Assembly: GCF_000744655.1 (NCBI RefSeq)
Contig: NZ_JQMJ01000004.1
Location: forward strand, 2,604,001 to 2,668,000
Length of the DNA: 64,000 nucleotides
Origin: Streptacidiphilus rugosus AM-16
GTDB lineage: Bacteria > Actinomycetota > Actinomycetes > Streptomycetales > Streptomycetaceae
Direction of reading: 5' to 3'
In this document: in pieces, positions 1 to 64,000 of the stretch
Layout of the letters: every line of letters begins with the position of its first letter
Numbering within the stretch: position 1 is the first letter of the stretch
Notes under the pieces: generated by a model
What the model was told of the DNA's origin: nothing
The model's input: only the letters and a program-made list of their open reading frames with translations
The model's database searches: none
Position numbers and translations under genes: made by a program

Positions 1-1064
1 TGTCCCTGGATCGCCCGGTTCAGCATCGGGTAGTCGGAGTTCTGGCTGTTCAGCGCCGCGTAGTCCTTGGCGGAGATGCCGCCGCTCCAGATGTTCGGGT
101 TGTACGTCGGCGCGCTGGCCATCGCGATGATCCGGCCGGTGTGCACGTCCATGACCACGACCGCGCCGGAGTCGGCCTTGAAGTTCTCGTGGGTGACCGT
201 GTCGTAGGTCTTCCGCAGGGTCACCATGGCGTCGTTGAGCTGCTGCTCGGCCAGGGCCTGGATCCGCGCGTCGATGCTGGTGACCACGTCCGAGCCGGGC
301 ACCGAGGCGTTGCCGCCCGCGGTGCCGATGACCCGGCCGAGGTTGTCGACCTCCAGGTTGGTGGTGCCGTTGACGCCGCGCAGCGCCTTGTCGTACTGGT
401 ACTCCAGGCCCGCCCGGCCGACCTGGTCGGAGGGGGCCAGCGAGGACTTGCCGTTGGCGTCGGTCGCCGCGGTGATCTCGTCCTGGGTGACCGGGGAGAG
501 ATAACCCAGTATCTGCGCCGCGTTGGCTCCCGACGGCGCCGGGTAGAGCCGGACCGCGCTGGGGCTGGCGGTGACGCCGGGGAAGTCCTCCTGGCGCTCC
601 ATGATCTGCATGGCCTGCTGGGTGTTGGCCGTCTGGGTGACCGGGATCGGCTGGTAGGGCGAGCCGTTCCAGCAGGGGCGCGGGGTCTTCGCGTCGCAGA
701 GCCTGACCTTGTCGTGCATGTCCTCGTAGGTCATGCCGAGGACCTGGCCGAGCCTGGTCAGCACCGCCTTGCCGCCGTCCTTCTGCTGCAGCAGAGCGGT
801 GCGCGAGACCGAGACGACGAGCTTGGTGGTGTTGTCGGCCAGCGGCACGCCGTTGGAGTCGAGGATCTCGCCGCGCACGGCCGGCACCACGACGGTGCGG
901 ATGTGGTTCGACGAGGCCTGCTGCGCGTAGGACGCGCCCGAGCGGATCTGCAGGTACCAGAGTCTGCCGCCCAGCGTGCCGAGCAGTGAGAGCACCAGCA
1001 CCTGGAGGACCAGCAGCCGACCGGTGATCCGCCGGGTCCGGCCCGTCTCCGGGATGTTGCCCAC
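1..1064 (-). CDS. mrdA: Penicillin-binding protein 2 (MrdA/PBP2), C-terminus cut off by window edge
   Basis: Class B penicillin-binding protein, the transpeptidase that cross-links peptidoglycan during elongation together with RodA and the Mre proteins. The GTG start at 1064 follows a GAGGAGG ribosome site and codes for MGNIPETGRTRRITGR, then a single membrane anchor at about residues 15-38 and a dimerisation domain. The visible part ends at SDYPMLNRAIQG, the segment that precedes the catalytic S-x-x-K motif in this family, so the active-site serine lies outside the window. It follows mreD by 66 bases and closes the visible mreBCD-mrdA series, which fits the standard actinomycete order (rodA is expected next). 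Identity rests on this sequence and on context. Confidence 0.92.
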   Translation of the reverse strand, partial: MGNIPETGRTRRITGRLLVLQVLVLSLLGTLGGRLWYLQIRSGASYAQQASSNHIRTVVVPAVRGEILDSNGVPLADNTTKLVVSVSRTALLQQKDGGKAVLTRLGQVLGMTYEDMHDKVRLCDAKTPRPCWNGSPYQPIPVTQTANTQQAMQIMERQEDFPGVTASPSAVRLYPAPSGANAAQILGYLSPVTQDEITAATDANGKSSLAPSDQVGRAGLEYQYDKALRGVNGTTNLEVDNLGRVIGTAGGNASVPGSDVVTSIDARIQALAEQQLNDAMVTLRKTYDTVTHENFKADSGAVVVMDVHTGRIIAMASAPTYNPNIWSGGISAKDYAALNSQNSDYPMLNRAIQG

Positions 1065-1130
1065 GGGGTGCCCCTCCTCGTGCTCTCGCTTCGCTACTGC
1101 GTCAGTGCTGTGGTGTCCGCGTTCCGCGCG

Positions 1131-1856
1131 TCAGCGCTTGGCGGCCTTGCTGAGCCTGGCCGTCATGCCCAGCCTGCTTCCGGTCTTGCCGCCGCTCTTG
1201 CCCGCGGCGCTCCCGCCGAAGCCGGGGACGGTGCCGAGACCGGCCGCGCCGCCGGTGCGGGTGCCGCGGTCGCCGAAGAAGGCGCCGCGACGGTTGAGAC
1301 CGGTGCGGCGCGGCTTGCTCGGCGTGCTGCCCTGTCCGGCGCCGCCCGCGGGGTCGGTGACGGTACGTCTGGCCAGGGCCATCACCACCGGGACCACGAA
1401 GGGCGCGAGCAGCACGTCGTAGACGACGGAGGAGATGAGCAGCCCGGTCAGGCCGACGTGCCGGGCGGCGGTGTCGCCGACCAGGGCGCCGACGCCCGCG
1501 TAGAGCGTCGTCGCGCCGAGGGCGGCGCCCGCCACCACCATCAGCGGCGTGGTCACCGAGCGCAGGTGGCCGTTCTCCGGGCGCAGCAGGCCCGCCACGT
1601 AGCCGACCAGGCAGAGCACCAGCGCGTAGCGGCCCACCGCGTGGTCGGACGGCGGCGCGAGGTCGGCGAAGAGACCGGCGAAGAAGCCGATCAGGCAGCC
1701 GGTCACGTGCCCGTAGACCAGGGCGAGGCCGATCACGACGAGCAGCAGCAGGTCGGGGACGGCGCCGGGCAGGCCGAGCCGGGCCAGGATGCTGACCTGG
1801 ACGACCATCGCGAAGACGACGAGCGCCGCGGAGAGCAGGACGCGATTGATCCACAT
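1131..1856 (-). CDS. mreD: Rod shape-determining protein MreD
   Basis: Integral membrane partner of MreC that helps position the wall-elongation (in streptomycetes, spore-wall) machinery. The 241-residue product has about five hydrophobic segments between residues 5 and 165 and the family signature around residues 20-75 (ARLGLPGAVPDLLLLVVIGL). The last 75 residues are a Gly/Arg/Lys-rich cytoplasmic tail, longer than in typical rod-shaped bacteria but common in actinomycetes. The ATG at 1856 lies 4 bases after the mreC stop, so the two genes are very probably co-translated. Low similarity is normal for MreD; the call relies on topology plus position between mreC and mrdA. Confidence 0.92.
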   Translation of the reverse strand: MWINRVLLSAALVVFAMVVQVSILARLGLPGAVPDLLLLVVIGLALVYGHVTGCLIGFFAGLFADLAPPSDHAVGRYALVLCLVGYVAGLLRPENGHLRSVTTPLMVVAGAALGATTLYAGVGALVGDTAARHVGLTGLLISSVVYDVLLAPFVVPVVMALARRTVTDPAGGAGQGSTPSKPRRTGLNRRGAFFGDRGTRTGGAAGLGTVPGFGGSAAGKSGGKTGSRLGMTARLSKAAKR

Positions 1857-1860
1857 GGCG

Positions 1861-2799
1861 TCAGCCCTTCTTCTTCACATGGGCGGACGGAGTCGCCGGC
1901 GGGGTGGACGGCGACGGGTTGTTCGTGGGGGTCGGCGCCGGCTTCGGCGGCAGCACCGCGTAGCGCGGGTCGGTGGCCGGCGGCTGGACGACGACGCCGA
2001 CCAGGTCCAGCTTGGTGAAGCTGACGAAGGGCTGGACCAGCACGGTCCTGGTCAGCTCGCCGGGGGTGTTGACGATCTGGGTGATGGTGCCGACCGGGAC
2101 GCCGGGCACGAACGGCTTGTCGTTCTGCGAGCCGAAGGTGACCAGCCGGTCGCCGACCTTGACGCCGGCCTGGCCGTTGAGCAGCTCGACCCGCATCGGG
2201 GCGTCGCCCTCGCCGGTGCCGAAGCCGATCTCACCGCTGCCCTCCATCCGGGTGCCGACGGTGAAGCGCGGGTCGACCGCCAGCAGCACGGTGGAGCTGG
2301 TCGGCGCGACCGTGGTGACCCGGCCGACGAGTCCCTCGCCGTTGATCACCGTCATGTCGCGCTGGATGCCGTCGTTGCCGCCGACGTCGATGGTGATGGT
2401 CCAGGAGAAGTTCTGGCTGGCCCCTATGGCGGTCACCTGGGCGGCCTTGATGGTGTACTGGCCGGCTCCGGCCTCGCCCAGCAGCTTGGCCAGCTCGGTG
2501 TCGCGGCCCTTGACCAGGTCGGAGGAGGAGAGCTGCTGCTTGAGCAGTTCGTTCTGCTGCTCCAGCGTCCTGATCCGGTCGCCCTGGCTGCCGGAGTCGC
2601 GCAGCGAGTGCAGGCCGTCCGCGAGCGGCTTGACCATCCCTGAGACGCCGTTCTCGACCGGGCCGAAGACCGACGCGGCGGCGGTGCGCGGGCCGTTCAT
2701 CGGCGAGTCGTCGCCGCCGCGGATGTCCACGGTGATCAGCGCGAACGCGACCGCCACCAGGAGGATCAGCAGGAGCCGGCTCTCTCGTGTGTCCCTCAC
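1861..2799 (-). CDS. mreC: Rod shape-determining protein MreC
   Basis: Membrane-anchored extracytoplasmic scaffold linking MreB to PBP2. The 312-residue product has a short cytoplasmic start, one membrane helix at residues 8-25, a coiled-coil region at about 65-105 (TLEQQNELLKQQLSS), and two beta-domains up to about residue 265 that include GEGLVGRVT and SGEIGFGTG, typical of the MreC core. The C-terminus is a Pro/Thr-rich tail of about 45 residues. It starts with GTG at 2799, 66 bases after the mreB stop. The organisation mreB-mreC-mreD-mrdA on one strand indicates a single operon. Confidence 0.95.
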   Translation of the reverse strand: MRDTRESRLLLILLVAVAFALITVDIRGGDDSPMNGPRTAAASVFGPVENGVSGMVKPLADGLHSLRDSGSQGDRIRTLEQQNELLKQQLSSSDLVKGRDTELAKLLGEAGAGQYTIKAAQVTAIGASQNFSWTITIDVGGNDGIQRDMTVINGEGLVGRVTTVAPTSSTVLLAVDPRFTVGTRMEGSGEIGFGTGEGDAPMRVELLNGQAGVKVGDRLVTFGSQNDKPFVPGVPVGTITQIVNTPGELTRTVLVQPFVSFTKLDLVGVVVQPPATDPRYAVLPPKPAPTPTNNPSPSTPPATPSAHVKKKG

Positions 2800-2865
2800 G
2801 ATTCTCGGCAGAGCCCTTCAGTCAGCGTGCGGTCAACGAGCAGTCAACGAACGTGGGAACGGCGG

Positions 2866-3903
2866 TCAGCGGCGCGGCTGGGCGTCCAGGACCTGCTGGA
2901 GGGCCTCGAACTCCTCCACGCACTTGCCGGAGCCGAGCGCGACCGAGTCCAGCGGGTTCTCGGCGATGTGCACCGGCATCCCGGTCTCGCGGCGCAGCCG
3001 CTCGTCCAGGCCGCGCAGCAGCGCACCGCCCCCGGTGAGAACGATGCCGCGGTCCATGATGTCACCGGCGAGTTCCGGCGGGCACTGGTCCAGGGTCGTC
3101 TTGACGGCGTCGATGATGCTGTTGACCGGCTCCTCGATGGCCTCGCGCACCTCGGCGGCGGAGATCACCACGGTCTTGGGGAGACCGCTGACCAGGTCGC
3201 GGCCGCGGATCTCGCTGTGCTCCTCCTTGTCCCCGTCGACGGGGTGGGCGGAGCCGATGGTCATCTTGATCGATTCGGCGGAGCGCTCGCCGAGCAGCAG
3301 CGAGTACTCCTTCTTGATGTGCTGGATGATCGCGTTGTCCAGCTCGTCGCCGGCCACCCGGATGGACTGGGCGGTGACGATGCCGCCGAGCGAGATCACC
3401 GCGACCTCGGTGGTGCCGCCGCCGATGTCGACGACCATGTTGCCGGTCGCCTCGTGGACCGGGAGGCCGGCGCCGATCGCGGCGGCCATCGGCTCCTCGA
3501 TGATGTGCACCTGGCGCGCGCCGGCCTGGGCCGACGCCTCGATCACGGCGCGGCGCTCGACCCCGGTGATGCCGCTGGGCACGCAGACCACGACCCGCGG
3601 ACGGGCCAGGTAGCGGCGGCGGTGGATCTTGAGGATGAAGTAGCGCAGCATCCGCTCGGTGATCTCGAAGTCGGCGATCACGCCGTCCTTGAGCGGGCGG
3701 ATGGCCACGATGTTGCCGGGCGTGCGCCCGATCATCTTCTTGGCCTCGGAGCCGACCGCCAGGATGCCGCCGGTGTTGGTGTTCACCGCGACGACCGACG
3801 GTTCGTTGAGCACGATCCCTCGGCCCCTGACGTACACCAGCGTGTTGGCGGTGCCGAGGTCGACAGCCATGTCACGACCGATGAACGACATGTTGTTCGC
3901 CAT
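2866..3903 (-). CDS. mreB: Actin-like cell-shape protein MreB
   Basis: Bacterial actin homologue; in streptomycetes it mainly serves spore-wall assembly rather than tip growth. The 345-residue product has the phosphate 1 motif [19 protein letters not shown] near the N-terminus, phosphate 2 [15 protein letters not shown] near residue 157, and the adenosine motif [14 protein letters not shown] near residue 288. I place the start at ATG 3903 ([11 protein letters not shown]) because it has a GGAAGG stretch about 11 bases upstream; the frame stays open for 26 more codons upstream, but that stretch is Arg/Pro-rich and unlike the family. It is the first gene of the mre operon. A second ATG at 3891 gives the shorter MSFIGRD form. 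Confidence 0.97.
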
Positions 3904-4188
3904 GGGGATGCGGGGCCTTCCCGGAGCTCGCGGATGAGGGGGGCGACGGCGGCGGATGGGTAGGCGGATACGCCGACTCACTGGCCGTCAGCTACTGCGA
4001 CCATGAACGATGCTGCCGCCCGGCAGTCACCATGGTAGCGACGGGACCTTCGTCGCCATTGTCCGTGCAGACGATCGGATATCCCGCCATTGGGACGCCG
4101 TGTGTCGAGGGTTGGGTTCCGTATGGCCGAGATTGATGCCGTGGGAATCCGGTGAAGAAAAGGTGCGGCTGCCCGCGACCGGCCTTGA
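3904..4188. promoter_or_regulatory. Upstream region of the mre operon
   Basis: This 285-base gap lies between the ndk stop and the mreB start and must hold the mre operon promoter, as the two genes point the same way with no obvious read-through hairpin. I see short GCCGGGCGG-type inverted sequence near 4015 but no confident -35/-10 pair. No gene is supported here. Confidence 0.4.
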
Positions 4189-4608
4189 TCAGGCGCGACC
4201 GGGGAAGAAAATCTTGATCTCGCGCTCGGCGGAGGTCTCCGAGTCGGAGGCGTGGATGAGGTTCTCACGGGTGATGGTCGCGAAATCCCCGCGAATGGTG
4301 CCGGGGCCCGCCTCGAGCGGGTTGGTCTTTCCTGCGAGCAGCCGGATGCCCTCGATCACGCTCTCGCCCTCGACGATCATCGCGACGGACGGACCGGAGG
4401 ACATGAAGCCCATCAGCGGCTCGTAGAACGGCTTGCCGACGTGCTCGGCGTAGTGCTGCTCCAGCGTCGCGGCGTCCAGGGTGCGCAGCTCCAGCGCGGC
4501 GATCCGCCAGTCGGCCTTCCGCTCGATCCGGGAGACGATCTCGCCGATCAGACCGCGGGCGACGGCGTCGGGCTTGAGCAGGACCAGGGTGCGCTGGGTC
4601 GAGGACAT
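4189..4608 (-). CDS. ndk: Nucleoside diphosphate kinase
   Basis: Transfers the gamma phosphate of ATP to nucleoside diphosphates through a phospho-histidine. The 139-residue length is normal. Catalytic His119 lies in ENLIHASDS, and the nucleotide-binding segments TLVLLKPDAVARGLIGEIV and GTIRGDFA are present. The ATG at 4608 has a GGGAG site 9 bases upstream. The C-terminus is a normal short one (REIKIFFPGRA). It lies between the mre operon and the DUF4233-folC-valS genes, the usual streptomycete arrangement. Confidence 0.97.
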   Translation of the reverse strand: MSSTQRTLVLLKPDAVARGLIGEIVSRIERKADWRIAALELRTLDAATLEQHYAEHVGKPFYEPLMGFMSSGPSVAMIVEGESVIEGIRLLAGKTNPLEAGPGTIRGDFATITRENLIHASDSETSAEREIKIFFPGRA

Positions 4609-4887
4609 AGGGGACGGCTCCCGGGGATTTCGAGGTGGCGAGGACGCTCACCGTGATGCTACGCGATGTGATGATCGACACGAGACTACCCGAGCGCCCG
4701 CAGCGCGGACGCAGAGGGTACTGCCTGAGCCACTACCCCGATCCGGGCGGGGAATTCGCTCACAGTAACGACCGGAAGGGGCTGTTCCGCGGTGCCGCGG
4801 GGAGACCGGTCCGGCCGGATTCACTCCACCGGACGGCGTCGTCGAGGTGACTCCGCCCGGCGCGGACCCGCGTGTGCCGGAGCCGGC

Positions 4888-5220
4888 TCAGGCCTCGGCG
4901 AGCCTGGCGGCCTTGATCGCGTCGATCTTGCGGCCGTAGTGCACCGAGGCCCACCACAGCCCGGCGAAGATGACGCCCAGGCCGTACATCATCGACACGA
5001 CCGCACCGCTCGCGATGAGGGCGAGCTGCAACCCCCACCCGATCGCGACCGCGCCCTTGCGCCCCAGCACTCCGCAGAGCAGCACGCAGAGCAGCATCGC
5101 CGCCCCCGACACCGACCAGAGCGTCGTGCCGGACACGTGCGAGAGCCGCATCGCGACGAGCGCGGCGAAGCCGATGACCATGGCTTCGCTGATCAGCGTG
5201 GAGGAGCAGAGGGTACGCAC
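4888..5220 (-). CDS. DUF4233 family membrane protein
   Basis: A 110-residue protein with four predicted membrane helices at about residues 8-25, 35-52, 57-74 and 77-93, ending in a basic cytoplasmic tail. This small family (DUF4233) is regularly encoded right after folC in actinomycetes; no activity is established. Position 44 bases downstream of folC supports the call. The GTG at 5220 has no Shine-Dalgarno sequence but has a TAGACT hexamer 7 bases upstream, so it may also be made from its own leaderless transcript in addition to folC read-through. Confidence 0.8.
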   Translation of the reverse strand: MRTLCSSTLISEAMVIGFAALVAMRLSHVSGTTLWSVSGAAMLLCVLLCGVLGRKGAVAIGWGLQLALIASGAVVSMMYGLGVIFAGLWWASVHYGRKIDAIKAARLAEA

Positions 5221-5227
5221 GGCGGTC

Positions 5228-5233
5228 AGTCTA
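5228..5233 (-). promoter_or_regulatory. -10 box of a probable leaderless promoter (DUF4233 gene)
   Basis: TAGACT matches the actinobacterial TANNNT -10 element and ends 7 bases before the GTG at 5220, so transcription would begin at the start codon. It lies in the folC-DUF4233 gap. Confidence 0.55.
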
Positions 5234-5264
5234 GTCCGCCGTGCGCGGCCCTCCCCCGGCAGGG

Positions 5265-6605
5265 TCAGCGCTTGCCGAGCAGCAGCCTGGCCTCGCCGAT
5301 CGTGATGATGGACCCGGTGATCAGCACGCCCGCGCCGCCGAGGTCGCCCTCCTCCTCGGCCAGGGTGACCGCCGCGTCGATGGCGTCGTCCAGGCGGGGC
5401 TCGACGTGCACCCGGTCCTGACCGAAGACCTCCGCGGCGACCTGCGCCAGCCGGTCGACGTCCAGGGCGCGCTGCGTCGAGTTCTGGGTGACCACGATCT
5501 CGGCGAGGACCGGCTCCAGCGCCTCCAGGACGCCGACGACGTCCTTGTCGCCACTCGGCGAGAAGACGCCGATCAGACGGGTGAAACCGAAGGACTCGCT
5601 GATCGCGTCCGCCGTCACCCGGGCGCCGCCCGGGTTGTGCGCGGCGTCCAGCACGATCGTCGGACTCCGCCGGACGACCTCGAGCCGGCCGGGCGAGCTG
5701 ACGCCCGCGAAGGCCTGGCGCACCCGGTCGATGTCCAGCGGCTGGTCGTGCGCGGTGCCGACGCCGAAGAAACCCTCGACCGCGGCCAGCGCGAGCGAGG
5801 CGTTCTGCGCCTGGTGCGCGCCGTGCAGCGGGAGGAAGACCTCCGGGTACTCGTGCCCGCCGATCCCGCGCAGGGTGACCAGCTGGCCGCCGACCGCGAT
5901 GTCGCGGTGCAGGACGCCGAACTCCATGCCCTCGCGGGCCACGGTCGCGTCGACCTCCACGGCGCGACGCAGGATCACCTCGGCGGCGTCCAGCGGCTGC
6001 TGCGAGACGACGGCGAGGCCGCCCTTCTTGATGATCCCGGACTTCTCCCCCGCGATCGCGGCGGTGGTGTCACCGAGCCGGTCCATGTGGTCCAGCGAGA
6101 TCGGGGTGATCACGGAGACGCCGGCGTCGATGACGTTGGTCGCGTCCCAGGTACCCCCTATCCCGACCTCGACCACGGCGACGTCGACGGGGGCGTCCGC
6201 GAAGCAGGCGTACGCCATCGCGGTGACGACCTCGAAGAAGGACATCGGGAACTGCTGCTGGGCGTCGACCATGGCGACGTAGGGCTTGATGTCCTCGTAG
6301 GTCCGCACGAACAGCTCGGGGCTGATGGCTTCGCCGTCGAGGCTGATCCGCTCGGTGATCGACTCGACGTGCGGGCTGGTGTAGCGGCCGGTGCGCAGCT
6401 CGAAGGTGCGCAGCAGCTGCTCGATCATGCGAGCCGTACTGGTCTTGCCGTTGGTGCCGGTGATGTGGATGGTCGGATAGGACCGCTGCGGCTGGCCCAG
6501 GATGTCCATCAGTGCCTTGATCCGCTCCAGGGAGGGGTCAAGTTTGGTCTCCGGCCACTTGGCGGCCAGTTCCGCCGTGACGGCGGTCAGCTCGATGTCA
6601 CTCAC
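5265..6605 (-). CDS. folC: Bifunctional folylpolyglutamate synthase/dihydrofolate synthase
   Basis: Adds glutamate to dihydropteroate and extends polyglutamate tails of folates. The 446-residue Mur-ligase-like enzyme has the ATP-binding loop TGTNGKTSTARM near residue 55, the VVEVGIGGTWDATNVID segment near residue 137, the SLDHMDRLGDT magnesium/folate region near 163, and IVLDAAHNPGGARVTA at the start of the C-terminal domain near 312. I choose GTG 6605 (VSDIEL) over a TTG at 6626 because a TACACT -10 hexamer lies 6 bases before it and neither start has a Shine-Dalgarno sequence. It follows valS by 106 bases that contain a strong hairpin. Confidence 0.94.
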   Translation of the reverse strand: MSDIELTAVTAELAAKWPETKLDPSLERIKALMDILGQPQRSYPTIHITGTNGKTSTARMIEQLLRTFELRTGRYTSPHVESITERISLDGEAISPELFVRTYEDIKPYVAMVDAQQQFPMSFFEVVTAMAYACFADAPVDVAVVEVGIGGTWDATNVIDAGVSVITPISLDHMDRLGDTTAAIAGEKSGIIKKGGLAVVSQQPLDAAEVILRRAVEVDATVAREGMEFGVLHRDIAVGGQLVTLRGIGGHEYPEVFLPLHGAHQAQNASLALAAVEGFFGVGTAHDQPLDIDRVRQAFAGVSSPGRLEVVRRSPTIVLDAAHNPGGARVTADAISESFGFTRLIGVFSPSGDKDVVGVLEALEPVLAEIVVTQNSTQRALDVDRLAQVAAEVFGQDRVHVEPRLDDAIDAAVTLAEEEGDLGGAGVLITGSIITIGEARLLLGKR

Positions 6606-6611
6606 GGCGCA

Positions 6612-6617
6612 AGTGTA
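6612..6617 (-). promoter_or_regulatory. -10 box of a probable leaderless promoter (folC)
   Basis: TACACT ends 6 bases before the GTG at 6605. The valS terminator hairpin lies just upstream, so folC probably has this separate promoter. No good -35 hexamer is visible. Confidence 0.55.
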
Positions 6618-6643
6618 CGGATGCAACGGCGCGACACCCGACG

Positions 6644-6702
6644 GCGAAGGGCCCGCTGCAACTCCTCAGGGGCGCGGGGTTCTGCTCAGAACCCCGCGCC
6701 CC
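6644..6702. repeat. Dispersed intergenic repeat element, copy A (contains valS terminator)
   Basis: The stretch starting GCGAAGGGCCCGCTGCA and running into the CAGGGGCGCGGGGTTCTG hairpin arm closely resembles the two units at 47955-48088 and the complement of 27199-27243. This copy has the hairpin arms nearly fused, so it acts as a compact terminator. Confidence 0.6.
6669..6702 (-). terminator. Terminator hairpin after valS
   Basis: Perfect inverted repeat: the arm at 6669-6684 (GGGGCGCGGGGTTCTG) pairs with 6687-6702, leaving a loop of about 4 bases once the closing pair is opened. It begins 10 bases beyond the valS stop and has no U-tract on the valS side, as is common in actinomycetes. Confidence 0.8.
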
Positions 6703-6711
6703 TTTCGGCGG

Positions 6712-9348
6712 CTACGCCGCGGGCAGCGCACTCAGCTGGGCGGTCAGGCGCTGGATGTCGTCCTCGGCCTTGGTGAGCCGGCCACGGATCTTGTCGATCG
6801 CCGCCGGGGCCGCCTTCGCCAGGAACGCCTCGTTGCCCAGCTTCGCCGTCGCCTGCGCCAGCTCCTTCTCCGCGGCCGCGAGATCCTTCGCCAGGCGCTT
6901 GCGCTCCGCCTCGACGTCGATCGCGCCGGAGAGGTCCAGCGCCACCGTCGCGCCCGCGACCGGCAGGGTCGCCGTCGCGTGGAAGCCCTCGCCGGCCGGC
7001 TGGAGCCGTGCCAGCGACCGCAGCGCGCCCTCGTGGGCGACCAGCGGCGTGCCGTCGAGCGTCAGGCGGGCCGCGACCTTCTGGCCGGGCTTGAGCCCCT
7101 GCTCCGCACGGAAGCGGCGGACCTCGGTGATGACCTGCTGCAGCAGCTCGATCTCGCGCTCGGCGTCCGCGTCGCGGAACCCGCTGTCGGCGGGCCACTC
7201 CGCCACGACCACGGACTCCCCGCCGGTCAGCGTCGTCCACAGCGCCTCGGTCACGAACGGTGTGATCGGGTGGAGCAGACGCAGCGTCACGTCGAGCACC
7301 TCGCCGAGGACCCGCCGCGTGACGTCCGCCGCCGCGCCGCCCTCGGCCAGCGTGGACTTGGTCAGCTCGACGTACCAGTCGAAGACCTCGTCCCAGGCGA
7401 AGTGGAACAGCGTGTCCGTCAGCTTGGCGAACTGGTAGTCGTCGTAGAGGGCGTCCACCTCGGCGACGGTCGCGTTGAGCCGCGACAGGATCCAGCGGTC
7501 CGCCGCGCCCAGCTCGCTCTCGGCCGGGAGCGGGCCGGCCACCGTCGCGCCGTTCATCAGTGCGAAGCGGGTGGCGTTCCAGACCTTGTTGCAGAAGTTG
7601 CGCGAGCCCTGGACCCAGTCCTCGCCGATCGGCACGTCCGCACCCGGGTTGGCGCCCTTGGCGAGGGTGTAGCGCACCGCGTCCGCGCCGTAGGCGTCCA
7701 TCCAGGTCAGCGGGTCGACCGCGTTCGGGTTGGACTTCGACATCTTCTTGCCGAACTCGTCGCGCACCAGACCGGTCAGCGCGATGGTGTGGAACGGCGC
7801 CCGCCCGTCCATCGCGTACAGGCCGAACATCATCATCCGGGCGACCCAGAAGAAGATGATGTCGTGGCCGGTCAGCAGGACGTCGGTCGGGTAGAACTTC
7901 TCCAGGTCCGGGGTCTGCTCCGGCCAGCCCAGCGTGGAGAACGGCCACAGACCGGAGGAGAACCAGGTGTCGAGGACGTCCTCGTCCTGACGCCAGCCCT
8001 CGCCGGTCGGCGGCTGCTCGTCGGGGCCGACGCAGACGACCTCGCCGTCCGGGCCGTACCAGATCGGGATGCGGTGGCCCCACCACAGCTGGCGCGAGAT
8101 GCACCAGTCGTGCATGTTGTCGACCCAGTCGAAGTAGCGGCGCTCCAGCTCCTTCGGGTGGATCTGGACCCGCCCGTCGCGCACCGCGTCGCCGGCCGCC
8201 TGGGCCAGCGGGGCGACCTTGACCCACCACTGCATGGACAGCCGGGGCTCGACCACCGTGTGGCAGCGCGAGCAGTGGCCGACCGCGTGGACGTAGGGCC
8301 GCTTCTCGGCGACGATCCTGCCCTGCTCGCGCAGTGCGCCGACGACGGCCGAGCGCGCCTCGAAGCGGTCCAGGCCGAGGAAGGGGCCGTGCACGGTGAT
8401 CACACCGCGCTCGTCCATGACGGTCAGGTTCGGCAGGTCGTGGCGGCGGCCGATCTCGAAGTCGTTCGGGTCGTGGGCGGGGGTCACCTTGACCGCTCCG
8501 GTGCCGAACTCCGGGTCGACGTGCTCGTCCGCGACGACCGGGATGGTCCGGTCGGTGAGCGGCAGCTTGATCCGGCGGCCGATCAGGTGGGCGTAGCGCC
8601 CGTCCTCCGGGTGGACGGCCACGGCGGTGTCGCCGAGCATCGTCTCCGCGCGGGTGGTGGCCACGATGATGCTGTCGTCGCCCTCGCCGTAGCGGATGGA
8701 GACGAGCTCGCCGTCGCGGTCCTCGTGCTCGACCTCGATGTCGGACAGCGCGGTCAGGCAGCGCGGGCACCAGTTGATGATGCGCTCGGCGCGGTAGATC
8801 AGCCCGTCCTCGAAGAGCTGCTTGAAGATGGTGAGGACGGCCGCGGAGAGCCCCTCGTCCATGGTGAAGCGCTCACGGGACCAGTCGACGCCGTCGCCCA
8901 GGCGCTTCATCTGGCCGAGGATGCGGCCGCCGTACTCCTGCTTCCACTGCCAGGTGCGCTCGACGAAGGCCTCGCGGCCGATGTCGTGGCGGGACAGGCC
9001 CTCCTCGGCGAGCTGCTGCTCGACCTTGTTCTGGGTGGCGATGCCGGCGTGGTCCATGCCGGGCAGCCACAGCGCCTCGTAGCCCTGCATGCGCTTGCGG
9101 CGGACGAGGGCGTCCATCAGCGTGTGCTGGAAGGCGTGGCCCAGGTGCAGCGAGCCGGTGACGTTGGGGGGCGGGATGACGATGGTGTACGGCGGCTTCT
9201 CGCTCTTCGCGTCCGCCGTGAAGTAACCGCGCTCTACCCAGCGGTCGTACAGCGGCCCCTCTACCTGCGCCGGCGTGTACTGCGTCGGCAACGTTTCGAG
9301 GGCGCTTTCGTCCCCGGTCTGGGCGGGGCGCTGGTTCATGTCGGTCAC
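6712..9348 (-). CDS. valS: Valyl-tRNA synthetase
   Basis: Class I aminoacyl-tRNA synthetase charging tRNA-Val. The 878-residue product has the HIGH-type motif HLGH at about residues 68-71 ([14 protein letters not shown]), the KMSKS loop in [13 protein letters not shown] near residue 530, the editing-domain segments between them ([16 protein letters not shown]), and the C-terminal coiled-coil arm ([18 protein letters not shown]). I choose GTG 9348 (VTDMNQRP) because TAAACT lies 7 bases upstream and GTGACC 16 bases before that; ATG 9339 is the alternative. No Shine-Dalgarno sequence is seen at either start. It is followed by the hairpin at 6669-6702 and then folC. Confidence 0.97.
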
Positions 9349-9355
9349 GACGGCA

Positions 9356-9361
9356 AGTTTA
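9356..9361 (-). promoter_or_regulatory. -10 box of a probable leaderless promoter (valS)
   Basis: TAAACT ends 7 bases before the GTG at 9348. A GTGACC hexamer (4 of 6 to TTGACA) lies 16 bases further upstream. No T-box leader is present between promoter and start. Confidence 0.6.
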
Positions 9362-9457
9362 GAGGCCCGCGGTCCATGGTCACGAACGGCTTTCACGGAC
9401 CGGAGGCCCCGTCAATCACATGGACAACGCAACCAGCGGACTGGTCTGATAATCGCC

Positions 9458-10285
9458 ATGTCGATCAATCCGCCTCCGGGAGGCTACCCGCAGCAGGGGT
9501 ATCCGCAGCCCGAGCAGTCGCAGCCGGGCCACCCGCAGCAGGGTTACCAGCAGCCGAACGTGCCCGCACAGGGGTATCCGCAGGGCTATCCGCAGCAGCC
9601 GCAGCCCGAGTACCAGCAGCCCGGCTACCAGCCGGAGTACCAGCAGCCCGGCCCGCAGCAGCCCGCGGAGGCGGCCTGGGGCTACGCCCCGCAACCTCCC
9701 CGCAAGCGCAACGGGCTGAAGATCGCGCTGATCTCGATCGGCGCCTTCGTCCTGGTCGTCGGCGGGGTCGTGGGCTACTTCGTCTACGACCAGACCTCGA
9801 AGATGGGCGTCTACAAGCTCGACGCGCCCACCACCTTCAACGGGCTGGTCAAGGACGACAGCAGCACGGTCGTCCAGTCCATGCAGAGCAAGGGCTCGTC
9901 CGGGCTCGGCGCGGCCGGCGCGACGCCGGTCATCACCGCCTACTCCACCGCGGTCGGCGACAAGCTGCCGAAGATGCTGGTCGTCGGCGCCTACGGCAAC
10001 CTGCTCGCGCCGAGCATCCAGCTCGACGAGGGCTGGAAGTCGATCGCCACCGGCGGCAACACGGTCACCGAGAAGACCGACGAGAACGCCGGGGCCCTCG
10101 GCGGCTCGATGCAGTGCGCGATGGTCGACGAGAGCGGTGCGTACTTCCCGACCTGCGCCTGGGCGGACAACAGCACCATGGCGATCATCATGGACACCAC
10201 GCACATGACCAGCAGCACCGGCGACCTGAACGCGCTCGCGGCCACGACGCTGCAGTTGAGGTCGCAGATGGAGGTCAAGAAGTAG
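9458..10285 (+). CDS. Pro/Gln/Tyr-tailed single-pass membrane protein of unknown function
   Basis: Product of 275 residues. Residues 1-80 are low-complexity and rich in Pro, Gln, Gly and Tyr (repeats like YPQQGYPQP and EYQQPGYQP). A membrane helix follows at about 87-111 (IALISIGAFVLVVGGVVGYF), then an extracytoplasmic domain of about 165 residues with two cysteines (MQCAMVDESGAYFPTCAWAD) that could form a disulfide. I do not recognise a characterised family; proteins of this layout are common in streptomycetes. The start ATG 9458 lacks a clear ribosome site; a GATAAT sequence lies 4 bases upstream, too close for a usual leaderless promoter. It is divergent from valS. Confidence 0.75.
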   Translation: MSINPPPGGYPQQGYPQPEQSQPGHPQQGYQQPNVPAQGYPQGYPQQPQPEYQQPGYQPEYQQPGPQQPAEAAWGYAPQPPRKRNGLKIALISIGAFVLVVGGVVGYFVYDQTSKMGVYKLDAPTTFNGLVKDDSSTVVQSMQSKGSSGLGAAGATPVITAYSTAVGDKLPKMLVVGAYGNLLAPSIQLDEGWKSIATGGNTVTEKTDENAGALGGSMQCAMVDESGAYFPTCAWADNSTMAIIMDTTHMTSSTGDLNALAATTLQLRSQMEVKK

Positions 10286-10395
10286 CACCGGCCGGGTCCG
10301 CCCGCCGCGCCTGCCACGTGCCCCGTCGCCCCACCGGTCACACTTGTGTGCTGACAGCGGTAGGCAACGGGGCACGAGTGCATGAGGAGCAAAGG

Positions 10396-11160
10396 GTGAG
10401 CGAGGACCCGGGCGCGGCGCGGCGGGCGCGGATCGAGGCGCTGCGCGCCCAGGAGGCGGCCAAGGCGCGGAAACGGAAGTTGCTGGCCTGGGGCGGCGGC
10501 GTGCTGGTGCTCGCCCTGGTCGTCGGCGCGGTGCTGTGGGCGACGCTGGGCAACTCGTCGAGCGGGTCGTCGGCGTCCGGGGCGTTCTGCGGGAACGTGG
10601 CCTCCGGAAGCCCCAACAACAAGCAGTGGGCGGGCCCGCCGGCGATGACCATCGACCCCGCGGCGAAGTACTCCGCGACGCTGAAGACCTCCTGCGGTGA
10701 CATCGGCATCGCGCTGGACGCCAAGAACGCGCCGAAGACGGTCAACAACTTCGTCTTCCTGGCGCAGCAGAACTACTTCGACCACACCAAGTGCCACCGG
10801 CTGACCACCTCCGGCATCTACGTGCTGCAGTGCGGCGACCCGACGGCGACCGGCAGCGGCGGCCCCGGCTACAAGTTCGACGACGAGTACCTGAACGACC
10901 CGGCGATCAAGACCGGGGTCTACCCGGCGGGCACCGTGGCGATGGCCAACTCCGGCCCGAACACCAACGGTTCACAGTTCTTCCTGGTCTACAAGGACAG
11001 CCGGCTCTCGCCGAACTACACGCCCTTCGGGAAGATCACCTCGGGCCTGGACATCCTGGAGCACATCGCCGCGGACGGCGACGACAGCTCCAACGGCACC
11101 GGCGACGGCAAGCCCAACGACAACGTCGTGATCAACTCGGTTCCGGTGACCAAGGAATGA
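10396..11160 (+). CDS. Membrane-anchored cyclophilin-type peptidyl-prolyl isomerase
   Basis: Cis-trans prolyl isomerase of the cyclophilin fold, facing outside the membrane. The 254-residue product has a basic, helical N-terminus, a membrane helix at about residues 31-53, a short Ser/Gly linker and a cyclophilin domain from about residue 90 to the end. Family motifs are visible: [32 protein letters not shown] (the usual FHR...QGGDP region, with Tyr for Phe) and [14 protein letters not shown]. The GTG 10396 start has GAGGAG 6 bases upstream. It stands alone between an unknown membrane protein and the convergent clpX gene. Confidence 0.9.
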
Positions 11161-11164
11161 GAAA

Positions 11165-11198
11165 GAGGGGGTGCGGGGCCGAGGCCCCGCACCCCCTC
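11165..11198. terminator. Bidirectional terminator between the cyclophilin gene and clpX
   Basis: Perfect 16-base arms: 11165-11180 (GAGGGGGTGCGGGGCC) with 11183-11198. It starts 4 bases after the cyclophilin stop and lies 29 bases beyond the clpX stop, so it can serve both converging genes. Confidence 0.85.
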
Positions 11199-11227
11199 CG
11201 GCGTTCCTTCACCAGGGGCTCTGCGCC

Positions 11228-12511
11228 CTACGCGCTCTTGTCCCTGCGCTCACGCTGGCCGCGGATGTCGCGCGGGACCAGGGTCGGGTTGACGTGCTCC
11301 AGGACCACGTTCTCGTCGACGACCACGCGGGCGACGTCCTTGCGCGAGGGAACCTCGTACATCACGGACATCAGCACCTCCTCCATGATCGCGCGCAGAC
11401 CGCGGGCGCCGGTGGAGCGCTTGATCGCCTGGTCGGCGATGGCGTCGAGCGCCTCGGCGGTGAACTCCAGCTCCACACCGTCCAGCTCGAACAGCCGCCG
11501 GTACTGCTTGACCAGCGCGTTCTTCGGCTCGGTGAGGATCTGCAGCAGCGCGTCCCGGTCCAGGTTGTGGACGGAGGTGATCACCGGCAGACGGCCGATG
11601 AACTCGGGGATCATGCCGAACTTGACCAGGTCCTCCGGCATGACCTCGCGGAACATGTCGCTGGAGTCGATCTCGTGCTTGGAGCGGATCTGGGCGCCGA
11701 AGCCGATGCCCTTCTTGCCCGCGCGACCCTCGATGATGCGCTCCAGGCCGGAGAAGGCACCGCCCACGATGAACAGCACGTTCGTCGTGTCGATCTGGAT
11801 GAACTCCTGGTGCGGGTGCTTGCGCCCGCCCTGCGGTGGCACCGAGGCGGTGGTGCCCTCCAGGATCTTCAGCAGCGCCTGCTGCACGCCCTCGCCGGAG
11901 ACGTCACGCGTGATCGACGGGTTCTCGCTCTTGCGGGCGACCTTGTCGATCTCGTCGATGTAGATGATCCCGGTCTCGGCCTTCTTGACGTCGTAGTCCG
12001 CCGCCTGGATCAGCTTGAGCAGGATGTTCTCGACGTCCTCGCCGACGTAACCGGCCTCGGTCAGCGCCGTGGCGTCCGCGATGGCGAACGGCACGTTCAG
12101 CATCCGGGCCAGGGTCTGCGCCAGCAGCGTCTTGCCGGAGCCCGTGGGGCCCAGCAGCAGGATGTTGGACTTGGCGAGCTCGATGCCCTCGTCACGGCCG
12201 TGCTTGCCGTTCTCGCCGGCCTGGACGCGCTTGTAGTGGTTGTAGACCGCCACGGACAGCGCCTTCTTGGCGGTCTCCTGGCCGACCACGTAGCCGTCGA
12301 GGAACTCGTAGATCTCGCGGGGCTTGGGCAGCTCCTCGAAGCGAACCTCCGAGGTCTCCGCCAGTTCCTCTTCGATGATCTCGTTGCACAGGTCGATGCA
12401 CTCGTCGCAGATGTACACGCCGGGCCCGGCAATGAGCTTCTTCACCTGCTTCTGGCTCTTGCCGCAGAACGAGCACTTGAGCAGGTCGCCACCGTCACCG
12501 ATGCGTGCCAC
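11228..12511 (-). CDS. clpX: ATP-dependent Clp protease ATP-binding subunit ClpX
   Basis: AAA+ unfoldase that recognises substrates and feeds them to ClpP. The 427-residue product begins with the zinc-binding domain (Cys13, Cys16, Cys35, Cys38), then Walker [14 protein letters not shown] near residue 120, Walker [14 protein letters not shown], and the pore-loop and sensor regions; [11 protein letters not shown] near the end is typical. I place the start at GTG 12511 (VARIGDGG) with AAGGGG about 9 bases upstream; the frame is open further upstream but that sequence is unlike ClpX. It follows clpP2 across a 281-base gap with a terminator, so it probably has its own promoter. Confidence 0.97.
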
Positions 12512-12694
12512 GAGGTGCTTCCCCTTCGCCAAAGGCTCCCTTGGGGGGTGGAGCCTGGTGCTTGGTATCCGACGGTACTCCGTCAGGACTCCCGATTCGC
12601 CGTGTTCGGCGGTCTTCCCGCTTCCGCCCTGGGCGAATATGCGAATCCGAATCGGCCGGAACGATACGTCGGTACTGACGATGGTGCCAGGCGT

Positions 12695-12721
12695 CGCCCC
12701 CGGCTCCAAGAGCCGGGGGCG
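12695..12721 (-). terminator. Terminator hairpin after clpP2
   Basis: Perfect 12-base stem: CGCCCCCGGCTC at 12695-12706 pairs with 12710-12721 around a 3-base loop. It lies 71 bases beyond the clpP2 stop. The clpX promoter must lie between here and 12512. Confidence 0.75.
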
Positions 12722-12792
12722 TTCTGACTGCGTGGTGCTGGTCTCAGCAGCGCGGGCGCGCCGCCCTCACGGGACGGTCCCGCCCGGACCGC

Positions 12793-13455
12793 TCAGTCCA
12801 GCTGCGAGGTCTTGCGGGTGGAGATGATCTGGTCGATGAAGCCGTAGTTCAGCGCCTCCTCGGCCGTGAGGATCTTGTCGCGCTCGATGTCCTCGCTGAT
12901 CTCCTGCTGGCTCTTGTGGGAGTGCTTGGAGAGCAGCTCCTCCAGCAGTTCGCGCATGCGCTGGATCTCGTGCGCCTGGATCTCCAGGTCGGAGACCTGG
13001 CCGCGGCCCGTCTCGGTGTAGGGCTGGTGGATCAGCACGCGGGCGTTCGGCAGCGCCATGCGCTTGCCCGGCGTGCCGGCGGCCAGCAGCACGGCGGCGG
13101 CGGAGGCCGCCTGGCCCATGCAGACCGTCTGGATGTCGGGCTTGACGAACTGCATGGTGTCGTAGATCGCCGTGAGCGCGGTGAAGGAGCCGCCGGGCGA
13201 GTTGATGTACATGGAGATGTCCCGGTCGGGGTCCATCGACTCCAGGCAGATCAGCTGCGCCATGATGTCGTTCGCGGAGGCGTCGTCGACCTGGGTGCCC
13301 AGGAAGATGATGCGCTCCTCGAAGAGCTTCGCGTACGGGTTGTACTCACGGAAGCCCTGGGAGGTGCGCTCCACGAAGGTGGGCAGGATGTAGCGGCCCT
13401 CGGCGCGCATGTTCTCCAGGCGCCCCTGCGCGCTGGACAGGCTGGGGATGTTCAT
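12793..13455 (-). CDS. clpP2: ATP-dependent Clp protease proteolytic subunit ClpP2
   Basis: Serine peptidase ring subunit that forms a mixed barrel with ClpP1 in actinobacteria. The 220-residue product carries Ser118 (GQAASAAA), His143 (LIHQPY) and Asp193 (IERDK) as the expected catalytic triad, and the handle region [14 protein letters not shown] purine-rich GGAAG lies about 6 bases before the ATG. It follows clpP1 by 77 bases and is cotranscribed with it in known streptomycetes, followed here by a hairpin at 12695-12721. Confidence 0.96.
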
Positions 13456-13532
13456 CGGGATCTTCCGTCCTCCGGAACGAACGAACGTGGGTGTGGTCGG
13501 TGCTCGCGACGTGAGCGGGCTCGTGCTGCCGC

Positions 13533-14171
13533 TCAGGCGCCCGTGCCGCCGCCGCCGGGGACGTCCGCGGCGCTGTGCATGATGTTGTCGATGAGGCCGT
13601 ACTCCTTGGCCTCCTGCGGCGTGAACCAGCGGTCACGGTCGGAGTCCGCGGTGATCTGCTCCGTCGTCTGGCCGCTGTGCTGGCCGATGAGTTCGGCCAT
13701 GCGGTGCTTGAGCCGCACCAGCTGCTGGGCCTGGATCCGGATGTCGGTGGCGGAGCCGCCGAGACCGGCCGAGGGCTGGTGCATCAGGATCTCGGCGTTC
13801 GGCAGCGCGAAGCGCTTGCCCTTCGCGCCGGCGGTGAGCAGGAACTGGCCCATCGAGGCCGCCATGCCCATCGCGATGGTGACCACGTCGTTCTTGATGT
13901 ACTGCATGGTGTCGTAGATCGCCATGCCGGCGGTGACCGAGCCGCCAGGGGAGTTGATGTAGAGGAAGATGTCCTTTTCCGGGTCGGCCGCGAGCAGCAG
14001 CAGCTGCGCGGTGATCCGGTTGGCGATGTCGTCGTCGACCTGCTGGCCGAGGAAGATGATGCGCTCGTTGAGCAGACGGTTGTAGACCTGGTCTCCCAGA
14101 CCGCCGCCACCGATTTCGCCGGCGGCACGGGGAGTCACAAGACCGGGCATCGAGATCTGCGGAATCGTCAC
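13533..14171 (-). CDS. clpP1: ATP-dependent Clp protease proteolytic subunit ClpP1
   Basis: Proteolytic subunit paired with ClpP2. The 212-residue product has the likely triad Ser106 (MGMAASMGQ), His131 (LMHQPSAG) and Asp180 (SDRDRW). I choose GTG 14171 because AGGTGG lies 4 bases upstream; ATG 14150 would give a protein 7 residues shorter. The N-terminal segment ([20 protein letters not shown]) is a plausible propeptide removed during maturation. A ClgR-type site lies about 110 bases upstream at 14283-14296, in line with known ClgR control of clpP1clpP2. Confidence 0.96.
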
Positions 14172-14282
14172 GTATCCACCTGCTCGTTGTTGACACGACG
14201 GCTGGTCGTCGAAGGCCGCCGTCACAGCGTTTCCACCGACCCTAACGCGCGGGCCTGGCCAGGCCATCCCTCACACCGACCT

Positions 14283-14296
14283 GTTCGCTTTGAGCG
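14283..14296 (+). promoter_or_regulatory. Probable ClgR operator upstream of clpP1
   Basis: GTTCGCTTTGAGCG matches the published ClgR motif GTTCGCYNNNNGCG at every fixed position. It lies in the clpP1-tig gap, 112 bases before the clpP1 start. ClgR activates clp genes in streptomycetes and corynebacteria; the assignment here is by motif and location. Confidence 0.65.
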
Positions 14297-14360
14297 TCAC
14301 GTGCACGGACGGTGGGCGATCTTCGCGGGAATCACGGCGGTCACGGCGGAGCGACGCCGC

Positions 14361-14393
14361 AGGGCCCGGACCGCGTGAAGCGGTCCGGGCCCT
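14361..14393 (-). terminator. Terminator hairpin after tig
   Basis: Perfect 14-base stem AGGGCCCGGACCGC (14361-14374) with 14380-14393 around GTGAA. It lies 41 bases beyond the tig stop. Confidence 0.8.
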
Positions 14394-14433
14394 GCACCGT
14401 TCAGAACTGCGCACCCGTGGGGACGCGGGAGGC

Positions 14434-15834
14434 TCAGGCCTCCGTGGTCTCCTCGACGGCCTCGACCGTCTCGGTGGCCTCGGCGGACTCGGTGGTCTCG
14501 TCCTCGTCCTCGTCGTCGGAGAAGTCCACGACGTTGCCCTCGGTGTCGACGACCTTGGCGGCCTCGACGACGGCCGCGAGCGCCTTTCCGCGGACGACCT
14601 CACCGACGAGCAGCGGCACCTGGCCGCCCTCGACGACCTGCTGGGCGAACTGGTCCGGCGTCATGCCGGAACCGGCGGCGCGGCGCAGCAGGTGCTCGGT
14701 GAGCTCCTCCTGGGAGACGCCCAGCTCCTCCTTGGCCGCAATGGCGTCCAGCACGAACTGGGTCTTGATGCCCTTCTTGGCCTGCTCGTCGAGCTCGGCG
14801 TCGAAGGACTCGGCGGTCTTGTCCTGCAGCTTCAGCCAGCCGTCGAGGTCCAGGCCCATCTGCGGGAGCTGGTGGTGCTCGAGGTTGTGCTTGCGGGTCT
14901 GGACCTCGTCCGCGAGCAGCTTCTCCGGGTACGGCATGTCGACCTGCTCGAGGAGCGCGTCGAGGACCTTCTCCTGGGCCTGGGTGGCCTGGTCGAACTC
15001 CTTCATGCGGGCGAGCCGCTTGCGGGAGTCGTCCTTCAGCTCGTCCAGGGTGTCGAACTCGCTCGCCATCTGGGCGAACTCGTCGTCCAGGGTCGGGAGC
15101 TCCTTCTCCTGCACCGCGGTGACCGTGACGGTGACCTCGGAGTCCTTGCCCGCGGCGCTGCCGCCCTTGAGCTCGGTGGTGAAGGTGGCGCTGCCGCCGG
15201 CCTCCAGGCCGATGACGGCGTCGTCGATGCCGTCGAGCAGACGGCCGGAGCCGATCTCGTAGGTGACGCCGGTGGCGGTGCCGTCCTCGGGGACCTCACC
15301 GTCGACCTTGGCCTCGAGGTCCACCACGACGATGTCGCCGGCGGCCGCGGCACGCTCGACGGCGTTCACCGAGGCGAAGCGCTCGCGCAGCTGCTCCAGG
15401 CTCTTCTCGACGTCCTCGTCGGTGACCTCGATCGGGTCGACGGTCACCTCGATGGCGGCGAAGTCGGGGAGGGTGATCTCCGGACGGATGTCCACCTCGG
15501 CGGTGAACTTCAGGTCGCCGCCGTCGACGAGCGTCTCGACGCCCTCGATCTCGGTGATCTCCGGCTGGCCGAGGACGTCGATCTTGCCCTCTTCCACGGC
15601 CTGGCCGTAGAAGCGCGGCAGCGCGTCGTTGACGGCCTCCTCCAGCACGGCGCCGCGGCCGAAACGCTGGTCGATGACGCGAGCCGGGATCTTGCCCTTG
15701 CGGAAACCCGGAACCGTGACCTGCTGGTTGATCTTCTTGTACGCCGCGTCGAGGCTGGGCTTGAGCTCCTCGAAGGGCACCTCGACGGTGAGTCGAACCC
15801 GGGTCGGGTTCAGAGTCTCCACGGCGCTCTTCAC
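14434..15834 (-). CDS. tig: Trigger factor
   Basis: Ribosome-associated chaperone and prolyl isomerase that meets nascent chains. The 466-residue product has the ribosome-binding tail region at residues 35-50 ([19 protein letters not shown], containing the GFRKGK-type signature GFRxGxxP), the FKBP-like domain at about 150-245, and the helical C-terminal domain. The last 40 residues are very acidic ([20 protein letters not shown]), as is usual in streptomycete Tig. It is the upstream neighbour of clpP1P2-clpX, the conserved arrangement, but the strong hairpin at 14361-14393 and a ClgR site separate it from clpP1. Confidence 0.97.
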
Positions 15835-16125
15835 GGTTGGGTCTCCTTGGGGGCTTTACGGTCGGTTGTCCGCCACGAGCCCGGTCTTCGGGCACGCGGC
15901 GAGACGGGTGATGCGTCCTGAGTGACTATCGCCCGCCGGGCAGGTGGGGCCTTGGCCGCCCCCGCGATCACACTTGCGTGCGCTGCGGGAGGCACGTGCG
16001 CAGACGCCACCAGCGACCCATCCTACCGGTACCACAATCTGCCTTCGCCCCGTCGGGCGGACACGGCGTCCGTGCAGGTCAGAACGGCACTGCTCGCGCA
16101 TGATCGCGCCACGGTCGCGCTTGGC

Positions 16126-16202
16126 TGGTCGGGGTGACCGGATTCGAACCGACGACCTTCCGCTCCCAAAGCGGACGCGCTACCAAACTGCGCCACACCC
16201 CG
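16126..16202 (-). tRNA. tRNA-Pro (anticodon TGG), CCA encoded
   Basis: The complement folds into a normal cloverleaf: acceptor CGGGGTG with CACCCCG, D arm GCGC/GCGC, anticodon stem TCCGC/GCGGA around loop TTTGGGA (anticodon TGG), T arm GTCGG-TTCGAAT-CCGGT, discriminator A and an encoded CCA at 16128-16126. The mature body is 16129-16202. Confidence 0.95.
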
Positions 16203-16343
16203 TTCGTCTGGCGAGACGTAGCGTACATGCTCCCCCAGGCCCGCCCGAGCGAATTCCGCCGACCGACACCACCGGACACCCGCAGCTCAAGCGGTGTGCG
16301 CACACGCCCCCGCGTCCGCTACCCTGATCCCCGAACACCCCCT

Positions 16344-16414
16344 GCGGGCGTAGCTCAATGGTAGAGCCCTAGTCTTCCAAACTAGCTACGCGGGTTCGAT
16401 TCCCGTCGCCCGCT
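16344..16414 (+). tRNA. tRNA-Gly (anticodon TCC)
   Basis: Cloverleaf with acceptor GCGGGCG/CGCCCGC, anticodon stem CTAGT/ACTAG around CTTCCAA (anticodon TCC) and T loop TTCGATT. The discriminator is T and CCA is not encoded (CGT follows). It is divergent from tRNA-Pro and followed by a hairpin at 16423-16463. Confidence 0.95.
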
Positions 16415-16422
16415 CGTACGCC

Positions 16423-16463
16423 GAAGGCCCAGGCCAGGGACATGATCCCCAGCCTGGGCCTTT
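16423..16463 (+). terminator. Terminator after tRNA-Gly
   Basis: The arm GAAGGCCCAGGC (16423-16434) pairs with GCCTGGGCCTTTC ending at about 16464, with one extra T. A short T-rich stretch (TTTCGCGTTCC) follows the right arm. Confidence 0.7.
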
Positions 16464-16507
16464 CGCGTTCCAGGGGCGCTGACGCGCCCGTTGCCCGGGA
16501 GCAGGGG

Positions 16508-16801
16508 TCAGGGTTCGAGGCCGTCGGCGCGCCCGACGCGGGCGACCGCGGAACGCCGGACCTGGACGAGGGCCAGGTAGCCCAGGGCCATGAGGGGGAA
16601 GCCGGCCCAGACGTGCAGGGCCTGGAGCGCCGCACCCGACCAGATCGCGACGGCGGCGGCCGACTCGCGTCGCAACTGCCGCGCGGACCGCCTGCTCGCG
16701 GAGGGGCGGATCAGCTGGCGGCCGAGGAACACCTGGAGGAGATTGACCAGGGCGCCGAGGCCCGCGACGCATGCCAGAGCTGTCCACATGCGCGGGAGCA
16801 T
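16508..16801 (-). CDS. Small two-helix membrane protein, unknown function
   Basis: Predicted 97-residue product with hydrophobic segments at about 5-28 and 57-81, and a basic loop between (RQLIRPSASRRSARQLRRE). I do not recognise a family. The ATG at 16801 has no ribosome site and there is no TANNNT box at the leaderless distance, so the start is uncertain; a second ATG lies at 16789. The product begins 42 bases after the stop of the lipoprotein gene upstream, so the two may share a transcript. Codon use is typical of high-GC genes, which mildly supports it as real. Confidence 0.5.
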   Translation of the reverse strand: MLPRMWTALACVAGLGALVNLLQVFLGRQLIRPSASRRSARQLRRESAAAVAIWSGAALQALHVWAGFPLMALGYLALVQVRRSAVARVGRADGLEP

Positions 16802-16843
16802 AGATCGTCCGGCGGGAGGCGGGACCGCCGGGGCCCGGGGCGG

Positions 16844-17383
16844 TCAGGGGAACATCGACGGCTGGGTGGTCGGGGTTCCGGGGAGGCAGGGGGTCAGGGC
16901 GAAGACGTCGGTCTCGCCGGTGCCCTTGCGGTAGGAGATCTTGATGGCGTAGTCGCCCAGGGTTCCCGTCGAGACGTAGATGTAGTCCGGGCGGGGCTGG
17001 GACTCGCTCTGCCAGGGATCGAAGGTCCAGCCCTCGGAGGCGAGGGCGGTGCGGACCGCGGGGCCGGTGTCAGGGGAGCCGAGGTGCGGCAGGCGGGACA
17101 CGTTGACCTCGTGCCGGGCGGTGCCGGAGGCCGTGCAGGCCGGGTGGGAGCCGGGCGGGGGGATCACGCCGGCGACCACTACGCCCGCGGGGTCGTGCGA
17201 GGCGCCGTCGACCGCCTTGGCCATCAGGGTGTGCAGCGCGGCGTCGGCCTGGGCGAGGGTCGTGCTGGACCGGACGTCGTCAGCCCCGGGAGCGGGGCTT
17301 CCCGAGCAGGCGACCGCCAGCGCCAGCACGCCCGACACCGAAACGGCCACCGACAGGGACACCGATATGCGGCGCTTGAGCAC
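16844..17383 (-). CDS. Putative lipoprotein, unknown function
   Basis: A 179-residue product with a basic N-terminus, hydrophobic core and lipobox LAVAC at residues 22-26, giving a lipid-modified Cys26 followed by a Ser/Pro/Gly stretch. The mature part holds two further cysteines (HPACTASG and LTPCLPG) near its middle and end. GTG 17383 has GGAGG 5 bases upstream. No characterised family is recognised; the layout resembles many small streptomycete lipoproteins. It lies alone between the ASCH gene and a small membrane protein on the same strand. Confidence 0.75.
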   Translation of the reverse strand: MLKRRISVSLSVAVSVSGVLALAVACSGSPAPGADDVRSSTTLAQADAALHTLMAKAVDGASHDPAGVVVAGVIPPPGSHPACTASGTARHEVNVSRLPHLGSPDTGPAVRTALASEGWTFDPWQSESQPRPDYIYVSTGTLGDYAIKISYRKGTGETDVFALTPCLPGTPTTQPSMFP

Positions 17384-17503
17384 GACACCCTCCGAGTTGG
17401 ATCACAGCGGAGGGGATCATAGCCCGTTCCGTCCCGGCGTCGACCGGCGAAGCCCCAGGTCAGCGGGGTGGTGCCGCCGACGCACCGTCAGCAGGCCCGC
17501 GAT

Positions 17504-17947
17504 TCAGCGCCGGGGGCGCAGATCGTCGACCAGGCGGAAGCGTTCCAGGACCACGGGGGTGGCGTCGTCGACGGTGAAGGCCGGGTCGTCGAGAGCGGCG
17601 CGGACGTCGGGGCCGTGCCAGTAGGACTCGTGGTCGGCGCGCCAGGCGGCCAATGTGGTGTGGCCCTCGCCCTCGTCGACGGCGTGGGCGAGGTCGACCT
17701 CGGCCAGTGGGACGACGCGGACCTCGGTGACCTCGATGACGCCGACGGGCCGGTCGTCGGAGTCGACCAGCGCCAGCCGCAGGCCGGGGACCGGGAGGGC
17801 CTCGTTCTCGTGGGCGTAGTCGGCGACGAGGCCGGTGGTGCTGGTCTTGGTGCCGTCAAGGATCGCGGCGACCAGACGGTCGCGCAGCGGTCCGGGAAAG
17901 GCGAAGGTCGCCCGGGGCAGGGCCGTGACGTCGTCGGGTGTGGTCAT
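17504..17947 (-). CDS. ASCH domain protein
   Basis: A 147-residue protein of the ASCH superfamily, a PUA-like fold thought to bind RNA. Recognisable parts are FAFPGPLRDRLVAAILDGTKTSTTGL near the N-terminus, the GLRLALVDSDDRPVGVIEVTEVRVV beta core, and WHGPDVRAAL near residue 108. Cellular role is unknown. The ATG at 17947 has no Shine-Dalgarno sequence; a TAGGGT hexamer ends 6 bases upstream, so translation is probably leaderless. It diverges from the methyltransferase gene with 83 bases between starts. Confidence 0.85.
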   Translation of the reverse strand: MTTPDDVTALPRATFAFPGPLRDRLVAAILDGTKTSTTGLVADYAHENEALPVPGLRLALVDSDDRPVGVIEVTEVRVVPLAEVDLAHAVDEGEGHTTLAAWRADHESYWHGPDVRAALDDPAFTVDDATPVVLERFRLVDDLRPRR

Positions 17948-17953
17948 GGCCGG

Positions 17954-17959
17954 ACCCTA
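17954..17959 (-). promoter_or_regulatory. -10 box of a probable leaderless promoter (ASCH gene)
   Basis: TAGGGT ends 6 bases before the ATG at 17947, placing the transcript start at the start codon. Confidence 0.55.
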
Positions 17960-18030
17960 GGGCGAAGGACGCCGTGGCGCAGCCGGAAAAGCGGGTGCGC
18001 CCGCGCGAACCCGGTGCGAAGCTGCGCCCA

Positions 18031-18777
18031 ATGAACCGCGAAGAGATCTCCGCCATCAGCCACGCCGATCACCCGATCAAGGCGCCCCTCCACGACGACT
18101 CCGTCCGCGCGCTGCTCGCCCGCGCGCTGCCGCGCGGGGACGAGCGGCTGCTCGACCTCGGCTGCGGCAGCGCCGAGTGGTTGCTGCGGGCCCTGGAGGG
18201 ACACCCGGACGCGCGGGCGGTCGGGGTGGACATCTCCACGACCGCGCTCGCCGAGGCGCGCGAGCGTGCCGCGCGGCGTGGCGTCGCGGACCGGCTCGAA
18301 CTGCACCAGGTCCCGGCCGCCGACTTCGCCGCCGGGCACGGCTTCGACGTGGTGCTGAGCGTCGGCGCGGTGCACGCCTTCGGCGGGCTGCTCGCGACCG
18401 TGGAGGCCGCCGGACGGCATCTCGCGCCCGGCGGCCGGATTCTCGTCGGGGACGGCTTCTGGCAGTCACCTCCCACCGAGGAGGTCGTCGAGATGATGGG
18501 GGACTCCGCCGATCTCGCGGGGACGCTGGAACTGCTCGCCGAGGCCGGCTGGACGACGGTCCACGGGCACGTCAGCTCGCGCGCCGAGCTCGACGGCTAC
18601 GAGTGGGCCTGCTGGGGCTCCCTCGCGAGCTGGGCGCTGGACCACCCGGAGGACCCGGAGGCGGCGGAGGTGCTGGCGCTCTCGTCCCAGCGCTACCGGG
18701 ACTGGACGCGCCTGTACCGGGACTGCTGGGGGTTCGTGACGCTGATCCTGCGCCGCACCCCTGAGGCCCTGCGCTGA
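18031..18777 (+). CDS. Class I SAM-dependent methyltransferase
   Basis: A 248-residue protein with the Rossmann methyltransferase fold. Motif I LLDLGCGSAEWLL is near residue 48, an acidic ribose-binding residue follows in VGVDIS, motif post-II VLSVGAVHAFGG is near 109, and HLAPGGRILVGDGFW near 132 is motif III. The C-terminal third, with several Trp and Tyr residues (WTRLYRDCWGFV), probably forms the substrate lid. The substrate is unknown. ATG 18031 is chosen because upstream sequence is unlike the family, although no clear ribosome site is seen. It ends 18 bases before the convergent gene at 18796. Confidence 0.88.
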   Translation: MNREEISAISHADHPIKAPLHDDSVRALLARALPRGDERLLDLGCGSAEWLLRALEGHPDARAVGVDISTTALAEARERAARRGVADRLELHQVPAADFAAGHGFDVVLSVGAVHAFGGLLATVEAAGRHLAPGGRILVGDGFWQSPPTEEVVEMMGDSADLAGTLELLAEAGWTTVHGHVSSRAELDGYEWACWGSLASWALDHPEDPEAAEVLALSSQRYRDWTRLYRDCWGFVTLILRRTPEALR

Positions 18778-18795
18778 GTCGACCCTGCGTCGACC

Positions 18796-19098
18796 TCAGC
18801 TCGAGGCGCCGGAGACCCCGGGGGCGATGAAGCGGCGGTGCAGCGGGCTGAAGGCGACCTCGGGTTCCCCGTCGATGCCCGCCTCCTTCACGGCCGGCAT
18901 CAGCTGGCTCTCGCTGAACCGGCCGAAGTGGTCGGCCGACTCCCACACGTCCGTGACGTGCAGCGCGTCGCCGTCGAACCAGGCGACATGGATCTGACCG
19001 CCGGCCGGGGCCAGCTCCTCCCAGCGGACGCGGTCGCGGACGGCGTCGTACTGGTCCTGGGTGACTCCGGGCCAACGCATCGACATGACGACGGTCAT
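18796..19098 (-). CDS. Small protein, possible dimeric alpha-beta barrel
   Basis: A 100-residue protein beginning MTVVMSMRWPGVTQDQYDAV. The pattern of strand-helix-strand with VAWFDGDALHVTDVWESADHFGRF suggests a ferredoxin-like alpha-beta barrel (ABM-type fold) seen in small stress-response or monooxygenase-like proteins; I cannot assign a function. The start is well supported by GAGGAGG 6 bases upstream of the ATG. It is convergent with the methyltransferase gene and divergent from the gene at 19303. Confidence 0.75.
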   Translation of the reverse strand: MTVVMSMRWPGVTQDQYDAVRDRVRWEELAPAGGQIHVAWFDGDALHVTDVWESADHFGRFSESQLMPAVKEAGIDGEPEVAFSPLHRRFIAPGVSGASS

Positions 19099-19302
19099 CA
19101 GGTCCTCCTCGTGGGCTTCGATTCCGGATGGCGCTCCGGCCTCCTCGAAGGAGGCTAGCGCCGCGCTCCTTCTTCGAGGTTAGGCCTCGTGGGGTGGGGT
19201 GGGCGCGCGCAGCGGGCGCACGGAAGCGCGGTACTCTCGGCGCGGCTGCACTGGTGTGTGCGGGCCACGGCGGGCCCGAGGCACGACAGAGGCGGGGCAC
19301 TG

Positions 19303-20172
19303 GTGCAACCGGATCAGCGGCTGGACGTCATACGGCGCAGCGTGGTGCGGGAGATGGCCGCGTTGGGCCGTGAGTTCCACATCGAGGACCAGGTGGTCAG
19401 GGGCCCGGGCCGGACGGCGGTCGCCGTTCGCGAGCACCGCGACACCGGGGGCTATCCGGGCGCCGCGCCGCATCTGGACCTCGGCTACGCGCTCCGCCTG
19501 GGCGACGGCGAGGGTCCGGTGGTCTGGGACTGCGTGAGCGGGCTGGGCCGGACCGAGGAACAGCGGCTGGAGAACGGCGTCCGGATGTGGCGCACGACGA
19601 CGGCCTCGGCCGTGGTCGAACTGCTGGAGCAGCGCGGACTGCACGGCGACGTCTACCCGCCCGAGGCGGTGCCCCCGAAACCTCCCGGACGGGCCGTCGG
19701 GGTGCCGGGCTGGCACACGGTGCAAGGGCCCGCCTGTGTCTTCGGTTTCCGCAACGGCCCGCTCAGCGAGTGGGTCGCGGACCACCATCTGCTGCCCGCC
19801 GTCGCCGGGCACGTGCTGCCCCGGCTGGACGGCAGGGCGCTGCACGGCGTGCGGTTCTTCTTCGGCGGGCGGGCGGACGACGAGGTGGCCGAGGTGCGGT
19901 TGAACGGCGAACCGCTGCCGGCCGCGTCGGAGGCGCTGCGGGCGACGGCCTGGCCGCGCGGCGAGCATCTGGCCTGGGCCCGCTGCTTCCTGCTGCTGAC
20001 GCGCGACCCCGACGCGCTACGGGACGCCGAGACCCCGGGGGACGGTCCGCGGGGCCGCCCGGGAGGCGGGGGCGGTGGAGGGGGCGGGCGCGGCGGCGAC
20101 GCGGGACGCGGTTCGTCGCCGGGTCAGCCCGTCGCACCCGGCGGGCTGTTGCGCAAACTGCTCAACCCCTGA
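19303..20172 (+). CDS. DUF6348-like hypothetical protein
   Basis: A 289-residue soluble protein resembling a streptomycete family annotated DUF6348 (recollection of family features, not a search). Visible parts: a polar N-terminus, EEQRLENGVRMWRTTTASAVVELL near residue 90, a middle with PGWHTVQGPACVFGF near 140, and VRFFFGGRADDEVAEVRLNGE near 183. The last 50 residues are a Gly-rich spacer ending in GGLLRKLLNP, which looks like a short amphipathic anchor. The GTG 19303 start is inferred; a purine-rich GAGGCGGGG lies about 6 bases upstream. No function is known. Confidence 0.7.
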   Translation: MQPDQRLDVIRRSVVREMAALGREFHIEDQVVRGPGRTAVAVREHRDTGGYPGAAPHLDLGYALRLGDGEGPVVWDCVSGLGRTEEQRLENGVRMWRTTTASAVVELLEQRGLHGDVYPPEAVPPKPPGRAVGVPGWHTVQGPACVFGFRNGPLSEWVADHHLLPAVAGHVLPRLDGRALHGVRFFFGGRADDEVAEVRLNGEPLPAASEALRATAWPRGEHLAWARCFLLLTRDPDALRDAETPGDGPRGRPGGGGGGGGGRGGDAGRGSSPGQPVAPGGLLRKLLNP

Positions 20173-20174
20173 CC

Positions 20175-20201
20175 GGTCCGGGCCGCCACGGCGGCCGGAC
20201 C
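20175..20201. terminator. Hairpin between convergent genes
   Basis: GGTCCGGGCCGCC at 20175-20187 pairs with GGCGGCCGGACC at 20190-20201, with one bulged G. It sits between the stops of the DUF6348-like gene and the small membrane protein gene and could end both transcripts. Confidence 0.65.
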
Positions 20202-20211
20202 CGCCGATCTG

Positions 20212-20409
20212 TCAGTGGGTGATCTGGTTGACCGTGTTCGCGATCTGGGTCAGGAAGGTCTGGATCGGCGCCGCCGCCGAGGTCTTGGCCAGGAAGAACC
20301 CGAACAGGACCGCCAGCACCGTGTATCCGAGCTTCATGCTCTTGTTGCGGATGAAGACGACGAGCAGGATCCCCAACAGGACAACAGCGGAGATGGAAAA
20401 GGTTGTCAC
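20212..20409 (-). CDS. Small hydrophobic membrane protein
   Basis: About 65 residues with two membrane helices (FSISAVVLLGILLVVFI and LGYTVLAVLFGFFLA) joined by a short basic loop (RNKSMK), and a polar C-terminus TFLTQIANTVNQITH. Similar small proteins occur widely in streptomycetes; the function is unknown. I prefer GTG 20409 (VTTFSIS); a GAGGAA site lies 11 bases upstream. A second GTG at 20418 adds three residues but sits only 2 bases from that site. Confidence 0.6.
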   Translation of the reverse strand: MTTFSISAVVLLGILLVVFIRNKSMKLGYTVLAVLFGFFLAKTSAAAPIQTFLTQIANTVNQITH

Positions 20410-20573
20410 GGGCCCCACTTCCTCGATCGAGCGTGACGACGGGTACGTCTACGTCTGAGGGACGCCCGGCAGCCGAGAACACGCACCGTGAACACGGCAC
20501 CACCCCCAGCCCACGCTCGCCCGCATATTCAGTCTCTCCGGATCAAGCCGCTCCGTAAAGCACTTCCGGCTCA

Positions 20574-20590
20574 CACCCACCCCGTGGGTG
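20574..20590 (-). terminator. Short hairpin after the SpoIIE-type phosphatase gene
   Basis: CACCCAC (20574-20580) pairs with GTGGGTG (20584-20590). It lies 65 bases beyond the stop at 20655. The stem has only 7 pairs. I see no gene in the remainder of 20419-20654, which must contain the promoter of the small membrane protein gene. Confidence 0.4.
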
Positions 20591-20654
20591 CACAATCAGC
20601 CGAGATTGTCCGAAGATCGTGTGACGGATGGTACAAGTGCTGCCGGTGATAAGG

Positions 20655-21815
20655 CTATTCGCGCCAGAGCAGCAGGAGGGCGCGATCGTCGCTCCGGTCC
20701 TTCGCGACCGTCTCGATGAGCCGCCAGGCCGATCCGGCGAAGGCCGTGCCCATCAACCGGTCCGCCGCCCCCATCAGCCGGTCCATGCCCTCGGTCAGAT
20801 CACGCCCCGGGGCCTCGACCATGCCGTCGGTGCAGAGCATCAGCACGTCGCCGCGGGCCAGCACCCCGCGCACGCCCTCGAACTTCGCGCCGTCGTAGAT
20901 GCCGAGCAGCGGGCCCTCGGCCTCCTTCGTCTCCCAGCGTCCCGTGCCGTTGGACCGCTGCATACCGGGCAGATGGCCGGCCGAGAGCAACTCGTACTCC
21001 CCCGTGTCCAGATCCAGCACCAGATGCACGGCACTGGCGAAGCCCTCCTCCCAACCCTGGCGCAGCAGATAGCCGTTGGCCGCGGGGAGGAAGTCGTGCG
21101 GCGGGAGCGAGCCGAGCAGGCCGCCGAACGCGCCGGAGAGCAGCAGGGCGCGCGAGCCGGCGTCCATTCCCTTGCCGGAGACGTCGGCGAGGACGGCCTC
21201 CAGCACCCGCTTGCCGCCGCCGGTGCGGGCGGCGACGACGAAGTCGCCGGAGAACGACTGGCCGCCGGCCGGGCGCAGCGCCATCTCCGCGTGCCAACCG
21301 CTGGGCAGCGCGGGGATCCTGCTCTGCACCTTGAGCCGCTCGCGCAGGTCGAAGAGCATCGAGCCGCCGCGCCGCCAGGGCACCCCGACCCGGTTGCGGA
21401 ACTGCGCCAGCGCCAGCCCGACCGCGCCCACCGCGCCGACCACCAGCACGCAGCCGGGGGTCACATGGCCGGGGGCCCCCGGAGCGTAGGCGCCGAGCAG
21501 CACGGACTCGATCGCCAACGCGGCGGCCGCGGCGGCGTAGAGCAGCACCAGGCTGCTGGGCCGCAGCAGCAGTGCGCCGGAGATCACCGGCAGCACCAGC
21601 GCGGTGGGCGGACACCAGGTCGGGGCCAGCACGGTGGCGACGGTCAACAGCGGGACGACCGCGAACAGGACGGCGAAGGCGAGCCAGTCGGCGCCCTCGC
21701 CGCGGAAGTAGTCGACGGCGGCACGGCGCACCCGACGCCAGGCCCGGCGGTGCGCCCTGCGCAGCCGGGCCGTCAGGGTGTCGTCGGGGTGCCCCCCGGA
21801 CTCGCGACGTGCCAT
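20655..21815 (-). CDS. Membrane PP2C-type (SpoIIE-like) protein phosphatase
   Basis: A 386-residue protein with a basic N-terminus, about four membrane helices at residues 40-145, and a cytoplasmic SpoIIE/PP2C phosphatase domain from about 165 to the end. Metal-binding parts are visible: GQSFSGDFVVAAR, LADVSGKGMDAG, LSAGHLPGMQ and MLCTDGMVEAPGRD, followed by DDRALLLLWRE. In streptomycetes such enzymes dephosphorylate anti-sigma-factor antagonists; the target is unknown. ATG 21815 is chosen; a TAGGGT hexamer lies 8 bases upstream, close to the leaderless spacing. It diverges from the Eis-like gene with 116 bases between starts. Confidence 0.9.
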   Translation of the reverse strand: MARRESGGHPDDTLTARLRRAHRRAWRRVRRAAVDYFRGEGADWLAFAVLFAVVPLLTVATVLAPTWCPPTALVLPVISGALLLRPSSLVLLYAAAAAALAIESVLLGAYAPGAPGHVTPGCVLVVGAVGAVGLALAQFRNRVGVPWRRGGSMLFDLRERLKVQSRIPALPSGWHAEMALRPAGGQSFSGDFVVAARTGGGKRVLEAVLADVSGKGMDAGSRALLLSGAFGGLLGSLPPHDFLPAANGYLLRQGWEEGFASAVHLVLDLDTGEYELLSAGHLPGMQRSNGTGRWETKEAEGPLLGIYDGAKFEGVRGVLARGDVLMLCTDGMVEAPGRDLTEGMDRLMGAADRLMGTAFAGSAWRLIETVAKDRSDDRALLLLWRE

Positions 21816-21931
21816 TCCGGGAGACCCTATCGAGCGCGGCCGGGGCACGTCGATGCGTTTCGGATGCGGGATGCAACCGACAGGGGCCAAATCTGGTCGC
21901 GCTTCGTCCTGCTCGCTGCTAGGCAGGTCGT

Positions 21932-23224
21932 ATGGACGCATCGAACCTGCCGTGGAACGCCTCACCCACCGCCTCCCCCGAGCTGCGGATCATCAACGCC
22001 GACGACTTCGAAGCCTGGTACGCGTCCCTGGTGGACGCCTTCGGCGGAGTGCCCGAAGCTCCCGAGGAGGCGGCACTGTGGCAAGAGCTTACCGAGCTGG
22101 ATCGCTCGATCGGCGCATTCGACGCGAAGACGGTGGTCGGGTCGGCCGGGGCGTTCAGCTTCGGGCTGGCCGTGCCGGGCGGGGCGGAGACGGCCGAGCG
22201 GCCGCTGGTCCCGGCGGCCGGGGTGACCATGGTCGGGGTGCGGTCGACCCATCGGCGACGCGGGCTGCTGTCGGCGATGATGCGCAGCCAGTTGGACGAC
22301 GTGCGCGGGCGCGGCGAACCGGTGGCGGTGCTCACGGCCTCCGAACCGGCCATCTACGGCCGCTTCGGCTACGGCCTGGCCTCGTTGCGGGTGAGCGTGA
22401 CGATGGACCGGCACCGGGTGCGGATCGCCGACCCCGGTCTCGGGCGCGAACTGCGGCTGTCCCAGGCGGATCCGGTCGAGTCGCTGGCCGTCTGCGAGGA
22501 GCTGTACGCGCGGGTGGGGCCGACGCGCGCGGGGTGGCTGCGGCGACCGGCCGGCTGGGAGAAGGTCGCGGTGCTCGACCCGTCCTCGGACCGGGACGGC
22601 CACTCCCCGCTCTTCTGCGTGCTGGTGGAGGATCCGGTCACCGGCGGCCTGGGCGGCTACGCCCGCTACGCCGTCAAGCCGAGCTGGGACCGGTCGGGCC
22701 CGAACGGCTCCGTCCGGGTCCGCGAACTGTACGCGGCCTCCCCCGAGGCGACGGCGGCGCTGTGGCGCTACCTGCTGGACGTCGACCTCACCGACACGGT
22801 GACCTCGGCCGGCCGTCCGGTGGACGACGCGCTGCTGAGCCTGGTCGACGACCCCCGCCGCTGCGGGCCCGTGGTCGGCGACGGGATCTACCTCCGACCG
22901 GTGGAGGTGGGCGCGGCGCTCGGTGCGCGGGGCTACTACCGGCCCGTGGACCTGGTGTTGGAGGTGGAGGACGCGTTCTGCCCCTGGAACACCGGTCGTT
23001 GGCGCCTGTCCGCCGACGGGAAGGGGGCCGTGTGCGAGCGCACCACGGATCCGGCGGACCTCGCCCTGACGGTGCGTGAGCTGGGCGCCGCCTATCTGGG
23101 CGGCGTGACGCTGCGCTCGCTCGCCACCGCGGGCCGGGTCCGCGAACTGCGCGCGGGCGCCCTCGCGGCGGCGTCTGCGGCGTTCGCGACGGACCTCGCG
23201 CCGTGGCTGCCGCGCGGGTTCTGA
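21932..23224 (+). CDS. Eis-family GNAT N-acetyltransferase
   Basis: A 430-residue enzyme of the enhanced intracellular survival (Eis) family: an N-terminal GNAT domain with acetyl-CoA loop VRSTHRRRGLLSAMM near residue 103, a second GNAT-like middle domain, and a sterol-carrier-like C-terminal domain. In mycobacterial Eis the C-terminal carboxylate acts as base and a Tyr acts as acid; here the chain ends in Gly-Phe as in Eis, and a Tyr lies in PAIYGRFGYGLAS. Substrates may be aminoglycosides, peptides or polyamines; not determinable here. It diverges from the phosphatase gene. Confidence 0.88.
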   Translation: MDASNLPWNASPTASPELRIINADDFEAWYASLVDAFGGVPEAPEEAALWQELTELDRSIGAFDAKTVVGSAGAFSFGLAVPGGAETAERPLVPAAGVTMVGVRSTHRRRGLLSAMMRSQLDDVRGRGEPVAVLTASEPAIYGRFGYGLASLRVSVTMDRHRVRIADPGLGRELRLSQADPVESLAVCEELYARVGPTRAGWLRRPAGWEKVAVLDPSSDRDGHSPLFCVLVEDPVTGGLGGYARYAVKPSWDRSGPNGSVRVRELYAASPEATAALWRYLLDVDLTDTVTSAGRPVDDALLSLVDDPRRCGPVVGDGIYLRPVEVGAALGARGYYRPVDLVLEVEDAFCPWNTGRWRLSADGKGAVCERTTDPADLALTVRELGAAYLGGVTLRSLATAGRVRELRAGALAAASAAFATDLAPWLPRGF

Positions 23225-23268
23225 GTCCAGCGGCCTGACCACCGGGCGGGACCCGGTCCGGCCGGCCC

Positions 23269-23289
23269 GGCGTCGGACGCGACGACGCC
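23269..23289. terminator. Possible terminator between the Eis-like gene and nei
   Basis: GGCGTCG at 23269-23275 pairs with CGACGCC at 23283-23289, with extra partial pairing of GCCCGG outside. The surrounding 107 bases between the converging stops hold no gene. Confidence 0.35.
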
Positions 23290-23331
23290 GACGGCCGGGC
23301 GGGCCTCACGCACGACGCGGCGCCCCGCTGC

Positions 23332-24150
23332 TCAGGCGGCCTGGCAGCGGGGGCACCAGAAGAGGTTGCGGGCCGCGTGCTCCTCGGTGCGGACGGGGGT
23401 GCCGCAGACGAGGCAGGCCTGGCCGGTGCGGCGGTAGACGTAGACCTCGCCGCCGTGGTCGTCCCGGCGGGGAGGCCGGCCCATGGCCTCGGGGGTGTGC
23501 TCGGGGCGGACGGTGTCGATCCGGCCGAGCCGGACGCCCTCGGCCATCAGCGGGCGCAGGTCCGCCCAGATCGCGTCCCACTCGGCGCGGTCCAGGCTCC
23601 GGCCCTCGCGGTGGGGATCGACGCCCTGTCGGAAGAGGACCTCGGCGCGGTAGACGTTCCCGACCCCGCTGAGGACCTTCTGGTCCATCAGCAGGGCGGC
23701 GATGGTGGTGCGGCTGCCGCTGATCCGCTTCCAGGCCGCCTCGCCGGTGTCCTCGGGACGCAGCGGGTCGGGGCCGAGCAGCCGCTCGGCGTCGGCCTTC
23801 TCGAAGGGGCTGATCAGTCGGCACTTGGTGGGCCCGCGCAGGTCGGCGTGGGCGCCGCCGCGGGCCTCCGTGGCGATCCGCAGCCGGACCTGCCCGACGG
23901 GGGCGGGGGTGGGGCCGTGGCCCCAGAAGACCTTGCCGTAGAGGCCGAGATGGATGTGCACCCAGCCGGCCTCGCCGAAGCCGAGGAACAGGTGCTTGCC
24001 CTTGGCGTCGGTGTCGGTCAGGGTGCGGCCGTCCAGCTTCGCCGCGGCGGGGGCGAAGGGCCCCTGGGGGCTGGAGACGGCAACGGCCTGGCCGCCGAAC
24101 ACCCGGTGGTATTCGGCGGCCAGTCGGTGGATGGTGTGACCCTCGGGCAC
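23332..24150 (-). CDS. nei: Fpg/Nei family DNA glycosylase (endonuclease VIII-like)
   Basis: Removes oxidised bases and nicks DNA at the resulting site. The 272-residue product starts with PEGHTIHRLA, where Pro2 (after Met removal) is the nucleophile and Glu3 the catalytic acid. The H2TH region (MDQKVLSGVGNVYRAEVLFR) is near residue 155, and a C-terminal zinc finger holds CLVCGTPV and FWCPRCQ. The GHTI start is typical of the Nei branch rather than MutM (PELPE). It lies 15 bases downstream of rpiB on the same strand, so they probably share a transcript. Confidence 0.93.
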   Translation of the reverse strand: MPEGHTIHRLAAEYHRVFGGQAVAVSSPQGPFAPAAAKLDGRTLTDTDAKGKHLFLGFGEAGWVHIHLGLYGKVFWGHGPTPAPVGQVRLRIATEARGGAHADLRGPTKCRLISPFEKADAERLLGPDPLRPEDTGEAAWKRISGSRTTIAALLMDQKVLSGVGNVYRAEVLFRQGVDPHREGRSLDRAEWDAIWADLRPLMAEGVRLGRIDTVRPEHTPEAMGRPPRRDDHGGEVYVYRRTGQACLVCGTPVRTEEHAARNLFWCPRCQAA

Positions 24151-24165
24151 GGTGGGGCGACCCGG

Positions 24166-24651
24166 TCAGCCCTGCGGGTGGTGGGCCGGGACGGGCGGCA
24201 GCTCGCCGGTGGTCTCGTAGTCCGTCAGCATGTCGATGCGGCGGATGTGACGCTCCTCGGCCGAGAACGGCGTGTTGAGGAAGGTCTCCAGGAAGGAGGT
24301 CGCCTCCTCCTCGCTGTGCATGCGGCCGCCGATGCTGATCACGTTGGCGTTGTTGTGCTCCCGGCCCAGCTGGGCGGTCTCCACACTCCAGGCCAGCGCG
24401 GCGCGGACGCCCTTGACCTTGTTGGCGGCGATGGCCTCGCCGTTGCCGCTGCCGCCGATGACGACGCCGAGCGCCTCCGGGTCCGCCGCGGTGCGCTCGG
24501 CGGCGCGCAGGCAGAACGGGGGGTAGTCGTCGACGGCGTCGTAGATGTGCGGACCGCAGTCGATCGGCTCGTGGCCGGCCTCGGTGAGCCACTTCACGAA
24601 GTGCTGCTTGAGCTCGTAGCCGGCGTGGTCGGATCCCAGGTAGACGCGCAT
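24166..24651 (-). CDS. rpiB: Ribose-5-phosphate isomerase B
   Basis: Interconverts ribose 5-phosphate and ribulose 5-phosphate in the pentose phosphate pathway. The 161-residue product has the phosphate-binding start MRVYLGSDHAGYELK, IDCGPHIYDAVDDYP near 30, and the loop VVIGGSGNGEAIAANKV near 63. The usual CGTG cysteine of RpiB is Gly-Ser in GGSGNG, as is seen in the actinobacterial branch where the base is a Glu (here in NGEAI). The ATG at 24651 has no ribosome site; CATAAT ends 7 bases upstream. It lies 22 bases after bioY. Confidence 0.94.
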   Translation of the reverse strand: MRVYLGSDHAGYELKQHFVKWLTEAGHEPIDCGPHIYDAVDDYPPFCLRAAERTAADPEALGVVIGGSGNGEAIAANKVKGVRAALAWSVETAQLGREHNNANVISIGGRMHSEEEATSFLETFLNTPFSAEERHIRRIDMLTDYETTGELPPVPAHHPQG

Positions 24652-24658
24652 GGGAGGG

Positions 24659-24664
24659 ATTATG
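24659..24664 (-). promoter_or_regulatory. -10 box of a possible leaderless promoter (rpiB)
   Basis: CATAAT (5 of 6 to TATAAT) ends 7 bases before the ATG at 24651, within the short bioY-rpiB gap. It would allow rpiB expression independent of bioY. Confidence 0.45.
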
Positions 24665-24673
24665 TCAGCCCGC

Positions 24674-25270
24674 TCAGCCCTTACGCCCGACGAGCTTCCA
24701 CGCCGCCGGGAGCAGGCCCGTCGCCAGGGCGACCTTGAGTGCGTCGCCGAGCAGGAAGGGGTAGAGGCCGAGCGAGGCGGCCTCGGCCAGCGGCAGGTGG
24801 GCGGCGACCGCCAGCCACGGGACGCCGACGGCGTAGATGGCGAGGTTGCCCAGCACCATCGCACCGGCGGTGCGCAGCGGGCTGCGGTCCGCACCACGGC
24901 GGGCGAGCGCGCCGACCAGCGCGCCGGCCAGCACGAAGCCGACGACGTAGCCGATGGTCACCCCGGTGCCGGAGGCGCCGCCCGCGAACCAGGGCAGACC
25001 GGCGAGCCCGGCCAGCAGGTAGAGGCCCATCGAGGCGGCCCCGCGACGGGTGCCGAGGGCCGTGCCGACCAGCAGCGCGGCGAGCGTCTGGCCGGTCACC
25101 GGCACCGGCGAGCCGGGCACGGGGACGGAGAGCTGCGCGGCCAACCCGGTGAACGCGGCGCCGCCGAGGACGAGCGCGGCGTCGCGGACCAGCGTGCGTC
25201 CGCGGTCGGCGGCGGGCAGCAGGTCGGCGAGGACGGCGCCGGGGCGCACGATCGGGGCGGCGAGACTCAC
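24674..25270 (-). CDS. bioY: Biotin transporter BioY (ECF S-component)
   Basis: Membrane protein that binds biotin as the S-component of an energy-coupling-factor transporter. The 198-residue product has about six membrane helices. The segment SVPVPGSPVPVTGQTLAALL near residue 48 is the BioY signature, and GVTIGYVVGFVLAGALVGAL and LGLYPFLLGDALKVALA are also typical. No bioM/bioN ATPase or T-component genes are beside it, so it probably uses a shared ECF module. GTG 25270 has AGGAG about 8 bases upstream. Direct repeats at 25334-25349 lie in its promoter region. Confidence 0.93.
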   Translation of the reverse strand: MSLAAPIVRPGAVLADLLPAADRGRTLVRDAALVLGGAAFTGLAAQLSVPVPGSPVPVTGQTLAALLVGTALGTRRGAASMGLYLLAGLAGLPWFAGGASGTGVTIGYVVGFVLAGALVGALARRGADRSPLRTAGAMVLGNLAIYAVGVPWLAVAAHLPLAEAASLGLYPFLLGDALKVALATGLLPAAWKLVGRKG

Positions 25271-25583
25271 GCGGTACTCCTGGGCTTGCTGGGGACGATC
25301 GAGTCGACCGGGAGGGATCGAACAAAGATCGCAGTGAACGCTCGTGAACCTATCGGGCGGAGCGAGAGGGGCGCCTGAGGGGGTTCTTACAAAACCGCAG
25401 GTCGCCGCTTGGGCGGGACGACAGCGCGACCACGATGCGCAGCGGGACCGTCACCCATGGCGATCACGGCTTCCGGATGGTGATCAACAGGGCCTCGCCC
25501 CTGACCGCCGGGCCAGTATTGCCCGGATACTGATCAGGCCTGTCCGCTATTCGGACTCATCCACCCCACCAGGACATCGCACC
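25271..25583. promoter_or_regulatory. Divergent promoter region of bioY and the amino acid permease
   Basis: This 313-base gap holds no supported gene. On the bioY side it contains two direct GTGAAC repeats at 25334-25339 and 25344-25349, 10 bases apart, a possible repressor site. No riboswitch-like fold was seen. Confidence 0.45.
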
Positions 25584-26987
25584 ATGAGCGTCGCCGCACC
25601 CCCAGGTACCGAACCGAAGTCGCCCGCGCAGGCGGAGCAGCAGGGCCTCACCCAGGGCCTCGAGCCGCGCCACCTCTCGATGATCGCCCTCGGCGGCGTC
25701 ATCGGCGCCGGCCTCTTCGTCGGCTCCGGGGCGGGCATCGCCGCCGCCGGGCCCGCGATCGTGCTGGCCTTCGCCGTCTCCGGCGTGCTGGTCATGCTGA
25801 TCATGCGGATGCTCGGCGAGATGTCCGCGGCACGGCCCGCGTCCGGCTCGTTCTCGGTGCACGCGGAGAAGGAGATCGGCGTCTGGGCCGGCTTCGCCTC
25901 CGGCTGGATGTTCTGGCTGCTGCTCTGCGTCGGCGTCTCGGTGGAAGCCACCGGCGCGGCCGGGATCATGACCAACTGGCTTCCGGGAACCCCGACCTGG
26001 CTCTGGGTCGCCCTCTTCATGGCCTTCTTCTGCGGCAGCAATCTCGCCGCGGTGAAGAACTTCGGCGAGTTCGAGTTCTGGTTCGCTGCGATCAAGGTGG
26101 CCGCGATCGTCGGCTTCCTGGTGCTGGCCGTGCTGGCCGTCCTCGGGGTCGTCGGCAGCGGCGCGCCCGGCTTCGCCAATCTCACCGGCCACGGCGGCTT
26201 CCTGCCGAACGGCGCGTCCGGCCTGGTCACGGGCCTGCTGGCCTCGGTCTTCGCCTACGGCGGGCTGGAGACGGTCACCATCGCCGCGGCCGAGTCCGCG
26301 GACCCGGTGCGCAGCGTCGGTCGCGCGGTGCGCACGGCGATGTGGCGGATCGCGCTCTTCTACGTCGGGTCGATGGCCGTCATCGTCACGCTGCTGCCCT
26401 GGAACGACCCGAAGGTGACCAGGAACGGTCCCTACGTTGAGGTGCTGAACCTCATCGGCGTCCCTGCGGCGGCACAGGTCATGAACGTGGTCGTGCTGAT
26501 CGCGCTGCTGAGCGCCATGAACGCGAACATCTACGGTTCCTCGCGGATGGCGTACTCGCTGGTCCGGCGCGGTCTCGGCCCGAAGGCGGTCGCCCGGGTG
26601 AGCGGCGGCGTGCCGCGGGTCGCGGTGCTGGCGTCCTCGGCGTTCGGGTTCTTCGCGGTGCTGCTGAACTTCTGGTGGCCGACGACGGTGTTCCAGTGGC
26701 TGCTGAACGCGACGGGCGCGGCGGTCCTGGTGGTCTGGGCGTTCGTCTGCGTCGCGCAGCTGCGGATGCGGCGGCGGCTGGAGCGCGAGGCGCCGGAGCG
26801 GATCTCCGTCCGGATGTGGGGCTTCCCGTATCTGACCTGGGCGACGCTGGCGGGCGTCGTCGGCGTCCTGGCCCTGATGACGACGAGCCACGACAACCGC
26901 GTCCAACTGGCCTGCACGCTGGGCTTCGCCCTGGCGCTCTCGGCCGCGGGCCTCGTCCGGCAACGGCGGAGGCGCGGGAGCGCTTGA
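25584..26987 (+). CDS. Amino acid permease (APC superfamily)
   Basis: A 467-residue transporter with 12 predicted membrane helices of the amino acid transporter (AAT) branch, related to AroP, GabP and ProY. The start of helix 1 carries the consensus MIALGGVIGAGLFVGSGAGI, and MLGEMSAARPASGSF (end of helix 2) is the family signature. The substrate cannot be told from sequence. ATG 25584 has an AGGA about 10 bases upstream; the frame is open to 25344 but that part is Arg/Asp-rich and has no hydrophobic character. It diverges from bioY and is followed by a repeat-rich intergenic region. Confidence 0.92.
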   Translation: MSVAAPPGTEPKSPAQAEQQGLTQGLEPRHLSMIALGGVIGAGLFVGSGAGIAAAGPAIVLAFAVSGVLVMLIMRMLGEMSAARPASGSFSVHAEKEIGVWAGFASGWMFWLLLCVGVSVEATGAAGIMTNWLPGTPTWLWVALFMAFFCGSNLAAVKNFGEFEFWFAAIKVAAIVGFLVLAVLAVLGVVGSGAPGFANLTGHGGFLPNGASGLVTGLLASVFAYGGLETVTIAAAESADPVRSVGRAVRTAMWRIALFYVGSMAVIVTLLPWNDPKVTRNGPYVEVLNLIGVPAAAQVMNVVVLIALLSAMNANIYGSSRMAYSLVRRGLGPKAVARVSGGVPRVAVLASSAFGFFAVLLNFWWPTTVFQWLLNATGAAVLVVWAFVCVAQLRMRRRLEREAPERISVRMWGFPYLTWATLAGVVGVLALMTTSHDNRVQLACTLGFALALSAAGLVRQRRRRGSA

Positions 26988-27243
26988 GGGGCGCGAGGCT
27001 CTGCTGATATGCGGCTCCTCCCCCGGCCTTCGGCCGGGAGGCGCCCCCTGCGTGGGCGCGAGCAACCACCCCGCGCGGATGGCCCTGCTCATTGAGGGCG
27101 CACGGGGTGGCTTGTCGCGCACGCAGTGAATCAAGCAGAGCCTCGCACCCCTGACAGAGCAACCAGCCCCACGGCGCACAGGTGCACGCCCGCGCGCCGG
27201 GGGCGCGCAGTTCCTCGCGCCCCCGGATGGTGCAACGGGCCCC
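26988..27243. repeat. Dispersed intergenic repeat element, copy B
   Basis: This structured region begins directly after the permease stop. The arm GCGAGGCTCTGCT (26993-27005) pairs perfectly with 27134-27146. Inside lie a smaller hairpin at 27017-27040 and CCACCCCG (27066-27073) paired with CGGGGTGG (27103-27110). The right end (27199-27243) is the complement of the unit found at 48061-48098. No gene is supported inside. It may also serve as terminator for the converging permease and DsbA-like genes. Confidence 0.65.
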
Positions 27244-27265
27244 GTGCTCGAAGAACTTCAGGAGG

Positions 27266-27906
27266 TCACTCGAAGTTCGGGCCGGCGGTCCGCGTGCGCT
27301 TGAGCTCGTAGAAGCCCGGGTGGCGGCGACCAGCAGCGTGCCGTCCCAGAGGCGGCCCGCCGCCTCGCCGCGCGGGGTCGGGGTGACGACGGGGCCGAAG
27401 AAGGCGACTCGCTCGCCCGTCGGGCCGGGGACCGCGATCACCGGGGTGCCGACGTCCTCGCCGACCAGGCCGATGCCCTCGGCGTGCGAGGCGCGCAGCG
27501 CGGTGTCGTGGTCGGCGGAGTCCATCGCGTCGGCCAGGGACAGGGGCAGGCCGACCTCCTCCAGCGCCGACTCGACCGTCGCCCGGTCGCGCGGCAGACC
27601 CTGGTTGTGGAAACGGGTCCCGAGCGCCGTGTACAGGCCGCCCAGCACCTCGTCGCCGTGGTCCTTCGCCGCGGCTATGCAGACGCGGACGGGGCCCCAG
27701 GCCTCCTCCAGGAACTTCGCGTACTGCTCGGGCAGGTCCTTCCCCTCGTTCAGCACCGCGAGGCTCATCACGTGCCACTTCACCGCGACCGGGCGCTCCT
27801 TCTCGACCTCCAGCATCCAGCGGGAGGCCATCCACGCCCACGGACACAGCGGGTCGAACCAGAAGTCCGCCGGGACGGGCGGCGCAGCGGAGACGTCGAC
27901 AGACAT
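27266..27906 (-). pseudogene. DsbA-family mycothiol-dependent nitroreductase-like protein, frameshifted
   Basis: Thioredoxin-fold protein of the DsbA/FrnE branch that includes mycobacterial Rv2466c. From ATG 27906 (AAGGAG 7 bases upstream) the frame reads MSVDVSAAPPVPADFWFDPL, active-site CPWAWM, then GLYTALGTRFHNQG, GTPVIAVPGP and RLWDGTLLVAAT. The expected ending, PGFYELKRTRTAGPNFE plus TGA at 27266, is in another frame. One missing C in the CCC run near 27317-27319 restores 213 residues, the family length. Left unrepaired, translation runs antisense into unrelated sequence. The second cysteine of CPWC is Ala here, which is also seen in other streptomycete members. The defect may be a sequencing error. 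Confidence 0.8.
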
Positions 27907-28108
27907 ACAGGGGCTCCTTGGGAGAGGGAACTTCTCGTCCGCCCAACGCGCGTCCGCGCCCCGCCATTCCCCCGCACGCGCCCCAGGGAGCCCCGGCGTC
28001 ACCGACCGGGGGCGCGCCGCACGTGGCAAGATGCCAGCACAGACACGAGTTCCTGGGTTCAGCGGCGCGGCCACCCCACGCGCCCGAAACGCACGAGGGA
28101 GTACCGAC

Positions 28109-30697
28109 GTGCCCGGCACGAATCTGACCCGCGACGAGGCGCACGAGCGGGCGCGCATCCTCGACGTCGACGGCTACACCGTCGAACTCGACCTTCGCAG
28201 CGCACTCGGGGAGACCGGCGTCTTCCGCTCCCGGACGACGCTGAGGTTCCGCTGCGCCGTCCCGGGCGCGGACTCCTTCGCCGATCTGCTCGCGCGCACC
28301 GTGCACAGCGTCACACTGAACGGGCGCTCCCTGGACCCGGCCGAGGTCTTCGACGGCTCGCGGATCGCGCTTCCCGGCCTGGCCGACGAGAACGAGCTCG
28401 TCGTGGACGCCGACTGCGCCTACAGCCACACCGGCGAGGGCCTGCACCGCTTCGTCGACCCGGTCGACGGCGAGGTGTACCTCTACACCCAGTACGAGCC
28501 GGCCGACGCGCGCCGGGTGTTCGCCAACTTCGAGCAGCCGGATCTGAAGGCGCCCTTCACCTTCACGGTCACCGCGCCCGGGCACTGGGAGGCGTTCTCC
28601 AACTCCCCGACCGGCGGCGACGCGGTCCGCAACGAGGACGGGTCGCTGACCTGGAGCTTCGCTCCGACGCCGCGCATCTCCACCTACATCACCGCCGTCG
28701 TCGCCGGTCCGTACCACGTGGACCGCGACAGCTACAGCCGCGCACTGCCCGACGGCCGCACCCTGGAGATCCCGCTGGGCGCGCTCTGCCGGAAGTCGCT
28801 GGCCCAGTACTTCGACTCGGACGAGATCTTCACGGTCACCAAGCAGGGCCTGGACTTCTTCCACGACGAGTTCGACTACCCGTACCCGTTCGGCAAGTAC
28901 GACCAGGCCTTCGTGCCCGAGTACAACATCGGCGCGATGGAGAACCCCGGCTGCGTGACCTTCCGCGAGGAGTTCATCTACCGCTCCAAGGTGACCGAGG
29001 CCGCCTACGAGGGCCGCGCCAACGTCATCCTGCACGAGATGGCCCACATGTGGTTCGGCGACCTGGTCACCATGCAGTGGTGGGACGACCTGTGGCTGAA
29101 GGAGTCGTTCGCCGACTTCATGGGCGCGTTCTCGCAGGTCGAGGCGACGAAGTACCAGGCCGGCTGGATCACCTTCGCCAACCGCCGCAAGGCCTGGGCC
29201 TACCGTCAGGACCAGCTGCCGACCACGCACCCGATCACCGCGGACATCCGCGACCTCGAGGACGCCAAGCTCAACTTCGACGGCATCACCTACGCCAAGG
29301 GCGCCTCGGTGCTCAAGCAGTTGGTGGCCTACGTGGGGCGTGAGGCCTTCATGGAGGGCGCACGCCGCTACTTCAAGCGCCACGCCTTCGGCAACACCAC
29401 CCTGGAGGACCTCCTCGCCGTGCTCGCCGAGACCAGCGGGCGCGGTTCCGAGGCGATGGCCGAATGGTCCCGCGCGTGGCTGCAGACCGCGGGCGTGAAC
29501 GTGCTGACGCCGGAGCTCACCGTCGACGCCGAGGGCCGGATCACCGACTTCGCCGTGCTCCAGGGCGCCGCCGACGAGCAGCCCACGCTGCGCCCGCACC
29601 GCATCGCGGTCGGCTGCTACGACCTGGCCGAGGACGGCCGGCTGGTCCGCACCCACCGCGTCGAGATCGACGTGCGCGCGGACGCGCGGACGCCGGTCCC
29701 CGAGCTGGTCGGCCTGGCCCGTCCGGCGCTGGTCCTGGTCAACGACGACGACCTGACGTACTGCAAGATCCGCTTCGACGAGACCTCGCTGGCCACGTTG
29801 CGCACCTCCCTCGGCGACGTCCAGGACCCGCTGGCCCGCGCCCTGTGCTGGTCGGCGGTGTGGAACCTGACCCGCGACGGTCTGATGCCGGCCAGGGACT
29901 TCCTGGACCTGGTGCTGCGCTTCGCCGGCCGCGAGACCGACATCGGCGTGCTGCAGCAGCTGCACGCCCAGTCGAAGCTGACGCTGGAGCAGTACGTGGC
30001 CCCCGAGGGCCGCGAGGCGGCCGCCCGGGCCCTGGCCGAGGGTGCCCTCACGGAGCTGCGCGTGGCCGTGCCCGGTGGTGACCACCAGCTGGCCTGGGGG
30101 CGCTTCTTCGCCCAGACGGCGGGCGGCGAGAGCGAGCTGCGACTCGTCTCCGGGCTGCTGGACGGCACCGCGCGGATCGACGGGCTCGACGTGGACCAGG
30201 AGCTGCGCTGGACGCTGCTCCAGTCCCTCGTCTCCGGCGGCGCGGCGGGCGACGCCGAGCTGACGGCCGAGCTGGAGCGGGACAACACCGCCAGCGGCAG
30301 GCGACTGGAGACCGCGTGCCGGGCCTCCGCGCCGACGGCCGAGGCGAAGGCGCGGACCTGGCACCGGGTCGTGGAGACGGACGAGCTGCCGAACGCGCTG
30401 ATCGAGGCGGAGATCGCCGGCTTCCAGCAGGCGTCGCAGCGGGAGCTGGTCGCGCCGTACGCGGAGCCGTACTTCGAGGTGCTGGAGAAGGTCTGGGCCG
30501 AGCGCTCGATCGAGATCGCGCTGCGCATCGTCAACGGCCTGTTCCCGCGTCTGGTCGGCACGACGGCGACGCTGGAGCGGACCGACCTGTGGCTGGCCGA
30601 GCACGAGGACGCGGCCCCTGCGCTGCGCCGCCTGGTGCGCGAGTGCCGCGACGACCTCGCCCGCGCGCTGCGCGCGCAGCGACGCGACGCGGTCTGA
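28109..30697 (+). CDS. pepN: Aminopeptidase N (M1 family), first paralogue
   Basis: Zinc aminopeptidase of the M1 family, cytoplasmic, removing N-terminal residues from peptides. The 862-residue product shows the exopeptidase motif GAMEN in YNIGAMENPG near residue 275 and the zinc site HEMAHMWFG near residue 308, with the third ligand Glu in LKESFADF 18 residues later. An ERAP1-like helical domain fills the C-terminal half. GTG 28109 (VPGTNLTRDEA) has GAGGGAG 6 bases upstream; the frame is open far upstream but overlaps the divergent DsbA-like gene. A second paralogue lies at 37299. It is followed by a strong hairpin at 30730-30768. Confidence 0.95.
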   Translation: MPGTNLTRDEAHERARILDVDGYTVELDLRSALGETGVFRSRTTLRFRCAVPGADSFADLLARTVHSVTLNGRSLDPAEVFDGSRIALPGLADENELVVDADCAYSHTGEGLHRFVDPVDGEVYLYTQYEPADARRVFANFEQPDLKAPFTFTVTAPGHWEAFSNSPTGGDAVRNEDGSLTWSFAPTPRISTYITAVVAGPYHVDRDSYSRALPDGRTLEIPLGALCRKSLAQYFDSDEIFTVTKQGLDFFHDEFDYPYPFGKYDQAFVPEYNIGAMENPGCVTFREEFIYRSKVTEAAYEGRANVILHEMAHMWFGDLVTMQWWDDLWLKESFADFMGAFSQVEATKYQAGWITFANRRKAWAYRQDQLPTTHPITADIRDLEDAKLNFDGITYAKGASVLKQLVAYVGREAFMEGARRYFKRHAFGNTTLEDLLAVLAETSGRGSEAMAEWSRAWLQTAGVNVLTPELTVDAEGRITDFAVLQGAADEQPTLRPHRIAVGCYDLAEDGRLVRTHRVEIDVRADARTPVPELVGLARPALVLVNDDDLTYCKIRFDETSLATLRTSLGDVQDPLARALCWSAVWNLTRDGLMPARDFLDLVLRFAGRETDIGVLQQLHAQSKLTLEQYVAPEGREAAARALAEGALTELRVAVPGGDHQLAWGRFFAQTAGGESELRLVSGLLDGTARIDGLDVDQELRWTLLQSLVSGGAAGDAELTAELERDNTASGRRLETACRASAPTAEAKARTWHRVVETDELPNALIEAEIAGFQQASQRELVAPYAEPYFEVLEKVWAERSIEIALRIVNGLFPRLVGTTATLERTDLWLAEHEDAAPALRRLVRECRDDLARALRAQRRDAV

Positions 30698-30729
30698 CGG
30701 ACGCCCAGGTACGCACCACGCGTCCCACC

Positions 30730-30768
30730 CGCCCCCGTCCGGCCCTCTACGATGGCCGGACGGGGGCG
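30730..30768 (+). terminator. Terminator after pepN (first copy)
   Basis: Perfect 15-base stem CGCCCCCGTCCGGCC (30730-30744) with 30754-30768 around a 9-base loop, 32 bases after the stop. Confidence 0.85.
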
Positions 30769-30828
30769 TGGCGCTATCGCCCCCGCGTTGACTGACCGTC
30801 AGTCGACGGACGTGGGGAGGCGCGCGGC

Positions 30829-32613
30829 ATGACAGACCAGACCCCTGGATTCGGAGGGGCACCGCAGGGGCCCGACCAGGACGAGGACGACTACCACCTG
30901 GCAGGCGGCCGGCCCGCTCCGCAGGACGCCCCGCCACCTCAGCAGTCGGGACAGCCCGGCTGGTCCTACGCCCCGACCGAGGCGGCGACACCGCAGGTGC
31001 CGCACCAGGCGCAACCGCCGATGCAGCAGGCCCCGATGCAGGCACAGGTGCCGCAGCAGGCGCAGCCACCGATGCAGCAGCCGCAGTACCCGGGACAGCC
31101 GTACCCGGCGCAGGGCGGAGGCTACGGTCAGCCGCCGCAGCAGGCGCCGCAGCAGGGCTTCCCGCCCGCGCCGCCGGCCCAGGGATACGGCTACCCCGGC
31201 GTCCCCGGTGTCCAGCAACCGCCGCAGCAGCAGCCGATGGCGCCGATGGGCGACGGATACGGCTACGGCTACCCCCAGCCGCCGGCCGGTCAGCCGCCGA
31301 TGCAGCAGCAGCCCGGCTACGGGTACCCCGGCGCTCCGGGCATGCCGCCGATGGGGACGCCGCCCAGGTCGGGCCTGAGCGGGGGCGCGATCGGCGGCAT
31401 CATCGCGGGCGTCGTCGTCCTCGCCGGGATCGCCACGGCCGCCGTGGTCCTCACCGACAAGGGTGGCGGCGGCGGAGGCGGTCAGGGCGGCGGCGGCCCG
31501 CGCGCGCTGGCGGCCGGTTGGACCGCCGCCGGCAGCGGCAGCACCGACCACGCGCTCGGCGCGTGGCTCACGAGCCAGTACCTGATCAGGGGCACGGACG
31601 GCGGGGTGATCGCCTACCGGGTCGCCGACGGCAGCACGGCCTGGACCGCGAAGCCGCTCTCCGGCCCCGGCGTCCCCTGCGCGATGTCGCCGACCGTCTC
31701 ACCGGCCGGTATCGGCATGATCGGCTTCGGCCCGGACGCGGACCACTGCTCCACGCTCGTCGGCGTGGACACCCGCACCGGACAGTCGCTCTTCTCCACC
31801 CCGCTGACGAACAAGGACCACACCGCACCGAGTTCGACCTCGACCTTCGTCTCCGGCAACGTCGGCGTGATCGTCAACGACAACGTCATAGGCGGTGTCG
31901 ATCTCTCGAACGGCAAGCCCGTATGGGGCTACCAGCCACGTGGCCAGTACTGCAACGAGTACCCCTACGGCGGTGCGGGCGTGGTCCTGGTCGACGACTA
32001 CTGCGCCGACGCCAGCCCCACCTACACGCTGACCGCCGTCGACGCGGCGACGGGCGCCCGGGTCTGGCGCAAGCAGGACACCGACCACGTCGACGTCGAG
32101 TCGGTCCTGGCCGGTCCCAGCCCCGTCGTCGCCAAGCTGCTGAACAGCAGCTCGTCCTCGACGTCGATCTACGACGCGACCGGCACGCCGCGCACGCTCA
32201 GCAGTGCCGACGAGATCGTGTCGGACGGCATGGTCACCCGGATGCTGAACAGCTCGACCCTGCTGCTGGAGACCCGCACCGAAGCCCCGGTCTACACGAT
32301 GACCGCGTTCAACCTGACGACGGGTTCGGTCGCGTGGGCCTACGACGGCGAGACCCACAAGGGCGCGACACCGGCCACCTCGCTCCAGGACGGCAGCGGC
32401 AAGCTCTACGCGATCTCGCTGGCCGACTACGGCGCCAGCCCGCTGCTCGTCTCGCTGGATCCGACCACGGGCAAGTCGACGGTCGTCGCCAAACTGCCCC
32501 AGCAGGACAGCGAGACGATGTTCCTCAACGGCTCGGTCTTCGTCCTGCCGGACCCGAAGGTCCTCTTCGTCAGCGGCGACAGTTCGACGACGGCGATTCA
32601 GACCTTCAAGTAG
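30829..32613 (+). CDS. Membrane-anchored PQQ-like beta-propeller protein with Pro/Gln-rich tail
   Basis: A 594-residue protein. Residues 1-180 are low-complexity, cytoplasmic and rich in Pro, Gln, Gly, Tyr and Met. A membrane helix spans about 185-209 ([20 protein letters not shown]), a Gly-rich linker follows, and residues 225-594 form a PQQ/quinoprotein-like beta-propeller with repeats such as [26 protein letters not shown] and [14 protein letters not shown]. Paired cysteines (CAMSPT/HCSTL, YCNEYPY/DYCADA) suggest disulfides outside the cell. Such proteins often accompany ESX-type genes and kinases in actinomycetes. It converges on the mycosin gene, with stops 9 bases apart. Function unknown. 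Confidence 0.85.
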
Positions 32614-32622
32614 CGGCGCAGA

Positions 32623-33939
32623 TCAGCGGGGCGGCTGCTCCTGGTGGCCGCCCTGCTGCTGCGGCGGGTAGGTGTAGTTCGGCAGGCTCTGGTACGGCTG
32701 CTGCTGGTACTGCCCCGTCGGCGGCTGGTAGGGCGGCTGGTAAGGCTGCGCGGGCGCCGGCCCGCCCGGCGGCATCCCCGCGGCGCTCGGGCGGCGACGC
32801 GCACGAGCGATCAGGGCGACGACGAGGCCGAGGACGACGAGGCCACCGACGCCGCCGAGGATCAGCCCGGTCGAGCCGCCACCCCCGGAGGATCCGCCCG
32901 GCGCGGCGGCGACGGGTGCGGAACTGCTGCCGGAGTCACCGCTCGAAGCCGCGGACGCCTGCGGCAGCGGCCCGGCCGCCGGCCCGGGATCGACCTTCAT
33001 GTCGAAGTACGGCCACGCGATGCCGTAGCCGAACCCGGGGTCGGGCGCGGTGTGCCCCTTCGGGAGGTCCGCGGTCTTGATGATGTAGTTGACGATCTGC
33101 CCCTGCGTCAGCTCCGGGTGCGCGGAGCGGAAGAGGGCCGCGATGGCGGAGACGTAGGCAGCGGCCAGGCTCGTTCCGTCGCCCTTGCCCATCTGCGTGT
33201 CGTTGCCGTCGTTGTCGCAGACGATGCCGACCCCCGGCGCGGCGACGGTCACACCACCGGTGTTCGACTGACTCCAGAGCTTTCCGCTCTGGTCGACGGC
33301 ACCCACCTTGATGACGCCGGGATAGGAGCCTGGATACTCCTTGTCACTCGTACCGCTGTTGCCGGACGAAGTCACGACGACGACGTTGTGCTGCTCGGCG
33401 TAGGCAACCGCTGCCTCGTCCGCCGCGCTCGGGTCCGCGCTGCCCAACGAGATGTTGATGACCTGGGCGTGATGGTCCACGGCGTAGTGGATTGCCGGAG
33501 CGAGATAGTCGCTCCCCAGGCTGCCGGTAACCCCGTCCCCAACACCGATCGGCAGGATCTTGGCCTCGGGGGCGAGCCCCATGATTCCCCGTGCACCGTT
33601 GCTTCCATGACCATGCGCCGCAATCACGCTTGCGATGCAGGTGCCGTGGCCCTCTGGAGAATGGTCTGTCTGCCCGTCACCGCCGAACGCGAAGTCCTTG
33701 CCTGCCAGCACCTGGCCGCTCAGGTCGATGTGGCTCGCGCGGACACCTGAGTCGATGACAGCAACGGTGATGCCCTTGCCCTTCGAGTGGTTCCACACCG
33801 ACTTGGTGGCGTCGTAGGCAGAGAGCGCCCACTGAGCGGAACGTGCTTCATCGGCGTGGGCGACTGGCGTGGTGCCCATGACCAGGGCTCCAGTGAGCAC
33901 TGCTCCCCCGACAGTGTGCAGTGCTCGCCTGAAGCCCAT
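32623..33939 (-). CDS. mycP: Mycosin (type VII secretion-associated subtilisin-like protease)
   Basis: S8 serine protease anchored to the outer face of the membrane and needed for ESX secretion in mycobacteria. The 438-residue product has a signal peptide (about 1-29), Asp63 (VAVIDSGVRASH), His98 (SPEGHGTCIA) and Ser257 (GDGTSLAAAYVS) as triad, and the oxyanion Asn194 (SSGNSG). A Ser/Gly linker leads to a membrane helix at about 357-381 and a Pro/Gln/Tyr-rich cytoplasmic tail of 55 residues. It follows the WXG/PPE-like gene by 53 bases on the same strand. No EccB, EccC, EccD or EccE gene is in the window. Confidence 0.93.
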   Translation of the reverse strand: MGFRRALHTVGGAVLTGALVMGTTPVAHADEARSAQWALSAYDATKSVWNHSKGKGITVAVIDSGVRASHIDLSGQVLAGKDFAFGGDGQTDHSPEGHGTCIASVIAAHGHGSNGARGIMGLAPEAKILPIGVGDGVTGSLGSDYLAPAIHYAVDHHAQVINISLGSADPSAADEAAVAYAEQHNVVVVTSSGNSGTSDKEYPGSYPGVIKVGAVDQSGKLWSQSNTGGVTVAAPGVGIVCDNDGNDTQMGKGDGTSLAAAYVSAIAALFRSAHPELTQGQIVNYIIKTADLPKGHTAPDPGFGYGIAWPYFDMKVDPGPAAGPLPQASAASSGDSGSSSAPVAAAPGGSSGGGGSTGLILGGVGGLVVLGLVVALIARARRRPSAAGMPPGGPAPAQPYQPPYQPPTGQYQQQPYQSLPNYTYPPQQQGGHQEQPPR

Positions 33940-33992
33940 TCCGTCACCCCGCTCGCATACGTTCCAATGTCGCCATGGACACTACTTGAACA

Positions 33993-35351
33993 TCAGAACG
34001 TAATCACGCCTGGGTTGGCGTCACCGTCGACGTCCCAGGTCTCCTCGTCCTCGACGAGGTAGTCGGCGCGAGCCTTGCGCTTCTTCTTGTTGCCGCCGCG
34101 ACCTCCGAGGCCACCGGCGCCGCCCATGCCCATGCCGGCCTCGCCGTTGGCTCCGCCGCTGACACCTTCGCCCTCGGCCGCCAGCGCAGCCTTCTCGGCT
34201 GCCGTCATCCCGCGCTCTCCCTCGGCAGCGGCCATGCCCCCACCCGCGCCAAGACCGCCGCCGAGACCGCCCATGCCGACGCCGCCGCCACCGAACATGC
34301 CGCCGTGGCCGCTGCCACCGCCGGAGCCGAGGCCACCCACGCCGCCGAGGGCCGGGCCACCGGTCAGACCGCCGCCCACGCCCGTCCCGCTGCGCGGGCC
34401 GCCGAGGCCGCCGTCCAGCGTGCCGCCGACCCCGACCGGATTCCCACCCGGCTGTCCGCCGTGGACACCGTGCAGACCGCCGCTGCCCGGGTCGGTGCCG
34501 AACCCGTTGGACTGGCCGGGAACGAACGTGTCGTGTCCGCCGCCGTTCCCACCGGTGATCGGGTTGAGGCCCACCTGGCCCGCGTGGCCTGGTCCGCCGG
34601 GAGTCGGCCCCGTTCCGCCGACGACGGGAGAGGGCGAAGAAGGAGCGGGTGGCCAGACCGTGACACCGGCCCGACTTTTCGGCGGAGCCACCATTGCCGC
34701 GGAGGACGAGTTGTACTGCGTCCCCAGGGTCTCCATCACCACGACGGCCTCCTGGTGCACCTGCTCCCAGGCGCTCAGGTCTCCGCCGTCCCGCTTCACG
34801 GCCTCGGCCAGGCCGTACTTCGCCGCGTCCTGCTTGAACTGGATGTCGCTCGAACCGCCGAGCGCGCTGCCTATCTGGTCCATCTCGCTCGGCGCGTGCG
34901 GGAAGTTCTGCTTCGCGGCGGAGAGGGCCACGCTCGCGTCGTGCATCGCGTCGTGCGTGATCGTCGCGTACTGCGAGCCGTTGGTGAGGCTGGTGTGGAG
35001 CGTGCCCGCGTTGGTGCGGAAGGCCTCGGCGCTCGCGCCGGTCCAGTGCTCCAGCATCGTGTTGACGTGGGTGACCAGTTCCGACGCCGTCTCGTCCAGC
35101 GTCTTGGCGATGTTGGCCCAGTGGCCCGCGACGGTCATCATCGCGGCCGGATCGGTGTCCTTGATCATCGACTGGAGGCCCTTGAAGCCGCCGGCGCTCT
35201 CGAAGTCGGTCGTGAAGCCGTCACGACCGCTCTGGCCGCCCTTGTTCTTGTCCAGCACCGTCTTCCACTGCTGGTCGGCCTTCTTCTGCTCCTCCGCGCG
35301 CTTGCGCGCCGCTGCGGCCTGCGCCGCCGCCATACCCGGTCCGTCCGGCAT
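33993..35351 (-). CDS. WXG-containing PPE-like secreted protein with Gly-rich region and conserved C-tail
   Basis: A 452-residue probable type VII secretion substrate. Residues 1-220 are helical with a WTG (W-x-G) turn at 103-105. A Gly/Pro-rich spacer of about 190 residues follows (GGLGSGGGSGHGG-like). The chain ends with a basic cluster KKKRKAR and the tail YLVEDEETWDVDGDANPGVI. From memory, the motif YLVEDEETW recurs at the C-terminus of actinobacterial proteins near ESX genes. Its start codon overlaps the stop of the small partner gene (ATGA at 35349-35353), so the two are translationally coupled. Layout matches the EspB/PPE type rather than a simple WXG100 protein. Confidence 0.82.
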   Translation of the reverse strand: MPDGPGMAAAQAAAARKRAEEQKKADQQWKTVLDKNKGGQSGRDGFTTDFESAGGFKGLQSMIKDTDPAAMMTVAGHWANIAKTLDETASELVTHVNTMLEHWTGASAEAFRTNAGTLHTSLTNGSQYATITHDAMHDASVALSAAKQNFPHAPSEMDQIGSALGGSSDIQFKQDAAKYGLAEAVKRDGGDLSAWEQVHQEAVVVMETLGTQYNSSSAAMVAPPKSRAGVTVWPPAPSSPSPVVGGTGPTPGGPGHAGQVGLNPITGGNGGGHDTFVPGQSNGFGTDPGSGGLHGVHGGQPGGNPVGVGGTLDGGLGGPRSGTGVGGGLTGGPALGGVGGLGSGGGSGHGGMFGGGGVGMGGLGGGLGAGGGMAAAEGERGMTAAEKAALAAEGEGVSGGANGEAGMGMGGAGGLGGRGGNKKKRKARADYLVEDEETWDVDGDANPGVITF

Positions 35352-35677
35352 CAGACCATCCCCCGCTTCATCGTCGTGCCGGTCGTCGTCTCCTGGTTCG
35401 CGTACTGGTCGTGCGCGTGACCGGTCTTGTCCTTGAACTCCTGGATCATCGACTGCAGCGTGGCGATCATCGACGCCAGTTCGGCCTTCATGTGCTCGTG
35501 CGCCGCGAAGAGGTTCCCGGCCTCGATGAAGGTCTCGCCGCCGATCTGACTGCGGCTCAGATTCGTCTGGTACGTGGCCACCCCGATGGGGTGGTCCATC
35601 TGCTGGGCGACGCCCTGAAGTTTCAGGACCGTCGCGTTCAGGTAGCTCAGATCTACCTGATATCCGTCACCACTCAT
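35351..35677 (-). CDS. WXG100/ESAT-6-like small protein
   Basis: A 108-residue protein (MSGDGYQVDLSYLNATVLKL) with two long predicted helices of the size expected for an ESAT-6-like hairpin, and no signal peptide. The W-x-G turn itself is not present. It is probably the helical partner of the larger WXG/PPE-like protein next to it, forming a heterodimer for secretion. GGGAGGCGGG lies just upstream of the ATG at 35677. The stop overlaps the next start by the shared ATGA. Confidence 0.8.
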   Translation of the reverse strand: MSGDGYQVDLSYLNATVLKLQGVAQQMDHPIGVATYQTNLSRSQIGGETFIEAGNLFAAHEHMKAELASMIATLQSMIQEFKDKTGHAHDQYANQETTTGTTMKRGMV

Positions 35678-35743
35678 GACCCGCCTCCCCGTTCGTCCGC
35701 AATCGGCCCGGTCACATCATAGGGACGGACACGGACAAGGTCG

Positions 35744-36412
35744 CTAGCGGACCGCCCTCTCCACCGTCTCCACCCATGTCGCGACCGCCGCGACGAGCTC
35801 GGGCAGCACCTCGGCCTCGCTCTTGCGCACGGCGAACGCGTGATTGCCCGCGTCCAGGCCGACCAGACGGTGCGTCCGCTTCGGCAGCGGGGGGAACTCC
35901 TCGGGTGCGCCGAAGGGATCACGTGCGCCCTGGACGACCAGTGTCGGCAGCGCGGTGGCGAGCAACTCCTCCGCGCGGGAGCGTTCCGGCTTGCCCGGCG
36001 GATGCAGCGGGAAGGCGAGGGCCAGGACGCCGGCCGCGCCGGTCGCCGCGCCCGTGCGGCAGGCGACCCGCGCGCCCGCGCTGCGCCCACCGACGAGGAT
36101 CGGCACGCCCTCCCCCACGGCCGCGCGCACCCGTGTCATGACCGGGGCCCATCCGGCGTCCAGCGTCCTCGGCGCGGGCGCGAGGCGCTTGCCCGCGACG
36201 CGCCAGGGCTGCTCGACGAGCGCGACCGCGAAGGAGTCGATGCCGGCCGCCAGCGCCTGCAGGTCCGGGGCCTCGATGCCGCCGCCCGCTCCGTGGCCCA
36301 GCAGCAGGACGCCGCGGGCGGCGCGGTCGCGGCCGTGCCAGGTGATCCGGGCGTCGCCGTGCTCGGTCGGAACCGCTTCCGTGTCGTGCGTGTCGTGCGA
36401 GGTGCTGGCCAT
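35744..36412 (-). CDS. Alpha/beta hydrolase of the KANL3/Tex30 type
   Basis: A 222-residue small alpha/beta hydrolase. It has the oxyanion region LLLGHGAGGGIEAPD near residue 38, nucleophile Ser in VGGRSAGARVAC near residue 111, an acid in VVQGARDPFGAPEE near residue 163 and His in GNHAFAVRKS near residue 194. The substrate is unknown. There is no Shine-Dalgarno sequence; TAGCCT ends 6 bases before the ATG at 36412 and its TAG is the stop codon of the gene upstream. The next gene ends 9 bases before this start, so it may also be read through from there. Confidence 0.88.
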   Translation of the reverse strand: MASTSHDTHDTEAVPTEHGDARITWHGRDRAARGVLLLGHGAGGGIEAPDLQALAAGIDSFAVALVEQPWRVAGKRLAPAPRTLDAGWAPVMTRVRAAVGEGVPILVGGRSAGARVACRTGAATGAAGVLALAFPLHPPGKPERSRAEELLATALPTLVVQGARDPFGAPEEFPPLPKRTHRLVGLDAGNHAFAVRKSEAEVLPELVAAVATWVETVERAVR

Positions 36413-36418
36413 GGACCG

Positions 36419-36424
36419 AGGCTA
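36419..36424 (-). promoter_or_regulatory. -10 box of a probable leaderless promoter overlapping an upstream stop codon
   Basis: TAGCCT ends 6 bases before ATG 36412. Its first three bases are the TAG stop codon of the gene at 36422-37138. Confidence 0.5.
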
Positions 36425-37138
36425 CGGCCTGTCCCGCTCCGTCCCGCGCTTCCGCTGCCGGCGCATGTCGGCGAGGTCGGCGAACGGGTTGGTGGTGAGG
36501 TCGACCGCGGTGCGGCGCGGGTCGAAGGTCTTCCGGCTGAGGCGCTCGACGTAGGCGAGGACCAGCACCCGGGACACCCGCGGATCATGGACGGCGACCT
36601 CGTACGCGGCGGTCACTCCCGCCGGGCGCGTCACCTCGAAGCCGGCCGAGTCCGGGCCCGCGAAGGCGATGGTGACCGAGGTGAAGGCGTCGACCACACG
36701 GGGGTCCACGAAGGGGATGCCGTTCGGGATCGGCAGCAGGCGGTGCTTCCTGGACGCCCGGTCGAGCGCCGCGTCCACCCTGCGGACTCCCCCGGCCAGG
36801 CCGGTGACGGTCGGGCGCAGCTCGCCCAGGTCGTGCTGGACGACCGGGTCGGTCTCCCGGTCGGTGAACCCGACGATCCTGCCGACCTCGCCGATCAGCG
36901 TCCGGTCGGCCGTCCAGGCCTTCCTGAAGCGGACGAAGCCGGCCACGGCGTCGGGGTCGACCGCCGCGTGGACGCGGTAGGGGTCGATGTCGGAGTCGTA
37001 GGGCCTGGCCTTGTGCATCCGCGCCACCGGGACCTCCTCACCAGGGCGTCTGAGCCAGAAGGTCGTCTCCTTGCGACCGTAGTCCACGGCGACGTCGAAG
37101 CGGTCGAGCTCCTGCAGCGCCTTCTCACCCACGGTCAT
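36422..37138 (-). CDS. Hypothetical protein, 238 residues
   Basis: I do not recognise a family. The product starts MTVGEKALQELDRFDVAVDY and is predicted soluble with mixed alpha/beta character and many Asp, Arg and Val residues. It has no signal peptide and no membrane helix. The ATG at 37138 has GGAGGGGG about 5 bases upstream, a strong site; the frame extends to 37312 but that part would overlap the pepN start. It is divergent from the second pepN and lies just upstream of the alpha/beta hydrolase gene, whose -10 box overlaps its stop codon. Confidence 0.75.
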   Translation of the reverse strand: MTVGEKALQELDRFDVAVDYGRKETTFWLRRPGEEVPVARMHKARPYDSDIDPYRVHAAVDPDAVAGFVRFRKAWTADRTLIGEVGRIVGFTDRETDPVVQHDLGELRPTVTGLAGGVRRVDAALDRASRKHRLLPIPNGIPFVDPRVVDAFTSVTIAFAGPDSAGFEVTRPAGVTAAYEVAVHDPRVSRVLVLAYVERLSRKTFDPRRTAVDLTTNPFADLADMRRQRKRGTERDRP

Positions 37139-37298
37139 GCTGTCCCCCTCCGGCCACACACCGCCCCACCGCCCGAGCGGACACCCTAGCCGCGCGGTGA
37201 CCTGCCCCTCCATCGCCCTCCGCGTAATGGGCCCGGCCGTCCCCTCCGGACGTGCAAAGATGCCGAGGAAGACAGAGTCGACAAAGGAGTCACGCAGC

Positions 37299-39896
37299 GT
37301 GCCTGGCACCAACCTGACCCGTGAGGAGGCCCGTACCCGGGCCGCACTCCTCCACGTGGACGCCTACGAGATCGAGCTCGACCTGAGCGCCGCTCCGTCG
37401 GGGGGGACCTTCCGGTCCACCACCGTGGTCCGCTTCACGGCCAACACGCCGGGAGCATCCAGCTTCATCGACCTCGTGGCACCGACCGTGCACGAGGTGA
37501 CGCTGAACGGGGCCGTGCTCGACCCGGCGGAGGTGTTCGCCGACAGCAGGATCTCGCTCCCCTCGCTCGCCGCCGACAACGAACTCCGTGTCGTCGCCGA
37601 CTGCGCCTACAGCAGCTCCGGTGAGGGCCTGCACCGCTTCGTCGACCCGGTCGACCAGCAGACCTACCTCTACACGCAGTTCGAGGTCCCGGACGCGCGC
37701 CGCGTCTTCGCCTCCTTCGAGCAGCCGGACCTGAAGGCCACGTTCCGGTTCGAGGTGACCGCGCCGACCGGCTGGAAGGTCATCAGCAACGAGGTCTCCC
37801 CCGAGCCCGAGAAGGGTTCCGTCGAGGGCACCGAGCTCCACCGCTTCCCGGCCACGCCGCGCATCTCCACCTACATCACGGCGCTGATCGCGGGCCCGTA
37901 CCACGGCGTCTTCGACGAGTACGTCAGCGCCGACGGCGAGCAGCGCGTGCCGCTCGGGGTGTACTGCCGCCCGTCGCTGGCGGAGTTCCTGGACGCGGAC
38001 CACATCTTCGACGTGACGCGGCAGGGCTTCGACTACTTCCAGGAGAAGTTCGACTTCCCCTACCCGTTCAGCAAGTACGACCAGCTCTTCGTGCCGGAGT
38101 TCAACGCCGGCGCGATGGAGAACGCGGGCGCGGTCACCATCCGTGACCAGTACGTCTTCCGCTCCAAGGTCACCGACGCGGCCTACGAGGGCCGCGCCAC
38201 GACCATCCTGCACGAGCTCGCGCACATGTGGTTCGGCGATCTGGTCACCATGGAGTGGTGGAACGACCTCTGGCTGAACGAGTCCTTCGCGACCTTCGCC
38301 GAGACCGTCTGCCAGGCCGAGGCCGTCGGCACCCGCTGGCCGCACATCTGGACGACCTTCGCCAACCAGATGAAGACCTGGGCCTACCGCCAGGACCAGC
38401 TGCCGTCCACGCACCCGATCATGGCGGAGATCAACGACCTGGAGGACGTCCAGGTCAACTTCGACGGCATCACCTACGCCAAGGGCGCCTCGGTGCTCAA
38501 GCAGCTGGTCGCCTATGTCGGCCAGGACGCCTTCTTCGACGGTGTGCGCGCCTACTTCAAGCGCCACGCGTGGGGCAACACCCGCCTGTCCGACCTGCTG
38601 AGCGCGCTGGAGGAGACCTCAGGGCGTGACCTGAAGACGTGGTCCAAGGCGTGGCTGGAGACGGCCGGCATCAACATCCTGCGCCCGGAGATCGAGGTCG
38701 ACGCCGACGGCGTGATCACCTCCTTCGCGGTCCGCCAGGAGGCCCCGGCCCTGCCCGCCGGCGCGCGCGGCGAGGCCGTGCTGCGTCCGCACCGCATCGC
38801 GATCGGCCTGTACGAGGTCGAGGGCGGCGCGCTGACCCGCGTCGAGCGGATCGAGCTGGACATCGCCGCGGCCGAGCTGACCGAGGTGCCGCAGCTGGCC
38901 GGCCGCGACCGTCCGGCCGTGGTGCTGCTCAACGACGACGACCTCTCCTACGCGAAGATCCGCCTGGACGAGGTCTCGCTGGCCAACGTCACCGCACACA
39001 TCGCGGACTTCACCGAGTCGCTGCCGCGCGCGCTGTGCTGGGCGGCGGCCTGGGACATGACCCGCGACGGCGAGATGGCCACCCGCGACTACCTGGAGCT
39101 GGTGCTGCACGGCGTCGGCCGGGAGTCGGACATCGGCGTGGTGCAGTCGCTGCAGCGTCAGGTGAAGCTGGCCATCGAGCTGTACGGCGCGCCCGAGTGG
39201 CGGGTCACCGGCCGTGCCAGGCTCGCCGCCGCGGCCGAGGAGCTGCTGCGCGCCTCGGCGCCGGGCAGCGACCACCAGCTCGCCTGGGCGCGCGCGTTCG
39301 CCGCCTCCGCGTCGAGCGAGGAGCACCTGGCGCTGCTCTCCGGGCTGCTGGACGGCTCGGCCGAGATCGAGGGCCTGGCCGTCGACACGGAGCTGCGCTG
39401 GGCCCTGCTGGAGCGCCTGTCGGCGAGGGGCGTCGCGGACGAGACGGCCGTCGTGGACGAGCTGGGCCGTGACGCGACCGCCGCGGGCGAGGCGCACGCG
39501 GCGACCTGCCGCGCGGCCCGCCCGACGACGGAGGCCAAGGCCGCCGCCTGGGCCTCCGTGGTGGAGGCCGAGACGCTGACCAACACCGTGCAGGAGGCCG
39601 TGATCGCGGGCTTCGTCCAGACCGACCAGCAGGAGCTGCTGGCGCCCTGGACGGAGAAGTACTTCGCCGCGATCAAGGGCATCTTCGAGCAGCGCTCGCA
39701 CGAGATGGGCCAGCAGATCATCGTGGGCCTGTACCCGGCGATCCAGGTCTCCCAGGAGACGCTGGACCTGACGGACGCCTGGCTCGCGGCGAACGACCCG
39801 GCCCCGGCGCTGCGCCGCATGGTCGTGGAGTCCCGTTCCGGCGTCGAGCGCGCCCTGCGCGCCCAGGCCGCGGACCGCGCGGCGGGCGCGAAGTAG
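37299..39896 (+). CDS. pepN: Aminopeptidase N (M1 family), second paralogue
   Basis: An 865-residue zinc aminopeptidase. It has NAGAMENAG near residue 271 and HELAHMWFG near residue 304, followed by LNESFATFA with the third zinc ligand. It is a close paralogue of the gene at 28109: both start VPGTNLTR and share long identical runs such as GEGLHRFVDPVD and HMWFGDLVTM. GTG 37299 has AAGGAG 9 bases upstream. It differs mainly in the C-terminal helical domain and in acidic/basic residue content. It is followed by the hairpin at 39923-39960. Confidence 0.95.
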   Translation: MPGTNLTREEARTRAALLHVDAYEIELDLSAAPSGGTFRSTTVVRFTANTPGASSFIDLVAPTVHEVTLNGAVLDPAEVFADSRISLPSLAADNELRVVADCAYSSSGEGLHRFVDPVDQQTYLYTQFEVPDARRVFASFEQPDLKATFRFEVTAPTGWKVISNEVSPEPEKGSVEGTELHRFPATPRISTYITALIAGPYHGVFDEYVSADGEQRVPLGVYCRPSLAEFLDADHIFDVTRQGFDYFQEKFDFPYPFSKYDQLFVPEFNAGAMENAGAVTIRDQYVFRSKVTDAAYEGRATTILHELAHMWFGDLVTMEWWNDLWLNESFATFAETVCQAEAVGTRWPHIWTTFANQMKTWAYRQDQLPSTHPIMAEINDLEDVQVNFDGITYAKGASVLKQLVAYVGQDAFFDGVRAYFKRHAWGNTRLSDLLSALEETSGRDLKTWSKAWLETAGINILRPEIEVDADGVITSFAVRQEAPALPAGARGEAVLRPHRIAIGLYEVEGGALTRVERIELDIAAAELTEVPQLAGRDRPAVVLLNDDDLSYAKIRLDEVSLANVTAHIADFTESLPRALCWAAAWDMTRDGEMATRDYLELVLHGVGRESDIGVVQSLQRQVKLAIELYGAPEWRVTGRARLAAAAEELLRASAPGSDHQLAWARAFAASASSEEHLALLSGLLDGSAEIEGLAVDTELRWALLERLSARGVADETAVVDELGRDATAAGEAHAATCRAARPTTEAKAAAWASVVEAETLTNTVQEAVIAGFVQTDQQELLAPWTEKYFAAIKGIFEQRSHEMGQQIIVGLYPAIQVSQETLDLTDAWLAANDPAPALRRMVVESRSGVERALRAQAADRAAGAK

Positions 39897-39922
39897 CCTC
39901 CGGCTCCGAGCAGTTCCCACGT

Positions 39923-39960
39923 CGGCCCCCGCCGCCCCGATCACGAGGCGGCGGGGGCCG
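39923..39960 (+). terminator. Terminator after pepN (second copy)
   Basis: Perfect 14-base stem CGGCCCCCGCCGCC (39923-39936) with 39947-39960. It begins 27 bases after the stop. Confidence 0.85.
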
Positions 39961-39993
39961 AAGCACGTCAGGGGCCGACGGCGGCTGCGTATG

Positions 39994-40006
39994 TGACGTC
40001 GCGTCA
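39994..40006. promoter_or_regulatory. Possible operator upstream of the secreted WAVG protein gene
   Basis: TGACG-TCG-CGTCA is a perfect 5-3-5 inverted repeat 78 bases before the start of the secreted protein gene. No regulator is known. Confidence 0.3.
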
Positions 40007-40083
40007 GCGACTGGGATGTAACAGGATCGTGCGTCAGGAGGTCATAGCGGGTGACGGGGCGCGGGCCCCGACAAGGAGTGAGA

Positions 40084-41304
40084 ATGATCAAGTCGACTCT
40101 TCGGGCCGCCGCCGTCACCGGAGCCGCCGCCCTGCTCGCCGCGGGGACGGCCGGAACGGCCCTCGCGGCCCCGGGCACGGGCACGGCCGGGTCGCGATGG
40201 ACCCAGGCCGAGCTGCCCACCGGACATGCGACGCTGCTGGGCTCCGCGGCACCGGACGCGCACACGGTGTGGGCCGTCGGCGCCACGCTGGTCGACCGGG
40301 GACCCGGCCGGACGCCGGGGTTCTCACCCGTCCTGTACGCGAAGGACACCCGCCCCGGACTTGGAAGCTGGAAGACCGTGCCGACCGCGAAGGGCGTCCC
40401 GGTGCGGATGAACGCGGTCGCGGCCGTGTCGGACCGGGACGGCTGGCTTGTCGGCGACCAGGGCGCCGACGCCGCGGGTGCGGGCGTGGGCGGCGTCTAC
40501 ACCGAACACTGGAACGGCCGCACCTGGTCGGTCCAGCAGCTGGCCTTGCCGTCCGCGACGCAGAGCGCGGGCCTGCTGAGCGTGTCGGCCGTCAACCGGT
40601 CGAACGCCTGGGCGGTGGGCTGGGTGCAGCTGGCGGATCCCTCGGTGCCGGGGAAGCCGCAGACCTCGCACGACGAGGGCCTCGTCGCGCACTGGACCGG
40701 GAAGGCCTGGCAGCGCGTCACACTTCCGCACGTCAACGCGGACTGGAGCCTCAGCTCGATCACCGCCCTCTCGCCCGACGACGTCTGGGCCGTGGGCGTG
40801 GGCGCCCAGGGCGACCGGAGCATCCCCCTCGCACTGCACTACGACGGGCGCTCCTGGAGCGTGCAGCGCGACGCGGCCTTCGCGGGGTTCAGCGGCAGCG
40901 GCGGCCTGGCCGGCGTCGCCGCACACGGCCGCAACGACGTCTGGGCCGTCGGCGGCTTCCGCGCTCCCGGCACCCACAGCACGTCGGCCCTGGTCGAGCA
41001 CTGGGACGGCCGCCGCTGGACCAGGATCACCGCTCCCGCCGACGCGGGAAACCTGACCGGAGTCGCGGCCGCGCCCGGCGGGATCGTCGCCGTCGGCAGT
41101 TCCGACGACGACGCCGGCGACGCCTACGGGCTGCGGGTCGAGAACGGAAGGGTCGCCTCCCTGGGGTTGCCCGCCAACACCTCCGCCACCGAGTACGGCC
41201 CCTGGGCGGTCGGCTACTACCACGGGCTGGTCACCGTCATCGGCGCGCTGGACCTGGCCGGGGAGTCGCTGCCGCGGCCGATGGTGCTGACCGGCCGCGG
41301 CTGA
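40084..41304 (+). CDS. Secreted protein with WAVG repeats (probable beta-propeller)
   Basis: A 406-residue exported protein with a signal peptide of about 29 residues (AALLAAGTAGTALAA at its end). The mature part contains at least five copies of a short beta motif, as in AHTVWAVGA, SNAWAVGW, DDVWAVGVG, NDVWAVGGF and GPWAVGYY, each followed by strands ending in HW-x-G-x-W, suggesting a seven-bladed-like propeller. Function unknown. AAGGAG lies 5 bases before ATG 40084. It ends 27 bases before the convergent malQ stop. Similar secreted propellers are common in streptomycetes. Confidence 0.8.
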   Translation: MIKSTLRAAAVTGAAALLAAGTAGTALAAPGTGTAGSRWTQAELPTGHATLLGSAAPDAHTVWAVGATLVDRGPGRTPGFSPVLYAKDTRPGLGSWKTVPTAKGVPVRMNAVAAVSDRDGWLVGDQGADAAGAGVGGVYTEHWNGRTWSVQQLALPSATQSAGLLSVSAVNRSNAWAVGWVQLADPSVPGKPQTSHDEGLVAHWTGKAWQRVTLPHVNADWSLSSITALSPDDVWAVGVGAQGDRSIPLALHYDGRSWSVQRDAAFAGFSGSGGLAGVAAHGRNDVWAVGGFRAPGTHSTSALVEHWDGRRWTRITAPADAGNLTGVAAAPGGIVAVGSSDDDAGDAYGLRVENGRVASLGLPANTSATEYGPWAVGYYHGLVTVIGALDLAGESLPRPMVLTGRG

Positions 41305-41331
41305 CGGGCGGTCGCTCCGTTCGGCGGAGGG

Positions 41332-43503
41332 TCAGTCCAGACGCAGGACGGACCCAAGTTCGGCCGTGCGTTCCGCCGCGGCGAGGCGTTCCAGGGTGGC
41401 GGGCTTGCCTTCCGCGTCCGCGATCGGGAGACGCCAGTTGGGGTACTCGTGCGAGGTGCCGGGGAGGTTCTGCGGGCGGGGGTCGCCCAGCGCGTCGGGG
41501 AGCCAGACGCCGACCAGCTGGGCCGGGGTGCGCAGCAGGTAGGCATGCAGGGCGGCGACCGCTTCGGGGAGGTGGCGGCCGTTCTGGGGTTCCAGCAGGT
41601 CGGCGGCGGGGCCTTCGCCGTAGGGGGGCACGGTCATCAGGCCCTCGCGGGCCAACTCGCCGAGCCACTCCTCGCGTTCGGCCTCGTCCTCGGCCTGCTC
41701 CTCGGCCAGCGGTCGGTCCAGCAGGCCGAGGCGGTGCCGCAGCTCGACGTGCTCGCCGCTGAGGCGGGCCGCCGTGCTCGGCAGATCATGCGTGGTCAGC
41801 GTGGCCAGGCAGTCCTCGCGCCAGCGCTCGGGCGGGAGCGGCGAGCCGCCGCCCTGCTCGGACCAGTCGCGCTCGAACCAGAGCACCGAGGTGCCGAGCA
41901 CGCCGCGTGAGGCCAGCTCCTCGCGCACGCCCGGCTCGACCGTGCCGAGGTCCTCGCCGATCACCACCGCGCCCGCACGCTGCGCCTCCAGGGCGAGGAC
42001 GCCCAGCATCGCCTCGTGGTCGTAGCGGACGTAGGCGCCCTCCGTCGGCGGCCGGCCCTCCGGCACCCACCAGAGCCGGAACAGGCCCATCACGTGGTCG
42101 ACGCGCAGGGCGCCCGCGTGCCGCATGTTCGCCCGCAACAGGTCCGCGTAGGGCGCGTAACCGGCGTCGGCGAGGGCGTCGGGACGCCAGGGCGGGAGGG
42201 CCCAATTCTGGCCATGGGCGTTGAAGGCGTCCGGTGGCGCGCCCGCGCTCATGCCCTCGGCGAGACAGTGCTGCAGCGCCCAGGCGTCCGCGCCGTCCGG
42301 GTGGACGCCGACGGCGAGGTCGTGGACCAGTCCCAGCGGCATGCCGGCCGCGCGGGCCGCCTGCTGGGCGGCGCCGAGCTGCTCGTCGACGAGCCAGGCC
42401 AGCCAGCAGTGGAAGTCGACCCGGTCGGCCAACTCCTGACGGGCGCGCAGGACCGCCGCGCTGCCCGGGTCGCGCAGGCCGCCCGGCCAGGCGCGCCAGG
42501 CCGCGCCGTGGACCTCGGCGAGTGCGCACCAGGTCGCGTACTGGAGCAGGCCGACGCCCTCGCGCCGCAGGAAAGCCCGGTAGGCGGCCTCCCGCCCGAC
42601 GCCGCGCGGAACCGCGTACAGCACCTCCAGCGCCGCGCGCTTCGCGGCCCAGACCGCGTCCCGGTCGATCAGCGCCTCGTCGATCAGCACGCCCTCGCGC
42701 AGTCTGGCCCCGCGCCCGGCGGCCTCCTGGACCCGCTCGCGGGCCTCGGGGGTGAGGTAGGGGTACTCGGGGACGGCCTCGACCCGCAGATGGACCGGAT
42801 CGGCGAAGCGACGCGAGGAGGGCCGGTAGGGGGAGGGGTCCGAGGTGCCGTCCGGGCCTGGGGGCATGCCCGCGTGCAGCGGGTTGACCTGGACGAAGCC
42901 CGCGCCGAGTGTGCTGCCCGACCAGAGGGCGAGCTCGGCCAGGTCGCCGAGGTCGCCCATGCCCCAGGAGTGTTCGCCCAGCAGCGAGTAGAGCTGGACC
43001 AGGAAGCCCCAGCTGCGTCCGGCCGGTCCGGCCAGCCGGTCGGGTGCGACGAGCAGCGGCGCGGCGGTGGAGACCCGGTCGCCGAGCCGCGCGCAGAGGG
43101 TGTGCCGGCCGACCGGCAGGTCCGTGGGCAGCGGCCGGGTCTCGCCGGCCTCGCTCAGGTGCGCGCCGCGCGGGAAGGGCGTGCCGACGGTGACGCTGCC
43201 GCCGTCCTCCAGCTCCACCCACGCCTCGGCGGCCCCCGGCAGCAGCACCTCGTGGTGGCTGCCGGCGCGGAACACGAGCGCACGCGGCAGCAGTCGCTGC
43301 GCGCGCCGGGCATGCAGCTGTGCCAGCGCCTCCTCGGCCGCCGCGTCGCTCGCGGCGTCCACGCCCATCGCGGCGAGCACGGCGACGAGCGTGTCCGGCG
43401 CGACCTCGCGCCCCTCGAACTCGGTGTCCACGCCGCAGGCGTGGGCGAGCGTCTGCAACGCCCCCGCTCCGGAGGGGGACGGACGATGAGCGGCGGCGGC
43501 CAC
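41332..43503 (-). CDS. malQ: 4-alpha-glucanotransferase (amylomaltase)
   Basis: GH77 enzyme moving glucan segments between maltodextrins. The 723-residue product has an N-terminal extension of about 170 residues (the actinobacterial long form) and a TIM barrel. The catalytic nucleophile Asp lies in ALRVDHVMGLFRLWW, the acid/base Glu in AVVIGEDLGTVEP, and the third carboxylate in LTTHDLPSTAARL. GTG 43503 (VAAAAHRP) has GAGGAG about 6 bases upstream and is preferred over the longer Arg/Pro-rich frame. It faces a 528-base intergenic region upstream. Its natural role is probably in glycogen or maltodextrin turnover. Confidence 0.94.
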   Translation of the reverse strand: MAAAAHRPSPSGAGALQTLAHACGVDTEFEGREVAPDTLVAVLAAMGVDAASDAAAEEALAQLHARRAQRLLPRALVFRAGSHHEVLLPGAAEAWVELEDGGSVTVGTPFPRGAHLSEAGETRPLPTDLPVGRHTLCARLGDRVSTAAPLLVAPDRLAGPAGRSWGFLVQLYSLLGEHSWGMGDLGDLAELALWSGSTLGAGFVQVNPLHAGMPPGPDGTSDPSPYRPSSRRFADPVHLRVEAVPEYPYLTPEARERVQEAAGRGARLREGVLIDEALIDRDAVWAAKRAALEVLYAVPRGVGREAAYRAFLRREGVGLLQYATWCALAEVHGAAWRAWPGGLRDPGSAAVLRARQELADRVDFHCWLAWLVDEQLGAAQQAARAAGMPLGLVHDLAVGVHPDGADAWALQHCLAEGMSAGAPPDAFNAHGQNWALPPWRPDALADAGYAPYADLLRANMRHAGALRVDHVMGLFRLWWVPEGRPPTEGAYVRYDHEAMLGVLALEAQRAGAVVIGEDLGTVEPGVREELASRGVLGTSVLWFERDWSEQGGGSPLPPERWREDCLATLTTHDLPSTAARLSGEHVELRHRLGLLDRPLAEEQAEDEAEREEWLGELAREGLMTVPPYGEGPAADLLEPQNGRHLPEAVAALHAYLLRTPAQLVGVWLPDALGDPRPQNLPGTSHEYPNWRLPIADAEGKPATLERLAAAERTAELGSVLRLD

Positions 43504-44031
43504 GGAATCTCCTCGCGGGCGGGGGCAGGCGGCAGGGGCTCCCCGGCCGGTCCTTCCCGAACACCCCGCCAAGGCTGGTGCGGTACGTCGCAAGGCTCCC
43601 CCGAACCGGCCTCGTACGGGACCGTGCGCAGGCGATTCGGCGATGCGGCGACGCGCCGTGCCAGTCTTCGCGGGCCGGGAGGATCGGCTGGGCGGCCCCT
43701 ATCCACCTACCCATCCGGCGGGGGCTCCGACACCGGCCAACGGGGTGGTCGCGGACGCCCTCGGGTGTGGTGCGGGACACGCGCGTGCATTGACATGCCA
43801 AGGGCGGGGATGGTGGGCTTGGGGCCGTTCGGCGGGCGCAGGACCTGCACTCCGCCGGGCACGTCGGGGGCGTGGGGACCGCACGAGAGAGCACTGTTCA
43901 CGGTGCTGTGTCGTGCGGTTCCCCACGCCTTCGTCGTTTGTTCGGGCGCGCGTGGATCCTGACCCGTGGGAGGTGCGCAGGCGACGCCCCGCCGCAAGAC
44001 GTTCGTATCCGACCAGGCATCAGGAGTCCCC
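43504..44031. other. 528-base divergent intergenic region with a long hairpin
   Basis: No gene is supported between the malQ and GH84-like starts. The clearest structure is a long inverted repeat: 43870-43886 (GCGTGGGGACCGCACGA) pairs with 43911-43928 with one bulged base, and inside it AGCAC (43890-43894) pairs with GTGCT (43903-43907). A TTGACA hexamer lies at 43790-43795 but has no matching -10 at the usual distance. The rest looks like ordinary GC-rich leader sequence. Confidence 0.5.
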
Positions 44032-47000
44032 GTGGACCACCGGCCCGCACCGGCCCCCGACGGCATCGTCGCGGCGCTCGGCAGCAGTCTGCGTCGGACC
44101 GTGGCGGAGCACCGGACGCTGCGCCAACTGCTCGCCTCAGGGCCCGCACTGTCGGCGCGCCGGAACGCGGCGCGGACCGCGCGGCGGCTCGCCCCGGAGA
44201 CGGCGGACCGGCTGATCGCCCAGCTCAAGGGCACCCCACCGCTGCTCGCACTGACCGCCCAGGTCCGCACCAGGAGCGCGGCCCTGCGGGCGAGCGCGGC
44301 GTTCACCGTCGCCGCCGTCGTCGGGAGCGGCCTGGCCGCGGGAGCCGCGCCGGCCGACGCGAACGCCCGTGCCCCCTTCGCCGTCTCGCGCGTGCTGGCC
44401 GACGGCGAGAGCGTGCCGGGCGGCCCCACGACGACCACCCTCCCCGAGTCCTCCGGTCCCGCGATCTACCCCCGGCCGCAGCGTGAACGGGCCCAGGGCT
44501 CGACCGTCCCGAGGCCGTCGCGGGTGGCGCTGGCCGTCGCCCCGCAGGCCGACCCCGGCGCGCTCGCCGCGCTGCAGAACGCCCTCGCCTCCGTCGGCGT
44601 GCAGCGGGTGGACACCGTCGCGCCGGACGCCGATCCGCAGCCGGATGTGCTCACCGTGTACCTGGGCGGCCTCGCCGAGGGCGCGGGAGGCGGGACCGAC
44701 CGGGCGCTGCGTTCGCTGGGCACCGCCGCGTCGCCCACCCCTTCCCCCACCGGCCTGCCCGCCGGGGGCTACGTGCTGGCCACCGGGACCGTCCCCGCCG
44801 GCGGGAGCGCCAAGGCCGGGATCGCCGTGCTCGCCGGGGTGGACGCGGACGGAACGTACAACGCGGTGCAGTCCTTCCGGCAGCTGCTCGGGACCGGTGG
44901 GGCGCTGCCCGGCGTCGTCGTCCAGGACTGGCCGACGACTCCCCGGCGCGGCGTCACCGAGGGGTTCTACGGCACGCCCTGGACCGGGCAGCAGACTCTC
45001 GACATGGTCGACTTCCTCGGCCGGACCAAGCAGAACTACTTCCTCTACGCGCCGGGCGACGACCCCTACCGGGGCATCCAGTGGCGCGAGCCCTATCCCG
45101 CCGACCAGCAGGCGGAGCTGGCCGCACTCGGACGGCGCGCCGCGTCGGAGCACGTCACGCTGGGCTACTCGCTGTCCGTCGGCGACTCGCTCTGCTTCAC
45201 CTCCGGCAAGGACCAGGACGCGCTCGTCGCCAAGGCGGAGCAGCTGTGGGGGCTCGGCTTCCGCTCGTTCCAGCTGGACTTCTCCGAGAGCACCTTCTCC
45301 CACTGGCACTGCTCGGGTGACGCGAACGCCTACGGCCACGGCCCGGCCGCCGCGGCCCACGCGCAGGCCGACCTCGTCGACGTCGTGCTGCGTCGGTTCC
45401 TCTCCAGGCACCCGGACGCGGACGCTTTGACGGTGCTGCCCAGCGAGTACTACCGCAGCGGCGCGACGCCCTACCGCACCGCCCTGGCCAAGGCGTTGAA
45501 CCCGCAGGTGCGGATCGCCTGGACCGGCGTGGGCGTGCAGCCGGCGACCATCACGGGGGCGGACCTGACGGCGGCCCAGCAGGTCCTGGGTCACCAGCTG
45601 GTGACCCAGGACAACTACCCCGTCAACGACTCCGCGCAGGACCGGCTCTACCTCGGCGCCTACCAGGGCCGCGACGCCTCGCTGACCACCGACGCGGCCG
45701 GTCTGCTGGTCAACGCGATGCAGCAGCCCGTGGCCTCGCGCATCCCGCTGTTCACCGCGGCCGACTTCGCCTGGAACCCCACCGCCTACCAGCCGCAGGA
45801 CTCCTGGCGGGCCGCCGTCGCCGACCTGGCCGGCAGCGCACCGGACGCGCAGAGTGCCACCGCAGCGCTGGCCGCCCTGGCGGGCAACAGCGCCTCCTCG
45901 CCGCTCGGCCAGCAGGAGTCCGCGTATCTGCGGCCGCTGCTCGCCGCCTTCTGGGCCGCGTTCGAACCGACGTCCCCCCGGCCGGCCGCCACCGACCAGG
46001 CAGCGACGGCCGCCCGTGCCCAGGCCGCCGCGCGGCTGCGTGCCGCGTTCACCACGATGGCACAGGCCGCCGACAGGCTCGCCGGCGTCGACGGCGGACA
46101 GCTGGTGGCCGAGGACCAGTCCTGGGTGGACCAGCTCGCCCGCTACGGCCGGGCGGGCCAGGCCGCCGTCGACATGCTCGCGGCGCAGCGCGCCGGGAAC
46201 GGCGCGGCCGCCTGGGACCAGCGGGTGGCACTGCGTCAGCAGCTGGACGGCCTGGCCGACTCCGGCGTGACCATCGGGGCGGGCGTGCTCGACCCCTTCC
46301 TCCAGCGCGCGCTCAAGGCCTCCGACTCCTGGGCGGGCGTCGACGGGGACCAGCTGACGGCCACCAGCACCATGGGCACCGCCCAGGACCACGACCCTGC
46401 GCTGATGGTCGACGCCGACCCTGACAGCTACTACTGGTCCAGCGCCCCGCCCCAGGCGGGCGACAGCGTCGGCGTCGACCTCGGCAGCGCGACGCCGGTC
46501 CGGCAGGTCCACATCGTCATGGGCGGCCCGGCCGGGGACATGGCCGAGGGCGACTACCTGCACGACGCGGTCCTGGAGTACGCGACCGACGACGGCGGCT
46601 GGCAGCAGGTCGCGAGCTACCACGACCGGCGCGAGATCGACGCGACCCTCCCGGCCGGGACCGTCGCCCGCTACCTGCGGCTGCGCGCGACGAGCACCCA
46701 GGACAGCGCCGTCGCCGTCCGCTCCTTCACGGTGACCGCGCCCGACGCCAACGCGATGACCGCGACCGGCCCGGCCGCGCAGGACGGCGCGCCGGCCTCG
46801 AACGTCGTCGACGGCTCCCTGGACTCCCCCTACCGCGCCGCGGCCGCGCCGCAGCCGGGCGACGCGTTGACCGTGTCGCTGGGACAGACCCGCCCGCTCA
46901 ACCGGATCGTGGTGCTGACCGACGGGCAGGTGCGCGCACCGGGCCGGGTCGAGGTGCACAGCACGGACAAGGGCTGGACCAGCGCGGGCGCGCTGGCCTC

Positions 47001-47950
47001 CGGCGGCTACACCGAGCTGGCGACCGACCCGAAGCTGAGGGTGGACCGGATCCGGCTGGTCTGGGCGGACGGCGCGCAACCGCCGGTGGTCTACCAGATC
47101 ATCCCCTGGTTCGCGGACACCCCACCGGCGACGCTGCAGCTGGGTCGGCAGAGCATCGACCTCCAGGCCGGCGGCGATCCCGTGGCCCTGCCGGGCGAGC
47201 TCCAGGCCCAGGGCGTGGGCGGCGCCACGGGCACGGTCACCGCGCAGCTGCCGCCGGCGGCGAAGGGCGTCACGGTCTCCGGCACCGGCGCGGTCGCGGT
47301 GCCGCGCGGCGGTCAGGCGGGCGTCCCGCTCTCGTTCGCGGCGGCGGCGAACACCCCGACGGGCGTCTACTCCGCGCACGTCGTCTTCACGGTCGGCGGC
47401 CGGGTCGCGACGCAGGACGTCACGGTGCATGTCTACCCGCGCACCGGCGGCCCCGACCTGGCACTCGACGCGACGGCGAGCTCCTCGGGCGACGAGACCT
47501 CGGACTTCCCCGCCTCGAACGTCAACGACGGCGATCCGACGACGCGGTGGTCCTCCCCGGCCCAGGACGACGCATGGGTCCAGCTGAAGCTGGCGGCGCC
47601 GACGACGCTGGGCGAGGTCGTGCTGCACTGGCAGGACGCGTACGCGGCGCGCTACCGGATCGAGACCTCGATGGACGGTCAGACCTGGACCACGGCGGCG
47701 ACGGTGGACGGCGGTCGCGGCGGCGACGAGACGGTCCGCTTCGGCGCGGTGGACGCGCAGTACGTCCGGATGCAGGGGGTCGCACGGGCGACCCGGTTCG
47801 GCTACTCCCTCTTCGGCCTGGAGCTGTACGGGGTCACCACCCCGCCCCCACCCCCGACGCCGCTCCCCACCCCACCCCGACCCCGCCGATCCTCCCCCGG
47901 TCACCCCGCCCTCTCCCCCGGCGACCCCGTCCCCGACGGCGACCCCCTGA
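44032..47950 (+). CDS. Large secreted GH84-like (hyaluronidase/O-GlcNAcase-like) protein with F5/8-type domains
   Basis: Starts at GTG 44032 (AGGAG 5 bases upstream). About 80 mostly basic residues precede a hydrophobic segment (ASAAFTVAAVVGSGL), then a GH20b-like domain, a GH84 barrel from about residue 300 with EGFYGTPW near 310 and FLYAPGDDPYRG near 335, a helical region, then F5/8-type (discoidin) domains, the last at about 1140-1265. GH84 enzymes have two adjacent Asp residues; here Asp416 is followed by Phe417 (LDFSES), so the acid/base is missing. A Pro-rich tail follows. In the present frame the gene stays open to 48705, antisense to the HNH gene; one base change in C-runs near 47830-47890 gives TPSPTATP and a stop at 47950, which I prefer. 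Confidence 0.75.
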
Positions 47951-47954
47951 GCCT

Positions 47955-48191
47955 CGTGGGCGCGACGCCTCACCGCGAAGGGCCCGTTGCACCACCCAGG
48001 GGCGCGAGGCTCTGCCGATCTGCGCCTCCGGCGCGTGGGCGCGACGCCTCACCGCGAAGGGCCCGTTGCACCACCCAGGGGCGCGAGGAACTGCGCGACA
48101 AGCCACCGACACGCGGATGGTCCTCATCGAACAGGGCCATCCGCACAGGGCGGTGTCTCGCGCAGTTCCCCGCGCCCCCGGGTGGTACAAC
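47955..48191. repeat. Dispersed intergenic repeat element, copy C (tandem unit)
   Basis: A 55-base unit (47955-48009) is repeated exactly at 48034-48088. The second unit carries on into GAGGAACTGCGCGA, which pairs with TCGCGCAGTTCCCCGCG at 48158-48174 as part of a long imperfect inverted repeat (48065-48098 with 48158-48191). The same units occur at 6644-6702 and, inverted, at 27199-27243. I see no gene here. Confidence 0.75.
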
Positions 48192-48252
48192 CGGCCGGCC
48201 GTCGCGGAGCGCCCGTCTGCCCAAACAAAAAGCCCCGGCGAGCTTCGCGCAA

Positions 48253-48822
<570 letters not shown>

Positions 48823-49083
48823 GAGGGCCTCCCTTTCCGCCTACGACGCGTGGCTCGCGCCGGGACGACCGATCACCCGGGCGGGGTGATCTCCTGACAG
48901 TGTCGCCGCCGAAGGTGCCGGGGCGCCAGCATGACCTGAGGTCCGACCGGGTGTGTGCTCCCCCACACCGGAAGCCCACACCGCCATCATGCCCACGGTC
49001 ACCGCAGGTCAAGCCCGGTAACGGACGGTCAGCGGCGCCTCTCGTCCGGCCTCGCGGTTTGCGGTCGCCGCCGCCGCTCTCGG

Positions 49084-49089
49084 TAGTCT
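49084..49089 (+). promoter_or_regulatory. -10 box of a probable leaderless promoter (mscS)
   Basis: TAGTCT ends 6 bases before ATG 49096. There is no Shine-Dalgarno sequence. Confidence 0.55.
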
Positions 49090-49095
49090 GGGGCG

Positions 49096-50181
49096 ATGGC
49101 CAGCCAGACCCCCAGCACCCCCGCCCCCGCGAGCTCCGCGGGCGGCGCCCCCAGCACGACGATCCACGAGGCGAGTCAGGCCGTGGGCTACGTGAGCGCG
49201 CACTGGCAGGGTTGGGTGACCAGCGGGGTCCGCATCCTCTTCATCGCGGTGATCGCACTGGTGGTGCGCGCGGTCGTGGTGCGGCTGATCGACAAGCTGG
49301 TCGCCCGGATGTCGCACGTGCACCAGAGCATGGCGCACAACGCCCTGCTCACGGGCCTGCTGGCCAACGCGGAGCGGCGGCGGCAGCGGTCCCAGGCGAT
49401 GGGTTCCGTGCTGCGCAGCGTCGCGTCCTTCGTGATCCTGGGCACCGCGGCGATCACGATCCTGCCGGTCCTCGGGATCAACCTGGCCCCGCTGCTGGCG
49501 AGCGCGGGCGTGGCCGGTGTGGCGATCGGTTTCGGCGCGCGGAACCTGGTGACGGACTTCCTCTCCGGCGTCTTCATGATCATCGAGGACCAGTACGGCG
49601 TCGGCGACCAGATCGACACCGGCGTGGCCACGGGGACGGTGCTGGAGGTCGGCCTGCGGGTGACCAAGCTGCGCGGCGCGGGCGGCGAGATCTGGTACAT
49701 CCGCAACGGCGAGGTGAAGCGGATCGCCAACCTGAGCCAGGGCTGGGCGACGGCGAACGTGGAGATCCCGCTCGGCTACCACGAGAACATCGACCAGGTC
49801 GAGCAGGTGATCCTCGCGGCAGCGGAGGAGATGGCCAAGGAGGAGCGCTGGGCCGAGCAGTTGTGGGAGCCGGCCGAGCCGGTCAAGGTCCTCGGCGTGG
49901 ACTCGCTGGCCGCCGAGGCGCTGATCCTGCACGTCTCGGCGAAGGTGATGCCGGGCAAGGCGCTGGGCGTCGCCCGTGAGCTGCGGCGCCGTATCAAGGT
50001 GTCGCTGGAGGAGTCGGGCGTCCACCTCGGGGTGACCCCGCAGGTCGCGGACGTCCCCTCCCCCCGCAGTGGGCCTTCGGGACCGGACATGTCCGCGCCC
50101 TCGGCCCTCGGCGACCCCAACAGCGCGCAGTCCCGCGCCACCGCGCCGATCCCCGGTCTGGACGACCCCGCGCAGCGCTGA
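49096..50181 (+). CDS. MscS-family mechanosensitive ion channel
   Basis: Small-conductance mechanosensitive channel that relieves turgor on osmotic downshock. The 361-residue product has three membrane helices (about 34-56, 111-133 and 138-167), the pore-lining third with AIGFGARNLVTDFLSGVFM near residue 150, followed by the beta domain (YGVGDQIDTG, RNGEVKRIANLSQGWA) and a C-terminal alpha/beta domain. The last 45 residues are disordered and Pro/Ser-rich. The ATG at 49096 is preceded by TAGTCT, 6 bases before the start, with no ribosome site. It is read separately from the downstream sugar operon. Confidence 0.93.
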   Translation: MASQTPSTPAPASSAGGAPSTTIHEASQAVGYVSAHWQGWVTSGVRILFIAVIALVVRAVVVRLIDKLVARMSHVHQSMAHNALLTGLLANAERRRQRSQAMGSVLRSVASFVILGTAAITILPVLGINLAPLLASAGVAGVAIGFGARNLVTDFLSGVFMIIEDQYGVGDQIDTGVATGTVLEVGLRVTKLRGAGGEIWYIRNGEVKRIANLSQGWATANVEIPLGYHENIDQVEQVILAAAEEMAKEERWAEQLWEPAEPVKVLGVDSLAAEALILHVSAKVMPGKALGVARELRRRIKVSLEESGVHLGVTPQVADVPSPRSGPSGPDMSAPSALGDPNSAQSRATAPIPGLDDPAQR

Positions 50182-50282
50182 CCCCCCGGCCGCTCCGCCT
50201 CGGCGGAGCGCGTTCCTCGCCGCTTCCCCACTGCCCCGGATAACGCTTCGGTCTCCAAGGAGATCGGGGTGTTCCCGGGGCA

Positions 50283-50312
50283 TTGACATCTCCTCGGGTG
50301 CGGCCGTACGTT
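50283..50312 (+). promoter_or_regulatory. Promoter of the ROK regulator gene
   Basis: TTGACA at 50283-50288 and TACGTT at 50307-50312 are separated by 18 bases, the standard housekeeping sigma spacing. The expected start of transcription, near 50319-50320, is just upstream of an inverted repeat at 50325-50339. Confidence 0.75.
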
Positions 50313-50324
50313 CCTGCCAACCGA

Positions 50325-50339
50325 TAGGAAAGTTTCCTA
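50325..50339. promoter_or_regulatory. Probable operator of the ROK regulator
   Basis: TAGGAAA-G-TTTCCTA is a perfect 7-1-7 inverted repeat just downstream of the promoter start point. Repeats of the GGAAAG/CTTTCC type accompany ROK-family sugar regulators in actinomycetes, from memory. Binding here would block transcription. Confidence 0.6.
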
Positions 50340-50418
50340 ATAGTTCAGCGCAGGCCCATCGACGCAGCCCCACCCACTAAGGTGCTGGGCACCCACGCGA
50401 GGAGAGTGATTGAACGCC

Positions 50419-51609
50419 ATGTCGACCGGCACCGGCAACCCCTCGCAGCCCGGCACTCCGAGCCTGCTGCGCGCGATCAACGACCGGGCGGCGCTGGAGC
50501 TGCTGCTGGAGCAGGGGCCGCTCTCGCGGAGCCAGCTCGGCACGCTCACCGGGCTGTCGAAGCCGACCGCATCGCAGTTGCTGGCACGCCTGGAGTCGGC
50601 GGGACTGGTCGTACCCGTCGGGACGACCGCCGGGCGGCCCGGCCCCGGCGCGCAGCTCTACGAGATCAACCCCCGCGCCGGGTACGTCGCCGGCCTGGAC
50701 GTGAACCCGACCCGGATCCGGGTCGCGATCGCGGACATCACCGGCGCCGTGGTCACCGAGCACCGCCTTCCGCTGCCGGCCGGCGACCCCGGTCAGGCGC
50801 TGGCCCAGATCACCATGGCGCTCGACACGGCGACCGCCGCCGCAGGCCTCGACCGGGGCGCGCTGCGGCAGGTCGTCATCGGCACCCCGGGCGCGCTCGA
50901 CCCGGCGACCGGAGAGCTGCGCTACGCCGCCCACCTGCTCGGCTGGCACACGCCCCGGCTCGTCGACGAGCTGTCGTCGGCCCTGGGCGTTCCGGTGGCC
51001 ATGGAGAACGACGTCAATCTGGCGGCCGTCGCCGAGCAGCGGGTCGGGCTCGCACAGGGCGTGCAGGACTTCGTGCTGCTCTGGGTCGAGGAGGGCATCG
51101 GCGCCGCGCTGGTCCTCGGCGGCCGGATGCACCGCGGCCACACCGGAGGCGCGGGCGAGGTCGGCTACATGCCGATGCCGGGCGCGCCGCTGATCAAGAA
51201 CGTGCACCTGGAGGTCGAGAACTCCGGGGGCTTCCAGGAACTGGCCGGCGCACCCGCCGTGCTGGCCCTGGCCCGCGAGCACGGCCTGACCGGGGAGAAC
51301 GCGAAGCTGGTCGTCGCCGAAGCGGTCGAACGCGGCGCCGACGCCTTCCTGCGCACGCTGGCCGAACGGATGGCCACCGGCCTGGCCGCGGTCGTCGCGG
51401 TCGTCGACCCGGAGCTGGTCCTGCTCAGCGGCGCGGTGCCGCGCGGCGGCGGCGAACAGCTGCGGGCGCTGGTGCAGGAGGAGCTGACGGGGCTGGCGGT
51501 CCCCCGACCACGCCTGCTGCTGAGCGCGCTGGAGGGCTCGCCCGTCGTCATCGGCGCCCTGCAGACGGCCCTGACCACCGCCAGGGAACAGGTCTTCTCG
51601 ACCCACTGA
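50419..51609 (+). CDS. ROK-family sugar-responsive transcriptional regulator
   Basis: A 396-residue protein with an N-terminal winged-helix domain at about 25-75 (LSRSQLGTLTGLSKPTASQLL) and a ROK sugar-kinase-like domain. Sugar-pocket features include VAMENDVNLAAVAEQ near residue 197 and GHTGGAGEVGYMPM near 238. The Cys-rich zinc cluster usual in ROK proteins is absent, replaced by ENSGGFQELAG. ATG 50419 has AGGAGAG 12 bases upstream; TTG 50410 is the alternative. It is the first gene of the sugar operon and sits behind a promoter with an inverted repeat at 50325-50339, so it is probably autoregulated. Confidence 0.92.
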   Translation: MSTGTGNPSQPGTPSLLRAINDRAALELLLEQGPLSRSQLGTLTGLSKPTASQLLARLESAGLVVPVGTTAGRPGPGAQLYEINPRAGYVAGLDVNPTRIRVAIADITGAVVTEHRLPLPAGDPGQALAQITMALDTATAAAGLDRGALRQVVIGTPGALDPATGELRYAAHLLGWHTPRLVDELSSALGVPVAMENDVNLAAVAEQRVGLAQGVQDFVLLWVEEGIGAALVLGGRMHRGHTGGAGEVGYMPMPGAPLIKNVHLEVENSGGFQELAGAPAVLALAREHGLTGENAKLVVAEAVERGADAFLRTLAERMATGLAAVVAVVDPELVLLSGAVPRGGGEQLRALVQEELTGLAVPRPRLLLSALEGSPVVIGALQTALTTAREQVFSTH

Positions 51610-51782
51610 CCCACACCCCCGATCCACCCGCTCCACCCCGTTCGACCCGTAGCTCGACCCACCGCTCGACCCGATCGCACCCCCACCCACCGCAACGGAC
51701 CGGCAAGCACTGCGCCGCGCCCGTAGCTCAGTGCACCCCGACAGCGCCCATCGAAACCGGTCCGAACCCCACTGGAGAACCC

Positions 51783-53147
51783 GTGTCGACCGTTCCGTCC
51801 ACGCACCGCAGAGGCCGTCGCACCGCCGCCGCCCTCGCCGTCGCCGCCTCGCTCACGCTGACCGCGGCCGCCTGCACCGGCCAGAGCAGCGGCGGCCAGG
51901 GCAGCACCGGCAGCAGCAGCGCGCCCGTCACCATCACCTTCTGGCACGGCTGGAGCCAGCCGAACGAGCTGAAGGCGATCAACGCCAACATCGCGGCGTT
52001 CGAGGCCACGCACCCGAACATCAAGGTCCACGCCGTCTCCAACGTGACCGACGACAAGATCAACCAGGCGCTGCGGGCCGGCGGCGACAACGCCCCCGAC
52101 GTGGTCTCCTCGTTCACCACGAACAACGTCGGCCAGTTCTGCAACAGCCACGAGTGGGTGGACCTCGACCCGCTGCTGCAGAAGGACGGCATCGACAAGG
52201 CCACGACCTTCTCCAAGGCGATGCTCGACTACACCAACTACAAGGGCAACCAGTGCGCCCTGCCGCTGCTGGGCGACGCGTACGGGCTCTACTACAACAC
52301 CGACATGTTCAAGGCGGCCGGGATCGCCAGCCCGCCGAAGACCTGGACCGAGTTCGAGCAGGACGCCGTCAAGCTCACCAAGTCCAGTGGCGGGACCTAC
52401 TCCCAGCTCGGGTTCATGCCGCTGTACCACGGTTACGAGACCACCACCGAGCACTACGCGGCGCAGTTCGGCCCGACCGGCTGGTTCGGCTCGGACGGCA
52501 AGTCGTCCATCGCCACCGACCCGGCCTTCGCCGGCGCGCTGAACGAGCAGAAGAAGCTCACCGACCTGCTCGGCGGCTACAAGCAGCTCGACAAGTTCCG
52601 CACCACCTTCGGTGACGAGTTCAGCGCCAAGAACCCGTTCGAGACCGGCCAGGTGGCCATGTCGATGGACGGCGAGTGGCGCGTGGCCAGCATCAAGGGC
52701 GACGGCGTGAAGCTCGACTACGCCACCGCGCCGCTGCCGGTGCCGGACAACCAGCTCTCGACCTACGGCAAGGGCTACCAGACCGGCACCATCATCGGCA
52801 TGGCGGCCAGCAGCAAGAAGCAGGCGGCCGCCTGGGAGTTCCTGAAGTTCCTCACCACGGACACCAAGGCGCTGGTCTCCTTCGCCAACGCGATCTCCAA
52901 CGTGCCGAGCACGCTGGCCGCGCTCAAGGACCCGTCGCTCGACCACAGCCCGGCCTTCCAGACCTTCCTGGACGTGGCCGCGAACCCGAACAGCAACACC
53001 ACCCCGGCCACGCCGAACGGCGGGGCGTACCTGGTGACCTTCCAGAACCTCGGCTACAAGTACGAGTCCGGCCAGGTGACCGACCTGAACACGGCGCTGA
53101 AGACCACCGCCGCACAGATCGACGCGGACCTCGCGCAGGCGCAGTAA
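51783..53147 (+). CDS. ABC transporter sugar-binding lipoprotein
   Basis: Extracellular solute-binding protein for sugars. The 454-residue product has a signal peptide with lipobox TAAAC, lipid-modified Cys31, then a Ser/Gly linker and a family 1 binding-protein fold (VTITFWHGWSQPNELKAIN, LPLLGDAYGLYYNTDMFKAAG). A long C-terminal helix region ends TTAAQIDADLAQAQ. GTG 51783 has GGAGAA 6 bases upstream. It is followed by a stable hairpin at 53156-53182 before the permease genes, a usual arrangement that keeps binding-protein levels above permease levels. The ligand is probably a beta-linked oligosaccharide from the company of a GH4 enzyme; not proven. Confidence 0.93.
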   Translation: MSTVPSTHRRGRRTAAALAVAASLTLTAAACTGQSSGGQGSTGSSSAPVTITFWHGWSQPNELKAINANIAAFEATHPNIKVHAVSNVTDDKINQALRAGGDNAPDVVSSFTTNNVGQFCNSHEWVDLDPLLQKDGIDKATTFSKAMLDYTNYKGNQCALPLLGDAYGLYYNTDMFKAAGIASPPKTWTEFEQDAVKLTKSSGGTYSQLGFMPLYHGYETTTEHYAAQFGPTGWFGSDGKSSIATDPAFAGALNEQKKLTDLLGGYKQLDKFRTTFGDEFSAKNPFETGQVAMSMDGEWRVASIKGDGVKLDYATAPLPVPDNQLSTYGKGYQTGTIIGMAASSKKQAAAWEFLKFLTTDTKALVSFANAISNVPSTLAALKDPSLDHSPAFQTFLDVAANPNSNTTPATPNGGAYLVTFQNLGYKYESGQVTDLNTALKTTAAQIDADLAQAQ

Positions 53148-53155
53148 GCCCCACC

Positions 53156-53182
53156 CGGGTCCGGCCGCCACGGCCGGACCCG
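53156..53182 (+). terminator. Intercistronic hairpin between binding protein and permease genes
   Basis: Perfect 12-base stem CGGGTCCGGCCG (53156-53167) with 53171-53182 around a 3-base loop. It probably ends most transcripts or protects the upstream message. Confidence 0.7.
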
Positions 53183-53208
53183 GCCCGCTCCCCCCACTCC
53201 CCCTGGCG

Positions 53209-54162
53209 GTGACCGACATGTCTCTCGCACCCGCGCTGCGTCGCAAGCGGCGCAAGGAGCTGGCGACCGCCGCCGGCTTCCTCTCCCCCTGGCTGATCGG
53301 CTTCGGCGTCTTCTTCGCCTACCCGCTCATCGCCACCGTCTACTTCTCGCTCACGCACTACGACGGCTTCAACCCGCCGTCCTTCGTCGGCTTCAAGAAC
53401 TACGACTACGTCATCACGAAGTTCCCCTTCTTCTGGCAGTCGGTGCGCAACACCGCCTGGCTGGTCGTGGTGATGGTGACACTGCGGACGATCTTCGGCA
53501 TGGGCATCGGCATGCTGATCACGAAGATCAAGACCGGCGGCGGCTTCTTCCGCACCGCCTTCTACCTGCCCTACCTGGCCCCGCCGGTGGCGGCCACGAT
53601 CGCCTTCGCCTTCCTCTTCAACCCGGGCACCGGGCCGGTCAACCACTACCTGGCGGACCTGGGCATCGCCCACCCCCCTGGCTGGTTCAACGACCCGAAC
53701 TGGTCCAAGCCCTCGCTGGTGCTGCTCTCGCTGTGGGGCATCGGCGACCTGATGGTCATCTTCATGGCCGCCCTGCTGGACGTGCCCGCCGAGCAGTACG
53801 AGGCCGCGTCGCTGGACGGCGCCAACTCCTGGCACCGCTGGCGCTACGTCACGCTCCCCAACATCATGCCGATCATCATGTTCGCGGTGATCACGGGCGT
53901 GATCCAGACGCTGCAGTACTACACCCAGGCCATCGTGGCCGGGCAGGTGGCCTCCGGTCAGATCGGCGGCTCCGGCCAGCAGTTCGAGCCCGGCTACCCG
54001 AACGGCTCGACCTGGACCCTGCCCCAGCTCGTCTACAACATCGGCTTCCAGCGCTTCGACTACGGCGCGGCCTGCGTCGTCTCGATCCTGCTGTTCCTGA
54101 TCGCCATGGCGTGCACCTCGCTGCTGATGCGCCGCCGCTCCGGCCTCATGGCTGAGGACTAG
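53209..54162 (+). CDS. Sugar ABC transporter permease, first subunit
   Basis: A 317-residue MalF-like permease with six membrane helices. The cytoplasmic EAA loop reads EQYEAASLDGANSWHRWRYVTLP near residue 200, where the ATPase docks. The start is either GTG 53209 or ATG 53218; neither has a strong ribosome site. It works with the permease that follows and the binding protein before it. No ATPase gene is in the cluster, so a shared ATPase such as MsiK probably energises it, as in other streptomycete sugar importers. Confidence 0.93.
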   Translation: MTDMSLAPALRRKRRKELATAAGFLSPWLIGFGVFFAYPLIATVYFSLTHYDGFNPPSFVGFKNYDYVITKFPFFWQSVRNTAWLVVVMVTLRTIFGMGIGMLITKIKTGGGFFRTAFYLPYLAPPVAATIAFAFLFNPGTGPVNHYLADLGIAHPPGWFNDPNWSKPSLVLLSLWGIGDLMVIFMAALLDVPAEQYEAASLDGANSWHRWRYVTLPNIMPIIMFAVITGVIQTLQYYTQAIVAGQVASGQIGGSGQQFEPGYPNGSTWTLPQLVYNIGFQRFDYGAACVVSILLFLIAMACTSLLMRRRSGLMAED

Positions 54163-54177
54163 GAAGGAATCCCACCC

Positions 54178-55116
54178 ATGAGCAACGTCGCCACAACCCC
54201 CGACAGCGCTGACAGCGGCCTCACCAGCAAGCCGGCCCGCGCCAACAAGGGCGTGCCGAACAGCTCGGCGATCGCCTTCCGCAAGGCCAAGCGGCGCAGG
54301 ACGCTGGAGTGGATCGCGGTCCACTCGGTCGGCCTCGCCGTCGCGCTGGTCTTCATCCTCCCGTTCGTCTTCCTCTTCCTCACCTCGGTGATGACCGACG
54401 ACCAGGCGCTCAGCAGCAACTACTGGCCCACGCACTGGGTCTGGAGCAACTACCGGGCGATCTTCGACGTCCCCGGCTTCGGCACCTGGTGGAAGAACAC
54501 CGTCGAGTACGCCGTGCTGGGCACGCTGCTGACGGTCGTCTCCTCCGTCCCGGTCGCCTACGCGCTGGCCAAGTTCCGCTTCCCCGGTCGCCGGCTGGCG
54601 ATGATGCTGGTCATCTCGATGATGATGCTGCCGCCGCAGGTGATCATCATTCCGATGTACCTCTTCTGGGCCAAGCAGATGAACATGGACGGCACGCTCT
54701 GGCCGCTGATCATCCCGATGGCCTTCGGCGACGCCTTCTCCATCTTCCTGCTGCGCCAGTTCCTGCTGACCATCCCCAAGGAGTACCTCGACGCGGCCAA
54801 GGTCGACGGCTGCGGAGAGCTGCGCACGCTGATCAAGGTCGTGCTGCCGATGGCCAAGCCGGCCATCTCCGCCGTCGCCCTGTTCCAGTTCTTCTACTGC
54901 TGGAACGACTACTTCGGCCCGCAGATCTACGCCTCGGACAACCCCGCCGCCTGGACCCTCTCCTACGGACTGCAGTCCTTCCACGGCGCGCACCACACCA
55001 ACTGGAACCTGACCATGGCCGCCACCCTGCTGGTGATGGCGCCCGTGATCATCGTGTTCTTCTTCGCCCAGAAGGCCTTCATCGAGGGCGTCACACTGAC
55101 AGGAGTCAAGGGCTGA
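54178..55116 (+). CDS. Sugar ABC transporter permease, second subunit
   Basis: A 312-residue MalG-like permease with six membrane helices, after a polar N-terminus of about 40 residues. The EAA loop YLDAAKVDGCGELRTLIKVVLP lies near residue 203. The ATG at 54178 follows AAGGAA and is 15 bases after the first permease stop. Its TGA stop overlaps the ATG of the GH4 gene (TGATG at 55114-55118), a sign of coupled translation. Confidence 0.94.
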   Translation: MSNVATTPDSADSGLTSKPARANKGVPNSSAIAFRKAKRRRTLEWIAVHSVGLAVALVFILPFVFLFLTSVMTDDQALSSNYWPTHWVWSNYRAIFDVPGFGTWWKNTVEYAVLGTLLTVVSSVPVAYALAKFRFPGRRLAMMLVISMMMLPPQVIIIPMYLFWAKQMNMDGTLWPLIIPMAFGDAFSIFLLRQFLLTIPKEYLDAAKVDGCGELRTLIKVVLPMAKPAISAVALFQFFYCWNDYFGPQIYASDNPAAWTLSYGLQSFHGAHHTNWNLTMAATLLVMAPVIIVFFFAQKAFIEGVTLTGVKG

Positions 55117-56384
55117 TGAGCCTCAAGCTGGTCGTCGTCGGGGGCGGCTCGACGTACACGCCGGAGCTGATCGACGGCTTCGCCAGACTCCGCGACAGCC
55201 TGCCGATCGGCGAGCTGGTCCTGGTGGACCCCGCCGCGGAGCGGCTGGAGCTGGTCGGCGGGCTGGCCCGGCGGATCTTCGCCAGGCAGGGCCATCCGGG
55301 CACGGTCACCACCTCCACCGATCTGGACGCCTCGGTCCAGGGCGCGGACGCCGTGCTGCTGCAGTTGCGGGTCGGCGGTCAGGCCGCCAGGGACCAGGAC
55401 GAGACCTGGCCGCTGGAGTGCGGCTGCGTCGGCCAGGAGACCACCGGCGCGGGCGGGCTCGCCAAGGCGCTGCGGACCGTCCCTGTCGTGCTGGACATCG
55501 CCGAGCGGGTGCGCCGGGCCAACCCCGACGCCTGGATCGTCGACTTCACCAACCCGGTCGGCATCGTCACCCGCGCGCTGCTCACCGCAGGACACAAGGC
55601 CGTCGGGCTGTGCAACGTCGCGATCGGCTTCCAGCGCAAGTTCGCCGGGCTGCTCGGCGTCGCGCCGGAGCGGGTGCAGCTGGACCATGTGGGCCTGAAC
55701 CACCTCACCTGGGAGCGCGGCGTCCGCCTGGACGGCAAGGACGTGCTGCCCGACCTGATCGCGGCGCACGGCACCGCCATCGCCGAGGACCTGCACCTGC
55801 CGCTGTCGCTGGTACGGCAGTTGGGCGTGGTGCCCTCGTACTACCTGCGCTACTTCTACCAGCACGACGAGGTCGTGGCGGAGCTGAAGGTGCAGGGCTC
55901 GCGGGCCTCTCAGGTGGCCGCGATCGAGCGCGAGCTGCTGGAGATGTACGCGGACCCGGAGCTGGACGAGAAGCCGGAGCTGCTCGGGCAGCGAGGCGGC
56001 GCGTTCTACTCGGAGGCTGCGGTGCAACTGGTCGCCTCGCTGCTGGGCACCCAGGGCGGCGAGCCGAGCGAGCAGGTGGTCAACGTGCTGAACCGCGGCA
56101 CCCTGCCGTTCCTCCCCGACGACGCGGTGGTCGAGGTCCCCGCCCTGGTCGACGCGACGGGCGCGCGCCCGCTGCCGGTGCCGACGGTGGAGCCGCTGTA
56201 CGCCGGGCTGATCGCCAACGTCACCGGCTACGAGCAGCTGGCCCTGGACGCCGCGCTGCGCGGCGGACGCGACCGCGTCTTCCAGGCGCTGCTGGCCCAT
56301 CCGCTGGTCGGCCAGATCGACCTGGCGGACAGGCTGACGGACCGTCTGATCGCGCACAACCGCGAGCACCTGGCATGGGCGTGA
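55116..56384 (+). CDS. GH4 family 6-phospho-beta-glucosidase-like enzyme
   Basis: NAD- and metal-dependent glycosidase of family GH4, usually acting on 6-phospho glycosides by an oxidation-elimination mechanism. The 422-residue product has the Rossmann loop VVGGGSTYTPELIDG at residues 7-21, the metal site with Cys166 (GLCNVAIG) and His196 (HVGLNHLTW), and YYLRYFYQHDEVV near 248. It starts with ATG 55116 overlapping the permease stop. In the same operon is a BadF-type kinase, suggesting the sugar is phosphorylated in the cytoplasm and then split. The exact sugar is unknown. Confidence 0.93.
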   Translation: MSLKLVVVGGGSTYTPELIDGFARLRDSLPIGELVLVDPAAERLELVGGLARRIFARQGHPGTVTTSTDLDASVQGADAVLLQLRVGGQAARDQDETWPLECGCVGQETTGAGGLAKALRTVPVVLDIAERVRRANPDAWIVDFTNPVGIVTRALLTAGHKAVGLCNVAIGFQRKFAGLLGVAPERVQLDHVGLNHLTWERGVRLDGKDVLPDLIAAHGTAIAEDLHLPLSLVRQLGVVPSYYLRYFYQHDEVVAELKVQGSRASQVAAIERELLEMYADPELDEKPELLGQRGGAFYSEAAVQLVASLLGTQGGEPSEQVVNVLNRGTLPFLPDDAVVEVPALVDATGARPLPVPTVEPLYAGLIANVTGYEQLALDAALRGGRDRVFQALLAHPLVGQIDLADRLTDRLIAHNREHLAWA

Positions 56385-57493
56385 CGACCTTCATGACCGC
56401 AGGACAGTCCGATCCCGATCCCGGTCAGGACGAGGAGGTGGGCAATCCCATCGGCGCCGGCACCGTCGGAGCCGTGGGCGCCGAGCTGGTCGCCGGGGTG
56501 CTGGCGATCGACGCGGGCAACAGCAAGACGGACGTGGCCCTGGTGACCGCGACCGGGTCCGTGCTCGGCCGCGCGCGCGGCGGTGGCTTCCGGCCCTACG
56601 AGGTCAGCGTGGACGCCTCGATCGACCAGCTGGCCCAGCTGGTCGCGGCGGCCGCGGCGGAGGCCGGGCTGGACATCCGCGGCGGCCAGGGACCGTTGGT
56701 GACGCACGTCTCCGCGTGCCTGGCCAACGCGGACCTGCCGGTCGAGGAGCGCATCCTGCAACAGGCGATCGCCGCGCGCGGCTGGTCGCGCACGACCGTC
56801 GTCGCCAACGACACCTTCGCCCTGCTGCGCGCCGGAACGGACGCCCCGCGCGGCGTCGCCGTGGTCTGCGGCGCGGGGATCAACTGCGTCGGGCTGCTGC
56901 CGGACGGCCGCACCGCGCGGTTCCCCGCGCTCGGCCAGATCACCGGCGACTGGGGCGGCGGCGGGGGCATCTCACTGGAGGTCATGTGGGCCTCCACCCG
57001 TGCGGAGGACGGCCGCGGCGCGCCCACCGCGCTGGCGGTCGCGGTCGCCGAGCACTTCGGCCTGGTCAGCGCGAGCGCGGTGGCGGAGGCGGTGCACCTG
57101 GGCGAGATCGCCGACGGTCGGCTGCACGAGCTCGTGCCGGTCCTGTTCCGCTGCGCGGAGGAGGGCGACCGTCTGGCGGTGGAGCTGGTGGAACGCCAGG
57201 CGGAGGAGATCGCCACCCTCGCCACGGTGGCCCTGCGCCGGCTGGACCTGCTGGACGCCCCCGCCGACGTGGTCCTGGGCGGCGGAGTCCTGGCGGCACG
57301 TCAGCCCCTGCTGATGGACGCAGTGCTGGGCCGGCTCGCCCGCTCGGCCCCGCTGGCGACCCCCCAGGTCGTCACCACCCCACCGGTCGTGGGCGCGGCC
57401 CTGCTGGGCCTCGACCACCTGGCCGCGGCGGAACTGGGCGGCGGCCCTGCCGCCCAACAACGTCTGCGCGCGGCCTTCGGCGTGACGGCGTAG
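56375..57493 (+). CDS. BadF/BadG-type sugar kinase (N-acetylglucosamine kinase-like)
   Basis: A 372-residue actin-fold kinase related to N-acetylglucosamine kinase and the BadF/BcrA ATPase family. It has phosphate 1 GVLAIDAGNSKTDVALV near residue 40, phosphate 2 GVAVVCGAGINCVG near 162, and ADVVLGGGVLAAR near 300. A Gly/Asp-rich stretch of about 35 residues precedes the core. ATG 56375 overlaps the GH4 stop by 10 bases; GTG 56381 and ATG 56393 are in-frame alternatives. It probably phosphorylates the imported sugar so that the GH4 enzyme can act. Last gene of the operon. Confidence 0.88.
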   Translation: MGVTTFMTAGQSDPDPGQDEEVGNPIGAGTVGAVGAELVAGVLAIDAGNSKTDVALVTATGSVLGRARGGGFRPYEVSVDASIDQLAQLVAAAAAEAGLDIRGGQGPLVTHVSACLANADLPVEERILQQAIAARGWSRTTVVANDTFALLRAGTDAPRGVAVVCGAGINCVGLLPDGRTARFPALGQITGDWGGGGGISLEVMWASTRAEDGRGAPTALAVAVAEHFGLVSASAVAEAVHLGEIADGRLHELVPVLFRCAEEGDRLAVELVERQAEEIATLATVALRRLDLLDAPADVVLGGGVLAARQPLLMDAVLGRLARSAPLATPQVVTTPPVVGAALLGLDHLAAAELGGGPAAQQRLRAAFGVTA

Positions 57494-57644
57494 GGGCGCC
57501 GACTCGTCGACGTGGCAGCGCGGCACCGGAGCTGTGGGGCCCGGTGGCGCGCTGCCACACCCCGTGACGCGCACGGCCGAAGGCCGGCGGAGGCGGCAGC
57601 CGCGGGCGGCCCACCCGCCCCGGGGGGCCGTGACCCCGCGCTGG

Positions 57645-57650
57645 CATACT
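57645..57650 (+). promoter_or_regulatory. -10 box of a possible leaderless promoter (lipoprotein gene)
   Basis: CATACT (5 of 6 to TATACT) ends 6 bases before ATG 57657. There is no ribosome site. Confidence 0.45.
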
Positions 57651-57656
57651 CCGCGC

Positions 57657-58202
57657 ATGAATCTCGCACGTCCGGCCGCACGTGGCCGCCTGTCCCTGCT
57701 CGCCCTGGCGATACTCACCGGCCCGCTGCTGGCCGGCTGCGGCGCCACGGCCGCACGCCCGCACTCCGTCTCGCCTGTTGCCGCCGTTCGCCCGGCCCCG
57801 CCCTACGCCCGTTACGCGCAGGCGCTCGCGGTCACGGAGGTGCAGCAGGCGGTGGGCGAACGCGTCCTCGAGGACGAACGCCGCTACGGCACCGGCACGC
57901 ACTCGCCGTGCTCACCCTCGTCGGGCCGGGTCTTCACGTCCGCCTGCGGCCGCGCTGCCGCGGAGACCGGACTGGTCGCCCGCGGCGCCGTCGCCGCCGT
58001 CGCGGGACGCAAGGGCTTCGGGAGCCTCAGGACCACCGCCCGCGCCCTGGTGAGTGCGGCGACCGCCTACCAGCGGCTGGGCTGCGCCACCCCACCCGCA
58101 ACCGGGGCCGACCGGCTCGGCTGTCTGTCCGCCGCGGCCGACATCGCCCGCGGACTGCCGCACCTGCGCGACTCCATCCTGCTGGGGTACGGCGGCGACT
58201 GA
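57657..58202 (+). CDS. Putative lipoprotein, unknown function
   Basis: A 181-residue product with a basic start, hydrophobic segment and lipobox LLAGC, with the Cys at residue 28. The mature part has cysteine pairs (HSPCSPSSG/TSACGRAAA and GCATPPA/GCLSAAA), likely disulfides, and an all-alpha character. No family recognised. It begins 163 bases after the sugar kinase gene and probably has its own leaderless promoter (CATACT). It converges on the cupin gene with 19 bases between stops. Confidence 0.75.
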   Translation: MNLARPAARGRLSLLALAILTGPLLAGCGATAARPHSVSPVAAVRPAPPYARYAQALAVTEVQQAVGERVLEDERRYGTGTHSPCSPSSGRVFTSACGRAAAETGLVARGAVAAVAGRKGFGSLRTTARALVSAATAYQRLGCATPPATGADRLGCLSAAADIARGLPHLRDSILLGYGGD

Positions 58203-58221
58203 CCCGAGAGCCGGGCGCAGC

Positions 58222-58596
58222 TCAGTTCGCCCACGGCGGGGCGAGTCGGGAGCCGTCGGCCATCACCGCTTCGAGGCCGATCGAGGTGGTGGTCCAGATG
58301 GTCGCCGGGGCTCCGCTCTCGTTGTCGACGCGGAGGGTGCTGCCCGGGTTGGCCAGCAGGACGTCGCCGGGACGGAGTTCGGCGCGCTCGCCGTCGAGGG
58401 TGAAGAGCAGGCGGCCCTCGAGCACGTAGAGGATCTCCTCCTTGGTGATCGTGTGGGCCTGGCCCGCGGTGCCGGCCGGGATCTCGCCGCGCCAGGCGCA
58501 GATCTCCTTGCTGCCGGTGGCGGGGTTCGCATAGCCGTGGAAACGGACGCCGTGGATCTCGTGGACCTGGGCCTCGGTGCTGCGGATGAAGGGCAT
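58222..58596 (-). CDS. Cupin-domain protein
   Basis: A 124-residue small beta-barrel. Cupin motif 1 is around HTITKEEILYVLEGRL near residue 50, with the metal-binding positions partly kept (His, Glu), and motif 2 is LRPGDVLLANPGSTLRVDN near residue 78. Function unknown; such proteins often bind small ligands or act as ancillary enzymes. ATG 58596 is preceded by GAAAGG about 10 bases upstream. It diverges from a MarR regulator gene, with two operators between them, and is probably its regulated target. Confidence 0.88.
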   Translation of the reverse strand: MPFIRSTEAQVHEIHGVRFHGYANPATGSKEICAWRGEIPAGTAGQAHTITKEEILYVLEGRLLFTLDGERAELRPGDVLLANPGSTLRVDNESGAPATIWTTTSIGLEAVMADGSRLAPPWAN

Positions 58597-58621
58597 GGCA
58601 GATGCGGCCTTTCGAGAGATG

Positions 58622-58636
58622 GACAAGCATCTTGTC
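58622..58636. promoter_or_regulatory. MarR-type operator 1
   Basis: GACAAG-CAT-CTTGTC is a perfect 6-3-6 inverted repeat. A near-palindromic AT-flank extends it (ATG...TAT). It is nearer the cupin gene. Confidence 0.75.
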
Positions 58637-58642
58637 TATATG

Positions 58643-58657
58643 GACAAGCTACTTGTC
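58643..58657. promoter_or_regulatory. MarR-type operator 2
   Basis: GACAAG-CTA-CTTGTC is the same inverted repeat as operator 1. Centres are 21 bases apart, two helical turns, so two dimers can bind the same DNA face. It overlaps the likely -35 of the MarR gene (TGGACA at 58641-58646). Confidence 0.75.
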
Positions 58658-58665
58658 TATTGGGG

Positions 58666-58671
58666 TAGGGT
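58666..58671 (+). promoter_or_regulatory. -10 box of a probable leaderless promoter (MarR gene)
   Basis: TAGGGT ends 6 bases before ATG 58678. With TGGACA at 58641-58646 it forms a promoter with a 19-base spacer that operator 2 covers. Confidence 0.55.
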
Positions 58672-58677
58672 CAACCC

Positions 58678-59130
58678 ATGCCCGATGCCGATGCCGACGC
58701 CCTCGCCTTCTCCGCCCTCGTCCTCGCCCTCGCGGGCGAGCTCGTCCAGGGCATCCACCAGCGCGTGGTGGACGCCGGCTTCGACGACCTGCGACCGACC
58801 CACGGCTTCGCCTTCGTGCGGATCTCCCACGGCGGGGCCACCACCGCCGACCTCGCCGAGCACCTGGGGGTGACCAAGCAGGCCGCCGCCCAGCTCGTCG
58901 ACGAGCTGGTCCGCAAGGGCTACGTCGAGCGCACACCGCATCCCACCGACGCGCGGGCCAGGCTGCTGCGTCTCACCGAGCGCGGCTGGGCCTGCACGCG
59001 GGCGGCGGACGCCGCCGCCGTCGCCGCGGTCGAGCCGTGGCGCGCCACGCTGGGGCCGGAGCGGTTCGCCGCCCTGGTCCGCGACCTCGCCGCGCTCCGA
59101 CCCAAGGGGCCGATCCGGCCCGCATGGTGA
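58678..59130 (+). CDS. MarR-family transcriptional regulator
   Basis: A 150-residue winged-helix regulator: recognition helix region TTADLAEHLGVTKQAAAQLVDELV near residue 60-83, wing RTPHPTDARARLLRLTERG near 88-106, and flanking dimerisation helices. It is probably a repressor of itself and of the divergent cupin gene, as two identical inverted repeats lie in the 81-base gap. Ligand unknown. ATG 58678 is preceded by TAGGGT, 6 bases upstream; GGGTAGGG could also serve as a weak ribosome site. Confidence 0.92.
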   Translation: MPDADADALAFSALVLALAGELVQGIHQRVVDAGFDDLRPTHGFAFVRISHGGATTADLAEHLGVTKQAAAQLVDELVRKGYVERTPHPTDARARLLRLTERGWACTRAADAAAVAAVEPWRATLGPERFAALVRDLAALRPKGPIRPAW

Positions 59131-59211
59131 GACCGGCCCAGCGCTCGGCGCAGTCTGAAACGATCAGTTAATCGAGTGCGACAGTCCAGGCCCGGGTGGT
59201 ACAAGGTCTGC

Positions 59212-59976
59212 GTGACTGAGCATCTCCACTTCCCCACCCTGCTGCGGATGATCGACGAGCGGTCCGCCGCGTTCCGCGCCGCCGTCGCCGCGGCCCCCAG
59301 CCTCGACGCCGACGTCCCGACCTGCCCGGGCTGGACGCTGTACGACCTGGCGAACCACCTCAGCGAGGGGGACCGCTTCTGGGCCCACATCGTGCTGAAC
59401 ACCGTGCCGGGCGACGAGCGTCCGAGCAAGGACGGGCAGGCGGCCCCCAGGGAGCGCGAGGCCCTCATCGCCTGGCTGGCCGACTCGACGGAGCAGCTGC
59501 TCGCCGCTCTGCGCGAGGCCGGCCCGGACCGGGGCTGCTGGGCCTGGTGGGAGCCGCTGGCCTCGCCGCACACCGTGGCCGCCGTGGCCCGCCGCCGGGT
59601 CCCGGAGTCGATGATCCACACCTACGACGCCCAGCTGGCCGCCGGTGACCCGCAGGAGCTGCCGAGGACCGAGGCGGTCGGCGCCATCGAGGAGTTCCTC
59701 GCCACCGTCTGCACCAACACGGCCCTGTGGCCGCACGAGCCCGCCACCATGGACTACCACGCGGCCGGGGCCGGCTCCTGGCGCCAGACGGTGGACGCCG
59801 CCGGCTCCCGCTACGCCCGGCTCACCGCGGCGGAGGCCGCCGGGAGCAAGCCCACCGCCGCCGTCCACGGCACCGCGAGCGAGATGGCCCTGCTCATGTA
59901 CATGCGCATCCCGAACGCCTCGCTGCGGCTGGAGGGCGACGCCGACCTGCTCCAGCAGCTGCAGGACTGGGACTGA
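59212..59976 (+). CDS. Maleylpyruvate isomerase-like, mycothiol-dependent enzyme family
   Basis: A 254-residue protein of the DinB-like family that includes mycothiol-dependent maleylpyruvate isomerase. The N-terminal domain has the metal and mycothiol pocket (CPGWTLYDLANHLSEGDRFWA near residue 40), and His in ESMIHTYDAQLA near residue 140 is the expected metal ligand. The C-terminal domain ends in TASEMALLMYMRIPN, where related proteins keep the last His or Asp differently. The reaction is not determinable. GTG 59212 is chosen; TACAAG lies 6 bases upstream and AAGG 5 bases upstream, so either leaderless or weakly led. It converges on the PstB-like gene. Confidence 0.8.
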   Translation: MTEHLHFPTLLRMIDERSAAFRAAVAAAPSLDADVPTCPGWTLYDLANHLSEGDRFWAHIVLNTVPGDERPSKDGQAAPREREALIAWLADSTEQLLAALREAGPDRGCWAWWEPLASPHTVAAVARRRVPESMIHTYDAQLAAGDPQELPRTEAVGAIEEFLATVCTNTALWPHEPATMDYHAAGAGSWRQTVDAAGSRYARLTAAEAAGSKPTAAVHGTASEMALLMYMRIPNASLRLEGDADLLQQLQDWD

Positions 59977-59988
59977 ACCGACGGCACG

Positions 59989-60825
59989 TCAGCCGAATCG
60001 CCCCTCGACGTAGTCCGCCGTCCGGGGGTCGCGCGGCGCGTCGAACATGGCCCGGGTGGGGCCGTGCTCCACGATCCCACCGGGCACGCCCTGACTGGCC
60101 AGGAAGAAGGCGCACTGGTCCGAGACGCGCGCGGCCTGCTGCATGTTGTGGGTGACGATCACGATGGTCACCTCATGGACCAGCTCGCGGATCGTCTCCT
60201 CGATCCGGCGGGTGGAGCCCGGGTCCAGGGCCGAGCACGGCTCGTCCATGAGCAGCACCTCGGGCCTGACCGCCAGCGAGCGGGCGATGCACAGACGCTG
60301 CTGCTGCCCTCCGGAGAGCGCGCCGCCCGGCTGGCGCAGCCGGTCGCGGACCTCCGCCCACAGTCCGGCCCTGGTCAGGCACTCCTGGACCAGATGGTCC
60401 CGCTCGGCACGGCCGGCCCTGATCCCGGTGAGCTTCAGTCCGGCCACGACGTTGTCGTAGACGGACATGGCCGGGAAGGGGTTCGGCTTCTGGAAGACCA
60501 TCCCGATCCGGCGCCGCGCGTCGGTGAGCCGCAGGTCGGGTCGGTAGATGTCGGCGCCGTCCAGGAGCACCTCCCCGGCCAGGGCGGCGTCGGGGACCAG
60601 CTCGTGCATGCGGTTCAGGATGCGCAGGAACGTCGACTTGCCGCAGCCCGAAGGACCGATGAGGGCGGTGACCCGGCCGGCCGGCATGGCCAGTGACACC
60701 CGGTCGAGCACCTGGTGCCGGCCGAACCAGGCCGAGACCTCACGGGCCTCCAGGCCTCCGGGGCGCGCCGCCGGGCGTGGCGCGGGCAGGATCAGGGTCT
60801 GCTCCGGTTGCGCGGGGGCAGTCAT
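59989..60825 (-). CDS. PstB-like ABC transporter ATP-binding protein, without other Pst genes nearby
   Basis: A 278-residue ATPase very similar to phosphate-transporter PstB. It has Walker [15 protein letters not shown] near residue 55, the PstB-type segment [16 protein letters not shown]-loop [18 protein letters not shown] near 110, signature [16 protein letters not shown] near 168, Walker [16 protein letters not shown] and the H-loop [17 protein letters not shown]. It lies last in a minus-strand series after a sortase-like gene and a DUF916 protein gene, not with pstS, pstC or pstA. It may power a related transporter encoded beyond the window or have a surface-complex role. Confidence 0.88.
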
Positions 60826-60882
60826 CGAGGGTGCCTTTCTTGTCGTGCGAGCGGGGAGTGCGCGGGGTGGAACGCGCGGGGC

Positions 60883-61851
60883 TCAGATGAGGTTGGGCAG
60901 CAGCCTGACGACCTGGTCGGCGACGATCAGCCCCAGCGCCCCGAGGACCGGTACGCCCGGCGTCCACGCCTGCCAGCGGCCCCAGCGGACCCGGGCCAGG
61001 GTCAGCGCGACGGCGGCCAGCAGCAGCGCCTCGCCCCACAGCACGAGCGGCACCCAGGCGGAGACGTCGCCGTGCATCGGCAGTTCGGACTGGTCCAGCT
61101 GGGAGGCGACCAGGGGCCTGGCGGGCGCCGGACGGACCGCGCCGACCAGGTCCGCGTCGACCTGGAGCACCCCGTCCGGCGCGAACGCGGGACCGTCGGC
61201 GGTGACCAGTACCAGGCGGGCCTTGCCCGCGGCGAGCGGCGACGGCACCGGATCGCCGGCGCGGCGCACGTCCAGCACCCGGAAGACCTGGGTGCCCTGA
61301 CCGGTGATCAGGGTGAAGGTCTCGTCCGGCCGGAGCTGGTCGAGCGTCCCGAAGGGGCCGCCGAAGCCGGACTCCCGCGCCATCACCACACTCGTCCCTG
61401 CCTGTCCCGGCATGGGCGTGTCCCGGCGGTGGCCGGGCCCGTTCTCCAGCACCCCGGAGGTCGTGCCCTCGCGCACGACCTCACGCAGCCCCAGCTCCGG
61501 GACGGTGAGCAGGGCGACCGGCACGCCGAGCGGGAGCAGTCTGCCGTCCGGTCCCGTCTGCCCGACCGGCACGGTGCCCTGGGCGAGGGCCGACCGCAGG
61601 TCCGCGTAGGCGGTCTCACGGTCCCGGGCGTGGCGCACGTCCCCGACCGGGCCGATGTCGAGCAGCAGGCCGAAGATGAGCGCGGAGATGATCACCAGGA
61701 CCGCGCCGTACACGCATGCGGCGTCGAGACGCCGCCGCTTCGGCGCCGGGGCGGCCGGCGCGGGCGGGGGCTTCAGCAGCGACGGCCCGGCCGGGGGAAC
61801 CGAGGGGGCGGGCGGCGGCGGAGGCGGCCAGGGAGGGGTGACCACGGTCAT
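60883..61851 (-). CDS. Sortase-like membrane protein lacking the catalytic cysteine
   Basis: A 322-residue protein: Pro-rich cytoplasmic start (1-40), membrane helix at about 47-66, a sortase-fold domain at about 90-240 and two C-terminal membrane helices (268-287 and 299-317). The sortase features are VLENGPGHRRDTPMPGQ with His141, and the strand ARLVLVTADGPAF near 211-223. In sortases the latter reads TxxTC; here Ala218 stands at the Cys position and the usual downstream Arg is also missing, so transpeptidase activity is unlikely. The ATG overlaps the stop of the DUF916 gene (ATGA), indicating coupled translation. Probably structural or a ligand-binding pseudo-enzyme. Confidence 0.85.
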   Translation of the reverse strand: MTVVTPPWPPPPPPAPSVPPAGPSLLKPPPAPAAPAPKRRRLDAACVYGAVLVIISALIFGLLLDIGPVGDVRHARDRETAYADLRSALAQGTVPVGQTGPDGRLLPLGVPVALLTVPELGLREVVREGTTSGVLENGPGHRRDTPMPGQAGTSVVMARESGFGGPFGTLDQLRPDETFTLITGQGTQVFRVLDVRRAGDPVPSPLAAGKARLVLVTADGPAFAPDGVLQVDADLVGAVRPAPARPLVASQLDQSELPMHGDVSAWVPLVLWGEALLLAAVALTLARVRWGRWQAWTPGVPVLGALGLIVADQVVRLLPNLI

Positions 61852-63779
61852 CGCTGCACCGCCTTCGCCGGAACCGCCGTGTCCTTGCGACGGGCCGCGG
61901 CGGCCGTCGCCGCCTTGGCCCGCACCACCTGGGCGCGCCGTCGGCGCAGGGCCGCGACACCGAGGCCGGTCAGCAGCGCGGCTCCGGCGGCCATGGCCAG
62001 CCAGGACGCGACCGGGGTGCCGCCCGGCCGGGGTCGGGCCGCCGGGAGCGGCGCCTTCGCCGATGCGGCGGTCGTGGGCGGCGGCTCGCTGCTCTGCGGC
62101 ATGGTGACCGGGACGGTCCGGTCCGCGGTCCAGGCGCCTGGCGTGGCGAAGGTCAGCGTGCCGACGAAGTCGCGCAGGTGCGTGGTCCCGAAGCGGGGCC
62201 GGCAGTAGACGTCGACCCGGTAGCGGCCGTGCAGGCTGACCACGCCGTTCTGACGCGCGACGGCGCGCAGGGTCTGCACCAGCGGGACCGTGTAGCCGCC
62301 GGTCGAGGCGGCCGGATAGATCGACGCGGCGGAGACGCCCAGGTCGGAGACGCCGCCCGCGGGGAGCCCCGGACCGGAGACGGAGGCCGAGAGCCACTGG
62401 CCGGGCTCGGGGCAGCGGCCGGAGGTGGCCACGTTGATCGGGTCGTCGTCGTGCCCGTTCGGGTAGCCGAAGAACAGCACACCGGCGGCCCCGCCCGCGA
62501 CCGCGGTCGGCGAGGGCGAGGTCCCGTCGGCGAACGCGGCGGCCGGGCCGCCCAGCGCAGCGGTCAGCGCGGTTCCCAGCGCCAGCCCGAGGACGGCGAG
62601 TGAGCGCAGAGCCTTGCCGGGCCCGGCGCCGGGGACGGCGGGAACCGGAGCCTGGGGCGCGTTGGGAGCCGGAAGGCCGGTGGGCGCCGTGGGCTCGATC
62701 GGCGGGGCGGGTGAGGTGGGCCGGGCCGGCGCGGTGGGCGGCGCAGGGACACCGGGGGTACCGGAACCGCTCGGGCCGCCGCGGCGACGTCGGCGCAGGC
62801 GCAGCAGCGCACGGGCGATCAGCGCCAGGACCGGCAGCAGCAGGGCGATCAGCGTCCACGGCACGGTCGCGTAGTCGCGGTTGCTGACGGCGGAGGGCAG
62901 CGCAGGATCCGCGTCGCCGGGGACGGCCAGCGGATCGACGGTGATCGAGGCGGTGGACCAGAGTGTCGGAAAGACGCCCGGCACCCGCACCGTGTAGGTC
63001 TCCGTGTTGCCCGGCAGCAGTTCGGTCAGTGCCGCGGTGCCGCGCGCCGTGGCGACCAGGCCCAGGGCGTCGCGGACCCGGACGGCCTGCTGTCCGCCCA
63101 GGCGGATGTTGCCGGCGTTGCGCACGGTGTAGCTGACGGTCGTGCTGCCGGTGCCGAAGGGGTTGAGCGTGCCGCGGTAGTGCACGCTCACCGACTCGAC
63201 GACCAACCGCGGGCGCAGCGCCCCGGGAACCCGGAGGTGGATCCTGGTGCCGACGCGCTGGTCGACCGCGACGGCGTTGCCCTTGGCGTCGACGGAGTGG
63301 CGCCGCAGCGCGAGCACGATGCCGCCGGAGTGGTCGCCCGGTCCGGCGGTCGCCGGGACGGCGAGGGTGAACGGGACGATCTGACGGGTGCGCGGCGGCA
63401 GCACCACGGTGCCGGTGGCGAGGTGGACCCAGGAGCCGATGTCTACCGAGGTCCTTCCTGCGGGCAGCACGTCGTAGCCGCCGGTCGAGGTGTTGAAGGC
63501 GTCGGCCGCGTAGAGGGTCAGCGTCAGCGGCTCGTCGCCGTAGTTGAAGACCGCGATGTGGTCCTTGAGCTGCGCGCCGGGGGTCGCCGCGTAGGTGAAG
63601 GCGGCCCGCTGGTCGGGCGCGCCGGCGGAGGCCGGCTGGATGCCGAAGGTCTGCTGCTGGGCGGCCGGGGCGGCGGCGGGCGCGGCAGCGGCCGTCGCAC
63701 CGAGAGCGGTCAGCACGGTGGTGAGCAGGGCCGTCAGCGCGAGCAGCGCTCTCAGCGGCCTCGTCGGGGGGCGTGTCAT
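61848..63779 (-). CDS. DUF916 (WxL-interacting) protein fused to a second surface domain
   Basis: A 643-residue membrane protein. After a signal peptide (about 1-35) comes a DUF916/WIP peptidoglycan-associated domain (about 45-195) and an Ig-like domain up to about 285 (SVSVHYRGTLNPFGTGSTTV). A membrane helix (about 306-328) leads to a Pro-rich cytoplasmic stretch (333-388), then a second hydrophobic segment that looks like an embedded signal peptide (LALGTALTAALGGPAAAFAD), a second outer domain (425-560) and a final helix (592-611) with a basic tail. ATG 63779 has AAGGA about 11 bases upstream; GTG 63797 is an alternative. It follows a WxL-like gene and is coupled to the sortase-like gene. 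Confidence 0.82.
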   Translation of the reverse strand: MTRPPTRPLRALLALTALLTTVLTALGATAAAAPAAAPAAQQQTFGIQPASAGAPDQRAAFTYAATPGAQLKDHIAVFNYGDEPLTLTLYAADAFNTSTGGYDVLPAGRTSVDIGSWVHLATGTVVLPPRTRQIVPFTLAVPATAGPGDHSGGIVLALRRHSVDAKGNAVAVDQRVGTRIHLRVPGALRPRLVVESVSVHYRGTLNPFGTGSTTVSYTVRNAGNIRLGGQQAVRVRDALGLVATARGTAALTELLPGNTETYTVRVPGVFPTLWSTASITVDPLAVPGDADPALPSAVSNRDYATVPWTLIALLLPVLALIARALLRLRRRRRGGPSGSGTPGVPAPPTAPARPTSPAPPIEPTAPTGLPAPNAPQAPVPAVPGAGPGKALRSLAVLGLALGTALTAALGGPAAAFADGTSPSPTAVAGGAAGVLFFGYPNGHDDDPINVATSGRCPEPGQWLSASVSGPGLPAGGVSDLGVSAASIYPAASTGGYTVPLVQTLRAVARQNGVVSLHGRYRVDVYCRPRFGTTHLRDFVGTLTFATPGAWTADRTVPVTMPQSSEPPPTTAASAKAPLPAARPRPGGTPVASWLAMAAGAALLTGLGVAALRRRRAQVVRAKAATAAAARRKDTAVPAKAVQR

Positions 63780-63940
63780 CGCGGGCGGATCCTTCACACT
63801 GGCGGGTGACTGGGCAGGCTGTCCCGCCGCACCCCGGCGGGGCGGTGCGACGGGACGGCCATCAATGGCGGCCTTCAGTGACTTCGCTGAGAGGACGTCA
63901 CATCACGGTCGGAGGGGAGCGTGGTGCGAGTGGCGGAACG

Positions 63941-64000
63941 TCACATCACGGTCAGCGTGAGGACCCCGGTGTAGGTGCCCGCCTTGGTGGAGGTCGGCGC
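63941..64000 (-). CDS. C-terminal end of a probable WxL-like surface protein (partial)
   Basis: Only the last 19 codons and the TGA at 63943-63941 are inside the window. They read APTSTKAGTYTGVLTLTVM, the strand pattern that closes WxL-like and related beta-sandwich cell-surface domains (AGTYTGxLTxTV). It would be the first visible gene of the surface cluster on the minus strand, 161 bases before the DUF916 gene. The gene continues beyond the window, so identity is tentative. Confidence 0.55.
   Translation of the reverse strand, partial: APTSTKAGTYTGVLTLTVM

Follow-up and report, generated by a model that had tools for sequence, protein, structure and literature searches.

A Pst-type importer cluster with an inactive sortase-like protein and PstS-like proteins bearing C-terminal membrane helices in Streptacidiphilus rugosus and other Actinomycetota

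What kind of system places a WxL-type protein, a DUF916 protein, a sortase-like protein and a PstB-like ATPase in one run of genes? The question is raised by the end of the window, by which we mean the whole 64,000-nucleotide stretch that was analysed (C4:2604001-2668000 of the 9.0-Mb genome of the soil actinomycete Streptacidiphilus rugosus AM-16). An earlier note on this DNA had described these four minus-strand genes, and coordinates and family models confirm all of them. With the DNA past 64000 added as locus L003 (window coordinate = L003 coordinate + 55999), they become the downstream end of nine consecutive minus-strand genes in a run that extends beyond 64000, and the extension, which the note had recommended, brought in the full WxL-like gene together with pstC and pstA-pstS. 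From upstream to downstream, the features are:

73967-73988: PHO-box-like repeat
73436-73870 (L003:17437-17871), minus strand: gene for a DUF1508/YegP-like protein (PF07411 weak here, E 0.02)
72417-73439, minus strand: pstC (TIGR02138)
69476-72325, minus strand: pstA-pstS fusion (TIGR00974 for PstA, TIGR00975 for PstS)
66720-69479, minus strand: BigS, a giant PstS-fold protein of 919 aa, by profile and structure kinship to PstS
65617-66600, minus strand: SmallS, a secreted PstS-like protein of 327 aa (PF12849 below cut-off)
63941-65518, minus strand: WxL-type protein of 525 aa, with its stop at 63941 and its last 60 bases (63941-64000) in the window
61848-63779, or from a GTG start at 63797, minus strand: DUF916 (WxLIP_PGBD) fusion (PF06030)
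60883-61851, minus strand: pseudo-sortase (PF04203)
59989-60825, minus strand: ABC ATPase of the PstB type, with which the run ends (TIGR00972)

The nine genes are likely one transcription unit, since three neighbour pairs (DUF1508-like/pstC, pstA-pstS/BigS and DUF916/sortase-like) overlap by four bases and the remaining gaps are about 57-161 bases. The last of these overlaps, at 61848-61851, is the one already reported between the ATG of the sortase-like gene and the preceding stop. The small DUF1508/YegP-like gene lies at the head or flank of the cluster in ten loci and in L136, and its relative in L023 exceeds the PF07411 cut-off.

The ATPase, which had been seen as an odd addition to a Csc-type complex, is instead the PstB of a complete second Pst-type importer, since pstC and pstA-pstS sit just past 64000. 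PstC (256.3 bits against TIGR02138) and PstA (204.6 bits against TIGR00974) lie above the NCBIfam curated cut-offs of 196.45 and 193.45, while PstS (TIGR00975, 202.2 bits against 205) and PstB (TIGR00972, 335.3 bits, E 2e-100, against 343.2) fall narrowly below theirs; the Walker and signature motifs of PstB are intact by eye. PstSCAB is the textbook high-affinity phosphate importer, and the cluster resembles it in having PstC, PstA, PstB, a PstS with a near-complete phosphate-site motif and, in many members, PHO-box-like promoters. Its PstS, by contrast, is tail-anchored instead of lipid-modified, and in this genome it forms a fusion with PstA. Further differences are the addition of BigS, SmallS, the pseudo-sortase and often WxL/DUF916, and the usual occurrence beside a separate pst. 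The same genome carries a second pstC-pstA pair at C4:7076674, in an operon (L124) whose PstS has a lipobox. A pstC is present in all 29 other genomes with a pseudo-sortase match or fragment; at least two pstC places are listed for 24 of the 29, including genomes of 1.0-1.7 Mb, and one for G140, G060, G137, G050 and G021, the sole pst found in G137 adjoining the pseudo-sortase. The earlier note would have taken its own reading as refuted if an ordinary pst operon followed at once past 64000 and DUF916 were not conserved; a pst operon is indeed there, but it is an abnormal one, and DUF916 is kept in about half of the clusters. The PstA-PstS fusion fits a tight coupling of receptor and permease. 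As a defining trait of the cluster it was dropped, being present only in the window locus (L003) and L018 among 30 loci.

The sortase-like protein consists of an N-terminal transmembrane (TM) helix, a sortase domain and two C-terminal helices ending in LLPNL. It scores 41.5 bits against PF04203 (cut-off 26.6) and 48.7 bits against the NCBIfam class E sortase model, below the cut-off of 160. The earlier proposal that it is inactive is borne out by its active-site region, which reads VVMARES...LVTADG as against VVSGHRT...TSC in the control sortase of L088. Among the pseudo-sortase loci, which number 47 with L017-L024 and the window locus, the catalytic Cys is found in 0/47, the His in 1/46 (L024) and the Arg in 1/46, whereas each is found in 24/24 control sortases, the control Cys lying exactly in the aligned column in 20 of the 24 and a few residues off in four. 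These controls were chosen from the weaker matches of class-wide and phylum-wide searches, and G271 (118 bits) and G300 (100 bits), which retain the catalytic His and Cys, were treated as controls. In a search of 148 class genomes with an alignment of nine pseudo-sortases, the matches fell into two separate groups: 28 genomes at 130 bits or more, with most matches extending to the C-terminal LLPNL, and further matches at 105 bits or less, mostly ending near position 230. Two of the latter, from G050 and G021, belong to the pseudo-sortase family as fragments at contig starts. In a phylum sample of 198 genomes, six reached at least 130 bits, of which four (G231, G320, G162 and G148) lie outside the class, and the matches in G242, G262 and G301 scored 112-114 bits, each with internal stops. 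An AlphaFold model of the window protein was of low confidence (pLDDT 55); the 50 listed of its 210 PDB matches in Foldseek are all sortases.

The pseudo-sortase is thus a distinct conserved family without the sortase active site. It shares with class E sortases (PF04203) the sortase domain and a GPGH...PGQ segment, but lacks the catalytic Cys, His and Arg, has two added C-terminal helices, is linked to pst genes and keeps company with proteins without LPxTG. We give hardly any credence to the idea that it retains some activity through a different nucleophile and joins protein tails to the wall. Such an activity could account for the invariance of GPGHRRDT and PGQ across nine aligned members, but Cys, His and Arg have been lost together in nearly all members, and LPxTG is found in 0/30 cluster PstS and 1/33 BigS proteins.

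How constant is the company of the pseudo-sortase? Linkage was counted in those 21 of the 47 loci whose flanks exceed 7 kb on each side, every stretch being assigned to its best family. BigS accompanies the pseudo-sortase in 18 of the 21, PstS, SmallS and PstB in 19 each, PstA in 17, PstC in 14 and the DUF1508-like protein in three; each of the seven loci without PstC has a pstC across, or at most 3.4 kb past, the edge of the stretch. The 24 control sortase loci had no cluster component save general ABC ATPases in seven, which fall far under the PstB threshold; the flanks of one control locus (L089) are just 4.5-6 kb. While the pseudo-sortase is in every cluster by construction of the search, it is tied to BigS independently: in the 148 genomes both occur in 25, the pseudo-sortase alone in three (G015, G060 and G137), BigS alone in two (G067 and G069, where the contig stops short of the expected position of the sortase gene) and neither in 118 (Fisher p 8e-23). 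Chance adjacency is ruled out by the control loci and the co-occurrence table. The loci behind these counts are non-independent, with three close Streptacidiphilus and several genomes with two copies, and the loci that gave most of the counts had also served to iterate the profile models, control loci L102-L123 having been searched later. Two copies of the cluster are seen in some genomes (L056-L058, L060, L066 and L067, in G059, G134 and G113); the stretches covered for L056 and L057 show no pstB, and SmallS is present three times in L058. In the distant members L087, L100 and L101, the pseudo-sortase and pst genes are found with no clear BigS or WxL/DUF916, a second PstS-like ORF standing in for BigS, and this arrangement may represent an earlier state of the system. 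A search of a plasmid collection found no BigS, a single weak pseudo-sortase match (over 34% of the query) and 11 DUF916 records.

The DUF916 and WxL proteins had led the earlier note to infer a surface-anchoring or uptake assembly around them. A surface or uptake assembly stands, being recurrent, uncharacterised, distinct from a plain Csc complex and equipped with an inactive sortase, but WxL/DUF916 is an optional accessory of it, found in about half of the loci. Likewise, the expected recurrence of the neighbourhood was found for the pseudo-sortase with BigS, PstS and PstB, while DUF916 joins them in just 11 of the 21 loci and a WxL domain in 12. We therefore consider it very improbable that the locus encodes mainly a WxL/DUF916 surface-attachment complex with the sortase and ATPase as odd additions. 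This account can point to those counts and to the adjacency of WxL and DUF916 genes in five of five other actinobacterial loci compared, but it is largely refuted by the pseudo-sortase loci that lack WxL (9/21) or DUF916 (10/21) and still have BigS, PstS and PstB. DUF916 is also only loosely tied to pseudo-sortase genomes: it occurs in 37 of the 148 genomes, 14 of the 28 with and 23 of the 120 without a pseudo-sortase. A plain Csc complex was rejected as the main account on the same ground, since roughly every second cluster lacks WxL/DUF916.

The cluster resembles the Csc systems of Firmicutes (WxL plus DUF916/DUF3324) in its adjacent WxL and DUF916 genes and in a large WxL protein with Ig-like domains; it differs in having no DUF3324 match in a Pfam scan of the DUF916 protein, in being joined to an ABC importer and in showing the pair in about half of the clusters. 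The WxL protein has an N-domain, two Big_3_5 Ig-like domains (PF16640, 101.2 bits) and a C-terminal WxL domain; PF13731 (WxL) is matched by 13 of 28 aligned domains of this C-domain family, the window's own WxL domain having no Pfam model match. DUF916 scores 25.1 bits on the protein and 28.9 bits in the genome search against PF06030 (cut-off 27.3), and is followed by a TM helix, a second extracellular domain that belongs to one family with the WxL protein's N-domain, and a C-terminal TM helix. As an alignment of 28 domains (A4) shows, this extracellular domain spans about 115-120 residues, has two invariant cysteines and occurs in the DUF916 fusion, in the WxL protein and also in separate proteins, of which several are TM-tailed; none of the 28 matched Pfam. 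LPxTG, borne in Csc systems by a small protein (CscD), is absent from the last 90 residues of the PstS, BigS, SmallS, WxL and DUF916 proteins of the window cluster, and an LPITG is present in one N-domain protein of L021.

The five other WxL/DUF916 loci (L004 in the same genome, L013 in Embleya, L014 in Clavibacter, L015 in Streptomyces and L016 in Cellulosimicrobium) show no PstC-, PstA- or PstS-like match, and the PstB-like matches of L014 are a sugar transporter ATPase. Since such pairs occur elsewhere without pst genes, the importer cluster seems to have acquired, in some of its members, a wall-anchoring module of general use. L014 and L016 adjoin genes for family 43 glycosylhydrolases and sugar transporters, and in L015 a glycoside hydrolase lies a few kb from the pair. 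The pairs of L014, L015 and L016 sit on plasmids. L004 (G000:C4:3163000-3182000), the second WxL/DUF916 locus of this genome, without pst genes, also encodes a 612-aa protein that matches no Pfam model and one of 390 aa in which a neocarzinostatin-like domain is recognised (PF00960, E 1e-5). In the available parts of two papers, Firmicute Csc clusters are proposed to serve in carbon-source acquisition (PMC1534035), and DUF916 and metallophosphatases are frequent neighbours of domain Ang-2, not of pst genes (PMC12537917).

PstS of Gram-positive bacteria is usually exported as a lipoprotein. All 30 cluster PstS proteins instead have a C-terminal TM helix, and no lipobox was found in 29 readable N-terminal regions; the canonical PstS of 12 of the same genomes have no TM tail (0/12) and in 11 of 12 cases a lipobox, and their pst loci contain no pseudo-sortase, WxL or DUF916. 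By pattern, the phosphate-site signature is present in all 30, with Arg at the key position in 23, His in five and Gln in two. The window PstS retains GSTW, GSS.GR and R-S-D-G-S-G-T-T, and has Glu at the position of Asp56 in the E. coli numbering. BigS shows its kinship to PstS in a profile alignment (97.6%) and in the model of a relative from L020 (mean pLDDT 63, pTM 0.70), for which PstS structures match first (top E 3.5e-10). Thirty of 33 BigS proteins have a TM tail, and none of 35 has the phosphate motif; the closest named relatives are from three Streptacidiphilus species, with best segments 76-78% identical. SmallS scores 23.7 bits against PF12849, below the cut-off of 27, yet a profile of eight members finds phosphate-type binding proteins in the PDB (best E 2.1e-7). 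It has no tail and no LPxTG (0/37), and by pattern a signature of its own, PQ.GSGTR, in 25 of 36. Because BigS is without the phosphate motif and SmallS has its own signature, two of the three binding proteins may, judging from their sequences, bind something else or nothing; BigS in particular could be a PstS-like protein without a ligand site and with a structural role.

If the importer serves under phosphate starvation, its promoters might be expected to carry PHO boxes. Score weights were set from the Streptomyces consensus, and 19 cluster promoters were picked among the 47 loci for an unambiguous first gene with DNA available upstream of it, their starts being set by hand. At p < 0.05, a PHO box was found in 12 of 12 canonical pst promoters, 11 of the 19 chosen cluster promoters (leaving eight without a significant score) and two of 60 random windows. 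Scores of at least 23.3 were reached by 8/19 cluster promoters, 8/336 random windows and 1/24 control sortase promoters, and the cluster promoters outscore random windows (p 9e-7). In the window itself the PHO box is weak, with a score of 22.4 (p 0.037) that is equalled or exceeded by 16 of 336 random windows. Part of this result is post hoc: a first scoring with shuffled controls in 10 loci gave p 0.215 for the window and p of at most 0.015 in four of the 10, after which the weights, the length of the windows and the null were changed and positive and negative controls added. PHO-box control in many cluster members is supported, and because the earlier scoring gave less, the evidence is support and not proof.

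On balance, and with only a little more belief than doubt, we read the sequences as those of a second Pst-type importer that would be induced by phosphate starvation and would combine tail-anchored PstS-fold receptors with a dead sortase as scaffold. The PstS-fold proteins with C-terminal membrane helices would be held by these, not by lipid, on the outer face of the membrane, and the secreted SmallS would be retained in the wall in those loci that have the WxL/DUF916 module. SmallS and BigS would supply or position phosphate for PstS, which would pass it to PstC-PstA, powered by PstB. The sortase-like protein would no longer cleave or join proteins; as a three-helix membrane scaffold, it may use its sortase fold to dock the tail-anchored binding proteins at the permease. 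More tentatively, and with doubt somewhat outweighing belief, we propose that a sortase pseudoenzyme has become a docking platform, and that SmallS, BigS, PstS and PstCAB form a surface phosphate relay, which many Actinomycetota would have in addition to their classical Pst. A relay of this kind can be compared with the Isd haem system of staphylococci, in which wall and membrane receptors pass a nutrient to an ABC importer and a sortase gene lies in the cluster. The two are not known to share any domains except the sortase fold; in the present cluster the sortase is inactive, and PstS-like proteins serve as the receptors.

The same surface importer and scaffold might carry another phosphorus compound or oxyanion, such as an organophosphate, a phosphonate or a polyphosphate fragment. 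We regard this as rather unlikely, although it would explain why genomes usually retain the canonical pst too, the multiple pstC places in most positive genomes, small ones included, being in its favour along with the change of Arg to His or Gln in seven of 30 cluster PstS and the divergent sites of SmallS and BigS. Against another cargo speak the R-S-D-G-S-G-T-T motif of the window PstS, the PHO-box enrichment and the match of the L020 relative to solved structures of phosphate-binding proteins. It is still less probable that the cluster is a sensor rather than an importer, its surface Pst-like proteins reporting phosphate or wall state and the dead sortase serving as signalling partner. Both the usual presence of a parallel canonical importer and the loss of the binding motif in BigS would suit a sensor, but the PstB motifs (kept, by eye) and PstC/PstA scores above the cut-offs point to transport. 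Nor is any kinase or regulator shared beyond four Streptacidiphilus-like loci (which have a MarR-like neighbour in common, by eye) among the 25 recurrent groups of extra ORFs listed. One of these groups, a secreted Ig-like/WxL-type family judged by eye from one member, occurs in 19 loci, and the others are mostly shadow frames or close relatives.

In the available parts of a review on phosphate transport in actinobacteria (PMC7866108), PstSCAB and Pit are the sole transporters named as universally conserved in the actinobacteria studied, and several Pst copies are noted for M. tuberculosis; that paper nowhere uses 'second pst', 'two pst' or 'additional pst'. A description of the cluster was not found among the matches listed for open-access literature on pseudo-sortases, actinobacterial WxL/DUF916, and PstS with sortase or DUF916, as far as their text was available, a scope that leaves aside subscription papers and preprints. 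The Pst-type importer is of a known kind, and its conserved association with a pseudo-sortase was not found described. Together, these observations suggest an undescribed way of capturing nutrients at the cell surface, here and in distant relatives. If this is true, a second, surface-built version of Pst, found in 28 of the 148 class genomes sampled and combining a conserved inactive sortase and a degenerate giant PstS, would add a new design for nutrient capture, and with it a functional family of sortase pseudoenzymes.
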